A stretch of DNA of 64,000 nt from Arthrobacter hankyongi. GTDB lineage: Bacteria; Actinomycetota; Actinomycetes; Actinomycetales; Micrococcaceae. Location: contig NZ_JAKLTQ010000002.1 in NCBI RefSeq assembly GCF_022012395.1, positions 372,001-436,000 of the forward strand. Direction: 5' to 3'. Each line of letters opens with the position of its first letter. Within the stretch, counting starts at the first letter, position 1. Shown here piece by piece: positions 1 to 64,000 of the stretch. The position numbers and the translations under genes were made by a program. Under the pieces are notes generated by a model, which ran no database searches, was not told the DNA's origin, and was given only the letters and a program-made list of their open reading frames with translations.

Positions 1-357
1 TGCTACGGCGAGCCGCTGCTGGCCCGGGTGGCGCCGTGGGCGGACGGGATCAGGTCCCTGGTCCTGGAGGCCGAGGTTGTGGACCCCTTGCAGTGGACGT
101 TCCGCGTGCGGATCGGCGACGGCCCGGCCCTGACCGCAATGGATACGGTGCCGCTGATGACCGGCATGGTGCCGTGGACGGGAATCGCCGTCGGGCGCGA
201 CCCGCGCGGTCCTGTCCTCCGCGAGCTGCGGAACCGGAGGGGAACCTTCCCCTGGACCGGCCTGCTGCGGGAGGTCGTCTACGAACCCGGGAAGCAGCGG
301 CCGATTTCGGCTCTGCGGGAAAAGATCGAGGTCGAGGCACAGCGCCGGGCCGACTGA
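1..357 (+). CDS. Arylsulfatase-family protein, C-terminal fragment (5' end outside window)
   Basis: The reading frame is open from the first base and ends at TGA 355-357, so only the last 118 residues are seen. The end carries the pattern GIAVGRD..GPV....R..TFPWTG.L..VVYEPG. This matches the C-terminal subdomain of bacterial type I arylsulfatases (usual form: GxDxGxD...PV...y....F.fTGtl..V.y.pG). The catalytic Cys/Ser and metal site lie upstream of the window and cannot be checked. It probably hydrolyses sulfate esters. The neighbouring FAH hydrolase begins 44 bases downstream and may be cotranscribed. The family call rests only on this tail. Confidence 0.5.
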   Translation, partial: CYGEPLLARVAPWADGIRSLVLEAEVVDPLQWTFRVRIGDGPALTAMDTVPLMTGMVPWTGIAVGRDPRGPVLRELRNRRGTFPWTGLLREVVYEPGKQRPISALREKIEVEAQRRAD

Positions 358-401
358 CATCCCAAGAACACATCGATAACAAGAAAGAGGACCTGCACAC
401 T

Positions 402-1241
402 ATGAAGCTCGCAACCCTGCGCACCACCGGGGGCACGGCCGCCGCCCGTCTGGACGGGGACGTTTATACCGAGATCGCCGGGTACCCGGACCTCGGCGCC
501 CTGCTGGCCGAGGAGAACTGGCAGGAGATTGCCCGCGGCGCAGCCGGGCCGGAGCATCCGGCGGCGGAGGCCGAACTGGCCACGGTGGTGCCGAACCCGT
601 CCAAGGTGCTGTGCGTGGGGCTCAACTACAAGAGCCACATCCAGGAGATGGGCCGGGAACTGCCCACCCACCCCACCGTGTTCGCGAAGTTCGCCGATAC
701 CCTGACCGGCCCGGCCGATCCGGTGGAGGCCGTGGCGGAGGACCCGGAGCTGGACTGGGAAGGCGAGCTGGCCATCGTCATCGGACGGACCGCCTACCGG
801 GTGGGCGAAGCGGAAGCCGGGGATTACATCGCCGGCTATACAGCGGCCAACGATATCTCGATGCGCGGCTGGCAGTTCCGCTCCATCGAATGGCTGCAGG
901 GTAAAATCTGGGCCCGTTCCACCCCGGTGGGTCCGGTCATGGTCACCTCTGACGAGTTCGACCCGGCCGCCTCAACGCTGCGGACCACCGTCAACGGCGC
1001 CGTCATGCAGGAGCACCCGATCTCGGACCTGCTGTTCAAGCCGAACCAGCTGGTGGCCTACCTGTCCACGATCCTGCCGCTGCGACCCGGCGACCTGATC
1101 CTCACCGGCACCCCCGGCGGCGTGGGCCGGGCGCGCACCCCCGAGCTGTACCTGAAGGCGGGGGACCGGGTCGAGGTGAGCGTGGACGGCATCGGCGTCC
1201 TGTCCACCCCGATCACCGAACCGGCACACCTGCCGGCTTAA
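402..1241 (+). CDS. Fumarylacetoacetate hydrolase (FAH) family protein
   Basis: 279 residues, the usual length for a single-domain FAH / 2-hydroxyhepta-2,4-diene-1,7-dioate isomerase family enzyme. Visible family motifs are VGLNYKSH near residue 71, the acidic metal-binding stretch DWEGELAIVIG near 117, AANDISMR near 147 and TGTPGGVG near 234. Members cleave C-C bonds of acylpyruvates or isomerise/decarboxylate ring-cleavage products using Mg or Mn. The ATG at 402 is preceded by AAAGAGGA about 8 bases upstream. Longer starts in the same frame would overlap the sulfatase gene and have no family similarity. Two other FAH-superfamily genes (22824 and 44312) lie in the window inside aromatic clusters. 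The substrate here is unknown. Confidence 0.85.
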   Translation: MKLATLRTTGGTAAARLDGDVYTEIAGYPDLGALLAEENWQEIARGAAGPEHPAAEAELATVVPNPSKVLCVGLNYKSHIQEMGRELPTHPTVFAKFADTLTGPADPVEAVAEDPELDWEGELAIVIGRTAYRVGEAEAGDYIAGYTAANDISMRGWQFRSIEWLQGKIWARSTPVGPVMVTSDEFDPAASTLRTTVNGAVMQEHPISDLLFKPNQLVAYLSTILPLRPGDLILTGTPGGVGRARTPELYLKAGDRVEVSVDGIGVLSTPITEPAHLPA

Positions 1242-1257
1242 GGACGCAGGAACCGCG

Positions 1258-1298
1258 GAGGCGGGCAGTGCGGGTTCCTGCCCGTCCTGCCCGCCTCA
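1258..1298. terminator. Hairpin between convergent genes, possible bidirectional terminator
   Basis: GAGGCGGGCAG (1258-1268) pairs with CTGCCCGCCTC (1288-1298), which also includes the stop codon of the minus-strand YhcG gene. There is no T-run on either side, so this is a plausible but not classical terminator. Confidence 0.4.
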
Positions 1299-2413
1299 GC
1301 TTTCCGGAGCGTCTTCGCCTCCGCCGGCCAGTTCGGCCTCGATGTCCTCGATGCTCGGCAGGCTGGCGGTGAACTCCTCCGGCAGGGATTCCTCGAGGGC
1401 GCTCTTCCACACGGCTACCCCGATCGGCGTGCTGTAACCGCCCAGCGCGTACTCGACCGCCACATCGTTCCTGGTCTTGCACAGCAGCAGACCAATGGTC
1501 GGCCTGTCCTCCGGGTGGGCCAGCAGATCGGCCAGGGCGGCCATGTACATACCCAGCTGCCCCAAATAGGACGGATCGAATTTCACGGCTTTCAGTTCGA
1601 TAACCACAAAGCAACGAAGCTTGAAGTTGTAGAACAACAGATCCGCGAAGAACTCCTCATCGCCGATCTGCAGCCGCACCTGCTCGCCGACGAACGCGAA
1701 GCCCTGGCCGAGTTCCAGCAGGAATTTCTGCACATGCGTGACCAGATGGGACTCAAGCTCGCGTTCATTGTGTCGGTTCGTCATTGCCACGAAGTCGAAG
1801 ACGTACGGATCCCTGGTCGCCTGCTGTGCCAAGTCCGAGTCTGAGGGCGGGAGCATAGCAGCGAAGTTGCTGATCGCCTTGCCGGATCGCTCGCGAAGCC
1901 GAGTGTCGATGTGGTGGACCAGGACGTTGCGCGACCAGCCGCTTTCGACTGTAGCGGCGGCGTACCATAGACGGGCGCCGGCGTCATCGAGTTTTTCGAT
2001 CAGTGCAATGTGATGGCGCCAAGGCAATTGTGCAACGCGTTGCACAATTGCGAAGTCCGGCCATGCTTCGGCAAATGTCCGCATGTACTTGAGATTTCGG
2101 GGTGAAAATCCTTTGGAGCCGGGAAAGCATTCTTGAGATCAGCCGCGAGCCGATCAATGACACGAGTACCCCAGCCCTCGTGATTCTGGCGCTCGAGAAT
2201 GGCCCGGCCGATTGCCCAGTTTGTTGCGATGAGCTCGCGGTTCATTGCAGCTGTTGCGCTGAGGCGGCCCAGTGAGATGCGTTGCGTTACAGATTCCAGT
2301 AGCTCCGGGTACCACTCCGGCATCGTGCTCCTGGCCGGTGTCGGAGGGAAACTCGCCGGAGGTTCCATGTCCCGGGCTGCCCGTTCGGGCTTGCTCCCGT
2401 CCTTCGTCGCCAT
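1296..2413 (-). pseudogene. YhcG/DUF1016-family PDDEXK nuclease, frameshifted
   Basis: The gene is split between two frames. The 5' part (2413 down to about 2120) encodes the DUF1016 N-terminal helical domain, ending ..ERQNHEGWGTRVIDRLAADLKNAFP. The 3' part (from about 2120 to 1296) carries the rest, including GFSPRNLKYMRTFAEAWPD and the PDDEXK core FADLLFYN..FVVIELKAV. Restoring one missing G in the CCGGG run at 2119-2123 joins the two parts as FPGSKGFSP, the expected family sequence. So there is a single-base deletion, or a sequencing error. Everything else looks intact, so the lesion is recent or artefactual. YhcG proteins are putative nucleases often found near restriction or defence genes; none is visible here. 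Confidence 0.8.
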
Positions 2414-2523
2414 TGGCTACGGACTCCTCTTGGACGTGCTGCTCCTGTCCCTGCACGTTACTGGCCGCCTCGGACACCTTGGTGATCGTCCACGGCCGGC
2501 AGTGCATGGCCTATGGTGGGGCC

Positions 2524-3147
2524 ATGGCGATCCTCTACCGGGCTGAACTGCGCCCTACCAAACAGGAACTACTGGAAACCTGGGTCCCTCAGCAGGGCTG
2601 GTATATCGGGTCAGGCACCACGCTGGAACACGTGGGCGCCTACCGGTTCGATGACCCGGCCGGCGAAGTCGGCCTGGAGACGCACCTGGTGCGCTTCGGG
2701 GCCGGGCCGGTGATGCAGGTGCCGTTGAGCTACCGGGGCGCCCCACTGCATGACGCGGACCAGTGGCTGGTGTGCACCATGGAGCATTCGGTGCTCGGCG
2801 ATCGCTGGGTGTACGACGCCTGCGCCGACCCGGTCTATGCGGCTGCACTGGCTTCGACCATCCTGACCGGGGCCGAGGCCGCTGAGCAGTTCGTCGATAA
2901 AGACGGGCAGCTGGAACCGCTGGAGACCTTCGTCCATGTCCGTGGCAGCGGCACCTCCGGCACTCCGGTGACGTCAACCGGAACCGCACGGCCGGCGTCG
3001 TCCGGTCCCGTCACCACCATCGACACCGACGGCCCGGCGCTGACTGTGGTCCGGGTGCTGGGCCAAGCCAAGGACCCCGGCGGACCGCATCAGCTGCGCG
3101 GCACCTGGCTCGGCCAGGACGAGCCCGAATTGCTGGCGTTCCTTTAG
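2524..3147 (+). CDS. Maltokinase N-terminal cap-like domain protein
   Basis: 207 residues resembling the N-terminal cap domain found in front of mycobacterial maltokinase, here as a stand-alone protein, a form common in Actinobacteria. Visible features include the N-terminal AELRPTKQELLETW, HVGAYRFDDPAGEVGLETHLV and PLSYRGAPL..AD..LVCTMEHSVLGDRWVYDACADPVY. The ATG at 2524 is the first in-frame start that begins at the domain. The residues between 145 and 165 are a Ser/Thr/Gly-rich linker before a C-terminal segment ending HQLRGTWLGQDEPELLAFL. No kinase domain is attached and no trehalose or glucan gene is adjacent, so its partner is not known. Confidence 0.75.
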   Translation: MAILYRAELRPTKQELLETWVPQQGWYIGSGTTLEHVGAYRFDDPAGEVGLETHLVRFGAGPVMQVPLSYRGAPLHDADQWLVCTMEHSVLGDRWVYDACADPVYAAALASTILTGAEAAEQFVDKDGQLEPLETFVHVRGSGTSGTPVTSTGTARPASSGPVTTIDTDGPALTVVRVLGQAKDPGGPHQLRGTWLGQDEPELLAFL

Positions 3148-3156
3148 GGAAAGAGT

Positions 3157-3183
3157 AAGTGGCCGGGTAATACCCGGCCACTT
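3157..3183. terminator. Bidirectional terminator-like hairpin
   Basis: AAGTGGCCGGGTA (3157-3169) and TACCCGGCCACTT (3171-3183) form a near-perfect palindrome between two convergent genes. Confidence 0.6.
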
Positions 3184-3204
3184 CCTGTGGCAGGTCCCGG
3201 ACTG

Positions 3205-4650
3205 CTACTGCCGCACCAGCGTCCCGCAGCCCCTGACTTCGAAGCCCACAGTGCCAGATGGAATCTCCACGATCGTCCGGGCGGGTCCAAAGTAATTGTC
3301 TTCCAGATCGGCAAAGTCGCTGGTGAAATCGTTCACCGTTGCCCAGTAGCAGGCATTGCCCGAGCGCTTGGCCACATAGGTGCCTGCCTTGATGTCGATG
3401 CCGACGCGGTAGGTGCCGTCCCGGGTGATCTTGCTGGCCCTGGCGCCGGAGCTAGAGACGGTCTTCCAGTTGCCGCAGCCCCTGGTTTCGAAGCCCCGGT
3501 CCGACGAGGTGATGCGCACGTAGGTGTTGCCAGTGCCCAAGTAGTTGTTGTTGATGTCGCTAAACGAACCGGAGAAACCGTCCAGAGTCGCCCAGTAGCA
3601 AGTGTCGCCGCCGGTGGCCTTGTACAGTCCCGGCTTGATCCCGGATCCGACCCGGTACGTGCCGTCATGGCTGATGACAACCCGCGGCGGCTTGGGCGGC
3701 CGGGGGATGCTCACGGAACGGCTCGCAACCGTCCTGGTGGAGTAGTAGGCGCGCTTGATGGTCACCTTGGCCGTGATCTTCTTGCCGACATCGGAAGCGG
3801 TCAGGCGGTAGCTGGACTTGGTAGCGCCCTTGATCCTGCTCGAGCCGCGGTACCACCGGTAACTGTACGACGACGGCTTGGCCGCGTAGCTGCCTTTGCT
3901 CACCTTGAGCGTATGGCCGGCCTTCTTGGTGCCGGAGATCTTCGGCGCGGTCTTGGTAGAGAAGGCCCCCTGGCCGACCTTGGCGGACTTGGCCGTTCCG
4001 CTGTAGCTGTTGAAGCCCGGCTTGGTGACCATGGCCTTGACCTGGATGGTCTTGCCGATGTCCTTGGGGGTCAGCTTGTAGCTGGACTTGGTGGCGTTGT
4101 TGATCTTGGCCGATCCCCGATACCACTGGTAGCTGGGCTTTGACCCGGACGGCCAGCCGGCGCTGACCTTGAGCGTTGAGCCGTACCGCGCGGTTCCGGT
4201 GATCTTCAGGGACTTGAAAGGCTTGATGGTGCCGCCGGTGACCATGCCGGCGTCGAGAGTGAATTCCTCCGGTTCTCCCTCGCTCCAGGTCGACACCTCA
4301 AAGGTCAGTCTCTTGCCGGCGGCATGTGCCGGAATGGTGTAGTGGAAGGTCCCGCCCACCGGGTCCAGCATGTCCTCCCACTCGCCGTCCAGATACAGTA
4401 CGAGGTAGGCCCAATCGATGTTGGCAGCGTCGCCGAGGTCGATGCTGATCCGCGACCCTACCTTGACCTCCCCGGTAATCTTCGGCGTGGTGACCGCAGT
4501 TTGAATCGCGATGCTGCTTGGCACGTTCGACGTCGTGGCCGCTGCGGCGGGTGCCGCAGCCAGCCCGCCAAGCAACAGCGCCGAGGCAGTCATGATCGAC
4601 AGGCCGGTTTCTCGCCAGCCTGGAATGTATTTCTTCATGTCCCCCAACAT
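3205..4650 (-). CDS. Secreted protein with two Ig-like repeats and two C-terminal Cys-Tyr-Trp domains
   Basis: 481 residues. The N-terminus (MKK..., then a hydrophobic run ending GGLAAAPAAAA, to about residue 38) is a Sec signal peptide. Residues about 150-320 hold two tandem repeats of about 90 residues with matching YxWYRGSxxIxxATKSSYxLTxxDxGK cores, typical of Ig-like modules in secreted actinobacterial proteins. The C-terminus (about 325-400 and 407-481) holds two copies of a domain with DGTYRVG..IK.G.Y, CYWAT, a DI/DL..N segment and GFE.RGCG. The same domain ends the coiled-coil protein at 4898. Two starts are possible: ATG 4650 or ATG 4638 (MKKYIP). No strong ribosome site separates them. 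The function is unknown; a surface or matrix role is inferred. Confidence 0.7.
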   Translation of the reverse strand: MLGDMKKYIPGWRETGLSIMTASALLLGGLAAAPAAAATTSNVPSSIAIQTAVTTPKITGEVKVGSRISIDLGDAANIDWAYLVLYLDGEWEDMLDPVGGTFHYTIPAHAAGKRLTFEVSTWSEGEPEEFTLDAGMVTGGTIKPFKSLKITGTARYGSTLKVSAGWPSGSKPSYQWYRGSAKINNATKSSYKLTPKDIGKTIQVKAMVTKPGFNSYSGTAKSAKVGQGAFSTKTAPKISGTKKAGHTLKVSKGSYAAKPSSYSYRWYRGSSRIKGATKSSYRLTASDVGKKITAKVTIKRAYYSTRTVASRSVSIPRPPKPPRVVISHDGTYRVGSGIKPGLYKATGGDTCYWATLDGFSGSFSDINNNYLGTGNTYVRITSSDRGFETRGCGNWKTVSSSGARASKITRDGTYRVGIDIKAGTYVAKRSGNACYWATVNDFTSDFADLEDNYFGPARTIVEIPSGTVGFEVRGCGTLVRQ

Positions 4651-4897
4651 TTCTTGCCGTTTCCGGCATATTCGGTTGTCTGTCTGCCCTGGCTAGGAGC
4701 AGACCAGCTTCATTTATACAGTGCAAAGACAAACGCCACTTCACCTTCCGAGATGGCGGCAATGTTTATCGTTGGCCGATCGACCCGAGCACTGGTATGG
4801 AGAGTGGCCGCTGCTTTGGGGCTACCACCCGGACGACGGCCTGAACATTGTCGGCGAACTTGCCGATAAGTAATTCCGGATAGAAACAGGGGGAACT

Positions 4898-5572
4898 ATG
4901 TCCACAGAAACTCTGCCGGAAATTTCAGCGAGCGAGACGGGCAACGCCGGTGCGCCGGATTTGCCGGCCAAGCCGAAAAAGGCGTCCAAAATCGGCAAAC
5001 CGGGCAAGGGCAGGCGGATCGCCATGGCGATTTCCGCCGTCGTACTCTTCGGCGGCGGGATCGCCAGCGGCATGGCGCTTGAAGATCCGACCGCGAGCGA
5101 GGAGTACGCCGCGCTCGCGGCCGAGAAAGCTTCCGTGGAGTCTGCGCGGGACGGACTGCAATCGGACTACGACACGCTCAACGCCGACTATGACGCACTG
5201 GACGCCGGAATCGAGGACCGCGAGGCCGCGGTCGAGGAACGCGCGGCGGACTTGGAGAAGGGCGAGGCCGAACTGAAGGAAGCCGAAGCCGCAGTGAAGA
5301 AGCGGGAAAAGGCCGTCACCGGGGCCGAGAAGGAAAAGGCCGCCAACACGATCCACGAAGGTACGTGGACCGTCGGCGTGGATATTGCCGCCGGCACCTA
5401 CCGCACCACCGATGCTGTCGATTCCGATTGTTACTGGGGGATCTACACCAGCGGCACCAACGGGGACGACATCATCGCCAACGACATCCCCGGCGGCGGC
5501 CGGCCGACAGTCACCCTGTCCAAGGGCCAGGACTTCAACACGACCCGCTGCGGGACCTGGACGAAGCAGTAG
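4898..5572 (+). CDS. Membrane-anchored coiled-coil protein with C-terminal Cys-Tyr-Trp domain
   Basis: 224 residues. A basic, Lys/Pro-rich N-terminus of about 40 residues precedes one membrane segment (about 41-61, RRIAMAISAVVLFGGGIASG). Next come about 80 residues of charged Ala/Glu/Lys-rich sequence with heptad character (about 68-150), and then a domain at 152-224 (GTWTVGVDIAAGTY, CYWGIY, DIIANDI, RCGTW) homologous to the two domains at the end of the divergent secreted protein. The layout suggests an extracytoplasmic domain held off the membrane by a coiled coil. GGGGAA lies 5 bases before the ATG at 4898. The function is unknown. Confidence 0.72.
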   Translation: MSTETLPEISASETGNAGAPDLPAKPKKASKIGKPGKGRRIAMAISAVVLFGGGIASGMALEDPTASEEYAALAAEKASVESARDGLQSDYDTLNADYDALDAGIEDREAAVEERAADLEKGEAELKEAEAAVKKREKAVTGAEKEKAANTIHEGTWTVGVDIAAGTYRTTDAVDSDCYWGIYTSGTNGDDIIANDIPGGGRPTVTLSKGQDFNTTRCGTWTKQ

Positions 5573-5679
5573 CGCCGGAAACTGTCGGTACCGGCCAATA
5601 GCGTCAGCCTCGTCACTTCACCTCGTGCAGCATCAGCCGCGCTGCCGATTCATCACCGCACCATCTTGAAGGTAATCAG

Positions 5680-5699
5680 GGCTGCCCGCGGGCAGCCCG
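5680..5699 (+). other. GC-rich hairpin just before the TM2 protein's ribosome site
   Basis: GGGCTGCCCGCGGGCAGCCC is a perfect 20-base palindrome ending a few bases before the GAAAGGA ribosome site of the gene at 5714. It could end upstream transcription or structure the leader; there is no T-run. Confidence 0.4.
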
Positions 5700-5713
5700 C
5701 GAAAGGAACAACC

Positions 5714-6493
5714 ATGTCCCAGTTCATCAAGGACGGCGCCCCGGCGCCGCAGCCCACGCCGCCGCATATGTACCAGCCGATGCCGCAATACCCGATGCCG
5801 CCGGCAATCGGCCAGAAGTCCTTTCTCGTCACCTGGCTGCTTTCCCTGCTGGTTGGATTTTTTGGTGTTGACCGCTTCTATCTCGGCAAGGTCGGCACCG
5901 GCCTCCTGAAGCTGTTCACCTTCGGCGGCGCGGGCATCTGGTGGCTGGTCGACCTGATCATCACCCTGGCGGGCAAGCAGCGCGACAAGCGCGGCTATCT
6001 GCTGGAGGGCTACGACAAACACAAGGTCTTGGCACTGGTCGTGACCGCCGTAGTGATCGTTGTTAGCGCCATTTCCAACGGGGCGCGCGGCGCCACTGAA
6101 GCAGGCAGCGCCGATTCCGGTGCAGGGACCGGTGTCGTCGCGGCGCAGGAAGCCGCGGCGGAACCGAAGGCCGAGCCGGTGGCTGAGGCGAAGTGGACCA
6201 AGGTTGTGACGCTGGACGGCAGCGCCAACGCGGCCAGCCAGACCTTTGAGCTGTCCGGCGGCGAGACGCGCCTGGTCTACAACTTCAAGGGCAGCCAGGA
6301 CTTCGTCGTCGTCGCCGCCTACCTGGAAGAGGAGGGCACCGACCTGAACAAGGACGGCGGCATTCCGCTGCTCATGCTGGACAAGCCGGACAAGGGCGAG
6401 ACGGCCATCCATAAGTCCGCCGGTAGCTACTTCCTCGACGTCCGGGCCGCGAACATCGATTCGTGGAAGGTCACCATCGAGGAAAAGAAGTAG
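5714..6493 (+). CDS. TM2 domain-containing membrane protein
   Basis: 259 residues. A Pro/Met/Tyr-rich N-terminus (1-32) is followed by a TM2 domain (about 34-90) with SLLVGFFGVDRFYLGKVGTGLLKLFTFGGAGIWWLVDLI, the characteristic two helices around a DRFYLG turn. A further hydrophobic helix (about 100-118) leads into an Ala/Glu linker and a C-terminal extracytoplasmic beta-rich domain of about 95 residues. The ATG at 5714 has GAAAGGA 8 bases upstream; an in-frame TTG at 5666 has no such site. TM2 proteins have no fixed function. The neighbours are all small membrane or exported proteins. Confidence 0.8.
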   Translation: MSQFIKDGAPAPQPTPPHMYQPMPQYPMPPAIGQKSFLVTWLLSLLVGFFGVDRFYLGKVGTGLLKLFTFGGAGIWWLVDLIITLAGKQRDKRGYLLEGYDKHKVLALVVTAVVIVVSAISNGARGATEAGSADSGAGTGVVAAQEAAAEPKAEPVAEAKWTKVVTLDGSANAASQTFELSGGETRLVYNFKGSQDFVVVAAYLEEEGTDLNKDGGIPLLMLDKPDKGETAIHKSAGSYFLDVRAANIDSWKVTIEEKK

Positions 6494-6507
6494 CCGAAAT
6501 CGGGTGA

Positions 6508-6549
6508 AGTGATGGAGCGGCAGCCTGCGCAGGCGGCCGCTCCATCACT
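6508..6549 (+). terminator. Rho-independent terminator after the TM2 gene
   Basis: The 14-base arms 6508-6521 (AGTGATGGAGCGGC) and 6536-6549 are perfectly complementary. The loop itself contains the palindrome GCCTGCGCAGGC. TTG follows. Confidence 0.7.
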
Positions 6550-6573
6550 TTGTCCCTGCCAAGTGGGGGAGAA

Positions 6574-6849
6574 ATGGAACATATCGAGACACTGATTCAG
6601 GAAGTCGCCGACAAGATTCGGCGAAAGGCCCTGATTTCCGCGCTGATACACGGCGCAATCTGCATTGCGGGCTTGCTGCTGAGCCTGCCGGGACTGGAGT
6701 CAATGGGGCACGGTGGCAGCTACATCATCTTCTGGGGCGCCGTGGTTTTCGGGTTAATTCAGTGCGCCCGCGCCATTAGCCGGTATGTCGGTGCGACCGA
6801 GACCGCCACCGGAGCAGTAGCTGCATATCTGCGGAGCGAAGTTCGATGA
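6574..6849 (+). CDS. Small membrane protein, two predicted helices
   Basis: 91 residues: an amphipathic N-terminus (EHIETLIQEVADKIRRKAL), two hydrophobic segments (about 20-38 and 47-65) and a charged tail. GTGGGGGAG lies 3-9 bases before the ATG at 6574. Its stop overlaps the ATG of the next gene in ATGA, so the two are translationally coupled. I do not recognise a family. Confidence 0.6.
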   Translation: MEHIETLIQEVADKIRRKALISALIHGAICIAGLLLSLPGLESMGHGGSYIIFWGAVVFGLIQCARAISRYVGATETATGAVAAYLRSEVR

Positions 6850-7166
6850 CGCCCCGGCCCGCACTGCCCGCCGCGGGGATCGCGGTCCTGTTGCTGGTCG
6901 TCGCCATCGCACCAATGCCGTTGGGATATTACACATTCCTCCGGTGGGGCGTCATGATTGCCGCCATCGCCATGTGCGTCATCGCCTCCCGCGCTGGTCA
7001 GGCCGCGTGGCTCTACGCCTTGATTCCGGTCGCCATCTTGTTCAACCCCATCGCGCCGGTCTACCTGACAAGGCCAATCTGGTTTGTCCTCGACATTATG
7101 GCCGCCGGCGTGCTTGCCATTGCGGGGAGCCAGATCAGGCGTCAGGAAACCGGACAGGAGTTGTAG
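6846..7166 (+). CDS. Small membrane protein, DUF6804-like
   Basis: 106 residues, almost entirely hydrophobic, with three or four membrane segments. The stretch YYTFLRWGVMIAAIAMC and the later FNPIAPVYLTRPIW resemble the small DUF6804 membrane family (LRW..., ILFNPI.P.YLtR..W). It overlaps the previous gene by 4 bases. The function is unknown. Confidence 0.6.
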   Translation: MTPRPALPAAGIAVLLLVVAIAPMPLGYYTFLRWGVMIAAIAMCVIASRAGQAAWLYALIPVAILFNPIAPVYLTRPIWFVLDIMAAGVLAIAGSQIRRQETGQEL

Positions 7167-7212
7167 GCAGACTGCCCCTGTACCTGCGAGCGCGGCGGCT
7201 CGCGCATACCAG

Positions 7213-7497
7213 CTACTTGGCTTCAATCTCCACGAAGACGAAGTCATGTTCGCCGGGGTTGATGACATTGTGCTCGTTGCCGGCCCGCCGGGAGTATGAC
7301 TGCCCGGCTGTCAACTGACTGGTGATGGACTCGCCGTCGGGGGTCTGCAGCAGCAGCTTGCCGGTGGTCATGGGTACCACCACGTAGTCCAGTTCGTGGT
7401 GGTGCCAGCCGGTTTCGCTGCCCGGCGGGAAGCGCCATTCGGTCACCCGGAAGTGTTCGTCGTCGATCTGGACCGTGGGCTGGGCCGGCTGGGACAA
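7213..7497 (-). CDS. Small cupin-domain protein
   Basis: 94 residues forming one cupin barrel. The first motif is ETGWHHHELDYVVVPMTTG and the second is AGNEHNVINPGEHDFVFVEIE, with His residues that could bind a metal. The start is a TTG at 7497, chosen because GGAGGA lies 5 bases upstream and no ATG fits. Cupins of this size include metal-dependent dioxygenases, isomerases and ligand binders, so the reaction cannot be named. It stands alone, convergent with the membrane-protein pair. Confidence 0.75.
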   Translation of the reverse strand: MSQPAQPTVQIDDEHFRVTEWRFPPGSETGWHHHELDYVVVPMTTGKLLLQTPDGESITSQLTAGQSYSRRAGNEHNVINPGEHDFVFVEIEAK

Positions 7498-7628
7498 GGG
7501 ATCCTCCGATACTGGGCGCGCTGGCAGGAGCGCTTCACATCCTGACCAGAGTGAGCCTACAGAATTGCCCGGGCCGGGCCTGGTCCGCCGTGCTCGCCAC
7601 TGGCCGGGCGGCCCAGTAGAGTGCCGCC

Positions 7629-8120
7629 ATGGAAACCGCGCTGCCGGGCTGGTCCGACTTCAATGTCGCCGTCGCGGGTGCCGGGGCGGCCCTGGCCGGC
7701 CTGCTCATCGTCGCGATGTCGGTCAATATCGCGGAGATCCTGAAGACGGAAACCCTGCCGGCCCGGGCCGGCTCGTCGATCGGCGCGCTGGTGCTGGCGG
7801 TGGCCGCCGCTTGCCTGGCGTTGATTCCGGGCCAGCCGCTGTGGCTGTTGGGTCTCGAAGTGCTGGCCGGGGTGGGGCTCGTCTGGCTGCTCGAGGCGTT
7901 CGCCGTCCGGGCAATCCTGCGCGAAGAGGGCCGGCACGGGGCCGGCCGGTCCGGGAAGGTGCTGGTGGGCGCGCTGCCGCCGGCGCTGTTCAGCGTCGGT
8001 GCGGTGCTGCTGGTTGCCGGGGCGGATACCGGGTATGTCTGGGTGGCGGCCGGCAGCATCCTGGCCATCGTCGGTGCAGTGCTATTTTCCTGGGTCGCCC
8101 TCGTGGAGATCCTGCGCTGA
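7629..8120 (+). CDS. Integral membrane protein of unknown function
   Basis: 163 residues with five likely helices (about 12-33, 47-66, 68-90, 108-128 and 134-158) and short loops, plus a Gly/Arg-rich cytoplasmic loop around residues 98-107. The N-terminus WSDFNVAVAGAGAALAGLLIVAMSVNI is found in many actinobacterial membrane proteins of no known role. The Shine-Dalgarno site before the ATG at 7629 is weak. Confidence 0.6.
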   Translation: METALPGWSDFNVAVAGAGAALAGLLIVAMSVNIAEILKTETLPARAGSSIGALVLAVAAACLALIPGQPLWLLGLEVLAGVGLVWLLEAFAVRAILREEGRHGAGRSGKVLVGALPPALFSVGAVLLVAGADTGYVWVAAGSILAIVGAVLFSWVALVEILR

Positions 8121-8339
8121 TGCCGGGGCCGGCCGTGGCGCGACGAGCCGCACCGTCCTCCTTGGGGACTACCAAAGCCGGTCCAAGATAGCCCGCAAGA
8201 GTGACGGCAATGGCCGCGGCCGGGTCCTATCGTGGCAAGGGGCGGCCACTACGGCCGCCAAGTCATCCACGTTCTCCACGGTGCAGGGTGGATTGTCTGT
8301 GCCTTCAGCGTGCCCCGACCGAACAAGTAAGGAACCATC

Positions 8340-9164
8340 ATGTCCGCACAGGTCCTGCCCACCCGTCCGCGCCGCCGGCCGCATGTCCTGCTGATGGTCG
8401 GTGTCCTGCTGCTGGCGATCGGCCTGGTGGCACTGGTCCTTGAGGTATCGGCGTCGATGTCCCGCAAGGACGCCTCCGGGGTCTATCCGATCGCGGGACC
8501 GTTCACGGCCCTCGACGTGCAGGCAGAGGCGAGCGGCGTCAGCGTTGCCTACGCGGATGTCGCGGAAGCCGAAGTGCGCTTCGACCAGGGCAATGCCAGG
8601 CGCAGCTACGAGCTCACCGTCGACAGCGATAACGCCGGCGGCACGGCTCAGGTGCGCCTCACCCAGCACAATCCCCGCTGGTGGTCGTGGGATATCTGGG
8701 GCGGGTCCTCGCCCCGGCTCGAGGTGCTCCTGCCGCGCGACATGGAGGCCAATCCCATCGCGGTGAACCTCAGCACCAGCGCCGGCAACCTGTCGCTGGA
8801 CGGGACATTCGGCGATGCCGGGCTCAACAGCACCGCGGGGAACCTCACCGTCACCGGGTCGGCCCGCGATGTGACGTTGGCGGCCACGGCGGGCAATATC
8901 TCCGCCATCGACTACCACGTCACTGGGCGCGCCCTCGTGCACACCACCGCCGGCAATGCCACGCTCGACTTCGGCAGCCTGCCGGCTGGCCTGGCGGTAG
9001 AGACGACCGCAGGCAACCAGACGACCACCCTGCCCAAGGGCAGCTACCGGATCCAGACCGAGGCCACGATCGGCACGGTCTCGATCGACGCCACCAGCAC
9101 ACCGGACGCCGCCCGGACGTACACGTTCAGCGCGACGGCCGGTGATATCGAGGTGGCGAACTAG
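8340..9164 (+). CDS. DUF4097-type beta-repeat protein with N-terminal membrane anchor
   Basis: 274 residues. A basic start (RPRRRP) is followed by one membrane segment (about 19-40). The rest is beta-strand repeats. From about residue 145, short repeats of the form (S/T)xAGNxx recur (TSAGNLSL, STAGNLTV, ATAGNISA, TTAGNATL, TTAGNQTT), as in the DUF4097 right-handed beta-helix family once labelled putative adhesin. AAGGAACC precedes the ATG at 8340. Such proteins often sit in membrane stress or PspC-related contexts, but none is visible here. The function is unknown. Confidence 0.7.
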   Translation: MSAQVLPTRPRRRPHVLLMVGVLLLAIGLVALVLEVSASMSRKDASGVYPIAGPFTALDVQAEASGVSVAYADVAEAEVRFDQGNARRSYELTVDSDNAGGTAQVRLTQHNPRWWSWDIWGGSSPRLEVLLPRDMEANPIAVNLSTSAGNLSLDGTFGDAGLNSTAGNLTVTGSARDVTLAATAGNISAIDYHVTGRALVHTTAGNATLDFGSLPAGLAVETTAGNQTTTLPKGSYRIQTEATIGTVSIDATSTPDAARTYTFSATAGDIEVAN

Positions 9165-9312
9165 CCGGAGCACTGCCGGCCGGCCGATAGGGTGGATGCG
9201 TGCCGTTCCCTCGTGTCCGGATTTGGACGCCGGGCCGCCGCGGCGCGGCGGGGACACGCCGTCGTGCCGTCTGAAAGGCGGACGGCACGGGACGGCGGAA
9301 CCGGAGGAATCC

Positions 9313-10404
9313 ATGGGTGTGATGAATGACCTGCTCGGCCCGTCGGCGGTGCAGGGCCTGCGGGCGTCCCTGTCGCAGGCCGCCGGCCGCCCGGCCTGGC
9401 CCGCGCTCGCCGCAGCGGAAGAACGGCTGGAGCCGCTCGCCCTGCGGGCCCGCTCCGACGTGCTGGCGGCGGCCCTGGTGGCCGACCTCGGGCAGGATTA
9501 CGACGGCGCGGCGGCGGTGTTCCGCGCGGCCCTGGACGATGCGGCGTTCACCGGCTGGATGATCTGGCCGGCCGGCGAGGCGGCGGTGACCCTTGCGCTC
9601 CAGGATGGCAGCACCCGCGCGTTCGACAACGCCCTGGCCCTGCTCTTCGAACTGACGCCCCGGCTCACCAGCGAGTTTGCCATCCGGCGCCTGCTGATCC
9701 GGGACCTGGAGCGGGCACTGGGGTTGATCCAGGACCGGACCGGGCATCCGGATGAGCATGTGCGGCGGCTGGCCAGCGAAGGCACGCGCCCCTACCTGCC
9801 CTGGGCCATCCGCGTTCCCGGGATCATTGCCCGGCCGCAGTCCACCTTCCGGATCCTGGACGCCCTGCACACCGATCCCAGCCAAACGGTCCGGCGTTCG
9901 GTGGCCAACCACCTGAACGACGCCGCCCGCCATGCCCCGGACGACGTGGTCGCGGCGGCGGCGCGGTGGAACGCGGAGCCCGGCAGCGGCTGGGTCGTCC
10001 GGCACGGACTGCGCACGCTGGTCAAGAAGGCTCATCCGGACGCGCTGGCACTGCTCGGCTTCGCCCCGGCGGCGGTCTCGGTGTCGGCTCCGCAGGTGGA
10101 CCGGGACACGGTCGGCCTGCCGGGGGAACTGGTCTTCGAAGTGGAGGTCACGAACGGGTCCGCGGACACCGCCCGGGTGGCCGTGGACTATCTGGTCCAC
10201 TACCTTAAGGCCAACGGCACCCTCGCCCCGAAGGTCTTCAAGCTCGCCGTTGCGGAGCTCGGGCCGGGGCAGACCCGGCGGTTCCGCAAGTCCCACGCCT
10301 TCCGGCAGATGACCACCCGGGTGCACTATCCGGGCCGACACGAACTGCAGGTGCAGGTCAACGGTGTGCGCTCGGACCGCACCGGCTTCAATGTCATCGC
10401 ATAG
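9313..10404 (+). CDS. DNA alkylation repair protein, AlkC-like
   Basis: 363 residues. The central part is alpha-helical HEAT-like repeats. It includes RPYLPWAIRVPGI, ILDALHTDPSQTVRRSVANHLND and GWVVRHGLRTLVKKAHPDALALLGF, which are hallmarks of the AlkC branch of the AlkC/AlkD DNA glycosylases that excise 3-methyladenine-type lesions. The C-terminal 90 residues (from about 265) form an Ig-like beta domain ending HYPGRHELQVQVNG, as in the AlkC subgroup with an added immunoglobulin fold. CCGGAGGAAT precedes the ATG at 9313. It is monocistronic as far as can be seen. Confidence 0.85.
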   Translation: MGVMNDLLGPSAVQGLRASLSQAAGRPAWPALAAAEERLEPLALRARSDVLAAALVADLGQDYDGAAAVFRAALDDAAFTGWMIWPAGEAAVTLALQDGSTRAFDNALALLFELTPRLTSEFAIRRLLIRDLERALGLIQDRTGHPDEHVRRLASEGTRPYLPWAIRVPGIIARPQSTFRILDALHTDPSQTVRRSVANHLNDAARHAPDDVVAAAARWNAEPGSGWVVRHGLRTLVKKAHPDALALLGFAPAAVSVSAPQVDRDTVGLPGELVFEVEVTNGSADTARVAVDYLVHYLKANGTLAPKVFKLAVAELGPGQTRRFRKSHAFRQMTTRVHYPGRHELQVQVNGVRSDRTGFNVIA

Positions 10405-10440
10405 TCAGGCTGGTTCGCAACCGAGCAGGAGCGCAACCCC

Positions 10441-10919
10441 ATGGGAAAGCTGCTGGTCCAGTAGATCGTCAAGATGTTCGACGCCTACTGGCCGGCGGCG
10501 GACCTGCTTGAGGAAGCCGTGGCCGAGCCGATCAACCGGCTGCCCAAGTACGTGGTGTCCTCGACCCTGGCGAGGCACCGTGGGGCCACGGCGGGGAGGC
10601 ATGGATCATCCGCGGCAATGTGGCTGCGGAAATCCGCGGCCTCGGGGAACCGGAACCCGGCAACGTCATCGTCGGGGGCAGCCTGCAGCTGACCGAGCTG
10701 CTGTTCCGTGCGGGACTGGTCGGCGAGTTGCAGCTGCATGTTGTGCCGAAGGTCATCGGCGCCGGGCTCCCGGCCTGTCTGCACGCCTCAGCCGATGCCC
10801 GGTTCACCCTGCTGGACGCCGCACAGCTGGCGCCGGACCTGCTGGCCACCCGGTATGCCGTGCGGGATCCCGGGCGGAGCCGTGTGCCGGACTGTCGCTT
10901 CCGCCGAAAACCGACATGA
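10441..10919 (+). pseudogene. Dihydrofolate reductase (RibD C-terminal) family remnant
   Basis: Three lesions are visible in a gene otherwise like the stand-alone DHFR/RibD_C family. It begins MGKLLVQ, then hits TAG at 10462-10464. About 60 expected residues between LLVQ.IV and MFDAYWP are missing. After STLAR the frame shifts at about 10575, where one G is missing before CACCGTGG; the other frame then continues PWGHGGEAWIIRGNV and NVIVGGSLQLTELLFRAGL, RYAV. Stop codon, internal deletion and frameshift together show a decayed gene rather than a sequencing slip. Confidence 0.8.
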
Positions 10920-10949
10920 TGGATAACGGGGGATCCCTGAGGAGGCGCG

Positions 10950-11315
10950 ATGAAGTTCCTGATCCTGATCTACAGCAATCCCGAGTCGCAGCGGACCTGG
11001 GCCGGGCTCTCGGACGCCGAACGCACCGAGGGCTTCGGCGACTTCGCCGGTCTGAACGCGGAATTGGCCGCCTCCGGCGAACTGGTCATGGCCGAGGCCC
11101 TGGACCAGTCCTACACCACCAGCGTGACCGTACGGCAGGGAAAGGTGACGGCGGCGGACGGGTCCTTCGCGGACCAGGAGCAGGTGGCAGGCTTCTACCT
11201 GCTCGACTGCGCCAGCCGGGAGCGTGCCGTCGAAATCGCGTCCCGGATCCCGGATGCGCGGTTCGCCCACGTCGAAGTCCGTCCGGTGCTTGACCTGAGC
11301 GGCCAAATGACCTGA
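10950..11315 (+). CDS. YciI/DGPF-domain family protein
   Basis: 121 residues, the usual size of a single YCII-related domain: MKFLILIYSNPESQ, a central GELVMAEALDQS..TTSVTVRQGKVTAADG, and FYLLDCASRERAVEIASRIPDARFAHVEVRPV. A GAGGAGG site lies just before the ATG at 10950. YciI domains often accompany ECF sigma factors, but none is adjacent, and the upstream gene is a pseudogene. The biochemical role is unknown. Confidence 0.8.
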   Translation: MKFLILIYSNPESQRTWAGLSDAERTEGFGDFAGLNAELAASGELVMAEALDQSYTTSVTVRQGKVTAADGSFADQEQVAGFYLLDCASRERAVEIASRIPDARFAHVEVRPVLDLSGQMT

Positions 11316-11643
11316 GGCTGGTACCGCTCAAAGTACGACGTCGGATGCCCGCCGCCGTTGCACTTTCCTCGTGCACCTTACGGTTGCAGGCCCGTCGCGG
11401 CCAGGAATGCGCCGTCCCCGCCCATGGCAAGGGTCAAGGTCACGCACCTCGGAGCCGATCGGTCCATCGAAGGTGTCCATCCAGGTGCGCAATTTTGGCC
11501 GGGCCGCCCGCGGCACCTTGAGCCTTCCCGAACGGCGCTACCTCGAGTCCCGCGCCCGCCGCCCTCCGCTGATCGGGTGGCCGGAGGTTCCGTTACCGTC
11601 GACTGCGGGATACTGGAGGAGGGGGACTAAAGAGGTGCCACGC
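11316..11643. other. Intergenic region with possible remnant of an NTF2-like gene (minus strand)
   Basis: No intact gene is supported. On the minus strand, 11516-11440 reads RTWMDTFDGPIGSEVRDL, the typical core of SnoaL/DUF4440-type NTF2-like proteins. One frame over it continues about 15 residues with a GDGAF motif before a stop near 11398. The match is short and broken, so at most it is a decayed fragment. The final 40 bases hold the rtcB leader (AGAGGTGCC site). Confidence 0.3.
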
Positions 11644-12828
11644 ATGTTTCCAGTCGAGCTTCCGGGTACGAAGCATCCGGTCCTGATGTGGGCCGCTGAG
11701 CGCGAGGTTGAGCCGGCTGCCCTGCAGCAGCTGAGGAACATCGGCTCGCTGCCCTGGGTCTACGGGGTCCGAGTGATGCCCGATGTCCACCTCGGCAAGG
11801 GCGCCACCATCGGTTCGGTCATTGCCATGCCCGGGGCTGTCTCGCCGGCGGCCGTCGGAGTGGACCTGGGGTGCGGCGTCGTTGGCGTCAAGACCTCCCT
11901 GACCGAACGCGATCTCTACGGCCTGCACGCGCTGCGGCGCGCCATCGAGTCCGCCGTCCCTGTGGGTTCCAACAGCCACCGCAGGGAAGTGGACTTGAAG
12001 CGTCTCGGGCTGGAGTCCGGAATGAAGACCTTCTGGGAGGGGTTCAAGGACCTGCACGCCGGTGTGCAGAAGCTCAGGCCGCGCGCCCTCGGGCAGTTGG
12101 GCACGCTCGGCAGCGGGAACCATTTCATCGAGGTATGCGTGGACGAGGCCGGCTTCGTGTGGCTGACCCTGCATTCCGGCTCCCGGAACATCGGCAAGGA
12201 ACTGGCCGAGCGGCACATCGAGATCGCCCGCAGGCTGCCGCACAACCAGGCGCTGGCGGACCGCGACCTGGCGGTGTTCCTGGCGGACACCCCTCAGATG
12301 GACGCGTACCGGCATGACCTGTGGTGGGCCCAGGAATACGCTGCCCGGTCCAGGGCGGTCATGATGGGCCTGGTCAAGGAGCAGGTCTCCCGGCACTTCG
12401 CTTCGGCGAACGTCGCGTACGGCCAGAGCATCAACATCCACCACAACTATGTGGCCGAGGAGATGATCGACGGCCGCAGGATGCTGGTCACGCGCAAGGG
12501 CGCCATCCGGGCGGGCAAGAGCGAACTGGCCCTGATCCCCGGTTCGATGGGAACAGGTTCCTATGTGGTCCGAGGCCGGGGCAACGAGGCGTCCTTCCAA
12601 TCCGCGTCCCATGGGGCCGGCCGGCGGATGTCGCGCCACGCTGCGTTGAGGACCTATACGGTCGCCGACCTGGCTGCGCAGACCGCCGGCGTGGAATCCC
12701 GCAAGGACCAGGGCATCGTGGATGAAATTCCGGAGGCGTACAAGGACCTGTACGCGGTCATCGACGCGCAAAAGGACCTCGTCGACGTTGTCCAGCATCT
12801 GCGCACGGTGCTGTGCGTCAAGGGCTGA
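11644..12828 (+). CDS. rtcB: RNA-splicing ligase RtcB
   Basis: 394 residues, standard for bacterial RtcB. Motifs in order: MPDVHLGKGATIGSV (about 41), VDLGCGVVGVKT with the metal-binding Cys near 78, GTLGSGNHFIEV (about 155), LTLHSGSRNIGKELAERH (about 175), NIHHNYV (about 264), RKGAIRA and LIPGSMGTGSYVV (about 285-310) and SHGAGRRMSR (about 321). The last holds the His that is guanylylated. RtcB joins 2',3'-cyclic phosphate or 3'-phosphate to 5'-OH RNA ends using GTP and Mn. The ATG at 11644 follows AAAGAGGTGCC. No RtcA, archease or RtcR gene is adjacent. It is monocistronic. Confidence 0.95.
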   Translation: MFPVELPGTKHPVLMWAAEREVEPAALQQLRNIGSLPWVYGVRVMPDVHLGKGATIGSVIAMPGAVSPAAVGVDLGCGVVGVKTSLTERDLYGLHALRRAIESAVPVGSNSHRREVDLKRLGLESGMKTFWEGFKDLHAGVQKLRPRALGQLGTLGSGNHFIEVCVDEAGFVWLTLHSGSRNIGKELAERHIEIARRLPHNQALADRDLAVFLADTPQMDAYRHDLWWAQEYAARSRAVMMGLVKEQVSRHFASANVAYGQSINIHHNYVAEEMIDGRRMLVTRKGAIRAGKSELALIPGSMGTGSYVVRGRGNEASFQSASHGAGRRMSRHAALRTYTVADLAAQTAGVESRKDQGIVDEIPEAYKDLYAVIDAQKDLVDVVQHLRTVLCVKG

Positions 12829-13130
12829 CGCGGGCTTCTCAAGGAAGGCTTCGGTCGCCTCCCGGGCATGGGACGACGGAACCGCGCCGGCCTCTCCCGA
12901 AGCGCATCCGGACAGGAGTCCGGCGGCCGGAGCTTCCTCGGTGTTGGCTCGGTCCCTCCATCGCTGCCATCGGGAGCGCTGCCTTGAACCGGAACCAGCC
13001 TAGGGCCTGCCTCCGGCAAGTCCCACTCGAAACAGCCTAGATAATCGATTCTTAGTCAGATATTATTTTCTGCAATGAGATTGCAGCGACATGCTGGTTT
13101 TGGAAGAGTCAAGCAGAATAGGAGACAGGG
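12829..13130. other. Intergenic region between rtcB and the extradiol dioxygenase
   Basis: The first 200 bases are GC-rich with no gene or clear hairpin. The last 90 turn AT-rich and hold the operator-like repeat at 13071-13085 and the ribosome site (AGGAGACAGGG) of the next gene. Confidence 0.5.
13071..13085. promoter_or_regulatory. Operator-like inverted repeat upstream of the dioxygenase
   Basis: TGCAAT-GAG-ATTGCA is a perfect 6-base inverted repeat with a 3-base spacer, inside an AT-rich pocket 45 bases before the ATG at 13131. The TGCAAT core recurs before the transporter (14131) and the second BVMO (34375). Confidence 0.5.
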
Positions 13131-14024
13131 ATGTCTTGGGGATTGATCACGGCCATGGGGCACGTCGGCATTCAGACGACCAAGCTCGAGGAGTCCGTCT
13201 TTGACGCGACGCAGATCCTCGGACTGCGCGAGACCGAGCGGACTTCCGACGCCGTGTACCTGGCCGCAGGCAATGTGCACCACGAACTCGTCTACATCGA
13301 GTCCGACGTCGACGGCGTGGACAGCTTCGGCTTCGTCGCCCGCGACGGCGACGCGCTGCGCGAGATCCGCCGCCGGGTCGAGCAGGAGAACCTGCCGATC
13401 GTCAGTGAGAAGCCGCGCGGCGCCGGCATCGAGGATGGCTTCTCCTTTGTGGGGCCCGAGGGCTTCGTCTTCGAAGTCTATGTGGGCATGCAGGAAAACC
13501 AGGCGTCACAGCTCTCCTTCGGCCCGGACCGTTATGGGCACTTCAACTTCCACCCGCGCGACGTGACCGGGATGATGACGTTCCTGCAGCGCGTGCTCGA
13601 CTTCCGGCTCTCGGACGTGATTGGCGACGACTTTGCATACTTCATGCGCTGTAATCCGGACCACCACGGCATTGCCCTGGTCCGGGGCCAGGGGACGCTG
13701 CACCACCACGCCTGGCAGGCGCAGAGCATCGTCGACCTGGGCAAGCTCGGCGACCGCCTGAACAAGCTGGGTCGGGACCTGATCTGGGGGCCGGTACGCC
13801 ACGGCGCCGGCCACAACATCGCCGCCTACTTCGTGGAGACGTCCGGGGCCGTCGTCGAGCTCTACACGGATCTGGAGCAGATCTACGACGACTCGCGCCC
13901 ACCGGTGGTCTGGGGCGAGGATGAGAACTGGTGGAACATGTGGAGCAGCTACCGCCCCATGGATTTCCGCAACTTCGGGCTGGCGCCGGTGGAGTCGCCG
14001 ACGCGTATGGCGGTGCTCCGCTAG
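13131..14024 (+). CDS. VOC-superfamily extradiol (catechol 2,3-) dioxygenase-like protein
   Basis: 297 residues with the two vicinal-oxygen-chelate modules of type I extradiol dioxygenases. The first starts AMGHVGIQTTKLEES. The second has candidate metal ligands His in RYGHFNFHPRD, His in TLHHHAW and Glu in VVELYTDLE. It also has the C-terminal active-site region with HGAGHNIAAYFVE. Such enzymes cleave catechols next to the hydroxyls with Fe(II) and O2. The gene is monocistronic, closed by a hairpin at 14063, and precedes an MHS transporter. It could supply the ring cleavage lacking in the 34477-45166 cluster, but that link is inference. Confidence 0.85.
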   Translation: MSWGLITAMGHVGIQTTKLEESVFDATQILGLRETERTSDAVYLAAGNVHHELVYIESDVDGVDSFGFVARDGDALREIRRRVEQENLPIVSEKPRGAGIEDGFSFVGPEGFVFEVYVGMQENQASQLSFGPDRYGHFNFHPRDVTGMMTFLQRVLDFRLSDVIGDDFAYFMRCNPDHHGIALVRGQGTLHHHAWQAQSIVDLGKLGDRLNKLGRDLIWGPVRHGAGHNIAAYFVETSGAVVELYTDLEQIYDDSRPPVVWGEDENWWNMWSSYRPMDFRNFGLAPVESPTRMAVLR

Positions 14025-14062
14025 GGATGCAGTGTTAGGCAGTTAGGTATCAGTGCGGCGGC

Positions 14063-14099
14063 AGAGCCGCGTGCCCGGACGGTCCGGGCACGCGGCTCT
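14063..14099 (+). terminator. Strong hairpin after the dioxygenase gene
   Basis: Perfect 17-base arms, AGAGCCGCGTGCCCGGA (14063-14079) and its complement (14083-14099), with a CGG loop. The T-run is weak. Confidence 0.65.
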
Positions 14100-14353
14100 C
14101 TGCATTGCGGATGTACCGATATGCGCGCCTAGAGCAATGATGCAATACATGTCAAGAAAAACATTATTTAAATAAAAATGCGTAAAACTCTGGCCATCTG
14201 CTGTGACTTCCGCCATGCTTTAAGCAGTCAACGAGTGACGGGACTCACGGCAGGCCGGCACCGGCCTGCACCCCGGTTTCGTAAAATCCTCGGTGCCTCC
14301 GGCTGACCTGTGGAAGCCGAAGCCCCACCGTTCTCCACGAAGTGAAAGAGCCT
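14100..14353 (+). promoter_or_regulatory. Transporter upstream region with AT-rich pocket and leader hairpin
   Basis: 14120-14190 is strongly AT-rich (TTATTTAAATAAAAATG) and holds the repeated core GCAATGATGCAAT, a likely promoter/operator. GCAGGCCGG-CA-CCGGCCTGC (14250-14269) is a perfect leader hairpin. No gene is seen. Confidence 0.45.
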
Positions 14354-15733
14354 ATGTCGCAGCCAAAAAACGTTCAGACAGACAGCGAGCCACAGGAGCT
14401 CCACCACCGCGAAGCCTCCACGGGCCCGGCGGGGGAGTCCCTCAATACCAGGGACATGCGGCGGGTCCTTGGGTCCAGCCTGATGGGCAGCATTATTGAG
14501 TACTACGACTTCATCCTGTATGCGACCGCCGCCTCGCTGATCTTCGACAAGGTCTTCTTCTCCAATCTCAGCCCAGCGGTCGCGCTCTTCGCCTCCTTCG
14601 GCACGCTCGCCGTTGGTTACGTCGCGCGGCCGCTGGGCGGGATCATCTTCGGCCACTTCGGCGACAGAATCGGGCGCAAGAAGATGCTGGTGCTGTCGAT
14701 GCTCATGATGGGCGGCGCCACGGTGGCGATCGGCCTGCTGCCCACCACCGCCGCGATCGGCATCGCGGCCCCAGTCATCCTGGTTACCCTGCGCTTTATC
14801 CAGGGCATTTCGGTCGGCGGCGAATGGGGCGGGGCCACGCTGATGGCGCTCGAACACGCTCCGGCCAATAAGCGGGGCTTTGCCGCTGCGTTCGCCAACG
14901 CCGGCGGTCCGGCCGGCGGCCTGCTCGCCACCTTCGTCGTCTCCGGCGTGTCCGCCGCCACGGGGGACCAGTTCCTCGTCTGGGGCTGGCGCATCCCCTT
15001 CATCCTCTCCGCCGTGCTGATCCTGATCGGCATGCTCATCCGGCTCAAGGTCGCCGAGAGTCCGGTCTTCAAGGCTTTGGAGGCCAAAGCCGCCGAGCGC
15101 CAGAAGGGCCGGAAGGCCCCGCTGGGACAGGTCCTGCGCCGTTTTCCCCGGGTGGTTATCGTGACACTGGTGGCATCTCTGGGCTTTTACACCATGCAGG
15201 GGATCCTCACCACCTGGGGTGTCTCGGTGGCGGTGGCCGAGGGTGTGGACCGCTCGGCCGTGCTGAACATCAAGGGTGTCGCCGCCGTGTTCACCGTGGT
15301 TGTCTGCTTTGCCGCAGCACGCATGAGCGACCGCTTCGGACGCCGCGCAGTGCTGACCGTCGGCGGCATCGCCGGCATCCTGTGGGCCTTCCCGGCCCTG
15401 CAGTTGATGCACAACGGCACGGCATGGGGATTCGCGCTGGCCGTGATCGTCGGCAACGGCGTCATCCAGGGCATCCTGGCCGGGCCGATCGGTGCCTACA
15501 TCTCCGAGCAGTTCCCCGCGGAGGTCCGCTACACCGGGGCGTCTCTGGCCTATCAGGGCTCCTCGACGCTCGGCGCCGGCTTCACCCCGATGATCGCCAC
15601 CGCCTTGGTGGCCGCCGGGAGCGGCGGCTATGCGCTGGTGGGTGCCTTTTGGATCGCCGTTCTGGCGGTCGGCCTGGTTGCGGTGCGGATGAGCCGCGAG
15701 GGCGCGGAGTTGAAGCAAAAGCAGCACGCCTGA
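14354..15733 (+). CDS. MFS transporter, metabolite:H+ symporter (MHS) family
   Basis: 459 residues with 12 predicted helices after a polar N-terminus of about 35 residues. MHS family signatures are GSIIEYYDFILYATAA (helix 1), the loop motif GHFGDRIGRKKMLV, FIQGISVGGEWGGA in helix 4-5, and WGWRIPFILSA. These match the shikimate/ProP/aromatic acid symporters that import organic acids with protons. The ATG at 14354 sits 3 bases after GAAAGAG; a GTG at 14342 in frame is less likely. The substrate is probably an aromatic or carboxylic acid, given the dioxygenase before it and the monooxygenase after it. A second MHS paralogue is at 49424. Confidence 0.88.
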   Translation: MSQPKNVQTDSEPQELHHREASTGPAGESLNTRDMRRVLGSSLMGSIIEYYDFILYATAASLIFDKVFFSNLSPAVALFASFGTLAVGYVARPLGGIIFGHFGDRIGRKKMLVLSMLMMGGATVAIGLLPTTAAIGIAAPVILVTLRFIQGISVGGEWGGATLMALEHAPANKRGFAAAFANAGGPAGGLLATFVVSGVSAATGDQFLVWGWRIPFILSAVLILIGMLIRLKVAESPVFKALEAKAAERQKGRKAPLGQVLRRFPRVVIVTLVASLGFYTMQGILTTWGVSVAVAEGVDRSAVLNIKGVAAVFTVVVCFAAARMSDRFGRRAVLTVGGIAGILWAFPALQLMHNGTAWGFALAVIVGNGVIQGILAGPIGAYISEQFPAEVRYTGASLAYQGSSTLGAGFTPMIATALVAAGSGGYALVGAFWIAVLAVGLVAVRMSREGAELKQKQHA

Positions 15734-15743
15734 CAATTTCCCC

Positions 15744-15785
15744 AGGCCCGCCCCGGTCCCTGCACGGACCGGGGCGGGCCTTTGT
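15744..15785 (+). terminator. Rho-independent terminator after the MHS transporter
   Basis: 16-base perfect arms (15744-15759 and 15766-15781) around the loop CTGCAC, ending in TTTGTG. Confidence 0.8.
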
Positions 15786-15952
15786 GATTCCTGGAGGTGG
15801 CAGACGAAGACGCATCCTGCCCAAGCTTGATTCATCAGAATTATTGAAAAGCTACGGCAGAAACTTACATATTTACGTAATTATGCCGGGCTGTGATTAT
15901 GGATGGAGCAGACGCCGCGCAGGTGGCGCGGATCACGAAAGGAACCCAAGCA

Positions 15953-17290
15953 ATGAGCTTGAAGCCGAAGAAGCACATGGTGCTCACCACGTTCATGCTG
16001 CCGGCCGGCTACCATAAGGACAGCTGGCGGATGGAGGGCAGCCGTTCCGAGGAGCTGGCCAATCTGGACTTCGTGGCGGACCTGACGCTGATGGCCGAGA
16101 AGGCCAAGCTGGATGCGGTGTTCTTCGGGGACATCGTCCATGCGAACACCGTGCTGCGCGGGGACATCAAGATGAACGGCTTCTACGAGCCGATGACGGT
16201 GCTCGCAGCGCTGGCCGCCCGCACGAAGAACATCGGCCTGATTGGGACGGTCTCCACTTCCTTCGCCGAGCCGTATAACGTCGCCCGCCAGATGTGCGGC
16301 TTGGACCACATGTCCGGCGGCCGCGCCGGCTGGAACATCGTCACCTCCTCCGACGGCTTCCAAAACTTCGGGATGCAGGAAGCCCCGGACCCGGCGACCC
16401 GCTACCGGCGCGCCACCGAATTCGTCAACGTCGTCCAGCGACTCTGGGACAGCTGGGCGGATGACGCGGTGATCAACGACCGGGAGTCCGGCTGGTACGT
16501 GGACGCGGACAAGCTCCGCCCGCTCAACCACAAGGGCGAGTTCTTCGAAGTCGCCGGCCCGATCAACATGCCGCGTTCCCCGCAGGGCCGCCCGGTGCTC
16601 GTCCAGGCAGGCTCCTCCGGCCCGGGCATGGAGCTGGGGTCCTCGGTGGCGGACGGGATCTACACCGCCCAGCCGTTCAAGGCACCCTCCATCGAGTTCT
16701 ACGCCAAGTTCAAGCAGCTGGCTGCGGACAAGGGCCGCAACCCGGACGAGGTCAAGATCATCCCGGGCATCCTGCCCATCCTCGGCGACACCGAGAAGGA
16801 AGCGCAGCATCTGGCGGACGAGCTGGCCAACCACGTCCACCTCGAAAACGGCCGGATCCAGGTGGGGGCCGACCTGAAGATGGACCTGAGCGAGCTGGAC
16901 TACAACGAGCGCATCCCGGCCGAGTGGTTCTCCGATGATCCGCGCCTGGGCAGCCGCTACCAGATCTACCGCAAGAAGAGCGTGGAGCTGGGCATGACGC
17001 TGCGCGAGCTGATCGTGGACCTGGCCCGCTCCACCGGGCACCAGTGGATGGCCGGCACCGCCAGCCAGGTCGCGGACCGGATGGTGGACTGGTTCGAGTC
17101 CAAGGCCTGCGACGGCTTCAACCTGAACTCGCCGTTCAACCCCGGCGGCTTCGCCCTGATCTGCGACAAGCTGGTCCCCGAATTGCAGGACCGGGGCTAC
17201 TTCCGCAGTGAGTACGAGGGGACCACGCTGCGCGATAACCTCGGGCTGCCGCGCCCGGCCGCCGTCGCGGACTACGCCGTGCTCGGCTAA
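15953..17290 (+). CDS. LLM-class FMN-dependent monooxygenase (NtaA/SnaA/DszA type)
   Basis: 445 residues, the length of the NtaA/DszA branch of bacterial luciferase-like TIM-barrel monooxygenases. Visible features are FMLPAGYHKDSWRMEGSR, FFGDIVHANTVLRGD..FYEPMTVLAALAARTKNIGLIGTVSTSFAEPYNVAR, RAGWNIVTSS and QAGSSGPG. These enzymes use reduced FMN supplied by a separate reductase to oxidise sulfones, amino-polycarboxylates or ketones. ATG 15953 follows GAAAGGAACC; an upstream ATG at 15893 is not needed by the fold. The upstream pocket contains TTACGTAA (15873-15880). It is transcribed toward the LysR gene and ends at a shared terminator. Confidence 0.88.
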   Translation: MSLKPKKHMVLTTFMLPAGYHKDSWRMEGSRSEELANLDFVADLTLMAEKAKLDAVFFGDIVHANTVLRGDIKMNGFYEPMTVLAALAARTKNIGLIGTVSTSFAEPYNVARQMCGLDHMSGGRAGWNIVTSSDGFQNFGMQEAPDPATRYRRATEFVNVVQRLWDSWADDAVINDRESGWYVDADKLRPLNHKGEFFEVAGPINMPRSPQGRPVLVQAGSSGPGMELGSSVADGIYTAQPFKAPSIEFYAKFKQLAADKGRNPDEVKIIPGILPILGDTEKEAQHLADELANHVHLENGRIQVGADLKMDLSELDYNERIPAEWFSDDPRLGSRYQIYRKKSVELGMTLRELIVDLARSTGHQWMAGTASQVADRMVDWFESKACDGFNLNSPFNPGGFALICDKLVPELQDRGYFRSEYEGTTLRDNLGLPRPAAVADYAVLG

Positions 17291-17312
17291 GCGCGGCAGC
17301 GGCAGGGAAAGT

Positions 17313-17352
17313 ACGACGCCGGCGGGAGCCTCCTGCCGGCGTCGTGCGTTTT
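17313..17352. terminator. Bidirectional terminator between monooxygenase and LysR genes
   Basis: ACGACGCCGGC..(17313-) pairs with GCCGGCGTCGT (-17345), followed by GCGTTTT on the plus strand. Confidence 0.7.
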
Positions 17353-17372
17353 CTGCCGGTCGCGCGGCCGGC

Positions 17373-18317
17373 TCAGACGACGTCGGGCGGATTGGCGCTG
17401 AAGCGTTCGGTGGCGACGTCCACCCACGCCTGGGCGCGGGCATTGAGGCGGGTGCTGCGCGGCCAGGCCAGGCACACGGTGGCCTGCTGCCGGATGGCCG
17501 AGCGCGGCTGGGCCAGCGGCTTGAGCGCCACCCGCAGTTCCTCGTAGGGGGCCTCGAGCCGGGGCCGCTGGAACAGCACGGCCACCCCGCGGCCGGTGGC
17601 CACCAGCGACCTGACCGTGGCGTAGCTGCGGGAGCGGTGCAGTACGTGTGGGGTGATATCGGACTCGCGGTACATCTCCAGGATGCGGGTGGAAATGGGC
17701 GGGGCATCGAAGAAGATCAGCGGCTCGGCAGCGATATCCTTCAGGCTGATTTCGGCTGCGGCCTGCAGCGGATGGCTGGCCGGCAGCAGGATGTACGGAT
17801 CTGCCGTGAGCAGGGGAGCGGTCCTGACGGCCGGGGAAATGTTCATGTCATAGAGGAAGGCCGCGTCGATCGATCCGTCCAGCAGGCGCTCCTGCAGGTC
17901 CTCGTGGTAGCCCTCCACGAAGTCGACGTCCACGTGCGGGCACTGTGCGGCGAAGTCGGAGAGCATGGGTGGAATGATGGTCGGGCCCAGGGTCATGTAG
18001 CAGCCCACGGTCAGCGGCCCGCGCACGTTCGGGCGGTCGCCCTTGGACAGCGAGGCGATCTCGTCCGCCAGATCCAGCAGCTCGCGGGCCTGCAGGAAGA
18101 CGGCCCGGCCCGTGGAGGTGAGCGTCAGGCCCTTGGACTTGCGCTTGATGCACAGCTCGGCGCCGATAATGCGTTCGAGTTCGGCGATGGACATCGAGAT
18201 GGCCGACGGCGCCATGTGCAGCCGGCGGGCCGCCTCGCTCATCGTGCCGGTCTCCGCGGCGACGACGAAGTGCCAGATCTGGCGCAGGGTGATGGCGGGA
18301 TGGCTCTCCAGGTTCAT
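17373..18317 (-). CDS. LysR-family transcriptional regulator
   Basis: 314 residues. The N-terminal winged HTH is at about 10-70 (ITLRQIWHFVVAAETGTMSEAARRLHMAPSAISMSIAELE), followed by the LysR effector domain (about 97-300), including GPLTVGCYMTLGPTIIPPMLSDF. It is divergent from the flavoenzyme gene at 18461 with paired ATTGTCAAT/ATTGACAAT elements between them, so it most likely controls that gene. No Shine-Dalgarno site precedes the ATG at 18317, which lies directly against the first ATTGTCAAT element, so translation may be leaderless. Confidence 0.9.
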   Translation of the reverse strand: MNLESHPAITLRQIWHFVVAAETGTMSEAARRLHMAPSAISMSIAELERIIGAELCIKRKSKGLTLTSTGRAVFLQARELLDLADEIASLSKGDRPNVRGPLTVGCYMTLGPTIIPPMLSDFAAQCPHVDVDFVEGYHEDLQERLLDGSIDAAFLYDMNISPAVRTAPLLTADPYILLPASHPLQAAAEISLKDIAAEPLIFFDAPPISTRILEMYRESDITPHVLHRSRSYATVRSLVATGRGVAVLFQRPRLEAPYEELRVALKPLAQPRSAIRQQATVCLAWPRSTRLNARAQAWVDVATERFSANPPDVV

Positions 18318-18358
18318 ATTGTCAATTCTACTGACAAAACAATCCTAATATTGACAAT
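18318..18358. promoter_or_regulatory. Divergent operator, LysR-type
   Basis: ATTGTCAAT (18318-18326) and its reverse complement ATTGACAAT (18350-18358) are spaced 32 bases centre to centre, with another CTGACAA at 18331-18337. The spacing is close to three helical turns. The AT-rich pocket is the only likely promoter site for the divergent pair. Confidence 0.65.
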
Positions 18359-18460
18359 TTACTTGAGGCATTGAGGTTGCCATGATGGAGGGGCGGGCCG
18401 CGACGGCCTGGCCGGCCGCCGCCCCGGCGGCGGAACTGTGTGGAAGGTGCGAAGTACGTG

Positions 18461-20029
18461 ATGGATACCCGGGAGCTGTTCCTCGACCAGGCCGCCGCCA
18501 TTGTCGGCGAGGAGAATGTGGTGCGTGCCGAGGCGGGCTACATCGACCCGTATCCGCTCAACGCCGGACGGAGCGCATGGCCGGGGGTGCGCCCGGGCTC
18601 CGTCGAGGAAGTGCAGGCGCTGGTCCGGCTGGCCAATGAAACCGGCGTGCCGCTGTGGACCTTCTCCCGGGGGAAGAACCTCGGCTACGGCGGTCCGGAG
18701 CCGCGCACGCAGGCCATGGTGGCTATGGACCTGGGCCGGATGAACCGGATCCTGGAGGTGGATGACAAGCTTTGCTACGCCGTGGTCGAACCCGGGGTGA
18801 CCTTCTTCGACCTGTTCGAGTACATCCAGGAGCACGGGCTGAGGGTCTGGATGTCCGTGCCGGCGCTGGGCTGGGGCTCGGTGCTGGGCAACACCTTGGA
18901 CCGCGGCTACGGCATGACCCCGAACGGGGACCATGTGAAGTCCCTGTGCGGCATGGAAGTAGTCCTGCCGGACGGGGAGCTGGTCCGTACCGGGATGGGT
19001 GCCATGGAGGGCACCGACCTCGGCCCCATCTTCCAAGGCGGCTTCGGCCCGACGCTGGACGGGCTGTTCACCCAGTCCAACCTGGGCGTGGTGACCAAGA
19101 TTGGACTCTGGCTGATGCCCTGGCCGGATGTGTTCGCCTCCGGGGAAGTGCTGGTGGAGCGCGAGGAGGACATGCCGAAGCTGATCGACATCCTCACCGA
19201 GCTGCGGCGCCAGGACGTGATCCAGAACAATGCTCTCTGCGGGAACGTGGTCCGCGCCGCCACCATGAACGGCCCGCGCTCGCGTTGGTACACCGGCGAG
19301 GGATCGATCCCGGACGAGCGGCTCGAGGAAATGCGCCAGGAGATGGGCATCGGCCAGTGGAACGCCAAGTTCGCCCTTTACGGCGACAAGCACCTGGTGC
19401 AGCGCCGGATGGAGATCATCAAAGAACGCTTCGCGCAGCTGGACGGCTTCGAGGTCAGGACCCGCATCTATGAGGGCCGGGATGGAGCGCAGGTCGCCTA
19501 CGAGGACATCGCTCCGCAGGACCGTGCCCACATGGCCGGCGTGCCGACCATGAAGCCGCTGGAGACGGTGGCCTGGGCAGCCGAAAATGGCGGGCACATC
19601 GATGCAGCCCCGATCATCCCGGCCCGCGGCCAGGAGGTCTGGGACTTCTATCAGGAAGCCAAGGAGCTCTACCGCGAATACGGCTTCGACATCTACATCG
19701 GCTACCACCTGTACCCCCGGCACATGGTGCATGTGACCATGATCTTCTTCGAGAACGGCAACGAGGAGCAGTTGGCGCGTGCCCGCGGGCTCTACGCCAA
19801 GCTGCTGGCCGCAGCCCGGCGCCGCGGCTATGCACCGTACCGCAGCCATGTGGACTATATGGACACGATCGCTGACGGCTTCGACTTCAACAACCACGCC
19901 GCTCGCCGGCTGCAGCAGAAGATCAAGGATGCGCTGGATCCGGCCGGCATCCTCTCCCCGGGCAAGCAGGGCGTCTGGCCGGCCCGGCTACGGCAGGAAG
20001 CCCCGGACCTGGGGTCCGTGACCCGCTAG
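18461..20029 (+). CDS. FAD-linked oxidase, 4-cresol dehydrogenase / vanillyl-alcohol oxidase type
   Basis: 522 residues. The N-terminal PCMH-type FAD-binding domain (about 40-230) contains the nucleotide motif SRGKNLGYGGPEPR, VSVPALGW-like SVPALGWGSVLGNTLDRGYGMTPNGDH and GMGAMEGTDLG. The C-terminal cap runs to YRSHVDYMDTIADGF and ends ALDPAGILSPGKQG. This fits the branch that oxidises para-alkyl or para-allyl phenols (4-cresol, eugenol, vanillyl alcohol) at the benzylic carbon. No cytochrome c subunit gene is adjacent, so either an oxidase or use of another acceptor is possible. ATG 18461 is 13 bases after GGAAGG; GTG 18458 is equally possible. Likely under the divergent LysR. Confidence 0.88.
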   Translation: MDTRELFLDQAAAIVGEENVVRAEAGYIDPYPLNAGRSAWPGVRPGSVEEVQALVRLANETGVPLWTFSRGKNLGYGGPEPRTQAMVAMDLGRMNRILEVDDKLCYAVVEPGVTFFDLFEYIQEHGLRVWMSVPALGWGSVLGNTLDRGYGMTPNGDHVKSLCGMEVVLPDGELVRTGMGAMEGTDLGPIFQGGFGPTLDGLFTQSNLGVVTKIGLWLMPWPDVFASGEVLVEREEDMPKLIDILTELRRQDVIQNNALCGNVVRAATMNGPRSRWYTGEGSIPDERLEEMRQEMGIGQWNAKFALYGDKHLVQRRMEIIKERFAQLDGFEVRTRIYEGRDGAQVAYEDIAPQDRAHMAGVPTMKPLETVAWAAENGGHIDAAPIIPARGQEVWDFYQEAKELYREYGFDIYIGYHLYPRHMVHVTMIFFENGNEEQLARARGLYAKLLAAARRRGYAPYRSHVDYMDTIADGFDFNNHAARRLQQKIKDALDPAGILSPGKQGVWPARLRQEAPDLGSVTR

Positions 20030-20920
20030 CCCTGCCGCACGAAAACAAACGCGGCTGTTGTACTCATGGCACCGCAGGACATGTGTAACAGCGCCGTCCC
20101 TGCCCCTCCTGAAGGCACAGGGCATCGAACTGTTCGCCAGTGGCGCAGGCCTCGTTTTCAACGAGGCCTGCGCCCTGCCGGCTGTCTCCTCTCCTATGAA
20201 GGTGCTGGGCATCGTAAGGCGGGGCGGCGGACCTGGGCGCAGCGGATCGGGATGCCGGGCTTCGCCTAGGCCGGCTACATTCGCCTCCTAGGCGCCGTGT
20301 ACCTCCGGCTCGGCGTGCCGGTCGAACCGGTTCGGGATCATTTGAATGCCCCGTTTGAGCATCGTTGGACGCCGGTTGGCTGCGGGCCGGCCTTGGCTGG
20401 GCAGTAATCAACTGCCGTCCGCTAAAGGCCGGGTTATGCCCGGCTGGAGGTCGCGATGCGGACTGGAACAGATTCCTGGTCAAGCTGGCCCGAAGCGGCA
20501 CCGGCGGACCGGTGTGCGCCGGATATGCCGATAGAAGAGCAGCGCATTCGTCCTGCCGGCAAGCGACACCCAGTTCCTCCCCGCTGGTGCGCCACCGCGC
20601 CCACCTGCGAAATTCAGGACGATTCCTGTGCCCTGTCAAAACAAGTGCTCATTGATACCCATGCGCGGTCCCGCCAAACTTTCTGGAAGCCAGCAGGACC
20701 CGGAATAGCCGGAACATCGTCGACCAAGTCCTCGGAAGAACCAACGCTCCAGACGTGAACGGGAGCGGCCATCCCTGAAGCTCACCGGAAGCCGCCATGG
20801 TTTTTGGTGAGGAACCGCGGCGCCTTCCTGAGTTGCCGGCGGAAATGGCTGAGGGACGGCAGGGCCGTCATGGCGAAATTTCGCGGCTCCGGGACACCCC
20901 TAGACTAAAGTGAACCTAAT
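20030..20920. other. Long intergenic region (about 890 bp) without a supported gene
   Basis: Short open frames exist on both strands but none has a ribosome site, a recognisable family or consistent third-position G/C bias. The stretch 20269-20390 reads AGYIRLLGAVYLRLGVPVEP in one frame, directly after a stop. It could be part of a decayed gene but I cannot name it. No inverted repeats of an insertion sequence were found. Confidence 0.4.
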
Positions 20921-20922
20921 CA

Positions 20923-20954
20923 CTAGAATCTAGATTCTAGAAACTTCAATCTAG
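20923..20954 (+). promoter_or_regulatory. Operator before the mhp-like operon: perfect palindrome plus extra half-site
   Basis: CTAGAATCTAGATTCTAG (20923-20940) is an 18-base perfect palindrome. A further ATCTAG half-site follows at 20949-20954 and CCTAGACTA lies upstream at 20899. It sits 70 bases before the ATG at 21011, where no other start signal is evident. A TetR or MarR-type dimer is the likely binder; the TetR at 32178 is the nearest candidate. Confidence 0.65.
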
Positions 20955-21010
20955 TCCAGCTTGGACGGCAAAGACCACGAGGCCCGACGGGCCTGAAGGG
21001 AAATGAAGCA

Positions 21011-21955
21011 ATGACGCTTGCAGTGGCTGCAATGTCCCACGCTCCCTCGTTTGGGAACGTGGATCCGGGCGGGGGGATCTTCGATGAGATCAATACCGCG
21101 ATCAACGACGTCCGCACCTTCGTGGAGGAGTACGCTCCCGATGTCACGATCGCGCTGGGGCCGGATCACTTCAACGGTGTGATGTACGAGATGATGCCGC
21201 CGTTCTGCGTCGGCGCCCAGGCCAACGGGGTCGGGGACTGGGGCACCGCTGCTGGCCCGTTGCCCGTCGACGGAGAAGTTGCCCGGGAACTGCACCGGAT
21301 CATTCTCGAGGACGGCATCGACGTCGCCCGTTCCGAGCGCCTGCAGGTCGACCACGGTGTGCTGCAGCCGCTTGAGTTCATCTACGGCCACGGGTTCACC
21401 AATCCAATCGTGCCGATTTTCGTGAACTCCGTGGGTCTGCCCCTGACGCCTATGAACCGTGTCCGTCTGTTCGGAGAGGCCGTGGGTCGTGCGGCGGGAA
21501 AGCTCGACAAGAGGGTGCTGATCCTCGCCTCGGGCGGGCTCTCGCACAACCCGCCGATACCGGTGTGGGACTCTGCGCCGGACGAGGTGAAGGAAAGGCT
21601 CGTGCACTCGGAGATGACCCCGGAGCAGCGCGAAGTCCGTGAATCCACCATGATCGAAAACATCCGGAAGTTCGCCGAGGGGAAGGCCACGACGCAACCG
21701 CTCAACGCTGCGTGGGACACCGAGATCCTCGATACATTCCGCGGCGGCGACCTGACCGTCGTCGACTCCTGGACCAACGAGTGGTTCGGCCGCGAGGGCG
21801 GCAGCGGCGCCCATGAGGTACGGACCTGGATTGCGGCCTTCAGCGCGCTGGCGACGGAGGGCAGTTACAGCTTGGTGGTCGACCGGTACTGGCCGGTCGA
21901 GACTTGGGGAGCCGGTTTCGGCGTCGTCGCGGCCATCACGGATGGTGCCGCATGA
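21011..21955 (+). CDS. mhpB: 2,3-dihydroxyphenylpropionate 1,2-dioxygenase-like (MhpB) extradiol dioxygenase
   Basis: 314 residues, a type II (LigB-class) extradiol dioxygenase of the MhpB family. Family features are AMSHAPSFG at the start, LGPDHFNGVMYEMMPPFC, QVDHGVLQPLEF near 115-125 and ASGGLSHNPPIP near 176. The conserved His residues (HAPS, DHFN, VDHG, LSHNP) match the Fe(II) and acid/base positions of the family. It opens 3-(2,3-dihydroxyphenyl)propionate or a close analogue. GAAGGGAAATGAAGCA precedes the ATG. It is the first gene of the operon and overlaps the hydrolase gene by ATGA. Confidence 0.92.
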   Translation: MTLAVAAMSHAPSFGNVDPGGGIFDEINTAINDVRTFVEEYAPDVTIALGPDHFNGVMYEMMPPFCVGAQANGVGDWGTAAGPLPVDGEVARELHRIILEDGIDVARSERLQVDHGVLQPLEFIYGHGFTNPIVPIFVNSVGLPLTPMNRVRLFGEAVGRAAGKLDKRVLILASGGLSHNPPIPVWDSAPDEVKERLVHSEMTPEQREVRESTMIENIRKFAEGKATTQPLNAAWDTEILDTFRGGDLTVVDSWTNEWFGREGGSGAHEVRTWIAAFSALATEGSYSLVVDRYWPVETWGAGFGVVAAITDGAA

Positions 21956-22818
21956 GGCCAGAGCCCGCGACGTTTTGGCAGGAGATCGGCGACCTGCCCC
22001 ACAAGGTGAGCTACGTCGGGGTCGGAGTCTGGCGTACGCGGGTGCTCTCCGTGGGTGAGGGCGAGGACACGGTCGTACTGATGGCCGGTACCAGCGGCCA
22101 CATCGAGGCCTTCACCCAGAACATCCGGGCGTTGGCTCAGACGCACCGGGTCGTCGCCTACGACTACCCTGGGCATGGTTTTTCGACATTGGCCGAGGCC
22201 GATCTGGAGATTTCGGACTACGAGGAGCACCTGGTCGGGCTGCTGGACGCTCTGGGCCTCGACCGGGTGCATCTGTGCGGCGAGTCGCTTGGCGGGTGGA
22301 TCGCGCTGAAGTTCGCCCAGTCACATGCGGAACGTGTGAAGACGCTCATACTGAGCGCCCCGGGCGGACAGGTCATCGGCCAGCAGGCCATGGACAAGGC
22401 GCGCTCTGTCAGCCGCAACGCAGTCGAGGACCCGACGTTCGAGAACGTCAAAGGACGGCTGCAGGTCGTCATCCACGATCCGGATCTCATCACCGACGAA
22501 CTCGTGCGCATACGCCAGGCCATCTACAGCCGGGAGGGATTTGCCCGGTCGATGGGTCACATTATGGCTTTGCAGAAGCCCGATATCCGTTTCCGCAACC
22601 GCGTGACCGAGGAAGACTACGCGGCACTGAAGGTGCCAACGCTGCTCGTCTGGACCGATCATGAGCCGTCCGGCGGGATCGAAACGGGCGAACGGTTTGC
22701 GGCCGTTATTCCCGACGGTGAATTGCTCGTCATCCGGAACGCTGCCCACTGGCCGCAATGGGAGGACCCATGTGTCTTCAACGAGCGGGCCGTCGATTTT
22801 CTAGCACGGAAGGGCTGA
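21952..22818 (+). CDS. mhpC: Alpha/beta hydrolase, MhpC-like meta-cleavage product hydrolase
   Basis: 288 residues with an alpha/beta-hydrolase fold. The nucleophile elbow GESLGG has its Ser near residue 111. The oxyanion region is MAGTSGHIEAF and the catalytic His is in NAAHWPQWEDP near 265, with Asp likely in LVWTDHEP. By position after mhpB it hydrolyses the C-C bond of the ring-fission product to succinate (or analogue) and 2-hydroxypenta-2,4-dienoate. ATG 21952 overlaps the stop of mhpB in ATGA. It diverges from E. coli MhpC in the oxyanion region, so an altered side chain is possible. Confidence 0.82.
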   Translation: MRPEPATFWQEIGDLPHKVSYVGVGVWRTRVLSVGEGEDTVVLMAGTSGHIEAFTQNIRALAQTHRVVAYDYPGHGFSTLAEADLEISDYEEHLVGLLDALGLDRVHLCGESLGGWIALKFAQSHAERVKTLILSAPGGQVIGQQAMDKARSVSRNAVEDPTFENVKGRLQVVIHDPDLITDELVRIRQAIYSREGFARSMGHIMALQKPDIRFRNRVTEEDYAALKVPTLLVWTDHEPSGGIETGERFAAVIPDGELLVIRNAAHWPQWEDPCVFNERAVDFLARKG

Positions 22819-22823
22819 TCGAG

Positions 22824-23612
22824 GTGTCCCAGATCATCCAGAAGCTCGCCGATGACCTCTACGAGGCGCGTCGGACCCTCACTCCAATCGACCACATCCG
22901 GCATCAACTATCGGACGGCGATCTCGATGCCGCGTACACGATCTCTGAGATCAACACGCAGCGCCGGGTGCAGGAACAGGGGCTCAGGCGCGTGGGCCGC
23001 AAGGTGGGCCTGACCAACCCGATGGTCCAGAGGAAGGCCGGCGTGGACCAACCCGACTACGGGATCGTCCTTGAGGACATGGTCTTCTCCGACGGCATCG
23101 TCCGCCCCCGGTCCGCCTTCATTAAGCCGAAAATCGAAGCCGAGCTCGCCTTCGTCCTCAAGCAGGATGTGCTCAGCGCAGACCTCGAGTCGATCAAGGC
23201 CGCGATCGACTACGTCACTCCGGCCATTGAGCTCGTCGACTGCCGGTACCACAACTACGGCATGAGCATCCTCGACACCGTGGCCGACAATGCCGCGTGC
23301 GAGGGACTGGTCACCGGCACGGTTCGCAAGGCCTATGCGGAGGTCGATCTTGACGAGGTGGAGATGGTGCTTTACCGCGGCGATGAGGAGGTCACCCGGG
23401 GCATCGGCAGGAACGTCCTGAAAGGGCCGATCAATGCGATCCAGTGGCTCGCGGAAACCTCATTACGCGTGGGCAAGCCGCTGCGGGCCGGCGAGATCCT
23501 GCTCTCCGGATCCATCGGGATGATCGTCGACTGGGACACAGACATCACCTACACCGCTGAGTACTCGCATGGATTCGGATGCGTGTCGGCCAGGCTCGAA
23601 GGAGGCCGCTAA
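22824..23612 (+). CDS. mhpD: 2-keto-4-pentenoate hydratase (MhpD-like)
   Basis: 262 residues of the hydratase/decarboxylase branch of the FAH superfamily. Visible signatures are YTISEINTQRRVQEQGLRRVGRKVGLTNPMVQ, PDYGIVLEDMV, KPKIEAELAFVL (metal-binding Glu residues) and TPAIELVDCRYHNY. It adds water to 2-hydroxypenta-2,4-dienoate to give 4-hydroxy-2-oxovalerate. The start is GTG 22824 with GGAAGG 10 bases upstream; an ATG at 22758 would lie deep in mhpC. The next gene's ATG overlaps the stop (TAATG). Confidence 0.9.
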   Translation: MSQIIQKLADDLYEARRTLTPIDHIRHQLSDGDLDAAYTISEINTQRRVQEQGLRRVGRKVGLTNPMVQRKAGVDQPDYGIVLEDMVFSDGIVRPRSAFIKPKIEAELAFVLKQDVLSADLESIKAAIDYVTPAIELVDCRYHNYGMSILDTVADNAACEGLVTGTVRKAYAEVDLDEVEMVLYRGDEEVTRGIGRNVLKGPINAIQWLAETSLRVGKPLRAGEILLSGSIGMIVDWDTDITYTAEYSHGFGCVSARLEGGR

Positions 23613-24064
23613 TGCCTGAAGTTACGAATGATATCCGCGTCGAGATCGAACAGCTCGTCGCCGAGCATCACTGGCTGCTCGACCACGGCCAGGCCGACAG
23701 GCTCCACACCCTCTATGCAGAGGACGCGGTCTCCGTCGGCCCGCTGGGCACCATGGTCGGCCGTGAAGCCATCAAGTCCTGGGGCGAGCGCCGCGTGAAG
23801 ATCAACGCCGGCGTGGTCCGCCACTTTTCGGGTGGAACGCGCTTGGGCTTCGAGAACGGCGTCCTGTGCGGCACCACCTACTACATGACCTTCCGGGGCA
23901 GCCAGCCAGATCCGCTCCATCCGGCCAGCGTGGGCGAATTCCGCGAGCAGTACGTGCGGATCGACGGCAGGTGGCTGATCCAGCGCCGCGAGATCGTTCC
24001 GGTCTTCGGCGGGAACAACGCCGCCGCCCATGCGAAGCGCGTCGCTGCAGGAGGTGGCGAATGA
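23612..24064 (+). CDS. SnoaL/NTF2-like protein
   Basis: 150 residues forming one NTF2-like alpha+beta cone: helical IRVEIEQLVAEHHWLLDHGQADRLHTLYAEDAVS, then GPLGTMVGREAIKSWGE, VVRHFSGGTRL and the C-terminal strands EFREQYVRIDGRWLIQRREIVPVF. Members include ring-hydroxylating dioxygenase small subunits, dehydratases and isomerases. It stands in the middle of the pathway genes with a GGAGG site and TAATG overlap, so a role on a pathway intermediate is likely. Its reaction is not known. Confidence 0.78.
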   Translation: MPEVTNDIRVEIEQLVAEHHWLLDHGQADRLHTLYAEDAVSVGPLGTMVGREAIKSWGERRVKINAGVVRHFSGGTRLGFENGVLCGTTYYMTFRGSQPDPLHPASVGEFREQYVRIDGRWLIQRREIVPVFGGNNAAAHAKRVAAGGGE

Positions 24065-24807
24065 GCGCCCAGGAGGCTCTGGTGCCGGCCCTGCTGCACG
24101 TCACGACGCCGTCCATGGCGGTCGTCGAAAGCGCGCTGGATGCAGGGTACGACGGCGTCGTCATCGACCTGCAACACGGCGAGGTTGGGCTCGACGCAGC
24201 GTGCAGGATGCTGCGCGCCATCCCGCGCGGCAACGCCTATGCCTTCGCCCGGGTGGCCAGCATCGATTTCGGGGCCATCGGGCGGCTGCTTGACAGCGGC
24301 GCCCGGGGTATCGTCGCTCCCACTGTCGAGACTGCCGGCCAGGCGCGCGCGGTGGTCTCGGCAACGAAGTACCCGCCGCTCGGCGGGCGCAGCCTCGGCC
24401 CGAGCCGTCCGGCGCTGTACGGGGGTGAGGACTACTGCGCAGCCGGCAACGCCGCAGTGGCGACGGTTGTGCAGATCGAATCCGCTGCCGGCGTCGAGGC
24501 CGCCGATGAAATCCTCGGCGTTGACGGAGTCGATTCGGTCTACGTCGGGCCCGCCGATCTGGCGGTCTCCTACGGATTGCCGGGACGGCCGGACTGGACC
24601 AGCGGTCCGGTTGCCGACGCCGTCGTCCATCTCGCCGAACGGGCCCGGGCGCACGGGGTGACGTTTGGTCTGTACTGCAGCGACCCTGCCTTCGCGGCGG
24701 GGCAGGTGCTCCGGGCAGGGCTGGACTACGTGGGGCTGGGCATCGACCTGATGTTCATCGGAAGGCACGCCCGCGCAACCGTCGCGGCGTTGAAGGGGGC
24801 GTCATGA
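24061..24807 (+). CDS. HpcH/HpaI-family class II pyruvate aldolase
   Basis: 248 residues, TIM-barrel fold. Motifs: GYDGVVIDLQHGEVG (about 30), RLLDSGARGIVAPTVET (about 80), VVQIESAAGVEAADEIL (metal-binding Glu) and VDSVYVGPADLAVSYG (metal-binding Asp). The family cleaves 4-hydroxy-2-oxo acids into pyruvate plus an aldehyde. It occupies the slot of MhpE in the pathway, and no MhpE or acetaldehyde dehydrogenase (MhpF) gene is present in the window. The aldehyde product would need another dehydrogenase. It overlaps both neighbours by 4 bases. Confidence 0.88.
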   Translation: MSAQEALVPALLHVTTPSMAVVESALDAGYDGVVIDLQHGEVGLDAACRMLRAIPRGNAYAFARVASIDFGAIGRLLDSGARGIVAPTVETAGQARAVVSATKYPPLGGRSLGPSRPALYGGEDYCAAGNAAVATVVQIESAAGVEAADEILGVDGVDSVYVGPADLAVSYGLPGRPDWTSGPVADAVVHLAERARAHGVTFGLYCSDPAFAAGQVLRAGLDYVGLGIDLMFIGRHARATVAALKGAS

Positions 24808-26462
24808 TGGAGCAGACCGACATTCTCATCATCGGGGCGGGGCCGACCGGGCTCACACTGGCCAACCTGCTGGGCCAGAACGGTATCCGGACGATTCTCG
24901 TCGAGGCGAGGACGAAACTGATCGACTACCCGCGTGCCGTAGGCATCGATGACGAGTCCCTGCGGGCGATGCAGTCGATCGGCCTGGTCGAGGAAGTGCT
25001 CGAGCACACGGTGCCGGACCAGCAGATCCGCGTTGTCAACGGTGTGGGCAAGGTGATCGCCGAGATCAATCCAACCACCCGGGAGTTCGGATGGCCGCGC
25101 CGCAACGGGTTCGTGCAGCCCCTCGTGGACCAGATCCTGCTGGATGGTGCCCGCCGTTTCGATTGCGTCGATGTCCGGCTCGGTGTCGAAGCCATGGATT
25201 TGGTTCAGGATAACGACGGCGTGACCGTCACCGTTCGTTCCCAGCACCAGGACGCGTCAATCCGGGCCGCCTACGTGGTTGGTTGCGAGGGCGGCCGGTC
25301 GTTCACGAGGCAGAAGCTCGGGATCCCTTTCACCGGGCGGACCCGGCAGCAGCGCGGCCTTGTGATCGATGTCGCCAATGACCCGCTGGGTACGCCGCAT
25401 GCCGTCTTCGGCGGTGATCCGACCCGCGGTTATGCCACGCTGAGTCTGCCGCATGGCATCCGCCGTTGGGAGTTCATGCTTCTGGAGGGGGAGAGCGACG
25501 AACTCGCCAACAGCGACGAGTTCCTCCACCAGTTGCTCAAGGACCATGTCGCCGATCCTGCCTCGCTGGATGTGATCCGCCGCCGTGTCTACGCGCATCA
25601 CGCACGGATTGCGGAGCGGTTCCGTGTGGGGCGGGTCCTGCTGGCCGGAGACGCAGCACATGTCATGCCGGTTGTGGCAGGACAGGGATGGAATTCCTGC
25701 ATCCGGGATGCCCTGAACCTGGGCTGGAAGCTGCCGGCCGTGGTACGCGGCGTGGCAAGCGACCGGCTCCTCGACACCTATGCCGAAGAGCGGAGGGACC
25801 ACGTCAAGGCGATGGTGGAGCTCTCGGTCGGCATGGCCAAGGTGGTCACGAACCGCAGCAAGGTCACCTCGGCCGTGCGTGATGCTGCCGCGGCGGTCAT
25901 CGATCACCTGCCGAAGCTCAAGTCGTACGTCTCCGGACAGGGATTCAAACCGATGCCGAAGTACACTCGCGGCGTGGTTGTGCCAAGCCGGTGGCCGGAA
26001 TCGAAATCCGTACCCATCGAGGACGGCATCCAGCCGAGCGCGGGCACACTCTTCCCGCAGCCGCGCGTCCAGACGGTCGATAACGGCGACGTCCTGCTGG
26101 ACGACGCCACGGGCACCGGGTGGCGGATCTTCGTCTGGAACAACGATCCGGTGAACTTCCTCTCCGCTCAGGTGCGTGCACAGCTGGATTCCCTGGACGC
26201 AACGCTGGTCCAGCTGGTGCCCTCGGCCCAATTGCGCTGGGCCGCGGACAATGCGTCATCCGGTGTCCGCGCCATCGGGGACCGGTCCGGTGCGCTGAAG
26301 TCCTGGTTCCATGCCCGTCCCGTTTCAGCCGTCGTCGTCCGTCCGGACCATGTCATTGCCGCCGAGTGCCTGGTCCAGGACCTCGACCGCAAAGTCCGGG
26401 AAGTGTTTGCCAGCGCCTACCTGCTGCCGGCGGCCGCCGGTGCCGCCCTGGCTGCACAGTGA
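24804..26462 (+). CDS. mhpA: FAD-dependent 3-(3-hydroxyphenyl)propionate hydroxylase-like (MhpA)
   Basis: 552 residues, group A aromatic hydroxylase. The Rossmann motif IIGAGPTGLTLANLLG is at residues 8-23. RAVGIDDESLRAMQSIG is at about 46 and the second FAD motif GDAAHVMPVVAGQGWN..DALNLGWKL is near 281. The C-terminal domain is thioredoxin-like. DDESLRAMQSIGL is typical of MhpA-type enzymes. It would ortho-hydroxylate a meta-substituted phenol to give the catechol cleaved by MhpB. The ATG overlaps the aldolase stop. A more distant paralogue is at 42718. Confidence 0.9.
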   Translation: MMEQTDILIIGAGPTGLTLANLLGQNGIRTILVEARTKLIDYPRAVGIDDESLRAMQSIGLVEEVLEHTVPDQQIRVVNGVGKVIAEINPTTREFGWPRRNGFVQPLVDQILLDGARRFDCVDVRLGVEAMDLVQDNDGVTVTVRSQHQDASIRAAYVVGCEGGRSFTRQKLGIPFTGRTRQQRGLVIDVANDPLGTPHAVFGGDPTRGYATLSLPHGIRRWEFMLLEGESDELANSDEFLHQLLKDHVADPASLDVIRRRVYAHHARIAERFRVGRVLLAGDAAHVMPVVAGQGWNSCIRDALNLGWKLPAVVRGVASDRLLDTYAEERRDHVKAMVELSVGMAKVVTNRSKVTSAVRDAAAAVIDHLPKLKSYVSGQGFKPMPKYTRGVVVPSRWPESKSVPIEDGIQPSAGTLFPQPRVQTVDNGDVLLDDATGTGWRIFVWNNDPVNFLSAQVRAQLDSLDATLVQLVPSAQLRWAADNASSGVRAIGDRSGALKSWFHARPVSAVVVRPDHVIAAECLVQDLDRKVREVFASAYLLPAAAGAALAAQ

Positions 26463-26485
26463 AGACCAAATAGCTCATTTTCATC

Positions 26486-26499
26486 TTACGAATGCGTAA
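26486..26499 (+). promoter_or_regulatory. Inverted repeat in the mhpA - transporter gap
   Basis: TTACG-AATG-CGTAA lies in the only gap above 100 bases in the 21011-32074 string, about 85 bases before the ABC substrate-binding gene. It may be an internal promoter/operator. Confidence 0.4.
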
Positions 26500-26582
26500 T
26501 GCGGGGTGCAGTGATGCCACCGGCCCCTGCTCTTCTCCGTGCGCTCCTTACGCTTCGTTCACTCAAGGAAGAGAGAACACCC

Positions 26583-27584
26583 ATGAAAACCAAGACCACC
26601 CACCTGCTGTCCGCAGGCGCACTCGTCGCTGCCTTGATGCTGTCCGGCTGCGCCTCCGGCTCGATCTCGGGAGGGAAAGCCGAGGCAGCGCCGAGCGGCG
26701 GTTCGACCAACTCGGACCTCCGCGACGTCACGATCGGACTGTTCCCCTCGTCGGCTGTGGGCGCGATCCAGCTCGGAATCAACAAGGGCTACTTCAAGGA
26801 GGAAGGCATCAACCTCAAGATGCTCCTCGGGCAGGGCAGCGCCGCCCAGCTGCCGGCGCTGAGTTCCGGCAACCTCGAATTCATGCTGGCCAGCCCGACG
26901 ACGCCGCTCGTGGCGGCTGCCCAAGGGCTCGACGTCAAGATTGTGTCAGGGTACGCCCGCAACCGCCCGGACATGGTGGAGGACTCCGTGGCCGTCCTGG
27001 TCGGCCCCGGCTCGGACATCCACCGTGCCAAAGACCTGGAGGGCAAGACCGTTTCGATTAACGCGCTGGGCAGCATCGGCGAGATCGGTATCCGGGAGGC
27101 CGTGGCGCGCGACGGCGGCGATCCCGACAAGGTGACCTTCGTGCAACTCGGTTTCAACGAGGTCGCGGCCCAGCTGGAGAGCGGCGCGATCGACGCCGGC
27201 ATGGCCGGCCCGCCGTTCATGCAGCAGATTGTCGCAGACGGGGGTGCCGTCGTCAGCGACTTCATCCAGAAAACCGGGCTCGGCGGTGCCGAGCTGGTTA
27301 TCGCTTCCAGCGGTTCCTTGACCAAGAGCGACCCGGAGTTGGTGGAGAATTTTGTCGACGGGCTCGACAAGACCCTCAGCTATGCCGAAAAGCATCAGGA
27401 CGAGGTGCGTGATCTGCTGCCGGCGGTTCTTGGCACCTCGCCCGAGGCCGCGGCCAAGACGGACTTCATCGAGTGGAACGCCAAGCTCGACGTCGGCGCC
27501 CTCAACCAGTTTGCGGACCTCATGGTCAAGCACGGTGTCCTTGAGACCCGCCCCAACGTCAATAACACGGTCTGGGCCAAGTAG
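26583..27584 (+). CDS. ABC transporter substrate-binding lipoprotein, NitT/TauT/SsuA type
   Basis: 333 residues. The signal peptide ends in lipobox LSGC (Cys 24), giving a lipid-anchored extracytoplasmic protein. The mature part is a periplasmic-binding-protein type II fold: VTIGLFPSSAVGAIQLGINKGYFKEEGI, LASPTTPLVAAAQGLDVKIVSGY, VSINALGSIGEIGIREAV and ESGAIDAGMAGPPFM. The family imports nitrate, taurine, sulfonates, thiamine precursors and, in some actinobacteria, aromatic acids. Its place in an aromatic operon points to an aromatic acid; this is inference. AAGGAAGAG precedes the ATG at 26583. Confidence 0.88.
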   Translation: MKTKTTHLLSAGALVAALMLSGCASGSISGGKAEAAPSGGSTNSDLRDVTIGLFPSSAVGAIQLGINKGYFKEEGINLKMLLGQGSAAQLPALSSGNLEFMLASPTTPLVAAAQGLDVKIVSGYARNRPDMVEDSVAVLVGPGSDIHRAKDLEGKTVSINALGSIGEIGIREAVARDGGDPDKVTFVQLGFNEVAAQLESGAIDAGMAGPPFMQQIVADGGAVVSDFIQKTGLGGAELVIASSGSLTKSDPELVENFVDGLDKTLSYAEKHQDEVRDLLPAVLGTSPEAAAKTDFIEWNAKLDVGALNQFADLMVKHGVLETRPNVNNTVWAK

Positions 27585-27671
27585 CGGTGTCGGAGTGCGG
27601 CGTTTGCCGAGCGGGCGCCGCACTCCACAGTTCCGGCCCAACCGTGAGACTTGAAAGGGGGACTGGTCAAG

Positions 27672-28499
27672 ATGGCCAACCCAGCAATATCAGCGTCACC
27701 AGCCGCCCGACGGTACAGCTTGTGGCTCAAGACGGGACCGGCTGCGCTCGGGACCTTGGGATTCCTCGGATTCCTCGGCCTCTGGCAGATGGTGTCGACG
27801 TTCGGGATCGTCGATCCCCGGCACATGCCGCCGCCGGCTGCGGTTTTCGAGCGGTTCGCCGCCAACTTCGCCTACACCGACTTCTGGGTGGCGACGGGCC
27901 ACACTCTGCGAGCCTGGCTCCTCGGGGTGCTGATTTCGACGGCGGCAGGGCTGGTCGTGGGCGTCATCATCGGATCGAGCCGGGTCCTGGTCCGTGCCAC
28001 ACATTCGACCATCGAGTTCCTGCGGCCGATTCCAGCCGTGGCGCTGATTCCCATTGCCGCCTTGCTTTTCGGCCCGCGCATCGGATCCGAGCTCATGATC
28101 ATCATCTATGCGTGCTTTTGGATCATCCTCATCCAGGTGCTCTACGGCATTGCCGACCTGGATAAGGTCGCCCTCGACACGGCGCGGACCCTGCGGATGG
28201 ATTTTCCCCAGCGCGTCCGGTACGTCATCTTCCCGACGCTGCTGCCGTTCCTCATGACCGGCCTGCGGCTGGCGGCGACGGTCGCCCTTATTCTCGCCAT
28301 CAGCGTTGAGCTGATCGTGGGCACCCCCGGGCTTGGCCAGGAGGTCGCGTTCGCGCAGATCAACGGCTCGGCTCCGGCGATCTACGCACTCATCATCACC
28401 AGCGGCCTGCTCGGCATCGCGATCAACAGCCTCATGCGGTTTGTGGAGCGCAAGACCTTGTTCTGGCACGAATCGGTACGCGGAGGGAAAGCAGCGTGA
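27672..28499 (+). CDS. ABC transporter permease (NitT/TauT/SsuC type)
   Basis: 275 residues, six or so helices. The family signature FLRPIPAVALIPIAALLFGPRIGSELMIIIYACFW is followed by the cytoplasmic EAA-type loop LDTARTLRMDFPQRVRYVIFPTLLPFLMTGLR. GAAAGGGGG precedes the ATG at 27672. The stop overlaps the GTG of the second permease, which suggests a heterodimeric channel. Confidence 0.88.
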   Translation: MANPAISASPAARRYSLWLKTGPAALGTLGFLGFLGLWQMVSTFGIVDPRHMPPPAAVFERFAANFAYTDFWVATGHTLRAWLLGVLISTAAGLVVGVIIGSSRVLVRATHSTIEFLRPIPAVALIPIAALLFGPRIGSELMIIIYACFWIILIQVLYGIADLDKVALDTARTLRMDFPQRVRYVIFPTLLPFLMTGLRLAATVALILAISVELIVGTPGLGQEVAFAQINGSAPAIYALIITSGLLGIAINSLMRFVERKTLFWHESVRGGKAA

Positions 28500-29266
28500 C
28501 CCTACTGAAGAAAACCGGGTACTTCCTGGGAATCCCGCTGCTCCTGCTGGCTGCGTGGACCGTCTATACATCAACCGCGACGAACTTCTTCATACCGGAG
28601 CCTGCGAAGCTGATGGACCGGTTCTTCAAGATCTGGTTTTCCGAACGCTTCGTCTCCGACGTGCTGCCAAGCCTCAGCCGCCTCCTGGCGGGCCTCGGGT
28701 TGTCCATCGTGATCGGCATCGCCGTCGGGGCGGTCATCGGTTACGTGCGGTGGATCCGGTGGCTGTTCGAGCCGCTCTTCGAGTTCATCAGGGCGATCCC
28801 GTCGACGATCCTCATCCCGGTGCTGCTGCTGCTGATCGGTATCAACGACTCGATGAAGATCACGCTGATCGTCTTCAGCTGCGTCTGGCCGATCCTGCTC
28901 AACACGGTCGCCGGGGTGACTTCCATCGACGAAGTCCTGCAGAACACAGCCAAGGTGATCGGGCTGACCAAGTTCGACCGGATGCGCTATCTTGTGCTCC
29001 CGGCAGCCTCACCCCAGATCATGGCCGGTATCCGGCAAAGCCTGGCCGTCGCGCTCATCCTGATGGTGGTGTCCGAGATGTTCGCGTCCACCGACGGCAT
29101 CGGCCACTGGACCATCAACTTCCAGAACCGGGTGGCCATTGCGGAGATGTGGAGCGGCATCCTGCTGCTCGGAATCATCGGCGTGACTTTGTCAGTGGTC
29201 TTCCAGTGGTTTCAGAAGCGGATTCTCGCTTGGTACGAAGGATTGAAGGAGAAGGAAAATGACTAG
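28496..29266 (+). CDS. ABC transporter permease (NitT/TauT/SsuC type), second subunit
   Basis: 256 residues with the same layout as the preceding permease: FEFIRAIPSTILIPVLLLLIG and the EAA loop QNTAKVIGLTKFDRMRYLVLPAASPQIMAGIRQSL. It starts at GTG 28496, which overlaps the previous stop (GTGA), with GGAGGG upstream. It overlaps the ATPase gene by 8 bases. Confidence 0.88.
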   Translation: MTLLKKTGYFLGIPLLLLAAWTVYTSTATNFFIPEPAKLMDRFFKIWFSERFVSDVLPSLSRLLAGLGLSIVIGIAVGAVIGYVRWIRWLFEPLFEFIRAIPSTILIPVLLLLIGINDSMKITLIVFSCVWPILLNTVAGVTSIDEVLQNTAKVIGLTKFDRMRYLVLPAASPQIMAGIRQSLAVALILMVVSEMFASTDGIGHWTINFQNRVAIAEMWSGILLLGIIGVTLSVVFQWFQKRILAWYEGLKEKEND

Positions 29267-30098
29267 GGCTCAGAAGCCGGTACGGCTCAAGGTCGACCAG
29301 GTGCAGAAGATCTACCAGACAGGAGCCGGCACCGAATTCGAGGCGGTCAGGTCCCTGACGTTCGATCTGCACGACGGCGAATTCGCCTGCCTCGTCGGCC
29401 CCTCGGGAAGCGGAAAGACCACGCTGCTGAAGTGCATCGCCGGTCTCATGCGCACCACCTCAGGCGAGGTCGTGCTGGACGGGCAGAGCGTCAACGGTCC
29501 GGCCAAGGGGATGGCGGTTGTCTTCCAGGAGTACGGGCGCAGCCTGTTTCCCTGGATGACGGTCGAGGCCAACGTGGACCTGCCGCTGAAGACCAGTGGG
29601 GTCCCCAAAATGGAGCGGGCCGAGCGCGTCCGCGATGCCCTGGAATCCGTGGGGCTGGACAAGGCCGGGGCGAAGTATCCCTGGCAGCTTTCCGGGGGCA
29701 TGCAACAGCGCGTGGCCATCGCCCGGGCGGTGGCTTCGCAGCCGAGCGTGCTGCTCATGGACGAGCCGTTCGCGGCCGTCGACGCCCAAACGCGCGCCGA
29801 CCTCGAGGACCTGGTGCGCAGGATCTGGCGGAAGCACAACATGACCATCCTGTTTGTCACCCACGACATCGACGAGTCCGTCTACCTGGCCGAACGCGTG
29901 CTCGTACTTTCCAGTTCGCCGACGGTCATCCAGAACGACATCGAGATCGATCTGCCGCAGGAGCGCGACCAGCTCGTCACACGGTCCGCGGCCCGCTTCG
30001 CCGAACTGCGGGCCGAGGTCTATGAGCGGGTGCAGTTCGCCAAGACCAATATCCACGCCGTGGTTGAGCCGGCCCGATTCACGGAGGCCCACGCATGA
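29259..30098 (+). CDS. ABC transporter ATP-binding protein (NitT/TauT/SsuB type)
   Basis: 279 residues with Walker A GPSGSGKTT near residue 46, Q-loop VFQEYGRSLFPWMTV, signature LSGGMQQR near 144, Walker B VLLMDEPF near 164 and H-loop THD near 200. The Q-loop Gln-Glu-Tyr and Phe-Pro-Trp are typical of the SsuB/TauB group. It drives import with the two permeases and the lipoprotein at 26583. AAGGAG precedes the ATG. The stop overlaps the start of the BVMO gene in ATGA, tying uptake to the oxidation step. Confidence 0.92.
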   Translation: MTRAQKPVRLKVDQVQKIYQTGAGTEFEAVRSLTFDLHDGEFACLVGPSGSGKTTLLKCIAGLMRTTSGEVVLDGQSVNGPAKGMAVVFQEYGRSLFPWMTVEANVDLPLKTSGVPKMERAERVRDALESVGLDKAGAKYPWQLSGGMQQRVAIARAVASQPSVLLMDEPFAAVDAQTRADLEDLVRRIWRKHNMTILFVTHDIDESVYLAERVLVLSSSPTVIQNDIEIDLPQERDQLVTRSAARFAELRAEVYERVQFAKTNIHAVVEPARFTEAHA

Positions 30099-32074
30099 GC
30101 ACCACCGGTGTCGACGTACTGCGGGTCCCCCAGGACGATCTGTTCTGGCAGGACAACTATGAGCCGGTCACCGAGACCGACGCCGAGCTGTTGCGGATCG
30201 TCGAGGGGGCGGACCTTCCTGCGCTCCTCGCCGCCCTCGCTGCGGCCACCGGCGACACCAGCGCCCTGTCCCCGGAGCTGCGGCCGCCGCTGACGCCCGT
30301 GGACACGGTCAACCACCCGCACGGCGGCATGAGCGAAGACCAGCAGGATCGTGGCAGGCAGCTGGCGTTGGCGGGTTTGCGCCGACTGCGCGATGAACGG
30401 ATCACCAGCGTCGACACCCTGCCCGGCGCCGTCGTCACTTCCATCCTGGAGTACCTCGCCAACGGCCACCGCGACTGGATCGGCATGCTCAAGCACGAGC
30501 TCGATCTGGCACCGGACAAAGGCGGCGCTCCCGGGTGGCAATATGACGACGTCGCCCCGGACAGGCCCTTCTCCGTCCTGATCGTCGGCTCGGGGGTGGC
30601 CGGGATCGCCGCCGCCTACCGGTTCGCCCAGGCGGGCGTCCCGTTCACGATCATCGAGGCCGGCGAGTGCCTGGGCGGCACCTGGCAGAAGAACCGCTAC
30701 CCGGGGGTGCGCCTCGATACGCCGACCTTCGGCTACTCCTACTCATTCGCGCAGCGCCCGGACTGGCCGCACCAATTTGCCGAAGGACACGAGATCCGCG
30801 AGTACTTGGAGACGGTCGCCCGCAAGGCCGGCCTCAGCGAGCGGATCGAGTTCGGCAGCCGTCTGGTCCGCGCCGAGTGGGACGAGGCCGCCGGCATGTG
30901 GGTAGCAACCACCCGCACCCGGGACGGCGCCGAGCGGACCCGGCGGTTCAACGCCGTCGTCAGCGCCACCGGCCAACTCGATATCCCCAACATCCCGGAT
31001 TTCCCGGGCCGGGACTCGTTCACCGGCGTAGCGATGCATTCGCAAAACTGGGATGAGTCCGTCGACTGGCGGGGAAAGCGGGTGGCTGTCATCGGCACCG
31101 GCGCCAGCGCCTACCAGATCGTCCCGGCCATCGTCGACGATGTCGAAAGCATGGTGGTCTTCCAGCGGAGCGCGCCCTGGATGCTCCCGGCACCGGCCTA
31201 TCACGAGGGGATGACCGATACGTTCGCCTGGCTCGTGCGCAAGGTGCCGCACTACGCCCAATGGTTCCGGCTCTGGGTGACTCTCCTGGGGATCCCCGGG
31301 CGCTTCCACACCGTCCGCGCGGAGGAAGACTGGCCGGCGGCGCCGCTGAGCGTGTCGCAGAAGAACCAGGAGGTCCGCGACGAGCTGGTCTACCGCCTCG
31401 CCGAGCAGTTCGCAGGGCACCCGGAGCTGCTCAGGCACGCGGTCCCCGGCTACCCGCCGGGCGCCAAGCGGATGCTGCGGGACAACGGGGTCTGGGCCAG
31501 AGCACTCACGGCGGAACAAACGCAGCTCGAAACCTCCCCGATCCGGGAGTTCACCCCGGGTGGCATCGTGACCGAGGACGGAACTGAACACAACGTCGAC
31601 ATCGTCATTTATGCCACCGGGTTCCGGCCCTCGGAGTACCTCGAGGGCATCACGATCGTCGGCCGCGAGGGACGGGAGATCCACGACTTTTGGCAAGGGG
31701 ACGCGCGCGCCTATAACGGCGTCACCGTCCCGGGGTTTCCGAACTTCTTCATGGTCTACGGGCCCAACGTTGGCGGCGTGGTCGCGGGGAGTCTTCACTT
31801 CATGCTGGAGCGGGCCAGCGAATACTCGCTCAAGGCGGTCCGCGAGGTCCTTGAGCGCCGGGTGACAGCGCTGGACGTCAAACCGGCCGCATTGGACCGG
31901 TTCGTGGAATGGGTCGACCAGGAGAACCGGAGGATGGCCTGGGGGCAGCCGTATGTGCGTACCTGGTACCAGAACGGCTGCGGCCGTGTCTCGCAGATCT
32001 GGCCGTTCACCAACGTCGAGTACTGGAACGTCACCGAGTCAGTAAGGCCGGAGGACTATGACTTCCTCCCCTGA
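30095..32074 (+). CDS. Baeyer-Villiger monooxygenase, 4-hydroxyacetophenone monooxygenase (HAPMO) type
   Basis: 659 residues. An N-terminal extension of about 145 residues (DLFWQDNYEPVTETDAE..., HGGMSEDQ) is the feature that separates HAPMO-type enzymes from cyclohexanone monooxygenases. Next come the FAD motif VGSGVAGIAAAYR near 163, GGTWQKNRYPGVRLDTP near 192, the Baeyer-Villiger fingerprint FTGVAMHSQNWD near 308 and the NADPH motif IGTGASAYQ near 332. It would insert oxygen next to a ketone to give an ester. The gene closes the overlapping string of transporter genes. A paralogue with the same domain order is at 34477. Confidence 0.9.
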   Translation: MSTTGVDVLRVPQDDLFWQDNYEPVTETDAELLRIVEGADLPALLAALAAATGDTSALSPELRPPLTPVDTVNHPHGGMSEDQQDRGRQLALAGLRRLRDERITSVDTLPGAVVTSILEYLANGHRDWIGMLKHELDLAPDKGGAPGWQYDDVAPDRPFSVLIVGSGVAGIAAAYRFAQAGVPFTIIEAGECLGGTWQKNRYPGVRLDTPTFGYSYSFAQRPDWPHQFAEGHEIREYLETVARKAGLSERIEFGSRLVRAEWDEAAGMWVATTRTRDGAERTRRFNAVVSATGQLDIPNIPDFPGRDSFTGVAMHSQNWDESVDWRGKRVAVIGTGASAYQIVPAIVDDVESMVVFQRSAPWMLPAPAYHEGMTDTFAWLVRKVPHYAQWFRLWVTLLGIPGRFHTVRAEEDWPAAPLSVSQKNQEVRDELVYRLAEQFAGHPELLRHAVPGYPPGAKRMLRDNGVWARALTAEQTQLETSPIREFTPGGIVTEDGTEHNVDIVIYATGFRPSEYLEGITIVGREGREIHDFWQGDARAYNGVTVPGFPNFFMVYGPNVGGVVAGSLHFMLERASEYSLKAVREVLERRVTALDVKPAALDRFVEWVDQENRRMAWGQPYVRTWYQNGCGRVSQIWPFTNVEYWNVTESVRPEDYDFLP

Positions 32075-32177
32075 GCGGCATTTGGTGGCCGGCGGCTGTC
32101 CCTGCACAGATTCACCATCAGTGGGTGGCGTATCGTCGGCGTATACGGACGTTAGCGATATGAAGGAAAAACCACCC

Positions 32178-32819
32178 GTGACGAAGAGAAGCCGTGTTCA
32201 TCAAAGCACTCCGGAGAATGAGCGTGCCATCCTGGAGGCCGCGTTGACGCTCGCTGTCACGGCGGGCTACGAGGGCACCACGATGGCAGAGGTGGCGCGC
32301 CTGTCCGGGCTGCCTACTGGCTCCGTCTACTGGCATTTCAACAACAAGGAACAGCTCTTCGCCGAACTTATCGAGTACTGCTTCGGGAAGTGGAAAGAGG
32401 ACCACACCGGTCCCACGAACCGGGACCTGCTCCGCCGGAGCATCGCGGGCTCTGCGGGCGGATCAACCGATCCGGAGAATAAGGCGGAGGCGTTCTGGAT
32501 CCTGGCGCTGCTCTTCGCGCTGGAGAAGCGCCTGGCCGACAACGCGGCCCGCAAGAAGTACCTGGATGTCCGCAGGCAGATGTTCGAGCTCATGGTCCAG
32601 CGTGTCGAACCCCAGATCCCCGGCTCCGTCCTGGCAGCCGACCCGGATTTCGGGCGGAAGATGGTGGTCCTCGGGCGCGCCTTGACCGACGGTTTCTATA
32701 TCGCCGCGTCCGCCGGTGACGACATCGACTTCATGGAATTCGCAGACCTGTCCGCGTCTGCGGTGGAGGCACTCATCGCGCGCCGGGCAGCGATGGCCGA
32801 GGGGGAGGTGGAGAAATGA
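32178..32819 (+). CDS. TetR-family transcriptional regulator
   Basis: 213 residues. The N-terminal HTH is at about 14-60 (AILEAALTLAVTAGYEGTTMAEVARLSGLPTGSVYWHFNNKEQLFAELI). The C-terminal helical ligand-binding domain has no family I can name. The start is GTG 32178 with AAGGAA 9 bases upstream; ATG 32160 in frame has no such site. A small palindrome CGTATACG (32140-32147) lies in the 103-base gap before it and may be its own operator. It is the nearest regulator to the operon that begins at 21011. Confidence 0.85.
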   Translation: MTKRSRVHQSTPENERAILEAALTLAVTAGYEGTTMAEVARLSGLPTGSVYWHFNNKEQLFAELIEYCFGKWKEDHTGPTNRDLLRRSIAGSAGGSTDPENKAEAFWILALLFALEKRLADNAARKKYLDVRRQMFELMVQRVEPQIPGSVLAADPDFGRKMVVLGRALTDGFYIAASAGDDIDFMEFADLSASAVEALIARRAAMAEGEVEK

Positions 32820-33529
32820 CGGGAAGGCAAAAGGTGGCCGTGGTCATTGCGGGCGGCTCAGGCATCGGTGCCGCGGTCGTGCGGGAACTGGCTGCGGACG
32901 GTTACCGGCTCGCGGCGCTCTCGCCCTCCGGCAGTGCCCGGGCGCTCGCTCAGGAGTACGGCGGCGTGGGCCTGGATGGCTCGAACCGTTCGGCCAAGGA
33001 CCTGCAGGCGATTGTCGATCTGGCACTGTCCGAATTCGGCCGCGTCGATACGGTCGTCAACGGTTCCGGGCACGCGGCCTCCGGCCCGGTGCTTGAGTTG
33101 GCGGATGCGGATTGGGAAGACGGCATGAATGCCTACCTGATGAACGTGGTCCGCATGTCCCGGATTATCACGCCGCACTTTGAGGCTGCGGGAGGCGGGT
33201 CGATCATCAATATTTCGACGAGTTCGCCGTTCGAACCGAATCCGCGCTACCCGGTGTCCGCGACTTTCCGTGCGGCGCTGGCCTCGTTCACCAAACTGTA
33301 TGCGGACGAGTACGGGCCGGTGGGGATCCGCATGAACAACGTGCTGCCGGGGTTCACCAAGGAGGATCCCAGCACGGTACCGCTCGAGTGGACGCAGCGG
33401 ATTCCGCTGCGTCGGGCGGCGAGTGCCGACGAAATTGCCAAGGTCGTACGGTTTCTCGCCAGCGACGAGTCGAGTTACATCACGGGCCAGAACATCCGCG
33501 TCGACGGCGGCGTGACGCGGGCCGTCTGA
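32816..33529 (+). CDS. Short-chain dehydrogenase/reductase family protein, atypical active site
   Basis: 237 residues with the NAD(P) motif VIAGGSGIGAAVV, NGSG in place of the usual NNAG, and a C-terminal YITGQNIRVDGGVTR typical of SDRs. At the active site the expected YxxxK is replaced by YPVSA, so the catalytic Lys is absent; the Ser (ISTSS) and Tyr are present. Such variants occur in the family but may have altered activity. It overlaps the TetR stop by 4 bases, so it belongs to the same transcript. Confidence 0.85.
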   Translation: MTGRQKVAVVIAGGSGIGAAVVRELAADGYRLAALSPSGSARALAQEYGGVGLDGSNRSAKDLQAIVDLALSEFGRVDTVVNGSGHAASGPVLELADADWEDGMNAYLMNVVRMSRIITPHFEAAGGGSIINISTSSPFEPNPRYPVSATFRAALASFTKLYADEYGPVGIRMNNVLPGFTKEDPSTVPLEWTQRIPLRRAASADEIAKVVRFLASDESSYITGQNIRVDGGVTRAV

Positions 33530-33607
33530 GGTGGGCGAACCGGTGCCTCCAACGGGTGCCGGGCCGGAGTGCCGCACCGTGCGGACCCGCGGGGCAGGCC
33601 CCTTGGC

Positions 33608-34318
33608 TCAGGGCCCGGCGGCGGGCTCGGCGGTTTTTTCGAGCCCCACCTCTCCGGCGTTGCGGACCGCGTCCATGGTGGTCTCGTAGTGTTCCCGTAG
33701 GAGCCGGGCCGCCCGGGGTGCGTCCCGCTTCAGGGCAGCGTCCAGGATGTTCCGGTGCTCCTGCTCGATGTCGCGCTGGGCGTCACGCGTGGCCATGCCG
33801 GCCCACCGTCCGTAGAGCTGGACGATGTCCGAGAGCGTGGAGGTCAGGTCGATCAGCACCGGCACGCCGCAGGCCTCGAGCAGTTTGGCGTGGAACGCCT
33901 GATGGGCATCGTTCCATTCCTGCGTGTGTTGGTCCGGGTCGTCGGTCTGGCGGCGGGGCGTGCGTTCGAGGGTATGGTGGGCGGCGATCAACTCCGATTC
34001 CCAGTGCAGATCCCCGCGCTTGATCGCCAAGGTGATGGCAAACTCCTCATTGACGCAGCGCAGTTCCGTAATATCCTCCAGCTCGGCCAGGGAAATGGGC
34101 GGCACGAAGAAGCCGCGGTTCGGCTTGAGCTGGACCAAACGGTCTCCCACCAGCCGGGTCAGCGCCTCCCGGATCACCGTGCTGCTGGTTTGGTAATACT
34201 CCGAGAGCGCGGCGAGTTGGAGCTTTTCGCCCGGTGACCAGCGGCCGGCGAGAATGTCCCGGCGCAAGGCATCCCGGATGTGCTTGCTCAGGGTCTCGGA
34301 GTCGGTGCGCTTTGCCAT
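33608..34318 (-). CDS. GntR-family (FCD subfamily) transcriptional regulator
   Basis: 236 residues. The winged HTH is at about 5-75 (HIRDALRRDILAGRWSPGEKLQLAALSEYYQTSSTVIREALTRLVGDRLVQ), followed by a helical FCD ligand domain at about 85-215 with metal-type residues in NDAHQAFHAKLLEACG and EHRNILDAALKRD. It is divergent from the second BVMO operon, with an ATAATGC/GCATTAT inverted repeat between them, so it probably represses that operon and itself. Confidence 0.9.
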   Translation of the reverse strand: MAKRTDSETLSKHIRDALRRDILAGRWSPGEKLQLAALSEYYQTSSTVIREALTRLVGDRLVQLKPNRGFFVPPISLAELEDITELRCVNEEFAITLAIKRGDLHWESELIAAHHTLERTPRRQTDDPDQHTQEWNDAHQAFHAKLLEACGVPVLIDLTSTLSDIVQLYGRWAGMATRDAQRDIEQEHRNILDAALKRDAPRAARLLREHYETTMDAVRNAGEVGLEKTAEPAAGP

Positions 34319-34340
34319 GCGATGATTCTACATTCTCCTC

Positions 34341-34379
34341 ATAATGCAAGGATTATGCATTATCAATTGACTTATGCAA
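34341..34379. promoter_or_regulatory. Divergent operator between GntR gene and second BVMO operon
   Basis: ATAATGC (34341-34347) and GCATTAT (34357-34363) are perfect inverted arms with a 9-base spacer; TTATGCAA follows at 34372-34379. The same octamer, inverted (TTGCATAA), occurs at 38162-38169 before the HpaB-type gene, which suggests one regulator for both. Confidence 0.6.
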
Positions 34380-34476
34380 TCATCACGCTAAACTGGATGC
34401 AGCTTTCCGGGAGACGTGGATCACAGAAGTGCTCCTTTTCCTCCCGGCAATCTGTCCGCAACCCAAGGAGAAACCC

Positions 34477-36459
34477 GTGACCGACTCCCTTATTGAGGCG
34501 CGCATCGAAGGCGCAGTCGACGACCTGTACTGGCGGGACGACTACGAGCCAGTGACCGAAGACGACGTCTTTTTGCGCCGGATCGTGGATACTACCGACC
34601 TGCCGGCCCTGCTGGTGGCACTGGCGGCAGTGACCGGCGATTTTTCGCTGCTGCGCGAGGATCTGCGCCCTCCGCAGCCGCCGGCCGATATCGTCGGCGA
34701 GCCGCACGGCGGAATGGGGCCCGAAGCCCGGGCCGCCGCCCGGGAACTCGCCTTCGCGGCCCTGAAGCGGGTCCGCGATGAACAGCTGAGCAGCGTGGGG
34801 CTGCTCACTGAGGAGCAGGCCCGGGACATCCTGACCTGGCTGACGAACGCGGCCGATCCCGAATATCATCCGATGCTCATGCACGACATGGCCCTGGTCC
34901 CGGCCCGCAGCGGCAAACCGGCGTGGAACTTCGCCGACGTCGCCGCCGGGCGCGGTTTCCGCGTCGCGGTAATCGGCTCCGGGGTGGCCGGCATGGCCAC
35001 CGCCTACCGGCTGAAGCAGGCGGGCATCCCGTACACCGTGTTCGAGAAGGGCCACACGATCGGCGGCACCTGGTGGAAGAACACCTACCCCGGCGTGCGG
35101 CTGGACACTCCCAACTACGCCTACAGCTTCTCCTTCGCCCAGCGCGACGACTGGCCGCAGCAGTTCTCCCGCGGGCCGGAAATCTATCAGTACACCTGCG
35201 AAGTGGCCCGGCGCGGCGGCATCGTGGACGATATCGAATTCCACACCGAGGTCACCGCCGCCACCTATGACGAAGCCTCCGGGCAGTGGGACGTCCGGAC
35301 CGTGGACCGGGACGGGAATGTCCAGACCCACCGGTTCAATGCCGTGATCTCCGCTGTCGGCCAGCTGGACCGGCCCAAATACCCGGACGTTCCCGGCCGT
35401 GGCGATTTCGCCGGCGTCCAGATGCACTCGGCCGAGTGGGACCACAGCGTGGACCTGACCGGCAAGCGGGTGGCGGTGATCGGCACCGGAGCCAGCGCCT
35501 ACCAGATCGTTCCGGCGATCGTGGACCAGGTCAGCGCGCTGACGGTGATCCAGCGCAGCTCGCCCTGGATGCTGCCGACCCAGGGCTACTACGACGACAT
35601 GCCGGACTCGGTCCAGTGGCTGGTCCGCAAGTTGCCGCACTACGGCCAGTGGCTGCGCTTCTGGCAGCACTGGCTCGGCGTCGAAGGCCGCCAGCACACC
35701 ATCGTGGCCGACCCGGGCTGGGACAAACCCGGCAGTGTGTCCGCCGTGAACGAGTACTGGCGCCGGGGCCTGACCGAGGTCCTGGCCAAGCAGTACGAAG
35801 ACCGCCCGGACCTGCTTGCCAAGGTCACTCCCGACTACATCGTCGGCGGCAAGCGCATGCTGCGCGACAACGGGGTCTGGGCTGCGTCCCTGAAGAAGCC
35901 GCACACCACCCTGGTCACCGAACCGATGGAGCGGATGGTCCCGGAGGGCATCGTCACCCGGGACGGCGTGCTCCACGAGGTGGACATCATCGTCTATGCC
36001 ACCGGCTTCCAGGCCTCCGAGTTCCTCGAACCTGTCAAGGTCACCGGCCGCCGCGGCACGGACCTGCACGAATACTGGGGCGGCGATGCCAAGGCGTTCG
36101 CCGGCACCACGGTGCCGAACTTCCCGAACCTGTTCATCGTCTCCGGCCCGAATACCGGGCACGTGGTCAACGGCAGCCTGTATTCGATGATCGAGTACGG
36201 CGTCGAGTACATCCTCGAGGCCCTGCGCATCATCCTCGAACAGGATCTGACCGGCCTGGACCTCAAGCAGGAGGCCCTGGACAAGTTCGTGGCTGGCCTG
36301 GATGCGGCCAACGCCACCAAGGCCTGGGGTCATCCGAGCGTGCAGACCTGGTACAAGAACAAGTTCGGCCGCGTTTCCCAGATCTGGCCCTACCCGGTGC
36401 TGGACTTCTGGAAGATTACCCGCGAAGTCAGGCTCGACGACTACGAGAAGCTGGCATGA
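34477..36459 (+). CDS. Baeyer-Villiger monooxygenase, HAPMO type (second paralogue)
   Basis: 660 residues with the same layout as the protein at 30095. The N-terminal extension is LYWRDDYEPVTEDD...HGGMGPEA. The FAD motif IGSGVAGMATAYR is near 165, with GGTWWKNTYPGVRLDTP, the Baeyer-Villiger fingerprint FAGVQMHSAEWD near 309 and IGTGASAYQIVPAI near 333. The start is GTG 34477 with AAGGAG 6 bases upstream. The following gene is an esterase that overlaps by 4 bases. HAPMO plus esterase is the known pair for turning 4-hydroxyacetophenone into 4-hydroxyphenyl acetate and then hydroquinone in Pseudomonas fluorescens ACB. Confidence 0.92.
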   Translation: MTDSLIEARIEGAVDDLYWRDDYEPVTEDDVFLRRIVDTTDLPALLVALAAVTGDFSLLREDLRPPQPPADIVGEPHGGMGPEARAAARELAFAALKRVRDEQLSSVGLLTEEQARDILTWLTNAADPEYHPMLMHDMALVPARSGKPAWNFADVAAGRGFRVAVIGSGVAGMATAYRLKQAGIPYTVFEKGHTIGGTWWKNTYPGVRLDTPNYAYSFSFAQRDDWPQQFSRGPEIYQYTCEVARRGGIVDDIEFHTEVTAATYDEASGQWDVRTVDRDGNVQTHRFNAVISAVGQLDRPKYPDVPGRGDFAGVQMHSAEWDHSVDLTGKRVAVIGTGASAYQIVPAIVDQVSALTVIQRSSPWMLPTQGYYDDMPDSVQWLVRKLPHYGQWLRFWQHWLGVEGRQHTIVADPGWDKPGSVSAVNEYWRRGLTEVLAKQYEDRPDLLAKVTPDYIVGGKRMLRDNGVWAASLKKPHTTLVTEPMERMVPEGIVTRDGVLHEVDIIVYATGFQASEFLEPVKVTGRRGTDLHEYWGGDAKAFAGTTVPNFPNLFIVSGPNTGHVVNGSLYSMIEYGVEYILEALRIILEQDLTGLDLKQEALDKFVAGLDAANATKAWGHPSVQTWYKNKFGRVSQIWPYPVLDFWKITREVRLDDYEKLA

Positions 36460-37952
36460 GCGGGACCGCGTCACTGGCGGCCAGCCCCGGCACCGGTCCC
36501 GGTGCCGGACCGGCCGCCACGGGCCGGAACCAGGGCCTGCCGGGTGTGGCCACGCAGGTTTCAGGCGGCGTGGTGGGCGCCCTCGGCCTGCACTACGGTG
36601 CCCGGCTGGATCCGGCCGCCCGCTTCAGTCCGGTGGGGGAGCCGTCCCCGGGACTGGTCCAGTCCGCACCTGCGGCCTTTCCGCAGTCTCCGGGCGCCCT
36701 GGACTGGCTGCAGGGCCCGGCGCTGGCGGAACTGCCGCAGCATGAGGATGCATTCCAGCTCAACGTCTGGGCGCCTGAGGGTGCGCAAGGTGCCCCCGTA
36801 CTGGTCTATATTCCCGGCGGCGCGTTCATCAGCGGTGCCGGCACCGTGCGCTGGTACGACGGCGAGCGGCTGGCGCGCGACGGCGGCGCCGTCGTCGTCA
36901 CCGTGAACTACCGTCTGGGCGCGCTGGGGCTGATGGGCGATGAGCGGACGCCGTCGAACCTGGCCGTGGGGGACCTGCTGCAGGCGCTGCGCTGGGTGCG
37001 CGCGAACATCGGCGCCTTCGGCGGCGATCCGGACCAGGTGACCCTGGCGGGCCAGTCCGCCGGGGCCTTCTACGCCTACCTGCTCAGCCAGTTGCCGCAG
37101 GCCGAGGGCCTGTTCCGGCGCACCGCCCTGCTGAGCCTGGCCTGGCAGCCTCCGCTCGCCCCTGCCGAATACGCCGAGCGCTACCGGCTACTGGCCGAGG
37201 CGCTGGGGCCGGACGCTGACCTGGCCCAGGTGCAGGCAGCGGAGCTGCTGCGGGCACAGCGGGAGGTCGGCAAGGCGTATGCCGGCCGCGGGCTGGGCCT
37301 GATGCCGGCCGCGGACGAGGTGGTGCCGGCGGACCTGTTCGATTTCGCCGCGGCCGCCGGACGCCTCCACGTGGACCGACTGCTGCTGAACACCACCCAG
37401 GACGAGTCCGCGGCCTTTCTGAAGGCAGTGCCGGTGGAGGCTGTCACCGACCAGGTGCTCGCCGGGTTCATCGGCGCGCACTTCGAGGACATGCCGGCCA
37501 CCCTGGCCTGGCTGGACGCAAAGCTGCCCGGCGCCACCCGGCACGCCAAGCTGGTCGAGGCCATGACACTGCACCAGCTGCGGCTGGCCGCCGACGAGCT
37601 CGCGGGACAGGCGGCCACCGTCGGAGTCCCCGCAGTGGTGGCCCGCTTCGGCGTCGCCAGCCCGCTGGAAGGCGCCGGCAGCGCACACTGCTTTGAGCTC
37701 CCGTTCCTGTTCGGCATCCGGGGCAACTGGGCGGACGCCCCGGCCCTTCAGGGGGTCTGCGAGGATACGTTCGAGCGGGCCGGCGCCGGGCTGCGCTCGC
37801 TGCTGCTGGGCTTCGTAGCCGACGGCACCCCGCGGACGCACGACGGCGCCGCCGTGGCGGCGTTCGATCCGGCGGATCCGCGGGTGTACCTGGTCGACGG
37901 CGGGGCTGCGCGCTACGTGCAGGCCGAGCGGGGCCTGCGGCCGCGGCGCTGA
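36456..37952 (+). CDS. Carboxylesterase family (type B) hydrolase
   Basis: 498 residues, type B carboxylesterase fold. The oxyanion region is VYIPGGAFISGAG and the nucleophile elbow is FGGDPDQVTLAGQSAGAFYAYLL (Ser near 198). The catalytic His is likely in AHCFELPFLFG. The first 40 residues are low-complexity Gly/Pro/Ala. The ATG at 36456 overlaps the BVMO stop (ATGAG). The frame stays open far upstream but that part lies inside the BVMO gene and is not coding. By position it hydrolyses the ester made by the BVMO, freeing a phenol and acetate (or another acid). Confidence 0.88.
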   Translation: MSGTASLAASPGTGPGAGPAATGRNQGLPGVATQVSGGVVGALGLHYGARLDPAARFSPVGEPSPGLVQSAPAAFPQSPGALDWLQGPALAELPQHEDAFQLNVWAPEGAQGAPVLVYIPGGAFISGAGTVRWYDGERLARDGGAVVVTVNYRLGALGLMGDERTPSNLAVGDLLQALRWVRANIGAFGGDPDQVTLAGQSAGAFYAYLLSQLPQAEGLFRRTALLSLAWQPPLAPAEYAERYRLLAEALGPDADLAQVQAAELLRAQREVGKAYAGRGLGLMPAADEVVPADLFDFAAAAGRLHVDRLLLNTTQDESAAFLKAVPVEAVTDQVLAGFIGAHFEDMPATLAWLDAKLPGATRHAKLVEAMTLHQLRLAADELAGQAATVGVPAVVARFGVASPLEGAGSAHCFELPFLFGIRGNWADAPALQGVCEDTFERAGAGLRSLLLGFVADGTPRTHDGAAVAAFDPADPRVYLVDGGAARYVQAERGLRPRR

Positions 37953-37995
37953 GACCGGCTGTTCGCGGGCGGTCGGACAGGGAAAGCACGGTGAA

Positions 37996-38037
37996 GCAAA
38001 GGGCGGTTCCTGCCAAAAGGCAGGGGCCGCCCTTTGC
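37996..38037 (+). terminator. Terminator after the esterase gene
   Basis: GCAAAGGGCGGTTCCTGCC (37996-38014) pairs with 38019-38037 around an AAAA loop, with one small bulge. Confidence 0.75.
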
Positions 38038-38156
38038 TGCTGCCGGTGGTCAGTCCCACGCGCCGGTCTGCGGGGCCGTCGAAATCCCGGCAGCAAAGTG
38101 TTGCCAATCACAAGCAAGTTAAATAGAATCAGACACAGAATATATTTTTCATTCGA

Positions 38157-38169
38157 TTATGTTGCATAA
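38157..38169 (+). promoter_or_regulatory. Operator-like site before the HpaB-type gene
   Basis: TTATG-TTG-CATAA is an inverted repeat in an AT-rich pocket (AGAATATATTTTTC just upstream could be the -10 region). The TTGCATAA part repeats the octamer found in the GntR intergenic region. Confidence 0.5.
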
Positions 38170-38212
38170 GACGGCGGGTCCCGGAGGCCGCGTCCAAGCA
38201 TAAGGAGTAATT

Positions 38213-39712
38213 GTGACTGCACGCACCGGAGCAGAGTACAAGGCAGGCCTGGCCGACGGGCGCGAGGTATGGCTGGGAGCCGAGCGCATCAACGTGCTCG
38301 AGCATCCGGCCTTCCGTGGATCCATCGAAGGCATGGCTGGCTACTTCGACTACCAGCACAAGTATGCCGCCGACTGCCTCACCATGGATCCGGCCACCGG
38401 CGGACAGATGAATGTCAGCCTGATGCTGCCGAAGAACGCCGGGGACATCGCCACCCGCCACCGGGCCTTCGACCGCCTGGCCCGCTATTCCAACGGCATG
38501 CTTGGCCGTACCCCGGACTACGTGAACGTGGTGCTGGCCGGCCATGTCTCGCGCAAGGATATCTTCGACCGCTCCGGCGACCCGGTCTTCCACCAGCGGC
38601 TGGCCGCTTACCACCGCGAGGTCATCGAGAAGGACCTGGCCCTGACCCACACCATCGTGCATGCGGCCATCGACAAGAGCGTCGGGGAGCTGCAGGGGAT
38701 CAACGAGGACCTGACCTTGCGCGTGGTCCGGCGCACCGATGAAGGGCTGATTGTCCGCGGTGCCAAGATGCTGGCCACGCTGGGCCCGATCGCCGACGAG
38801 CTGTATGTCTACCCGGCAACGCCAATCCAGCCCGGCTTTGAGGAATACGCGCTGTCCTTCGCCATCCCGGTGGCTACCGAAGGCGTGGTGGCGGTCTGCC
38901 GCGACCACTACGGGATCGACGCCGACGTGGCGGACAAGCCTTTCTCCTCCCGCTTCGACGAGCAGGACGCGGTCATCATTTTCGATGACGTGCTGGTCCC
39001 CTGGCACCGGGTCTTCATCGATGGCAATCTGGATGTCTACAACTCCCTCAATTCGGGCACCGCTACGGGCAACACGCAGCAGCAGACCGCCATCCGCGCC
39101 TCGGTGAAGCTTGAGTTCGCCTACGACCTGTGTGTACAGATGGCCAAGGTGACCGGCACCGAGTCCAAGCCGGACGTGGCCTCGATGCTCGGGGAGATCT
39201 ACTCCTACCTGCGCATTGCCCGCTCAGTGGTCCATTCCGCCGAGGTCAACGCTTCCGACTGGGGCGGCGGGGCGTTTTTCTGCCACGACGACATCAGCTC
39301 GCTGCGCACCGTAATGCCGGTCTGGATGGCCCGGGTCAACGACATCATCAAGTCCATGGGCTCGCACAACCTGCTGGCGACCCCGACGCGGGCCGCCTTC
39401 GACGATGCCCGCCTCGGCCCGCTGCTGCAGAAGTATCTGCCCGGGGCCAACGGCATCCCGGCCGAAGAACGCGCACGGATCTTCCGCACCGCCTGGGACT
39501 TCGCCGGATCCGCGCTCGGCAGCCGGATCGAACTCTACGAGCGCTTCTACCTGGGCAGTGTAGGCCGCGCCCGGGCACTGGACCACCGCAAGGCCCAGGC
39601 CAAGGGTGAGACCGGAGCCTACCGGGCGATGTTCGACGAGGCCGCCGTGCCCCCGGTCCCGCAGCTGGACGACGTCGTCGTTCCCGGCCAGCCCGTCGCC
39701 GCCCGGCACTAG
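38213..39712 (+). CDS. 4-hydroxyphenylacetate 3-hydroxylase (HpaB)-family flavin-dependent monooxygenase
   Basis: 499 residues, the full length of HpaB/PheA-type oxygenase components. Features are RTGAEYKAGLADGREVWLGAERI, RLARYSNGMLGRTPDYVNV, KDLALTHTIVHAAIDKSV, FSSRFDEQDAVIIFDDVLVPWHRVF and WDFAGSALGSRIELYERFYLG. The enzyme takes reduced FAD from a partner and hydroxylates a phenol ortho to its OH. The likely partner is the reductase domain at 41138. The start is GTG 38213 with AAGGAG 5 bases upstream. It would act on the phenol released by the esterase, though that is inference. Confidence 0.9.
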   Translation: MTARTGAEYKAGLADGREVWLGAERINVLEHPAFRGSIEGMAGYFDYQHKYAADCLTMDPATGGQMNVSLMLPKNAGDIATRHRAFDRLARYSNGMLGRTPDYVNVVLAGHVSRKDIFDRSGDPVFHQRLAAYHREVIEKDLALTHTIVHAAIDKSVGELQGINEDLTLRVVRRTDEGLIVRGAKMLATLGPIADELYVYPATPIQPGFEEYALSFAIPVATEGVVAVCRDHYGIDADVADKPFSSRFDEQDAVIIFDDVLVPWHRVFIDGNLDVYNSLNSGTATGNTQQQTAIRASVKLEFAYDLCVQMAKVTGTESKPDVASMLGEIYSYLRIARSVVHSAEVNASDWGGGAFFCHDDISSLRTVMPVWMARVNDIIKSMGSHNLLATPTRAAFDDARLGPLLQKYLPGANGIPAEERARIFRTAWDFAGSALGSRIELYERFYLGSVGRARALDHRKAQAKGETGAYRAMFDEAAVPPVPQLDDVVVPGQPVAARH

Positions 39713-39721
39713 GCGCTGGCC

Positions 39722-41128
39722 ATGACGGCAACAGCCGAAACCACCACTATCACCGGCCAGGTGGCCCGGCATCTGGCCGGGATGGAGTTCGAGGCGATCG
39801 ACGTACGCACCCTGGCCCGCGCCAAGGTGCGCCTGATCGACTCGCTGGGCAACATCGCGGCCGGGCACCGAGCCCAGGGCAACGACGCCGTCCTGCAGTT
39901 GGCCGGCCGCTGGGGCGGGACGCCGGAGGCGACCGTGCTGGTGCACGGACTGCGCGTCCCGGCCCAGACCGCGGCGATGGCCAACGCCGTGATGATGCGC
40001 TCCTACGATTTCGAGGCCATCGGTGCCGAAGGGCCGGACCGGATGCAGGTGGCCGCGCACATCTCCGGCACCACCGTTCCGGTGGCGCTCGCGGTGGCCG
40101 AGCGGCAACGGTCCACGGGCCGGCAGCTGCTCACCGCCCTGGTCCTCGGCGACGACCTGGCGTCGCGGTTGGCCGCTGCCTCCGGCTTCGACGTCTACAG
40201 CGGACAGGACAACACCGGCACCGTCAACGGGTTGGGCGGGACCGCCGCCGCGGGCAAGCTCCTGGACTTGGACGAGGCACAGCTGCGCCATGCGCTTGGC
40301 ATCGCCGTGAACCAGCTCTCCGGTACGGTGGCGAACATCTTCGACCAGACCCTGGCGTTCAAGCTGCCCATGGCCTTCGCTGCCCGGAATTCCATCGTCT
40401 CGGCGGAACTGGCCCAGCTGGGGTTCACCGGTCCGGCCGATGCGATCGGTGGCCGCCACGGCTTCCTGGACATGTACTGCGCCCAGCCGGTGCCGGACCG
40501 GATCACCCACCGGCTCGGGGAGGAGTTCTACGGGGACTGCGTCATCAAGCCCTGGTCCGCCTGCCGGGCCAGCCACCCCTCGCTGGATGCCTGCGTCCGG
40601 CTGGTCACGGAAAACACCGTGGACCTGGACGCGGTCGAGTCGGTGCGCATCCACGTTACGCCCCGTACCCTGGCCGGCTTCGTGGGGCAGCCCTTCGAGC
40701 CCGGTGCCTGCCCGGAAGTTTCCGGAGCCTTCAGCATCCGGTTCACCGCGGCGACGGCGCTGATGTGCGGAACGGTCCGCCCGGAACACCTGCACCTCGC
40801 GCACATGCAGGACCCTCGGCTGCAGGCCCTGCTGGAGAAGATCACCTTGATCGACTCCCTGCCGCCGCACGAGTCCCTCACCGCCGAGGTGGAGCTGCTG
40901 CGGCGGGACGGCCCGCCGCTGCGCTCCCGGGTGGACGCACCCCGCGGGGACATCTACACGGCCCCGCTGTCCGAGGCCGAGATCCTGGACAAGTACTACG
41001 CCAACGTCGCATTCGGCGGCCGCATCGGACACGCGGCGGCTACCGAAGCCATCGACATCGTCAACAACCTGGAGTCCGTCGAGGACATCTCCGCCCTCGT
41101 GCGGCTGTTCGCCCCGGGACAATCTTAG
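39722..41128 (+). CDS. MmgE/PrpD family protein
   Basis: 468 residues with the two-domain MmgE/PrpD layout: RLIDSLGNIAAGHRAQG, MMRSYDFEAIGAEGPDRMQVAAHIS, NGLGGTAAAGKLLDLDEAQLRHALGIA and KPWSACRASHPSLDACVRL. Characterised members are 2-methylcitrate dehydratase, cis-aconitate decarboxylase and related lyases. It has no known role in aromatic degradation, yet it lies 9 bases after the HpaB gene and 9 before the reductase-regulator gene, so it belongs to this transcript. It probably acts on a carboxylic intermediate. The ribosome site is weak, which suggests translational coupling. Confidence 0.85.
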   Translation: MTATAETTTITGQVARHLAGMEFEAIDVRTLARAKVRLIDSLGNIAAGHRAQGNDAVLQLAGRWGGTPEATVLVHGLRVPAQTAAMANAVMMRSYDFEAIGAEGPDRMQVAAHISGTTVPVALAVAERQRSTGRQLLTALVLGDDLASRLAAASGFDVYSGQDNTGTVNGLGGTAAAGKLLDLDEAQLRHALGIAVNQLSGTVANIFDQTLAFKLPMAFAARNSIVSAELAQLGFTGPADAIGGRHGFLDMYCAQPVPDRITHRLGEEFYGDCVIKPWSACRASHPSLDACVRLVTENTVDLDAVESVRIHVTPRTLAGFVGQPFEPGACPEVSGAFSIRFTAATALMCGTVRPEHLHLAHMQDPRLQALLEKITLIDSLPPHESLTAEVELLRRDGPPLRSRVDAPRGDIYTAPLSEAEILDKYYANVAFGGRIGHAAATEAIDIVNNLESVEDISALVRLFAPGQS

Positions 41129-41137
41129 GAGGAAACA

Positions 41138-42286
41138 ATGAGCACCAACCCCACCATCGACTTCGGCGTGGACCAGCTGGTCTTCCGCAACGTCGTCGGG
41201 CACTTCGCCTCCGGCGTCACCGTCATCACCACCGTCGTCGACGGCGAGCTATTCGGCACCACCGCCTCGGCCGTGTCCTCGCTGTCCATGGAGCCGCCGA
41301 TGATGCTGGCCTGCCTGAACCGCTCCAGCTCCACTCACGATGCCGTGGTCAAGGCCGGCTGGTTCGGCATCAACATCCTGGCCGAGGACCAGAGCGACCT
41401 GGCCATGAAGTTCGGGCGCAAGGGGGCGGACAAGTTCGACGGCGTGTCCGTTACCCGGTCGCAGCACGGCGGCGTGCCGCTGCTCGACGGCGCGCTGGCC
41501 CAGATTGTCTGCAAGGTCGAGGAAACCCCCACCGGGGGCACCCACACCGTGTTCCTGGGTTTGGTTGCCGAGGCCGGCGCCCGGGAGGGAGCCGAACCCC
41601 TGGCCTACTACCGCGGCACCTTCGGACGCCTGGAGCGGGTCAAGGAACTGGCCGCCTACGACGCTGTGCGCGATTGGGTGCTGCACCGGCGGACCCCGCT
41701 CGGTGAAGAGCTTGACCCGGCCCAGATCGCCGCGGCGCTGAAGGCCGATGCGGACCATGTCCACAACGCGCTCGTGAAACTGACCGCCGAATCGCTGGTC
41801 AGCCGTGCCGACAACGGCGGCTTCCTGCCCACGCCGATCACCCACGAACTGATCGAGAGCGTCTACGACGGGCGCGCCACCATCGAGCTCGGCGTCTTCG
41901 CCAGCCACTTCGGCAAGTTCACCGGCGAGGTCGTCGCCGAGCTCGGAAGCCTCGCTGCCGAGCTTGGCCGGCTGCGCGAGCGCGGCCAGGACGGGCTGGA
42001 CGAGTTCCTCAAGCTCAACGTCAAGTTCCACGACCGGCTGGTCAGCGTGGCCGGCTCGGCCCAGTTGGCGGATGCCTTCCGCCGGCTGGGCATCGGCACC
42101 GTGTGGCGCCAGGCGCTCAGCGGGGACGAATGGGCGCGGCAGATGGACCACAGCCACATCGTGGACCTGACCGAGGCGCTGCGGGCCCGCGATCCGGAGG
42201 ATGCCAAGGCGGCCATCCTGGCCCATACGGAATTCGGCAAGCAGTTGGCCCGCGAGGTCATTGACCGCCACGGCGGGGAGGTCTAG
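41138..42286 (+). CDS. Flavin reductase fused to a GntR-like HTH and FCD sensor domain
   Basis: 382 residues with two halves. Residues 1-165 are a flavin-reductase split barrel of the HpaC type (FRNVVGHFASGVTVITT, TTASAVSSLSMEPPMMLACLN, GWFGINILAEDQ, FLGLVAEAG). Residues about 175-232 look like a winged HTH (LDPAQIAAALKADADHVHNALVKLTAESLVSR). Residues about 235-375 are a helical FCD domain with its metal-type residues: FHDRLVSVAGS near 297, DHSHIVDL near 337 and AHTEFGKQL near 362. AGGAGG precedes the ATG. It should supply reduced flavin to the HpaB enzyme, and may also bind an effector or DNA. Confidence 0.85.
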   Translation: MSTNPTIDFGVDQLVFRNVVGHFASGVTVITTVVDGELFGTTASAVSSLSMEPPMMLACLNRSSSTHDAVVKAGWFGINILAEDQSDLAMKFGRKGADKFDGVSVTRSQHGGVPLLDGALAQIVCKVEETPTGGTHTVFLGLVAEAGAREGAEPLAYYRGTFGRLERVKELAAYDAVRDWVLHRRTPLGEELDPAQIAAALKADADHVHNALVKLTAESLVSRADNGGFLPTPITHELIESVYDGRATIELGVFASHFGKFTGEVVAELGSLAAELGRLRERGQDGLDEFLKLNVKFHDRLVSVAGSAQLADAFRRLGIGTVWRQALSGDEWARQMDHSHIVDLTEALRARDPEDAKAAILAHTEFGKQLAREVIDRHGGEV

Positions 42287-42298
42287 TAACGGTTCCGG

Positions 42299-42368
42299 AA
42301 GGGGCCGCACCGTTGGTCGGGTAAGGTCGCTCTGCGGCCTTATCGAGACCCGGTGCGGCCCCTTTTTT
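42299..42368 (+). terminator. Terminator after the reductase-regulator gene
   Basis: AAGGGGCCGCACCG (42299-42312) pairs with 42351-42364, with an inner stem, and is followed by a T-run (TTTTTT). Confidence 0.8.
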
Positions 42369-42649
42369 GTGGCTGGGCAGGCCTCACAGCACCTTGGGCA
42401 CCGGGCCCGCTGCTGTGGTTGCGAAGCGTCAGGAATCCGGTGTCTTGCCACGCACCGGGGACAGCCGAGGAAACGGTGCCGGATGGTTAGAGCCTCAGGG
42501 CTCCACGTCGGACGTGAACTACGGCCTGATTTGGGTGCATGAAGCATCGCTGAAGAACGTGCGGCAGCTCTCGCCAGGACGCCGGGCCGGGAAAACATAG
42601 CCTTCGGGAGCGGCTGCCTCACGGGGGAAAGGCGAGGCCTGCCCGGGAC
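42369..42649. other. Intergenic region, nothing recognised
   Basis: About 280 bases between two terminators that close convergent operons. Short frames lack ribosome sites and families. No repeat or operator was seen. Confidence 0.5.
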
Positions 42650-42692
42650 AGCAGAAGACCCGGGCCGCGGGAGGCGGTCCGGGTCTTCTGCT
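42650..42692 (-). terminator. Terminator after the minus-strand FAD hydroxylase gene
   Basis: AGCAGAAGACCCGG (42650-42663) and CCGGGTCTTCTGCT (42679-42692) are perfect 14-base arms. Confidence 0.7.
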
Positions 42693-42717
42693 GGCAGGAC
42701 GGTCAGCGGCTGCTGCC

Positions 42718-44277
42718 CTACGGGGCAGCCGCCGGCTGGACTCCGAGGTTCGGCACCCACTGGGCCAGGCCCGCCAGCGCAGCGCGTTCGCCGGCTTCGT
42801 CGGTCGCCGCGGCCACGTAGCGGTCCGGGCGCACGATGAGCACCGTGCCGGTGCCGTACAGCGGCGCGAAGGCTCCGCCGACGTCGGTCACCCGCAGGGG
42901 GGAGGCCGCGCCGGCGTCGTCGAACCGCTGGATCTCGACGGCGGAACCGCCGCGGAAGCGCAGGACCGCCCAGCCCTGGCCGAGCAGGGTGTCCAGCGGC
43001 ACCACGTCCCCGCTGGCCAGCTGCACCGGCGGCTGGGACAGCGAGCGTCCCACCAGTCCGGCTGCCGGCTTTGCCACATTCGACGCGGGCGCCAGCACAC
43101 AGCCGTCCGTGAAATGCGGCTGTTTGAGGAACTTCATGCCGGTCAGCCAGTTCTTGGCCGCCGGCGCAATGCCCAGCGCCGTGACGGCGCTGTCGCGCAG
43201 TGTGTTCAAGACCGGGTTCAGGCCCATGACCACCATGCCGATCCGCTGGGACAGGCGCACCATGTCCGCCGCATGAGGACGCCGCTCGCTCTGATAGGTG
43301 TTCACCAGCGCGTCGGTGCCGTGGCCTCGGACATGTGCGGCGACCTTCCAGGCCAGGTTGGCCACGTCACGCAGACCTGCGTTCAGCGCCTGCCCTGCGA
43401 AGGGCGGCATCATGTGTGCGGCGTCCCCGGCCAGCAGCACATGCCCCGTCCGGTAGTTCAACGCCACCCGCTGGTGGGCCACGTAGACCGCGGACCGCCG
43501 GATGTCCGCGGCCGAAATCCTCTGGAACGGGGCGATCATCGCCATGATCGACTCCGGTGCCGTGACCGTCCGGGCATCCTCGCCGGGCAGCAGCATGAAT
43601 TCATAGCGGCGCCGGCCCTTGACTCCGGGTACCACCACCGCGGGCCGGGTGCCGTTGCAGTGGAACTCTGCGAACTTCTCCGGCTCGCCCGGTGTGTTGA
43701 CGATGTCGACGACGATCCACTTCTGCACCTGCGTGGAGCCTTCCATCGGAATGCCCAGCTGGGCACGCACCGGGCTGCGCCCGCCGTCGCAGGCGAGGAC
43801 CCACTTGGCGCGGACCACGTGCTTGCCGGCCTCGTCGATCACCACCGTGTCCGCGTGGTCCGGCCCATCGCTGATCCCGAAGGCCTCGGTCTTGAAGCGG
43901 ATGTCGATCAGCTCCCGTTCCCGCGCGGCCTCCAGCAGCAGGGATTCCAGGACGGGCTGGTCGAACTGGGACTTGGCGGGCTGGCCCAGCCGCTGGCCAC
44001 CCGGACGCACCTGGGCCAGCAGCTGGCCCCGGCGCCCGTAGTAGCGGGCACCGGTGTCCAGCAGGACATCCTCGGTGAACCGGTCCAGAATGCCGATCTG
44101 CTGCAGGATCCTGAGCGATTCGTCCGTGATGCTGATCGCCCGGGGCTCGTCGGAGGTGCCGGCGCGCTTCTCCAGCAAGGTCACCCGCACGCCCTGGTCG
44201 GCCAGCAGGCAGGCCGCAGCCAGGCCGATGGGCCCGGCTCCGACCACCAGAACGTCGGTCTCGATGATGTTGTCCAT
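42718..44277 (-). CDS. FAD-dependent aromatic hydroxylase (PHBH/MhpA-like)
   Basis: 519 residues of the group A flavoprotein hydroxylases. The Rossmann motif VVGAGPIGLAAACLLADQG is at residues 11-29, RAISITDESLRILQQIG near 46, the DG motif VLACDGGRSPVRAQLG near 160, and the second FAD motif GDAAHMMPPFAGQALNAGLRDVANLAWK near 284. It has the same layout as the protein at 24804, so the two are paralogues, but this one is more diverged. GGAAGGA precedes the ATG. It is the second gene of a minus-strand pair with the FAH hydrolase at 44312, 34 bases apart. Confidence 0.9.
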   Translation of the reverse strand: MDNIIETDVLVVGAGPIGLAAACLLADQGVRVTLLEKRAGTSDEPRAISITDESLRILQQIGILDRFTEDVLLDTGARYYGRRGQLLAQVRPGGQRLGQPAKSQFDQPVLESLLLEAARERELIDIRFKTEAFGISDGPDHADTVVIDEAGKHVVRAKWVLACDGGRSPVRAQLGIPMEGSTQVQKWIVVDIVNTPGEPEKFAEFHCNGTRPAVVVPGVKGRRRYEFMLLPGEDARTVTAPESIMAMIAPFQRISAADIRRSAVYVAHQRVALNYRTGHVLLAGDAAHMMPPFAGQALNAGLRDVANLAWKVAAHVRGHGTDALVNTYQSERRPHAADMVRLSQRIGMVVMGLNPVLNTLRDSAVTALGIAPAAKNWLTGMKFLKQPHFTDGCVLAPASNVAKPAAGLVGRSLSQPPVQLASGDVVPLDTLLGQGWAVLRFRGGSAVEIQRFDDAGAASPLRVTDVGGAFAPLYGTGTVLIVRPDRYVAAATDEAGERAALAGLAQWVPNLGVQPAAAP

Positions 44278-44311
44278 CTACCCGTCCTTCCTGATTTCTT
44301 CCGGCCCGTGC

Positions 44312-45166
44312 TTACTGTTCCAGTTCGACGGTGTTGCGCAGGGTGCCGAGGCCGGTGATTTCGACCTCGACGACGTCGCCTGCGGAGAGCAGGCCGCCCT
44401 CGCCCCAGAACAGGCCGACGCCGCCGGGGGTGCCGGTGACGATCACGTCGCCGGGGGAGAGCCGGGTGAAGCCGGTGACGTAGCTGATCAGCTGCGGGAT
44501 GGTGAAGTACAGGTCCGCCACGGAGGCCTTTTGCCGGGTTTCGCCGTTGACCCGGGTCTCCAGCGTCAGCGCGTCGGTGCTGCCCAGGTCCTCGGCCGGG
44601 ACCAGGTAGGGGCCGAAGCCGCCGGTGCCGGGGAAGTTCTTACCCGGGATCCACTGCGAGGCGGCCTTCTGCCAGTCACGGACAGAGAAATCGTTGTAGG
44701 CGCCGTAGCCGGCGATGTAATCCCAGGCGTCCTCTTCGGCCACGTGCCAGGCTTCCTTGCCGATCACCAGGGCCATCTCGCCCTCGTAGTCGAACTTCGT
44801 GGTGCTGCGCGGCATAACCGCCGGTGCCAGATGGCCCATCTGGGTATCGGCAAAGCGGGTGAAGACCGTCGGGGCCGTCTGGCCGGTCTTGCCCGACTCC
44901 TCCTGGTGCGCCTTGTAGTTCACGCCGATGCAGATGATCTTGCCCGGGTCGGTAATGGCCGGCAGGAACTCGATGTCTGTCTCGGGACGGGACGGGGCTT
45001 CCTGGTACTGGTCCGCGGTGACGGTGCCGAAGATACCCTGTTCGACGGCGGCACGCAGCGTGGTGGCCAGGTTCTTGCCGGTCGGGCCGAGATCGTAGGC
45101 TGTGCCGTCGTCGACGATTCCCCAGGTGGCGGAGCCATCGGCGGCAACAAAAGATGAGTACTTCAT
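44312..45166 (-). CDS. Fumarylacetoacetate hydrolase (FAH) family protein
   Basis: 284 residues. Motifs are IICIGVNYKAHQEESG near 84, metal-binding FDYEGEMALVIGKE near 124, GYGAYNDFSVRDWQ, and VTGTPGGVGLFWGEGG near 248. It belongs to the same superfamily as the protein at 402 but is clearly different in sequence. It probably hydrolyses or isomerises the ring-cleavage product formed after the FAD hydroxylase that follows it. GGAAGG precedes the ATG at 45166. An AT-rich stretch upstream (45240-45275) is the shared divergent promoter with the gene at 45305. Confidence 0.88.
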   Translation of the reverse strand: MKYSSFVAADGSATWGIVDDGTAYDLGPTGKNLATTLRAAVEQGIFGTVTADQYQEAPSRPETDIEFLPAITDPGKIICIGVNYKAHQEESGKTGQTAPTVFTRFADTQMGHLAPAVMPRSTTKFDYEGEMALVIGKEAWHVAEEDAWDYIAGYGAYNDFSVRDWQKAASQWIPGKNFPGTGGFGPYLVPAEDLGSTDALTLETRVNGETRQKASVADLYFTIPQLISYVTGFTRLSPGDVIVTGTPGGVGLFWGEGGLLSAGDVVEVEITGLGTLRNTVELEQ

Positions 45167-45304
45167 GATCGAGTTTCCTTCCGCGGCGGCGAACCGCCAT
45201 CCGTGTGCAACTCGTCACAGCGTAGGGAGCAAAAAGTGCATTTGTCAATTAATAATATATAATCTCATTAACGTGTCGGGAGTGATCTGAAGAGGGGAAT
45301 CTGG
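45167..45304. promoter_or_regulatory. Divergent promoter region
   Basis: 138 bases between divergent genes. 45236-45275 is very AT-rich (TCAATTAATAATATATAATC) against a GC-rich background and must hold one or both promoters. No clean inverted repeat is seen. Confidence 0.5.
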
Positions 45305-45700
45305 ATGGAGGTGGCGGCGGGGCACCTGGGGGATTCCGAAAGGAGTCTCCGGGCGGCGGAGGCGCGCCGGGTGCGGGCGCTGGTCGAAGGGGACTGGGAC
45401 ACCTTCGGCCAGCTGTGCGATGACCGGCTGGTGTACACCCATTCGGTTGGTCGGCGGGACAGCAAGGAATCCTTGCTGGAATCCCTGTGCAGCGGGACGG
45501 TCCGCTACTACCGGATCGAGCATGATCTTGACGCGGTGGTGCGGGTTGGCGATGCCGCTTGGGTTTCCGGACGGATGCGCGCCGAGATTACCTCCCGGGG
45601 GCAGGAGCGGCAGCTGGACACGCTGACCACGTCCGTCTGGATCCGGTCCAGCCGGGAGTGGAAGCTGCTGGCTTTCCACACCACCGCTCGGGCCGGATAG
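45305..45700 (+). CDS. NTF2-like (SnoaL/DUF4440) family protein
   Basis: 131 residues, one NTF2-like domain: ERSLRAAEARRVRALVEGDWDTFGQLCDDRLVYTHSVGRRDSKESLLESL, then strands ending TTSVWIRSSREWKLLAFHTTA. GAGGGGAATC precedes the ATG at 45305. It is divergent from the FAH gene. The reaction is unknown; small NTF2 enzymes often act as isomerases or dehydratases in catabolic clusters. The other intact NTF2-like protein of the window (23612) is not closely similar. Confidence 0.8.
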   Translation: MEVAAGHLGDSERSLRAAEARRVRALVEGDWDTFGQLCDDRLVYTHSVGRRDSKESLLESLCSGTVRYYRIEHDLDAVVRVGDAAWVSGRMRAEITSRGQERQLDTLTTSVWIRSSREWKLLAFHTTARAG

Positions 45701-45708
45701 GCGGAAGC

Positions 45709-45731
45709 GCCGCCCGCAAGAAGCGGGCGGC
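45709..45731. terminator. Short hairpin between convergent genes
   Basis: GCCGCCCGC (45709-45717) pairs with GCGGGCGGC (45723-45731) and is followed by CCTT. Confidence 0.5.
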
Positions 45732-45767
45732 CCTTCCGGCGGTGAAGCGAGAGCCAGGCAGTGGACG

Positions 45768-46370
45768 TCAGTTCGCTACGGTGAACCGCTGCCCGCGGTG
45801 CTTGGGCTCCTCCAGTTCGTCCAGCGCCGCAACGGCGAAGTCCTGGCTGGAGATCGAGTCCCCGACCGGGGAATCCAGGCCCAGCTGGTAGGAGCCGGTG
45901 CGCTCGCCGGGAGCGATCATCGGGGCAGGGGCCAGCATGGTCCAGTCCAGGCCGGCGGCGGCACGGTAAGTATCCAGGACCTCGGCGAAGGTCGTGGCCT
46001 CGGCCAGGTAGGCCTCGGGGAAGCCGGGCAGGTCCTTCAGCCGCACGCCGTCGACCTCCAGTGCCCCGGCGCCGCCGACGATGAACACGCGTGCGGGGAC
46101 CGACGCTCCGGCGATGGCGCGGTGCGCGGCCAGGATCGGTTCGTGCGGGCCACCGGTGCGGTCCGGCGACACGGAGACGACGACGGCGTCGTGCGTGGCG
46201 GCGAGGTCCTGGAAGGCCTCCAGGTCGGACAGCTCCGCGGTCCGCGCGGCGGTTCCTTCGATGGCGGATCCGCTGCGGGTCACCGCCGTGACGTCGTGGC
46301 CGCGGCGCAGCGCCTCGGCCGTGATTTCGGATCCGACCATGCCGGTTGCCCCGTAAACAGCAATCTTCAT
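45768..46370 (-). CDS. NAD(P)-binding Rossmann-fold protein (atypical SDR, NmrA-like)
   Basis: 200 residues. The start IAVYGATGMVGSEITAEALRRGHDVTAVTR is the NAD(P) motif of atypical SDRs (GATGxxG). VFIVGGAGALEV and YLAEATTFAEVLDTYRAAAGLDWTMLAPAPMIAPGERTG complete the family pattern. Members are reductases or redox sensors. It is divergent from an HxlR regulator with direct repeats between them, a pairing seen often in bacteria, so it is probably induced by electrophile or redox stress under that regulator. Confidence 0.85.
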   Translation of the reverse strand: MKIAVYGATGMVGSEITAEALRRGHDVTAVTRSGSAIEGTAARTAELSDLEAFQDLAATHDAVVVSVSPDRTGGPHEPILAAHRAIAGASVPARVFIVGGAGALEVDGVRLKDLPGFPEAYLAEATTFAEVLDTYRAAAGLDWTMLAPAPMIAPGERTGSYQLGLDSPVGDSISSQDFAVAALDELEEPKHRGQRFTVAN

Positions 46371-46417
46371 TGGTTTCCCTTCGAACGTTTGCCGGCGTAT
46401 TCCGGCCTGGACCTAAA

Positions 46418-46463
46418 GTATCAATTGGATACTGAGTACCTCAAAGTAATACAGTTACCTCAT
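46418..46463. promoter_or_regulatory. HxlR-type operator and divergent promoter
   Basis: GTATCAATTGGATAC (46418-46432) is an imperfect palindrome. TACCTCA recurs at 46436-46442 and 46456-46462 about two helical turns apart, overlapping the ATG of the regulator. Confidence 0.55.
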
Positions 46464-46842
46464 GGTTACTTCCGTTCCCGGCTTTGACGTGATGTACGCA
46501 GGCTGCCCGTCGCGGGTGGTGCTGCAGCGCATTGGCGATAAGTGGACCTCGCTGGTTTTCCAGGTCCTGAAGGACGGGCCGCAGCGGTTTTCGGTGATCC
46601 GCGACGCGGTCCAGGGCATCACCCCCAAGGTGCTGACCCAGACCCTGCGCACCCTGGAGCGTGACGGGTTGGTCAGCCGGGAGGTCTACCAGGAGATTCC
46701 GCCGCGGGTCGAGTATGCACTGACGCCGCTGGGCCGGACGCTGCTGGAGCCGCTGGATGCGGTACGGGTCTGGGCCGAAGAACACGCGGCCAAGATCCTG
46801 CAGGCCCGCGAGGACTATGACGAGGCAGCTTCTCCGAAATAA
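46462..46842 (+). CDS. HxlR-family transcriptional regulator
   Basis: 126 residues. The HxlR winged helix has CPSRVVLQRIGDKWTSLVFQVLKDGPQRFSVIRDAVQGITPKVLTQTLRTLERDGLVSR and EYALTPLGRTLLEPL. The N-terminal Cys near residue 13 is at the position used for thiol or aldehyde sensing in HypR/YodB-like members. The ATG at 46462 overlaps a TACCTCA repeat, which suggests autoregulation and possibly a leaderless transcript. Confidence 0.92.
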   Translation: MVTSVPGFDVMYAGCPSRVVLQRIGDKWTSLVFQVLKDGPQRFSVIRDAVQGITPKVLTQTLRTLERDGLVSREVYQEIPPRVEYALTPLGRTLLEPLDAVRVWAEEHAAKILQAREDYDEAASPK

Positions 46843-46871
46843 AGGCGGCCGGCTGCCCGGCGCGGCAGTCC

Positions 46872-47834
46872 TCAGTGGGCCCTGCGGTACTCGCTCGGCG
46901 TCGCCCCGAAGGCAGCCTTGAACGCCCGGCTGAAGTGCGCCGAATCCGTAAATCCCCAGCGGGTGGCAATGCGCGTGATGGTTGCCGCGCCCAGTGCCGG
47001 GTCCGCCAGGTCCCTGCGGCAGCGGTCCAGCCGGCGCATCTTGATCCAGCTGGCCACCGTGGTGCCGGCCCCCTCGAAGAGGTAGTGCAGGCGCCGGGTG
47101 GACATGTAGTGCGCCGCCGCGATGCCGGCTGGGCCCAGCGTGCTGCTGGCCAGGTTCCGTTCGATGTACTCCTTGACCTCGGCGAGCGCATCGGTGCGTG
47201 GATCCGGCCGCTGGGCCCCCAGCCCGAGCTCGGTGTAGACCAGGGTGTTGATCAAATCCAGCGTGTTGTGTGCGAGCATGATGCCGCCACGGCCGGAAAG
47301 GCTCTCCAGGCTGCCGGCCAGTTCGCGCAGGAACGGGCCGACCAGCCGCCCCATGCCGGTGGTGCTGGAGAGCGTGGTGGCGGTCAGCCGGGCGACACTC
47401 TCGACCGAGACGCTCAGGGCGTCCTGCGGGAAGACCATCACCAGGCTGTCAGCGCCGTCCTCGAAGACGGCGCTGTAGGGGCGGCTGGTGTCGTAGATGG
47501 CCATGTCCCCGGGTCCGAGCACGGCTTCCCGGCCGTCCTGGACAATCAGGCCCGCGCCGCCGAGCAGCATGCTCAGCTTGAAGTACCGGGCCTCGCCCTG
47601 GCAGATGAAGTCCTGGAGCCGGTCCACCTGATGGGCGTCGGCCTCGATGCGCGAGAGCGAGATGTCGTCGAAACTGCGCCCGTGCAGCAGTGCGTGGAAG
47701 TTGTCCGGCCGGCTGGTGCTCACCTGCAGCCGGACGAAGCGGTTGGACATCCGTTCCTGCCACTCTTCGAAAGTGTTGGCCTCAAAGACATTGGCCCCGC
47801 CGAGGGTGGAAACTTTCAGTGTTTCGGTTGCCAC
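46872..47834 (-). CDS. AraC-family transcriptional regulator
   Basis: 320 residues. The N-terminal AraC-binding-like domain (about 20-190) is followed by a two-HTH AraC domain at about 215-318 (STRRLHYLFEGAGTTVASWIKMRRLDRCRRDLADP, TRIATRWGFTDSAHFSRAFKAAFGATPSEYRR). The layout matches regulators of aromatic and benzoate catabolism. GTG 47834 is chosen because AAGGAG lies 6 bases upstream and the length fits. A longer frame continues to 48056 but adds unrelated sequence. It is divergent from the operon at 48108-51053 and probably controls it. Confidence 0.88.
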   Translation of the reverse strand: MATETLKVSTLGGANVFEANTFEEWQERMSNRFVRLQVSTSRPDNFHALLHGRSFDDISLSRIEADAHQVDRLQDFICQGEARYFKLSMLLGGAGLIVQDGREAVLGPGDMAIYDTSRPYSAVFEDGADSLVMVFPQDALSVSVESVARLTATTLSSTTGMGRLVGPFLRELAGSLESLSGRGGIMLAHNTLDLINTLVYTELGLGAQRPDPRTDALAEVKEYIERNLASSTLGPAGIAAAHYMSTRRLHYLFEGAGTTVASWIKMRRLDRCRRDLADPALGAATITRIATRWGFTDSAHFSRAFKAAFGATPSEYRRAH

Positions 47835-48107
47835 GGGCACTCCTTGCCAGGCGCGGCATGCGCCTGTGATGTGGATCATAATCGCCCTCCAGCTTAGCCA
47901 CCTCCGCAGGTACAGTCGGTCGCCGCGGGCGTTATTGCGCTCCCGGACAAACGCCGTGCGCTGGCAGGCAGGAAGGGTTCCGGCCTTGCAGTCCGGAGCA
48001 AAGTCCCTGCGCGCTGGGGCAAGCCCGGCCGTGGTTCGCATCACCATACTGGTCAACGAGGCGGTCGCTCGATCCGGCCGCAGGAATCAGGAACCAAAGG
48101 AAGCACC
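47835..48107. promoter_or_regulatory. Divergent promoter region of AraC regulator and the 48108 operon
   Basis: 273 bases with no supported gene. No clear palindrome or -10/-35 pair stands out. Each gene's ribosome site (AAGGAG on the minus strand, AAAGGAAGC on the plus strand) lies at an end. Confidence 0.4.
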
Positions 48108-48506
48108 ATGATCAAAGACAGCCAGTACGACGCCGGACTTGAGCTGCGGCGGGCGATGTTTGGCCCGGCCGGGGCCGAGGGCCAGGTGGAGCACACCACC
48201 GCGTTCAACGACAAGATGCAGGAGGTGGTCACCCGCTACTGTTTCGGGGACATCTGGCAGCGCGAGGGCCTGGACAAAAGGACCCGCAGCCTCATCACCC
48301 TGGCGATGCTGGTGGCCACCGGAAAGGCCCACGAAATACGCATCCATCTGCGCGGCGGCCTGGCCAACGGACTGACTGAAGAGGAGATCCGTGAACTGAT
48401 GCTGCACTCCTTCCTCTACTGCGGCATCCCGGCGGCGATGGAGGGCTTCCGCGCCGCCGAGGAGATCCTGGCCGAGGTGCAGGCAGCGGAGCTGGCCGAT
48501 GTCTGA
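48108..48506 (+). CDS. Carboxymuconolactone decarboxylase family protein
   Basis: 132 residues. It has the 4-carboxymuconolactone decarboxylase size and fold: YDAGLELRRAMFGPAGAEGQVEHTTAFNDKMQEVVTRYCFGDIWQREGLDKRTRSLITLAMLVA and GLTEEEIRELMLHSFLYCGIPAAMEGFRAA. This is the PcaC-like branch (no AhpD CxxC). No protocatechuate genes (pcaGHBDIJ) are in the window, so the beta-ketoadipate step proper is not assured. It is first in an operon of four genes. Confidence 0.88.
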   Translation: MIKDSQYDAGLELRRAMFGPAGAEGQVEHTTAFNDKMQEVVTRYCFGDIWQREGLDKRTRSLITLAMLVATGKAHEIRIHLRGGLANGLTEEEIRELMLHSFLYCGIPAAMEGFRAAEEILAEVQAAELADV

Positions 48507-49395
48507 GCCGGCACGCGGGCAGCAGGTTGGGTTCATCGGCCTGGGGAACATGGGCGCACCGATGGTGCGAAACCTGGCCAAGGGTGGTTACGACGTGGTG
48601 GTGTACGACGCCGATCCTTCCGTCCGGGCGAGGCTTGCCGAGGAGATCGGCGGCACTGCCGCCGAGTCGCCTGCGGACTTCGCCGGCGTCGCGGCAATTG
48701 TCACCATGCTGCCGACGAGCAGCATCGTCGCCTCCGCCTTGCTGGACTGGCACGGCGGCATCCCCGCCCATCTGGAGCCAGGCACCGTTGTGATCGACAT
48801 GAGCTCCTCCGATCCCACCGAAACCGTGGAGCTCGGGGCGCGGCTGGCGGCTGAAGGCGTCGCCCTGGTGGACGCCCCGGTGTCCGGCGGCGTGCTCAAG
48901 GCCGAGGCCGGGACGCTGGCCATTATGCTCGGTGGCGACGACCAGGCCGCTATCAACGCTGCGGTGCCGGTGATTGAGGCGATGGGCTCGGTCATCTTCC
49001 GCACCGGCAAGCTCGGCACCGGACACGCGATGAAGGCACTGAACAACTTTGTCGCCGCGGCGGCCACCACGGCCGCCTGCGAGGCACTGATCGCGGGGGA
49101 GCGGTTCGGCCTGGACCAGCAGACCATGGTGGATATTTTCAACGCCTCCACCGGGCAGAGCTGGGTGACCAGCAACGTCCTGGGCCAGCACGTGGTCAGC
49201 CGTAGCTTCGGCTCCGGCTTCGCGCTCGGGCTCTATGCCAAGGACGTGGGCATCGCCAAGCATCTGGCCGAGGCGATGGACGAGCCGGCGCCGGTCTGCC
49301 ACGCGGTTTCCGCCGCCCTCGACGATGCCTACGCCGAGCTGGGCAACGTGGACCACACACTCGCGATGACCTACTGGGAACGCCTTCGCGCCTGA
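48499..49395 (+). CDS. 3-hydroxyisobutyrate dehydrogenase family NAD(P)-dependent oxidoreductase
   Basis: 298 residues. The N-terminal Rossmann motif FIGLGNMGAPMVRNLAKGGYDVVVYD comes first, then the substrate motif DAPVSGGVLKAEAGTLAIMLGG near 131, and the catalytic Lys region GTGHAMKALNNFVAAA near 172. The family oxidises beta-hydroxy acids such as 3-hydroxyisobutyrate, tartronate semialdehyde or gamma-hydroxybutyrate. It overlaps the preceding gene by 8 bases and is followed by a transporter, so a hydroxy acid may be the imported substrate or a pathway intermediate. Confidence 0.9.
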   Translation: MSEPARGQQVGFIGLGNMGAPMVRNLAKGGYDVVVYDADPSVRARLAEEIGGTAAESPADFAGVAAIVTMLPTSSIVASALLDWHGGIPAHLEPGTVVIDMSSSDPTETVELGARLAAEGVALVDAPVSGGVLKAEAGTLAIMLGGDDQAAINAAVPVIEAMGSVIFRTGKLGTGHAMKALNNFVAAAATTAACEALIAGERFGLDQQTMVDIFNASTGQSWVTSNVLGQHVVSRSFGSGFALGLYAKDVGIAKHLAEAMDEPAPVCHAVSAALDDAYAELGNVDHTLAMTYWERLRA

Positions 49396-49423
49396 GCTAC
49401 CCGCCTATCTGTGAGGAAATAAC

Positions 49424-50737
49424 ATGCAAACGCAGTCAACCGCTGCCGTCGTCACCATCGACGACAACCAGAAGAAGCGCGTCGCCCTGGCCAGCGCCGT
49501 GGGCACCAGCGTGGAGTGGTACGACTACCACGTCTACTCCATCGCCTCGGCGCTGGTGATCGGCAAGCTCTTCTTCCCGGAGATCTCGCCGCTGGCCGGG
49601 ACGATGGCGGCCTTCGCCACCTTCGCCATCGGCTTCATCGCCCGCCCGCTCGGCGGCATCCTGGCCGGCCACCTGGGCGACAGGATCGGCCGCAAGAAGG
49701 TCATGGTGATCACCCTGACCCTGATGGGCGCGGCCACCATGCTGATCGGTCTGCTGCCCACCTACGAGCAGATTGGCATTGCCGCACCGCTGCTGCTGGT
49801 GGTGCTGCGCCTGCTCCAGGGCCTCAGCGCCGGCGGCGAATGGGGCAGCGCCGCCCTGATGGCCGTGGAACATGCGCCGGAGGGGCAGCGCGGCCGCTTC
49901 GGCAACTATGTTCAGCTGGGCACTCCGGCGGGTATGTTCCTGGCCAACATCGTCATTCTCGGTGCCACCTTCATGCTGGCCGATGACCAGTTCCAGGCCT
50001 GGGGCTGGCGCATTCCGTTCCTGCTCAGTGCGGTGATGGTCGTCGTCGGCTTCGTCATCCGGGCGAAGGTGGACGAAAGCCCAGTCTTCCAGACGCTGCA
50101 ACAGAATTCGACGCTGGAAAAGGTCCCCTTCGCCGAACTGCTGCGCCGTCACAAGGGGCGCCTGGTCCTGGCCGTGCTGTCCTTTATCGGCAACAACGCC
50201 GTGGGCTATATCTTCCTGGCCTTCATGACGGCCTACGGAACCACCGCCCTGGGCCTGGCCCGCAACACCATGCTCAACGTGATGCTGGCAGGCTGCGTGA
50301 CCTGGTTCGCCTCGATGATCTACTTCGCCCGCCTCAGCGACCGGATCGGACGGCACAAGGTGTACTTCCTGGGCTACGGCGTCCTGGCCGTCTGGGCCAT
50401 CCCCTTCTTCGCCCTGTTCAACACCGCCAATGTCGGGCTCATCCTGCTGGCTGTGGTGGTGCTGACCTTCGGCCTGGCCGCCACCTACGGACCGCAGGCT
50501 GCGCTATTCGCCGAGCTGTTCCCGGACCGGGTGCGCGCCAGCGGCGTCTCGCTCGCCTACGCGGTGGGCGCCTGCCTCGGCGGCGGGTTCTCCCCGCTGA
50601 TCGCCACCGCCCTGTTCGGAGCCACCGGCACGGTCTACGCCGTCTCCGCCTTTATGATCGCCTTCAGCGTCATCAGTTTCATCTCAATCGCGGCCCTGCG
50701 GAAGATCCCGAACTCCTTCGCCACCCGCACCGTCTGA
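49424..50737 (+). CDS. MFS transporter, metabolite:H+ symporter (MHS) family
   Basis: 437 residues with 12 helices. MHS signatures are GTSVEWYDYHVYSIASAL, GHLGDRIGRKKVMVI, LLQGLSAGGEWGSAALMAVEHAP and WGWRIPFLLSAV. It is similar in layout to the transporter at 14354 but not closely so. GAGGAAATAAC precedes the ATG. Its operon position suggests import of the acid handled by the dehydrogenase and decarboxylase-like proteins. Confidence 0.9.
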   Translation: MQTQSTAAVVTIDDNQKKRVALASAVGTSVEWYDYHVYSIASALVIGKLFFPEISPLAGTMAAFATFAIGFIARPLGGILAGHLGDRIGRKKVMVITLTLMGAATMLIGLLPTYEQIGIAAPLLLVVLRLLQGLSAGGEWGSAALMAVEHAPEGQRGRFGNYVQLGTPAGMFLANIVILGATFMLADDQFQAWGWRIPFLLSAVMVVVGFVIRAKVDESPVFQTLQQNSTLEKVPFAELLRRHKGRLVLAVLSFIGNNAVGYIFLAFMTAYGTTALGLARNTMLNVMLAGCVTWFASMIYFARLSDRIGRHKVYFLGYGVLAVWAIPFFALFNTANVGLILLAVVVLTFGLAATYGPQAALFAELFPDRVRASGVSLAYAVGACLGGGFSPLIATALFGATGTVYAVSAFMIAFSVISFISIAALRKIPNSFATRTV

Positions 50738-50747
50738 AAGGAAACCC

Positions 50748-51053
50748 ATGCACAAGCTCCTCGTCCTTTACCCCGAACCTGCCGACCGCGGCGCCTTCCA
50801 GGACTACTACGTCAACAAGCACCTGCCGCTGGCCGCCAAGCTGCCGGGTCTGCGCGCCTCCCGCTACTCCTTCGGCGTAGCCGGTGCCGAAACCCCGTAC
50901 TTCGCCGTGTTCGAGGCGGAGTTCGACAGCCACGCGGACCTGGTTGCGGCCATGTCCTCCCCGGAAGGCCAAGCCGTCGAGGCTGACGTGCCCAACTATG
51001 CGCCCCAGGGTGCCGTGGTGGTGGACTACCCGGTGGAGCCGCTCATCGGCTGA
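50748..51053 (+). CDS. EthD family protein
   Basis: 101 residues, one dimeric alpha+beta barrel: HKLLVLYPEPADRGAFQDYYVNKHLPLAAKLPGLRASRYSFG and SSPEGQAVEADVPNYAPQGAVVVDYPVE. EthD-like proteins accompany oxygenases or act on lactone and quinone intermediates (compare muconolactone isomerase), but the specific role is usually unknown. AAAGGAAACCC precedes the ATG. Last gene of the operon. Confidence 0.88.
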   Translation: MHKLLVLYPEPADRGAFQDYYVNKHLPLAAKLPGLRASRYSFGVAGAETPYFAVFEAEFDSHADLVAAMSSPEGQAVEADVPNYAPQGAVVVDYPVEPLIG

Positions 51054-51063
51054 CTCTCTTCCG

Positions 51064-51125
51064 CACGAACGACGGCGGCAACCAGGCAGGCTGAAAGGCT
51101 TGCCAGGGTGCCGCCGTCGTTCGTG
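51064..51125 (+). terminator. Terminator after the EthD gene
   Basis: Perfect 17-base arms, 51064-51080 (CACGAACGACGGCGGCA) and 51109-51125, with an inner GGCAGGCTGAAAGGCTTGCC stem-loop. There is no T-run. Confidence 0.65.
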
Positions 51126-51614
51126 AGTGTGAATTCAATCGGGTAGGAATTCAGCGCCAGCGGCGAGGCTGCAGGGCGCTGGGACGGTGTCGTAGCTAGG
51201 AAAGTGCCGCGCAGACGTCGGTGACTTTGCCCGGGCCGTTCAGGCCGAATTCGTTGACAGGATTCCCGTCTGCGTCAAAGGCCAACGAGAATTTTCCTGG
51301 CGTGTCCCGCCGGTACCGAGGGGGAGTCAGCACCAAGGTGTCCAAGTCTTCGATCGCCACCTTGGAATAACCTTGGGGTCGGGTTCTGAAGCAACTAATG
51401 CCGAGGCCGGGATCTCCGGCTCCTCACGGCCGCAGTGCCGTGACAGGCTGCCGGCGGTACCGTGGCGCGCAGTACCGTGATAAGACGTGGATCAGATGTA
51501 AGTGGCCGGTTCCGGTATGGGTGGCCGAGTACCCGTACCGGGCCGACAGCAATGCCGTGGCTTGGGCCGGTGACTTCGTGGCAGACCGTCCCGGGAGACC
51601 TGAGGAGGTGGGGC
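51126..51614. other. Intergenic region before xdhA
   Basis: Apart from the minus-strand remnant at 51196-51405, no gene is supported. The last 15 bases hold the ribosome site GAGGAGGTG of xdhA. No clear promoter was seen. Confidence 0.4.
51196..51405 (-). pseudogene. Small minus-strand coding remnant, unidentified
   Basis: Too short for standard listing. On the minus strand a frame reads GDPGLGISCFRTRPQGYSK, then VAIEDLDTLVLTPPRYRR and a segment ending NGPGKVTDVCAALS before TAG at 51198-51196. It has coding-like composition over about 65 residues. There is no ATG; the only candidate start is a GTG inside, without a ribosome site. It looks like the 3' end of a lost gene. I do not recognise the family. 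Confidence 0.35.
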
Positions 51615-53129
51615 ATGGATGACGTCCAGATCACCGTCAACGGGCAGGTCCGCGGCTGCGACGGGGCGGGCCCGCATACCCGGTTGCTGGACTGGCTGCG
51701 GGCCGAAGGGCTGACCGGGGCCAAGGAAGGCTGCGCGGAGGGCGAGTGCGGTGCCTGCGCCGTGCTGGTGGCCCGCCCGGACGGGCCCGGCCGCAGCCGC
51801 TGGACCGCGGTGAATGCCTGCCTGCCTGCGGCGCTGGCTTTCGACGGCCAGGAAATCATTACCGCAGAGGGTCTGGGCACCGCGCCGGGCCCCTGCGCCG
51901 AAGAGGACCTGCACCCGGTCCAGCGCCAGCTGGCGGACCGGGGCGGATCGCAATGCGGCTACTGCACTCCGGGCTTCGTCTGCGCCATGGCCGCCGAGTA
52001 CTACCGTCCCGAGCGGGACGCCGCCGGCTCCGGGCGCCGGGTGGAGACCGGGCCTGCGGTAGTGGGGGAGGAGCACGCCGCCGACCGGGAAACCGGCCCG
52101 AACGGCTTCGACCTGCATGCCCTGAGCGGCAACCTCTGCCGGTGTACCGGCTACCGGCCGATCCGGGACGCGGCGTACGCGCTCGGCGTCCCGGAGGGAA
52201 CCGACCCCTTATTCCGACGGCAGGGCCAATCGGCGCCCGCTGCCCGGCCCACCCGGGTGGCGGCCGGCGGGGCGCAGTTCGTCAGGCCGGCGACCCTGGA
52301 AGAACTCTTCGACCGGCTCGAACATGATCCGCGGGCCAGGCTGGTGGCCGGTGCCACCGACCTCGGCGTCGAGGTCAACCTCCGGTATGAGCGGCCGCCG
52401 CTGACCCTGGCCATCGACCGGCTCGAGGCGCTGCGGGTGCTCGACGTCGGCCCGGACCGGATCGAGATCGGGGCCGCCCTGGCCCTGACCGAGATCGAAC
52501 GCGGGCTGGCCGGGCGGGTGCCGCTGCTGGACCGGCTCTTCCCCCAGTTTGCCTCGCGGCTGATCCGCAATGCCGCCACCTTGGGCGGCAACCTCGCCAC
52601 CGGTTCGCCGATCGGCGATTCGGCTCCGGCGCTGCTGGCCCTGAACGCCGCCGTCGTGCTGGCCTCCGCCGGCGGCGAGCGGGAGGTGGCGCTCGCGGAG
52701 TTCTTCACCGGCTACCGGCAGAGCGTCAGGGAACCCGGCGAAGTCCTCCGCGCCATCCGCATTCCGCTGCCGTTGGCCGGGCACAGCGCCTTCTACAAGA
52801 TCGCCAAGCGGCGCTTCGACGACATCTCCAGCGTGGCCGCTGCGTTCGCCGTAAAGTTCGACGACCGCCCCGATGGCAGGAGAGTCTCCGCCGTGCGGAT
52901 CGGCCTGGGTGGAGTGGCCGCCACGCCGATCCGGGCGCTGCGCACCGAGCAGGCCCTGGCCGGGCGGCCCTGGAGTGAGGAGGTTGCCGTGGACGCGGCC
53001 GCCGTGATGGCAGCCGAAGGCACCCCCATTGACGACCTTCGCGCCAGCGCGCGGTACCGCTCGGCCATGCTCGAACAGTCGATGCTCAGGTTCTATGCGG
53101 AAACGCAGGCCGGACCGGAGGTGGGGTAA
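51615..53129 (+). CDS. xdhA: Xanthine dehydrogenase small subunit (2Fe-2S and FAD domains)
   Basis: 504 residues. The N-terminal plant-type [2Fe-2S] domain has EGCAEGECGACAVLV and NACLPAAL. The second helical [2Fe-2S] domain has GSQCGYCTPGFVCAM and LSGNLCRCTGYRPIRDA. Residues about 215-390 are the FAD-binding PCMH domain (VAGATDLGVEVNL, RNAATLGGNLATGSPIGD) and the CO-dehydrogenase-flavoprotein C domain ends it (FYKIAKRRFDDISSVAAA). An insert of about 25 residues (Gly/Ala/Glu-rich) separates the two halves of the second cluster. It passes electrons from the molybdenum subunit to NAD. GAGGAGGTG precedes the ATG at 51615. Confidence 0.93.
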   Translation: MDDVQITVNGQVRGCDGAGPHTRLLDWLRAEGLTGAKEGCAEGECGACAVLVARPDGPGRSRWTAVNACLPAALAFDGQEIITAEGLGTAPGPCAEEDLHPVQRQLADRGGSQCGYCTPGFVCAMAAEYYRPERDAAGSGRRVETGPAVVGEEHAADRETGPNGFDLHALSGNLCRCTGYRPIRDAAYALGVPEGTDPLFRRQGQSAPAARPTRVAAGGAQFVRPATLEELFDRLEHDPRARLVAGATDLGVEVNLRYERPPLTLAIDRLEALRVLDVGPDRIEIGAALALTEIERGLAGRVPLLDRLFPQFASRLIRNAATLGGNLATGSPIGDSAPALLALNAAVVLASAGGEREVALAEFFTGYRQSVREPGEVLRAIRIPLPLAGHSAFYKIAKRRFDDISSVAAAFAVKFDDRPDGRRVSAVRIGLGGVAATPIRALRTEQALAGRPWSEEVAVDAAAVMAAEGTPIDDLRASARYRSAMLEQSMLRFYAETQAGPEVG

Positions 53130-55541
53130 GTGAAATCGCTGGCCGATCGTCCCGTCAGTCCCGTCGTCGGACTGGAAGTCGCGCACGAGAGCGCCACCCT
53201 CCACGTCACGGGCGCCGCGCTGTACACCGATGACCTGCCGGCCCGGAACCGCAGCGTGCTGCACGCCTGGCCGGTCCAGGCTCCGCATACGCACGCCCGC
53301 GTGGTTTCGCTGGACGGCACGCCGGCGCTTCGGGTCCCGGGTGTGGTCCGGGTTCTGACCGCGGCGGACGTGCCCGGCCTCAATGACTCGGGCACCAAGG
53401 GCGATGAGCCGCTGTTCCCCGCCGAGGTCATGTTCCACGGCCAGGCCGTGTGCTGGGTGCTGGGGGAGACGCTTGAGTCCGCGCGTCTGGGGGCCGGGGC
53501 GGTTCAGGTCGGCTATGAACCGCTGCCGTCGCTGCTGACCCTCACCGAGGCGATCGAGGCCGGGAGCTTCCAGGGCCACCAGCCGACCGTCAGCCGGGGC
53601 GACGCCGACGCGGCCCTGGGCAGCGCGGCCCACCGGTTCGCCGGCGAGATCGAGTTCGGCGGGCAGGAGCATTTCTACCTGGAGACCCAGGCTTCGCTGG
53701 CCTACGTCGACGAGGGCGGGCAGGTGTTCGTCCAGTGCAGCACCCAGCACCCCTCGGAGACGCAGGAGATTGTGGCCCAGGTCCTGGGCCTGCGCAGCCA
53801 TGAGGTGACCGTGCAGTGCCTGCGGATGGGCGGCGGGTTCGGCGGTAAGGAGATGCAGCCGCACGGCTTCGCCGCCATCGCCGCCCTGGGCGCCGTTCTG
53901 ACCGGCCGGCCGGTGCGGCTGCGGCTGAACCGCAGCCAGGACATCACGCTGACCGGAAAACGCCATCCGTTCCACGCCCGCTGGGAGGCCGGCTTTGACG
54001 AAGACGGCCGCCTGCAGGCGTTGAAAGCCGTGCTGACCAGCGACGGCGGCTGGAGCCTGGATTTGTCCGAACCGGTCCTGGCCCGTGCCCTGTGCCACGT
54101 CGACAACGCCTACTGGATCCCCAACGTGCGGATCGACGGCCGGATCGCCAGGACGCACAAGACCTCCCAGACCGCTTTCCGCGGCTTCGGCGGGCCGCAG
54201 GGCATGCTGGTGATCGAGGACCTCCTGGGCCGGTGCGCTCCACGCCTGGGCCTGGACCCCGCTGAACTGCGCCGGCGCAACTTCTACCGGCCCGGGCAGG
54301 CCACGCCCTACGGCCAGCCTGTCCGTCATGCCGAGCGGCTGCACACCATCTGGCGGCAGTTGTTCGAACGCGCCGACGTCGAGCACCGCCGGGAGCAGAT
54401 TGCCGCCTTCAACGCCGCGCACCCGCACACCCGCCGTGCCCTGGCCGCCACCCCGGTGAAGTTCGGCATTTCCTTCAACCTCACGGCGTTCAACCAGGCC
54501 GGGGCGCTCGTGCACGTCTACAAGGACGGCTCGGTCCTGGTCAACCACGGCGGCACGGAGATGGGCCAGGGGCTGCACACCAAGATGCGCCAGGTGGCCG
54601 CCACCGCCCTCGGGGTGCCGCTGGACGTCATCCGGCTCGCCCCGACCCGCACCGACAAGGTGCCCAATACCTCGGCGACGGCGGCCAGTTCGGGCGCCGA
54701 CCTGAACGGCGGGGCGGTCAAGGATGCCTGCGAACAGATCAGCGCGCGCCTGGCCGAGGTCGCGGCCCGCCGGCTGAACATCCACCCCGACGACGTGCGG
54801 TTCGCCAACGGCACGGTGACCGGGATCGGCTTCCACGACCGCGATATCGCCTTCGCCGACCTGGTCCACGACGCCTACTTCCAGCGCGTCCCGCTCTGGG
54901 CCGCCGGCTACTACCGCACCGAAGGGCTGCACTGGGACGGCGCCCGGATGCAGGGCGAACCGTTCAAGTATTTCTCTTACGGGGCAGCGGTTTCCGAGGT
55001 CGAGGTGGATGGGTTCAGCGGCGCCTACCGCCTGCTGCGCACCGACATCATCCACGACGTCGGCGACAGCCTCTCCCCGCTCATCGACCGGGGGCAGATC
55101 GAGGGCGGCTTCGTCCAGGGCACCGGCTGGCTGACGTTGGAGGACCTGCGCTGGGACGTGTCCGCCGGTCCGCACCGCGGGCGGCTGGCCACCCAGTCTG
55201 CCAGCACCTATAAGCTGCCCAGCTTCTCGGAGATGCCCGAGGAGTTCAATGTCCACCTCTTCGAACAGGCCACTGAAAGCGGCGTGGTCTACGGGTCCAA
55301 GGCGGTAGGCGAACCACCCTTGATGCTCGCCTTCAGCGTCCGGGAGGCCTTGCGGCAGGCGGTAGCCGCCTTCGGCCCCGGCGGCCGCGAGGTCCAGCTG
55401 GCGAGCCCGGCGACTCCGGAGGCCGTCTTCTGGGCGGTCCAGGATGTCCGGGCCAACGCCACGGCTTCGCCGGCCGACGGCGCCGCAGCACGCCCGGAGA
55501 CCGGTTCGGCGCCGTCGCGGGCCTCCACCCCGGGCCATTGA
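53130..55541 (+). CDS. xdhB: Xanthine dehydrogenase molybdopterin-binding subunit
   Basis: 803 residues. Ald_Xan_dh domains run in order: HVTGAALYTDDLP, MGGGFGGKEMQPHGFA near 231, TAFRGFGGPQGM near 349, GTEMGQGLHTKMRQVAA near 475, the XDH signature VPNTSATAASSGADLNGGAV near 510, and the catalytic Glu region AVGEPPLMLAFSVREAL near 727. It hydroxylates hypoxanthine and xanthine to urate using the molybdenum cofactor. The start is GTG 53130, directly after the TAA of xdhA. The C-terminal 25 residues are a low-complexity tail. Confidence 0.95.
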   Translation: MKSLADRPVSPVVGLEVAHESATLHVTGAALYTDDLPARNRSVLHAWPVQAPHTHARVVSLDGTPALRVPGVVRVLTAADVPGLNDSGTKGDEPLFPAEVMFHGQAVCWVLGETLESARLGAGAVQVGYEPLPSLLTLTEAIEAGSFQGHQPTVSRGDADAALGSAAHRFAGEIEFGGQEHFYLETQASLAYVDEGGQVFVQCSTQHPSETQEIVAQVLGLRSHEVTVQCLRMGGGFGGKEMQPHGFAAIAALGAVLTGRPVRLRLNRSQDITLTGKRHPFHARWEAGFDEDGRLQALKAVLTSDGGWSLDLSEPVLARALCHVDNAYWIPNVRIDGRIARTHKTSQTAFRGFGGPQGMLVIEDLLGRCAPRLGLDPAELRRRNFYRPGQATPYGQPVRHAERLHTIWRQLFERADVEHRREQIAAFNAAHPHTRRALAATPVKFGISFNLTAFNQAGALVHVYKDGSVLVNHGGTEMGQGLHTKMRQVAATALGVPLDVIRLAPTRTDKVPNTSATAASSGADLNGGAVKDACEQISARLAEVAARRLNIHPDDVRFANGTVTGIGFHDRDIAFADLVHDAYFQRVPLWAAGYYRTEGLHWDGARMQGEPFKYFSYGAAVSEVEVDGFSGAYRLLRTDIIHDVGDSLSPLIDRGQIEGGFVQGTGWLTLEDLRWDVSAGPHRGRLATQSASTYKLPSFSEMPEEFNVHLFEQATESGVVYGSKAVGEPPLMLAFSVREALRQAVAAFGPGGREVQLASPATPEAVFWAVQDVRANATASPADGAAARPETGSAPSRASTPGH

Positions 55542-55542
55542 G

Positions 55543-56349
55543 ATGGACTGGCTGCAGGCGCTCCAGCGGTTGCGCTCAGACGGTTTGCCAGGTGTCCTGG
55601 TGACGGTCACCGAGGTGCGCGGCCATGCCCCACGGGAGGCCGGGGCGAAGATGCTGGTCGGCGCCGGGTCCACCTGGGGCAGCATCGGCGGCGGCAACCT
55701 GGAGGCAACGGCCATCGACCGGGCGCGGGCCCTGCTCGCGGCCGGCACCGCGGGTCCCGAAAGCCTGGTCTTCCCGCTCAACGACCATGCAGCCAATGAG
55801 CACGGGCGGCAGTGCTGCGGGGGCGTGGTCAGCGTCCTCCTCGAGCCGTTCCCGGCCCGTCCCACGGTCGCTGTCTTCGGGCTGGGACACGTCGGGTACG
55901 AGCTGGCCCGGATCCTGTCCCGGCTGCCGGTCCGGCTGGTCCTCGTGGACAGCAGGGCCGGCCAGCTGGCCGCCGCGCGGCTCGCCGATGTCCTGGACGG
56001 GCCGGCCGACGTCGTCGTGCGCCACAGCCCGGTTCCGGAGTCGATCGTGGGCGAACTGCCGCCGGGCTCGCACGTGTTCATCATGACCCATGACCACGCC
56101 GAGGACTTCCTGCTCTGCGACGCGGTGCTGCGCCGGGGCGGCCTGGGCTCGGTCGGGCTGATCGGCTCGGCGGCGAAGTGGTCCCGTTTCCAGCGCAACC
56201 TGCGTGCCGAGGGGTATGACGACGCCGCGATCGGCAGCATCAGCTGCCCCATCGGGCTGCCGGATCTCACCGGCAAGGATCCGGCCGTCATCGCCGTCAG
56301 CGTCGCGGCGAACCTGCTCCTGACGCTGGCAAAGCAGCGGGCCGGGTAA
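55543..56349 (+). CDS. xdhC: XdhC, molybdenum cofactor insertion factor
   Basis: 268 residues. The N-terminal XdhC-CoxI domain has GVLVTVTEVRGHAPREAGAKMLVG and GSIGGGNLEATAI, with CCGGVVSVLLE. The C-terminal Rossmann domain has VAVFGLGHVGYELARIL and GLIGSAAKWSRFQRNL. XdhC binds and sulfurates molybdenum cofactor and hands it to the XdhB subunit. The ATG at 55543 overlaps the xdhB stop region (TGAGATGG). Its 3' end overlaps the convergent bioD by 53 bases. Confidence 0.92.
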   Translation: MDWLQALQRLRSDGLPGVLVTVTEVRGHAPREAGAKMLVGAGSTWGSIGGGNLEATAIDRARALLAAGTAGPESLVFPLNDHAANEHGRQCCGGVVSVLLEPFPARPTVAVFGLGHVGYELARILSRLPVRLVLVDSRAGQLAAARLADVLDGPADVVVRHSPVPESIVGELPPGSHVFIMTHDHAEDFLLCDAVLRRGGLGSVGLIGSAAKWSRFQRNLRAEGYDDAAIGSISCPIGLPDLTGKDPAVIAVSVAANLLLTLAKQRAG

Positions 56350-57061
56350 CGGCGCCGAGCCATCCCCGGGCCCCGGCAAGGAATCCGGCCGGGGACAGTG
56401 AAGCGGCCCCGGCGGGCAGCAGGCCCAGGAACGGCACGCCGAGCCCGCGCAGGTATTCCAGGTTGGACAGCTCCACTTCGTCCGGTTCCGCCGGCCAGGA
56501 ACCGATGACCAGTCCGGCCACCGCCAGCCCCCGGCGGCCGAGGGCCTCCAGCGTCAGCTGGGTGTGGTTGAGGGTGCCGAGGCCGCTGCGGCAGACCAGC
56601 ACGGTGCCGGACCGCCCCGGGAAGGCAACCGCTAGGTCGGCCAGGGTGTGTCCGCCGGCATCCAGTTCCACCAGCAGCCCGCCGGCACCCTCGACGAGCA
56701 CCTGGTCGTAGTCCCGGGCCAGCTCTCCGATCCGGGCCACGTGCTCCGCCAGGGTGGGCAGCACGGCGCCCTCCAGGGCTGCGGCCGGCGGCGGCGCCAT
56801 CGGGGCTTTCAGTCGGATGCCCTCGAAGGCTGCGGGAATCCCGGCCAGCTGCCGCACCTCGTCCATGTCCCCCGGTTCGTGCCCGAGGACCCCGGTCTGC
56901 GTGGGCTTGTAGACGGCGACCGTGCGCGGGCTCCGGCCGTCCTCCGGCCCGGGCCGCGACAGCACGGCGGCCAGCGCCGCCGTCGTGAGGGTCTTGCCGA
57001 CGCCGGTGTCCGTGCCGGTGACGAACAGCAGGGGCGGCAGCGAAGCGAGGTCAGGATTCAT
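56297..57061 (-). CDS. bioD: ATP-dependent dethiobiotin synthetase
   Basis: 254 residues. P-loop GTDTGVGKT is at residues 16-24, VYKPTQTGV near 48, EGAGGLLVELD near 120 and VIGSWPAEPD near 182. The enzyme closes the ureido ring of 7,8-diaminononanoate to make dethiobiotin. ATG 57061 lies 11 bases inside the end of the P450 gene; an ATG at 57076 is possible but has no better site. The last gene of the biotin operon. Its C-terminus overlaps the convergent xdhC end. Confidence 0.92.
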   Translation of the reverse strand: MNPDLASLPPLLFVTGTDTGVGKTLTTAALAAVLSRPGPEDGRSPRTVAVYKPTQTGVLGHEPGDMDEVRQLAGIPAAFEGIRLKAPMAPPPAAALEGAVLPTLAEHVARIGELARDYDQVLVEGAGGLLVELDAGGHTLADLAVAFPGRSGTVLVCRSGLGTLNHTQLTLEALGRRGLAVAGLVIGSWPAEPDEVELSNLEYLRGLGVPFLGLLPAGAASLSPAGFLAGARGWLGAVTRPAALPASGAGSPRR

Positions 57062-58121
57062 GCGGCTCCAATGCAACGGTGACGGTCAGCGGGGCCTGGA
57101 AGGAGAGCAGCCGCAGCCACTGAGGCTCCGAGCCGGCCAGCCGCAGCTCCGGCAGGGTCCGGGCGGTTTCCTCCACCGCCAGGACCGTTTCGAGTTCGGC
57201 GAGCCTGGCGCCGAGGCAGCGGTGCAGGCCGTAGCCGAAGGACAGCGAATAGGCGCTGGGGCCGGCGTCCTCGGGATGGTGGCCGGCCAGTTCCAGCACA
57301 ATTTCGGCACCTGCGGGCAACTTGGTCCCGCCGAGGACGGTGTCCTGCGGGCAGGCCCGGCGCCAGGTGTGCACGGACGGCTCGGTGGCCAGGACCGAGC
57401 GCACCAGCGGTGTGCCGGAGCCGCCGGCGGCGAGCCGGCGCCAGCCCTCCGAGTCCTGCAGCGCCCGGTAGAGCACGGTGCCGATCAGCAGGGCAGTGGT
57501 CTCCTGCCCGGCGATCAGCAGGAAATAGCCCAGCGAGCAGACCTCGGCGGTGGACAACCCGGCCGCGTGCAGGGCGCCGAAGAGCGAATCGTCCCCGCGG
57601 CTGGCCAGCACCGACGCGCGCAGCCAGGTGTAAAATTCCGCGGCCGTCGCGGCGAGCTCAAGCTGCCGGTCCGGCTCCGGCCAGCCCCAGAACAGCTCCA
57701 GCGAGTCCCGGCTCCAGCGCTTGAGCACCTCCGGCTCGGGCAGCGCGAAGCCGGTCAGCTCCTGCATGATCACCGGGGGGATGTGCCGGGCGATGGCGTC
57801 GGCCAGGTCCACCGGCCCGGCAGCCAGGTCGGCGGCCGCAGCCGCGGCGTGTTTCCGTGTCAGTTCGCGCACCCGCGGGCCGACGGCGGCCACCTTGGCG
57901 GGGCTGAAGAAGCCGGCCACGACGGAGCGGACTTTCCGGTGCAGGTCGCCGGTGGCCGAGGCCAGCACCGGCGGCAGGGCGAAGCGGGAACGGCTCAGGA
58001 CCCGCAGCGCCGCCGGGCTTAGCGGCACCACCGAGGTCAGCGCGTTGGTCGGCAGGAAGTCCTCCACCCGGCGCAGCACCTCGCGGACCTGCTCCGGATC
58101 CTGGACGACGTGGTAGTTCAT
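57051..58121 (-). CDS. Cytochrome P450 encoded within the biotin operon
   Basis: 356 residues, some 40 shorter than most bacterial P450s. I-helix motif LIAGQETTALLIG is near 203. The heme-binding loop SFGYGLHRCLGARLAELE has its Cys near 302. The ExxR region is weak (LVRSVLATEPSVHTWRR). The N-terminal beta region is short. The position between bioF and bioD, overlapping both, suggests a BioI-like role making pimeloyl from fatty acyl chains. It is not certain that it is a BioI orthologue. Confidence 0.88.
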   Translation of the reverse strand: MNYHVVQDPEQVREVLRRVEDFLPTNALTSVVPLSPAALRVLSRSRFALPPVLASATGDLHRKVRSVVAGFFSPAKVAAVGPRVRELTRKHAAAAAADLAAGPVDLADAIARHIPPVIMQELTGFALPEPEVLKRWSRDSLELFWGWPEPDRQLELAATAAEFYTWLRASVLASRGDDSLFGALHAAGLSTAEVCSLGYFLLIAGQETTALLIGTVLYRALQDSEGWRRLAAGGSGTPLVRSVLATEPSVHTWRRACPQDTVLGGTKLPAGAEIVLELAGHHPEDAGPSAYSLSFGYGLHRCLGARLAELETVLAVEETARTLPELRLAGSEPQWLRLLSFQAPLTVTVALEPHES

Positions 58122-59257
58122 GCCGGTACCTCCGTTGCGGCCAGCAGGCTGTTAATCAGGCCGGTAGCGGTCCGCAGCTGCTCCGGGGCCAGGTCCGCGC
58201 GGGCGGTCAGGCGCAGGCGGGACACGCCGTCGGGCACGCTCGGCGGGCGGAAGCAGCCGACCAGCACGCCGGAGTCCTCGAGCCGGATGGCCAGCCCGGC
58301 GGCGCGGTCCGGGGTCCCGGCCGGAACGGACTGCACGGCACCGGCGGCCTGCTCGATCCCCAGGCCGGCGGCGATCAGCGCGGCGTTGCGCCCGACGGCA
58401 GCCACCCGGTCCGGCTCGGCGGCGATGACCCGGCAGGCCTCGGCGGCGGCAGCGGCGGCGGCCGGGGCCAGGCCGGTGTCGAAGATGAAGCTGCGCGCGG
58501 TGTTGACCAGATGTTCGCGCAGTGCGGGCGGGCCCAGCACGGCTCCACCCTGGGCCCCGAGGGCCTTGGACAGGGTGGCCGTCAGCACCACGTGCTCCGC
58601 CCCGGCCAGCCCGGCTGCGTGCACGGCGCCGCGCCCGTTCCCGGCGACGCCGATCCCGTGTGCCTCGTCCACCACCAGCAGCGCGTCGTGCTCGGCGCAG
58701 AGCCGGGCGGTGGCCGGCAGGTCGGCGGCGTCCCCGAGTACCGAATAGATGGATTCGACGACGACGACGGCGCGCGGCTGGGTCCGCTGCGCCAGCAGCC
58801 GGCGCAGCGAGTCCAGGTCCTGGTGCCCGAAGGCCGCGAGGGGGGAGCGGGCGAGCCGCGCGCCGTCGATCAGGGACGCATGGGCGTGTTCGTCCCGCAG
58901 GATCAGCGTGCCCGGCCCGCCGAGGGCGGTGAGGATGCCCAGGTTCGCGGTGTAGCCGCTGGAGAATGCCAGCGCCGCGGGCTGGCCGGTGAGCGCGCAG
59001 AGTTCGGACTCGAGCTCTGCGTGCACGGGATGGGTTCCGGTGACCACCCGGGACGAGCGGGCGCCGGTGCCGTAGCTGCCGACGGCGGCGATGCCGGCGG
59101 CCTGCAGCCGCGGGTCCGCAGCCAGGCCCAGATAGTCGTTGGACGCCAGGTCCAGCGGGGCCGCGCCCCAGCCGGTGCGCGGCGTCGTGTGCCGGACGAT
59201 GCCGCGCCGGGCGCGGACCCGGGCCTGGCCGGCCAGCCATTCCTGCATGGCGCCCAT
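58118..59257 (-). CDS. bioF: 8-amino-7-oxononanoate synthase
   Basis: 379 residues, fold type I PLP enzyme. LDLASNDYLGLAADPRL is near 36, SYGTGARSSRVVTGTHPVHAELE near 62, DEAHGIGVAGN near 198 and the PLP Lys in LTATLSKALGAQGG near 230. It condenses pimeloyl-thioester with L-alanine. The stop of bioA and this start share an A (TGATG). The frame is open further upstream but that part lies in bioA. Overlaps the P450 start by 4 bases. Confidence 0.95.
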   Translation of the reverse strand: MGAMQEWLAGQARVRARRGIVRHTTPRTGWGAAPLDLASNDYLGLAADPRLQAAGIAAVGSYGTGARSSRVVTGTHPVHAELESELCALTGQPAALAFSSGYTANLGILTALGGPGTLILRDEHAHASLIDGARLARSPLAAFGHQDLDSLRRLLAQRTQPRAVVVVESIYSVLGDAADLPATARLCAEHDALLVVDEAHGIGVAGNGRGAVHAAGLAGAEHVVLTATLSKALGAQGGAVLGPPALREHLVNTARSFIFDTGLAPAAAAAAAEACRVIAAEPDRVAAVGRNAALIAAGLGIEQAAGAVQSVPAGTPDRAAGLAIRLEDSGVLVGCFRPPSVPDGVSRLRLTARADLAPEQLRTATGLINSLLAATEVPA

Positions 59258-60651
59258 CAGCGGTGCACCGCCTGGATGGCGGCGGTGATGGCGGCGCCGA
59301 TCGCCGCCACGTCCCCGGCGGAGCAGAGGTACGGCGGCATCGTGTAGACGAGGTTGCGGAACGGCCGCACCCAGACGCCGCGCTCCAGCGCGGCCCGGGT
59401 GACGGCCGGGACGTTCACCGGCCGGTCGAGTTCGACGACGCCGACCGCACCGACGACGCGCACGTCCCGGACCGCCGGCAGTCCGGCCGCCGGGGCCAGC
59501 GAGGCGCGCAGCCCCTGCTGCACCCGCAGGACCTGGTCCTGCCAGCCGGCGTCCGCCAGCAGGTCCAGCGAAGCGGAGGCCACGGCGCAGGCCAGCGGGT
59601 TGGCCATGAAGGTGGGCCCGTGCAGCAGGGCCCGGAATTCGGACGCCGTGATGACCGCGGCGACGCCGGCCGAGCACAGCACGGCGGCCAGCGTCAGGTA
59701 GCCGCCGGTCAGGGCCTTGCCCACGCACATGACATCGGGCACCACCCCGGCCCACTCACCGGCGAAGAGCCTGCCGGTGCGGCCGAAGCCGGTGGCGATC
59801 TCGTCGAAGATCAGCAGCAGCCCGTGCTCGTCGGCCACCCGGCGCAGCGCCTGCAGGCACTCGGGCGCGTAGACGTGCATGCCGCCGGCGCCCTGCAGCA
59901 CCGGCTCCACGATGATCCCGGCCAGCTCGTGCCCGTGCAGCCCGACGGCGGCTTCCAGCTCCGCCACCCACGCCGCCACGTCAGTGGGATCGGAGCGCAG
60001 CACGCCGTCGGACGGATCGCCGGACAGCCGCGCGGCCGGCGGCCGGGGCAGGAAATGCTGCGCGGGCAGTGAGGGGAAGGCCGAATGCATGCCATCGACC
60101 GGGTCGCACACGCTCATCGCGCCGAAGGTATCCCCGTGGTAGCCGCCGCGCAGGGCCAGGAACGCGTGCCGCCCCGGCCGCCCGGCGGCCGCCTGGTACT
60201 GCACGGCCAGCTTCAGCGCCACCTCCACGGAGACCGAGCCGGAATCGGCGAAGAACACATGCCGCAGCGGGTCCGGGGCCAGCGCCACCAGTTGCTCGGC
60301 CAGCCGGACCGCCGGCTCGTGCGTGAGCCCGCCGAACATGACATGGCTGAACTTCCCGGCCTGCTCCCGGAGCGCGTCGTCGAGCACCGGATGCCGGTAG
60401 CCGTGGATGGCGGACCACCAGGAACTCATCGCGTCCACCGCCTCGAAGCGGGCCCCATCCGCTGCCTGAAGCCGCAGCCGGACCCCGTCCGCACCGGTGA
60501 CGGCGTAGGGTGCGGGCCCGTCCAGCGGGGCGTACGGGTGCCAGAGCAGGCCGCGGTCGCGGTCGATCAACGAGCCGCGGTCGACCAGCGAAGCGCCGGC
60601 CGGCAGCGCCGCATTAGGCAGCGAAATGCCGGGCGCTGCCGCCTCAGGCAT
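59257..60651 (-). CDS. bioA: Adenosylmethionine-8-amino-7-oxononanoate aminotransferase
   Basis: 464 residues, class III aminotransferase. [12 protein letters not shown] near 36 and [13 protein letters not shown] near 75 are BioA signatures. [30 protein letters not shown] and the PLP-binding [12 protein letters not shown] and [14 protein letters not shown] follow. It converts 7-keto-8-aminopelargonate to 7,8-diaminononanoate using SAM as amino donor. ATG 60651 overlaps the last 8 bases of bioB. Confidence 0.95.
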
Positions 60652-61741
60652 TGGGGGCAAGCCCGGTTCCGGCGCCGCGGCGCCGGATCGCAGGTTCGAC
60701 GGTGCCGGCCGCCGCGCTGTCGTCGTCCGTCCCGCCGGCCGCGGCGGGAACTGCCGCGCCCGCGGGGGCCAGCACGGTGAAGCCGGCGTCGGCAATCATG
60801 TCCAGGTCCGCCTGGGCGGCTTGGCCCTCGCTGGTCAGGTAGTCGCCGAGGAACAGCGAGTTGGCCACGTGCAGGGCCAGCGGCTGCAGCGAACGCAGGT
60901 GCATTTCCCGCCCGCCGGCCATCCGCAGCTCGGTGTCCGGGCAGGCGAAGCGCACCAGCGCCAGGATCCGCAGGCAGTGCGCCGGGGTCAGCAGCCAGGT
61001 GCCTTCCAGCGGGGTGCCGTCGAAGGGCATCAGGAAGTTGACCGGGATCGAGTCGCTGCCCAGCTCGCGCAGGGCGAAGACCGCATCGATCAGCTCCTCG
61101 TTGCTCTCGCCCATGCCCACGATCAGGCCCGAGCAGGGGGAGAGGCCGGCGTCCTTGGCCTTGCCCACGGTGCGCACCCGGTCCGCGTAGTCGTGGGTGG
61201 TGCAGATGTCGGCGTAGTTGGATTCGCTGGTGTTGAGGTTGTGGTTGTAGGCATCCACCCCCGCGGCCTTGAGCCTGTCCGCCTGACCGTCCTTGAGGAT
61301 GCCCAGGCAGGCACAGACCTCCACGTGCGGGTGCTCGTCCTTGAGCCCCTGGACCATGGTGGCCACCCGGTCCACGTCCCGGTCGGTGGGGCCCTTGCCG
61401 CTGGCCACCAGGCAGACCCGGGAGGCGCCGGCGCGGATGCCGCTGGCGGCCTGCTCGGCGGCCTCTTCCGGCTTGAGCCAGGTGTACTTGAGGATTTCGG
61501 CGGCCGAGCCCAGGCGCTGCGAGCAGTAGGTGCAGTCCTCCGGGCACAGGCCGGACTTGAGGTTGACGAGGTAGTTCACCTTGACGGTGTCGGCGAAGTG
61601 GGCGCGGCGCAGCTTCGCGGCCGCGGCCACCAGCTCCAGCAGTTCGTCGTCGGCGGAGGCGAGGATGGCCTGGGCGTCCTCGCGGGTCAGGATGCCGCCG
61701 GCCAGCTGCCGGTCGGCCAGGTTATGGAAGGAATTGAACAC
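60644..61741 (-). CDS. bioB: Biotin synthase
   Basis: 365 residues, radical SAM enzyme. The cluster motif CPEDCTYC has Cys 66, 70 and 73. [28 protein letters not shown] and the [2Fe-2S] region [11 protein letters not shown] are present. It inserts sulfur into dethiobiotin. The first 330 residues match the family; the last 35 are a low-complexity Ala/Gly/Arg tail. The start is GTG 61741, in the centre of a palindrome, with no Shine-Dalgarno site, so the transcript may be leaderless. Confidence 0.95.
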
Positions 61742-61748
61742 TGTTCAA
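61734..61748. promoter_or_regulatory. BioQ-type operator overlapping the bioB start codon
   Basis: TTGAACA-C-TGTTCAA is a perfect 15-base palindrome between bioB and the divergent TetR gene. The TGAAC...GTTCA core is like the known actinobacterial BioQ box. The GTG of bioB (61741-61739) starts at its central base. Confidence 0.75.
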
Positions 61749-61829
61749 TCGTGCGTGGCGCGATGCCGGTTGTCAATGATGTTGCCCGGATGTTGCATGA
61801 TGGAGTCCGGAGAGGAAGGGGAGGCGGCG

Positions 61830-62399
61830 GTGGCCCTAACGCGCGAGCAGATCGTCGACGCTGCGCTGTCGATCCTGACCAGCTACGGTCTCGCGGACCT
61901 GTCCATGCGGCGGCTGGCCAAGGAACTGGAGGTCCAGCCGGGCGCGCTGTACTGGCATGTGAAGAACAAGCAGGAACTGCTCACCGTGCTGGCCGAGCGC
62001 ATCCTTGCCCCGGTCACCGTGGCCGGGGGGCCGGACCTGCGGGCCGGCGCGCGGCAGGCCGCGCAGGACATCCGGGCCGCGCTGCTGGCCGTGCCCGGGG
62101 CGGCCGACGTCGTCGCCCTGGCACAGGTGCTCAGGCCGGAACTGCTGCTGCCGCTGCGCGACCTCGAAGCCATGCTGGCGGCCGGGCCGCTCACCGGACA
62201 GCAGGCGCGCTGGGGTGCCCGGACGTTGATCCACTACATCCTGGGCACGGTGGCGGAGGAACAGACCCACGCCGAACTGGCGCAGGCAGGCCTGCTGCCG
62301 GCCGGGAAGGACGACGGCGAAGCGTTCCTGTTCGGCGTCGATACCGTGCTGGCCGGGCTGCTGCCCGGGCCCGTCGGAGGCTCCCGCCCCGCTTCATGA
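61830..62399 (+). CDS. bioQ: TetR-family regulator, BioQ-like
   Basis: 189 residues. The N-terminal HTH ALTREQIVDAALSILTSYGLADLSMRRLAKELEVQPGALYWHVKNKQELL occupies residues 2-50. The rest is a short helical ligand domain (VVALAQVLRPELLLPLRDLEAML, FGVDTVLAGLL). The start GTG 61830 has GGAAGGGGAGG upstream; ATG 61797 or 61800 in frame would add 10-11 residues. It is divergent from the biotin operon with a BioQ-type palindrome between them, so it is inferred to repress biotin synthesis. The TetR fold itself is clear. Confidence 0.85.
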   Translation: MALTREQIVDAALSILTSYGLADLSMRRLAKELEVQPGALYWHVKNKQELLTVLAERILAPVTVAGGPDLRAGARQAAQDIRAALLAVPGAADVVALAQVLRPELLLPLRDLEAMLAAGPLTGQQARWGARTLIHYILGTVAEEQTHAELAQAGLLPAGKDDGEAFLFGVDTVLAGLLPGPVGGSRPAS

Positions 62400-62424
62400 C
62401 TGTGCGCCGGACCCACGAACCGCC

Positions 62425-62484
62425 ACCGAGTGTGCGTGAGGCCCACGTTCCAGCCTTGGAACGTGGGCCTCACGCACACTCGGT
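62425..62484. repeat. Long perfect inverted repeat, 28-bp arms, 4-base loop
   Basis: 62425-62452 and 62457-62484 are exact reverse complements around GCCT. It lies between the convergent bioQ and metQ genes. The arms contain GTGTGCGTGAGGCCCACG. It may terminate both genes, but it is much longer than a usual terminator and lacks a T-run, so it resembles a repetitive extragenic palindrome. Confidence 0.75.
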
Positions 62485-62505
62485 GCGATTTATGTGGCTG
62501 CGGAC

Positions 62506-63420
62506 TTACTTGGCGTCCACCGGCAGCAGCAGTCCCTTGACCGACGGGTCGGTCCGCAGGAAGTCCTGGACCTCCGGGTCCTTGAAGGCCTTGACCAGGC
62601 TCTTGATGTTCTCGGTGTTGGCATAATCCGAGCCGATGGTCAGCTGGCCGGCGAACTCGTCCGGGGCCGGCGGGGCGTAGATCTGCTGCTCGAGCGGGAC
62701 CTTGGCCGCGGTGTAGTACTCGGTGTAGCCGACGGCGGCGTCCAGGTCAGGCAGGGCGCGGGACTGGGCGGCGAAGTCCAGCAGCTTGAACTGGATGTTC
62801 TTCGGGTTCTCGACGATGTCCTTCTGCGTGGCCTGCCACTTGTTGATGCCGTCCTTGAGCTTGATCAGGCCGGCACGCTCGAGCAGCCACAGGCCCTGGG
62901 CCTCGTTGGCCGGATCCGAGTACAGCGAGACGACCGCGCCGTCGGGCAGCTCGTCGATGGACTTGTACTTGGCGGACCAGACGCCGAAGCCCCAGCGGAA
63001 TACCGGCGTGGCGGCGGTTTCCTTGAAGTCCGGGTTGGCCTCGAGGACCTGGGAGAGCCAGAGCTTGTGCTGGTAGACGGTCGCGGCCACCTCGCCGGTG
63101 CTGACCGCGCGGTTGAGCGTGTTGCTGTCGCTCAGGCCCTTGAACGCCACCTTGATGCCGTACTTGGGAGCCACTTCCTTGGCCACGAAGTTCACCAGGG
63201 ACTGCTCGGCCTGGTTGCCTTCGGCGGTCACCACGGTGAGCGTGGCGCCGGGCACCTCGTTGGGGGACTTGGCGCCGCCGAACAGGCTGGCGGCTGCCAG
63301 CGAGCCGGCAGCGACGACGGCGGCGCCGGCGCCGAGGACCCAGGGCAGTTTGCGGCGCTTGCGCACGGTAAAGCCATGGTCCTGCGGTGACGGGGAGTTC
63401 TGGTTTTCGGTGATGGTCAT
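62506..63420 (-). CDS. metQ: Methionine ABC transporter substrate-binding protein (MetQ/NlpA family)
   Basis: 304 residues. The N-terminus is basic (RKRRK) followed by one hydrophobic segment (about 27-48) with no lipobox Cys, so it is an uncleaved anchor or Sec signal, unlike the lipid-anchored MetQ of most bacteria. The NLPA fold follows: LTVVTAEGNQAEQSLVNFVAKEVAPKYGIKVAFKGLSDSN, VYQHKLWLSQVLE, SLYSDPANEAQGLWLLERAGLI, DLDAAVGYTEYY. It delivers methionine to the permease encoded downstream. The upstream ATPase gene (metN) would lie outside the window. Confidence 0.88.
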   Translation of the reverse strand: MTITENQNSPSPQDHGFTVRKRRKLPWVLGAGAAVVAAGSLAAASLFGGAKSPNEVPGATLTVVTAEGNQAEQSLVNFVAKEVAPKYGIKVAFKGLSDSNTLNRAVSTGEVAATVYQHKLWLSQVLEANPDFKETAATPVFRWGFGVWSAKYKSIDELPDGAVVSLYSDPANEAQGLWLLERAGLIKLKDGINKWQATQKDIVENPKNIQFKLLDFAAQSRALPDLDAAVGYTEYYTAAKVPLEQQIYAPPAPDEFAGQLTIGSDYANTENIKSLVKAFKDPEVQDFLRTDPSVKGLLLPVDAK

Positions 63421-63451
63421 GACGGATGGCCTTTCGAACAGGGTGGGGGGA

Positions 63452-64000
63452 TCAGTGGCGCAGGGCCGGGGTGGTGAACCGGACGAGCCGGTCCCCGAGC
63501 AGCTGCACCAGGGTGACGGTGAGGATCAGGATGACGATGGTGGCGAGCATGACCGTGTGGTCGAAGCGCTGGTAGCCGTAGGTCACGGCCACGTAGCCCA
63601 CGCCGCCGGCGCCGATGGTGCCGGCAATCGCGGAGTACTCGATCATGGCGATGGTATTGATGGTCAGGCCGCCGATGATGGCCGGCACCGCCTCGCCCAG
63701 CTGGGCGGTCCGGATGATCTGCAGCGGGGAGGCCCCCGAGGCCCGGGCGGCCTGGGTCACCGAGCGCGGCACATCCCGCAGGCAGTTCTCCACCAGCCGG
63801 GCGAAGAACGGGATGCCCGCCAGCGACATCGGCACGATGGCGGCGGGGATGCCGATGTTGGTGCCGGTGATCAGCCGGGTGAACGGCACGATTGCGGCCA
63901 TCAGGATCAGGAACGGCAGCGACCTGCCGATATTCACGATCCAGCTGAGCACGCCGTAGACGGCGCGGTTCTCGAACAGTCCGCCGGAGGCCATGTTGTG
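63452..64000 (-). CDS. metI: Methionine ABC transporter permease (MetI), 5' end outside window
   Basis: The frame is open to the end of the window; 182 residues are visible. The MetI signature GGLFENRAVYGVLSWIVNIGRSLPFLILMAAIVPFTRLI is followed by the EAA loop VTQAARASGASPLQIIRTAQLGEAVPAIIGGLTIN and EYSAIAGTIGAGGVGYVAVTYGYQRFD. The ATG at 63994 is internal by family comparison, so the real start lies beyond 64000. It lies 31 bases upstream of metQ on the same strand. Confidence 0.9.
   Translation of the reverse strand, partial: HNMASGGLFENRAVYGVLSWIVNIGRSLPFLILMAAIVPFTRLITGTNIGIPAAIVPMSLAGIPFFARLVENCLRDVPRSVTQAARASGASPLQIIRTAQLGEAVPAIIGGLTINTIAMIEYSAIAGTIGAGGVGYVAVTYGYQRFDHTVMLATIVILILTVTLVQLLGDRLVRFTTPALRH

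Follow-up and report, generated by a model that had tools for sequence, protein, structure and literature searches.

A protein in which a flavin reductase domain is joined to a whole one-component regulator module is encoded by the last gene of a three-gene operon in Arthrobacter hankyongi. By analogy with characterized systems, it is probably (we would put it at about 0.58) the flavin reductase of a two-component monooxygenase, gated by a ligand through this regulator-derived module, which would not bind DNA. Most likely, the regulator-derived half switches the enzyme rather than genes. The protein and its parts are located as follows in the window, that is, the whole stretch of 64,000 nucleotides that was analyzed:

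41138-42286, plus strand: flavin reductase-winged helix-FCD fusion protein of 382 aa, encoded by the final gene of the operon
41174-41635, plus strand: flavin reductase domain, residues 13-166 (Pfam PF01613, PDB sequence matches, Foldseek)
41642-41833, plus strand: GntR-like winged helix with its DNA-contact residues lost, residues 169-232 (Pfam PF00392, AlphaFold, residue counts)
41747-41767, plus strand: D204 A205 D206 H207 V208 H209 N210, where GntR proteins commonly have S-R-T-x-x-R-E (alignment; Atu1419 contacts from PMC7797058)
41843-42268, plus strand: FCD domain, residues 236-377, with metal-site positions N294, H298, I341 (canonically His), and H363 (Pfam PF07729, Foldseek)

In Pfam, Flavin_Reduct is found at residues 21-165 (E 4.9e-41, 140.8 bits against a cut-off of 27) and FCD at residues 242-365 (E 1.4e-13, above its cut-off), while the GntR HTH at residues 172-229 scores just below the cut-off (E 7.4e-6, 26 bits against 27). 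The reductase domain has PDB sequence matches to 3nfw, 1rz0, and 5zc2. The full-length AlphaFold model (15 sequences) has a mean pLDDT of 80 and a pTM of 0.52, the mean pLDDT across the five models ranging from 63 to 80. It contains a winged helix made up of helices 169-182, 194-201, and 205-217 and strands 221-223 and 229-231, followed by an all-helical domain at residues 236-377. Residues 166-382 modeled alone reached a pLDDT of 89.7 and a pTM of 0.79 (13 sequences), and all 48 PDB matches of this model at E <= 1e-3 in Foldseek are titled transcription regulator or DNA-binding protein, many of the titles naming GntR, VanR, or FadR. Its top structural matches are Atu1419, McbR, and TM0439. 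Together with AlkR, these GntR-FCD regulators of the VanR subgroup show the same combination of winged helix and helical FCD domain (TM 0.58-0.79 on the query, Foldseek), but the fusion differs from them by its N-terminal reductase and by the replacement of the middle metal histidine with Ile. An earlier note, made from the DNA letters and their translations, had described a single polypeptide composed of a flavin reductase, an HTH-like segment, and an FCD domain; Pfam and AlphaFold agree on that composition, and both the winged helix and the FCD fold are seen after residue 170 with AlphaFold and Foldseek.

Many genomes contain this fusion as a single open frame, and a chance join or a frameshift could therefore be ruled out. 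Over 17 pairs, drawn throughout from the window's clade, dN/dS was <= 0.51 for each of the three domains and highest for the HTH, with synonymous sites close to saturation in some of the pairs; it follows that all three domains are maintained and in use. The junction of reductase and HTH is conserved as well, with E166, E170, A173, and Y174 invariant among 15 aligned fusion sequences.

The surrounding genes and signals are the following:

38101-38129, plus strand: promoter-like site before the HpaB gene, a consensus match only (one found in 37900-42700, mean 0.3 in shuffles)
38213-39712, plus strand: HpaB-type flavin monooxygenase, the likely partner (Pfam HpaB_N E 6.5e-81, HpaB E 1.2e-37)
39722-41128, plus strand: MmgE/PrpD family protein, middle gene of the three-gene operon (Pfam, gene order)
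42297-42366, plus strand: highly stable hairpin bearing a T run, immediately downstream of the fusion gene (-56.2 kcal/mol, z -7.6)
33608-34318, minus strand: stand-alone GntR-FCD regulator that keeps the HTH residues Arg49 and Glu50 and has Ser at position 45

The HpaB and MmgE/PrpD genes are separated by a gap of 9 bp, as are the MmgE/PrpD and fusion genes. Both the upstream hydroxylase and the separate regulator had been named in the earlier note, and Pfam confirms them. The closest solved structure of the HpaB protein is 2yyg (E 1e-76), and from context and analogy the fusion should supply reduced flavin to this hydroxylase. The MmgE/PrpD protein matches cis-aconitate decarboxylase and IDS-epimerase in the PDB (best E 5e-26); in the loci of the clade that were examined, its gene is flanked by those of the hydroxylase and the reductase. 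The hairpin lies between the fusion gene and a converging FAD monooxygenase gene and is probably a terminator, although the output of a consensus terminator scan does not include it. Further members of the cluster are two Baeyer-Villiger-type monooxygenases, a carboxylesterase, an FAH hydrolase, and an NMT1-type ABC transporter. The cluster points to an aromatic or ketone compound as its substrate, and no more finely than that.

The same gene neighborhood is found in relatives. The order HpaB, MmgE/PrpD, reductase is present in 15 of 15 related loci, which come from Arthrobacter, Pseudarthrobacter, Sinomonas, Paeniglutamicibacter, and Galactobacter (one of them, L035, is cut by a contig end), and also in L074 and L075; L076 is a repeat of L028. 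The MmgE/PrpD gene adjoins the fusion gene in all 16 short loci (L036-L051), seven of which repeat the 15 related loci by protein identity. Among 12 more divergent relatives, the direct neighbor is a flavin monooxygenase in six: a luciferase-type enzyme in L062, L063, and L066, a StyA-type enzyme in L067, and HpaB in L069 and L071. Two further divergent relatives have an oxygenase candidate within about 5 kb, namely a luciferase-type gene ~2 kb from the fusion in L070 and an Acyl-CoA_dh_2 protein ~4.6 kb away in L068, a domain that we take to include flavin monooxygenases. For the remaining four of the 12, given either as L053, L054, L058, and L060 or as L064, L065, L072, and L060, the neighbors examined included no flavin oxygenase, with only some ORFs scanned; in L064 and L065 a TPP enzyme adjoins the fusion gene. 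As the oxygenase neighbors belong to different classes, reductase and fused domain stay together whichever class the oxygenase comes from. In one of three such records examined, that of Novosphingobium humi, an HpaB protein 64% identical to that of the window is followed directly by a bare reductase without the C-terminal module, and the sensor is therefore an add-on. An oxygenase-reductase-FCD triple fusion was considered for the long ORFs in L057 and L058 and was rejected: Pfam gave nothing at E <= 0.01 for their extra N-terminal stretches of ~480 and ~430 residues, and the stretch in L057 runs antisense over an HpaB gene.

A comparable arrangement with another effector domain exists in the genome of the window itself. 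Two proteins combine a flavin reductase with an IclR_C effector domain and are each encoded directly beside an Acyl-CoA_dh_2 protein, at G000:C2:25785-26378 (L011/L092) and G000:C2:98190-98669 (L016/L093). They resemble the fusion in this respect, but carry IclR_C instead of FCD, and no HTH was detected in them. Their Acyl-CoA_dh_2 neighbors are presumably HsaA/DszC-like. A different combination was observed at L009:1000-1968, where a SnoaL-like domain and a flavin reductase share one open frame beside a GntR-FCD regulator gene.

The best Foldseek match of the whole fusion model is the C1 reductase of the p-hydroxyphenylacetate 3-hydroxylase from Acinetobacter baumannii (5zyr/5zc2), with an E of 3.3e-13 over 264 columns, an rmsd of 14, and a TM of 0.33 on the query. 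At the level of the predicted model, this match suggests the same domain order and not the same packing of sensor and reductase. Both proteins combine a flavin reductase with a C-terminal domain from a transcription-factor family in the context of a two-component flavin hydroxylase, but the sensor of C1 is of the MarR type, whereas that of the fusion is a GntR-like winged helix plus FCD. According to PMC10816480, the C-terminal MarR domain of C1 is self-inhibitory; 4-hydroxyphenylacetate lifts the inhibition on binding, with an increase of at least 30-fold in flavin reduction. Ligand gating is thus reported for C1 in that text and would apply to the fusion by analogy: the FCD fusion is read as a ligand-gated reductase because of the MarR gating of C1 and the IclR_C reductases in the same genome. 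A shorter tail is also known, as PMC6205950 describes a C-terminal HTH on the reductases of 4-chlorophenol, 4-fluorophenol, and 4-nitrophenol monooxygenases. In proteins of the CphB type, the flavin reductase is followed by a GntR-like HTH as in the fusion, but CphB of Pseudarthrobacter chlorophenolicus A6 (L061:9971-10747) has only 259 aa and ends soon after the HTH, without an FCD domain. An HTH tail alone can therefore persist.

To judge what the added module may do, its wHTH-FCD part was aligned for 15 stand-alone FCD regulators of the window's genome and for 36 different fused proteins, of which 12 are divergent and 24 belong to the clade of the window protein. The metal site of Atu1419 is formed by Asn137, His141, His192, and His214 (PMC7797058), with the last two histidines 22 residues apart, a spacing also given for TM0439, CitO, and LldR. 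The same spacing is found in the fusion as Asn294, His298, Ile341, and His363, so the middle histidine is missing, and the claim of the earlier note that the metal-binding His positions are kept is wrong for one of the three. His340 lies one residue away from the middle metal position; of the 24 proteins in the clade, three have Tyr in its place. That middle position itself is Ile or Val in 24/24 fused proteins of the window's clade; it is His in 14/15 stand-alone regulators versus 5/36 fused proteins. Counted strictly, the metal site is complete in 8 of the 15 stand-alone regulators and in 5 of the 36 fused proteins, all five of them divergent (L055, L056, L057, L058, and L068). L067, the relative that adjoins a StyA-type gene, has lost the entire site. 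Comparison with the divergent members suggests that the loss occurred after the fusion arose; the tree has long branches that meet, and this suggestion does not draw on it. As the set of metal ligands is incomplete at Ile341, classical metal-assisted carboxylate sensing may not apply in the window's clade. Other FCD positions are kept in the 36 fused proteins: Arg246 in 33, Glu250 in 34, Asn294 in 29, His298 in 34, and His363 in 33. By analogy, the FCD part of the fusion is probably a ligand sensor.

The low number of complete metal sites among fused proteins would also fit a winged helix and FCD domain that serve as a structural or docking module, for example in dimerization or contact with the oxygenase, without sensing a ligand. 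This explanation could further draw on the conserved junction and on CphB, which retains only the HTH. Against it, five FCD positions are kept in 29-34 of 36 proteins, a docking surface for one oxygenase does not account for the differing partner classes, and the parallel in C1 is a sensor. We regard the structural module as the strongest of the alternatives, though clearly less probable than ligand gating.

The ligand-gated reading also holds that the module has left DNA behind, and here the winged helix is informative. The third helix of Atu1419 contacts DNA through Ser44, Arg45, Thr46, and Arg49, as stated in PMC7797058; in the fusion these four positions are D, A, D, and H. Neither arginine is present, with A205 at the position of Arg45 and H209 at that of Arg49, whereas CphB, compared by eye, has Arg and Tyr at positions 45 and 49, respectively. 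The counts for these positions are given without a probability because the fused proteins are not independent of each other. An arginine at position 49 is found in 15/15 stand-alone regulators but in only 2/36 fused proteins (L054 and L060), that is, in none of the 24 of the window's clade and in 2 of the 12 divergent ones. For position 45 the numbers are 9/15 and 3/36, for both arginines together 9/15 and 0/36, and Glu50, directly after Arg49, is kept in 13/15 versus 0/36. Arg45 is not universal among true regulators, as the one at 33608 has Ser there. The earlier note proposed checking whether the HTH recognition helix is basic; the stretch 172-232 is net acidic in the window protein (-3), and its mean net charge is -1.5 in the fused proteins versus +1.3 in the 15 stand-alone regulators. 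The helix itself is not decaying, with N210 found in 25/36, A211 in 34/36, L212 in 33/36, and L215 in 36/36 fused proteins. From these residues we infer that the regulator module of the fusion no longer binds DNA. Control of transcription by the fusion protein appears unlikely because the GntR DNA-contact residues are gone in the window protein and in nearly all relatives.

A bifunctional protein, at once a flavin reductase and a DNA-binding autoregulator of its operon, would agree with the presence of the whole wHTH-FCD module in regulator order, with the few relatives that have Arg at one of the two positions, and with the occurrence of Arg45 in no more than nine of the 15 true regulators. 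Against it stand the 0/36 for both arginines and for Glu50, the acidic HTH stretch, and the two parallel IclR_C fusions without HTH. The cluster moreover has a normal GntR-FCD regulator at 33608-34318, and related regulators are found near the fusion gene in L024, L035, and L074; it is more likely this stand-alone protein that acts as the transcriptional regulator of the cluster. Judged by the DNA-contact residues and the charge, transcriptional autoregulation is not supported, and we consider the bifunctional protein improbable. The function proposed in the earlier note accordingly holds in part: supply of flavin to HpaB and an FCD sensor are favored by context and analogy, but control of transcription is not. 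Finally, a sensor of redox or flavin state, with the reductase as input and FCD as output (e.g., through protein contact), is very improbable, since nothing direct speaks for it beyond the fact that domain fusions may run either way, and the operon linkage to oxygenases as well as the conserved FCD positions speak against it.

The fusion is not confined to one gene or one genome. The genome of the window (67 contigs, 5.19 Mb) contains a second copy of the architecture with 53% identity. Matches at E <= 1e-60 were found in 6 of 10 genomes of the genus, and matches at E <= 1e-38 in 23 of 295 sampled genomes of the family, 22 of them with the fusion by query coverage; in one family genome (G004) the match spans the reductase alone. 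In the phylum, 5 of 396 genomes match, the window's own included, and the other four carry FCD by Pfam, while the 2 matching genomes among 396 of the order both belong to that same family. For each genome, the large searches scored no more than its 4 to 6 best candidates, so absences in them are soft. Of 72,556 plasmid records searched with tblastn, 140 matched, one of them, from Dietzia lutea, with >=80% query coverage. As a separate observation, 29 sites of the window's genome match the fusion at E <= 1e-3, one of them via the regulator part alone; for a single genome, this number of reductases seems high.

The novelty of the protein is less than the earlier note supposed. HTH-tailed flavin reductases and the MarR-gated C1 are in print (PMC6205950 and PMC10816480), and the FCD version is a variant of what is already known from them. 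Searches of open-licence PMC papers brought up no description of a flavin reductase with an FCD domain; in the accessible parts of PMC6016940 and PMC6498646 the searched terms occur but are unrelated to each other. Domain databases may well contain the Flavin_Reduct plus FCD architecture already.

If the protein is a ligand-gated reductase, its action could be pictured as follows. The N-terminal domain would reduce free flavin with NAD(P)H, and the reduced flavin would be passed to the HpaB-type oxygenase, whose gene lies two positions upstream. The whole one-component regulator module, consisting of the winged helix and a VanR-type FCD domain, would have been fused on and would no longer bind DNA. 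A compound of the pathway would occupy the FCD pocket, and the winged helix, which follows straight on from the reductase, would relay the signal such that flavin reduction is released or raised. Reduced flavin and NADH would then be spent only with substrate present.

A broader proposal, to which we give slightly less than an even chance, is that flavin reductases have repeatedly adopted one-component sensing modules (MarR, GntR-FCD, and IclR_C) and dropped DNA binding, using them as allosteric valves. In this proposal the FCD lineage serves at least three oxygenase classes (HpaB, luciferase-type, and StyA-type), and in five of its divergent members the metal site is still intact.

Should ligand gating prove true, a transcription-factor module would have been re-used whole as an enzyme switch, and the loss of DNA contacts could be followed at each residue. 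Ligand control of two-component monooxygenases would become testable, with the bare reductase of Novosphingobium as a natural control. Biocatalysis, in which the uncoupled consumption of NADH causes practical difficulty, could also profit from ligand-gated flavin supply, and the finding would extend a type of enzyme control of which one reductase is the well-studied example.
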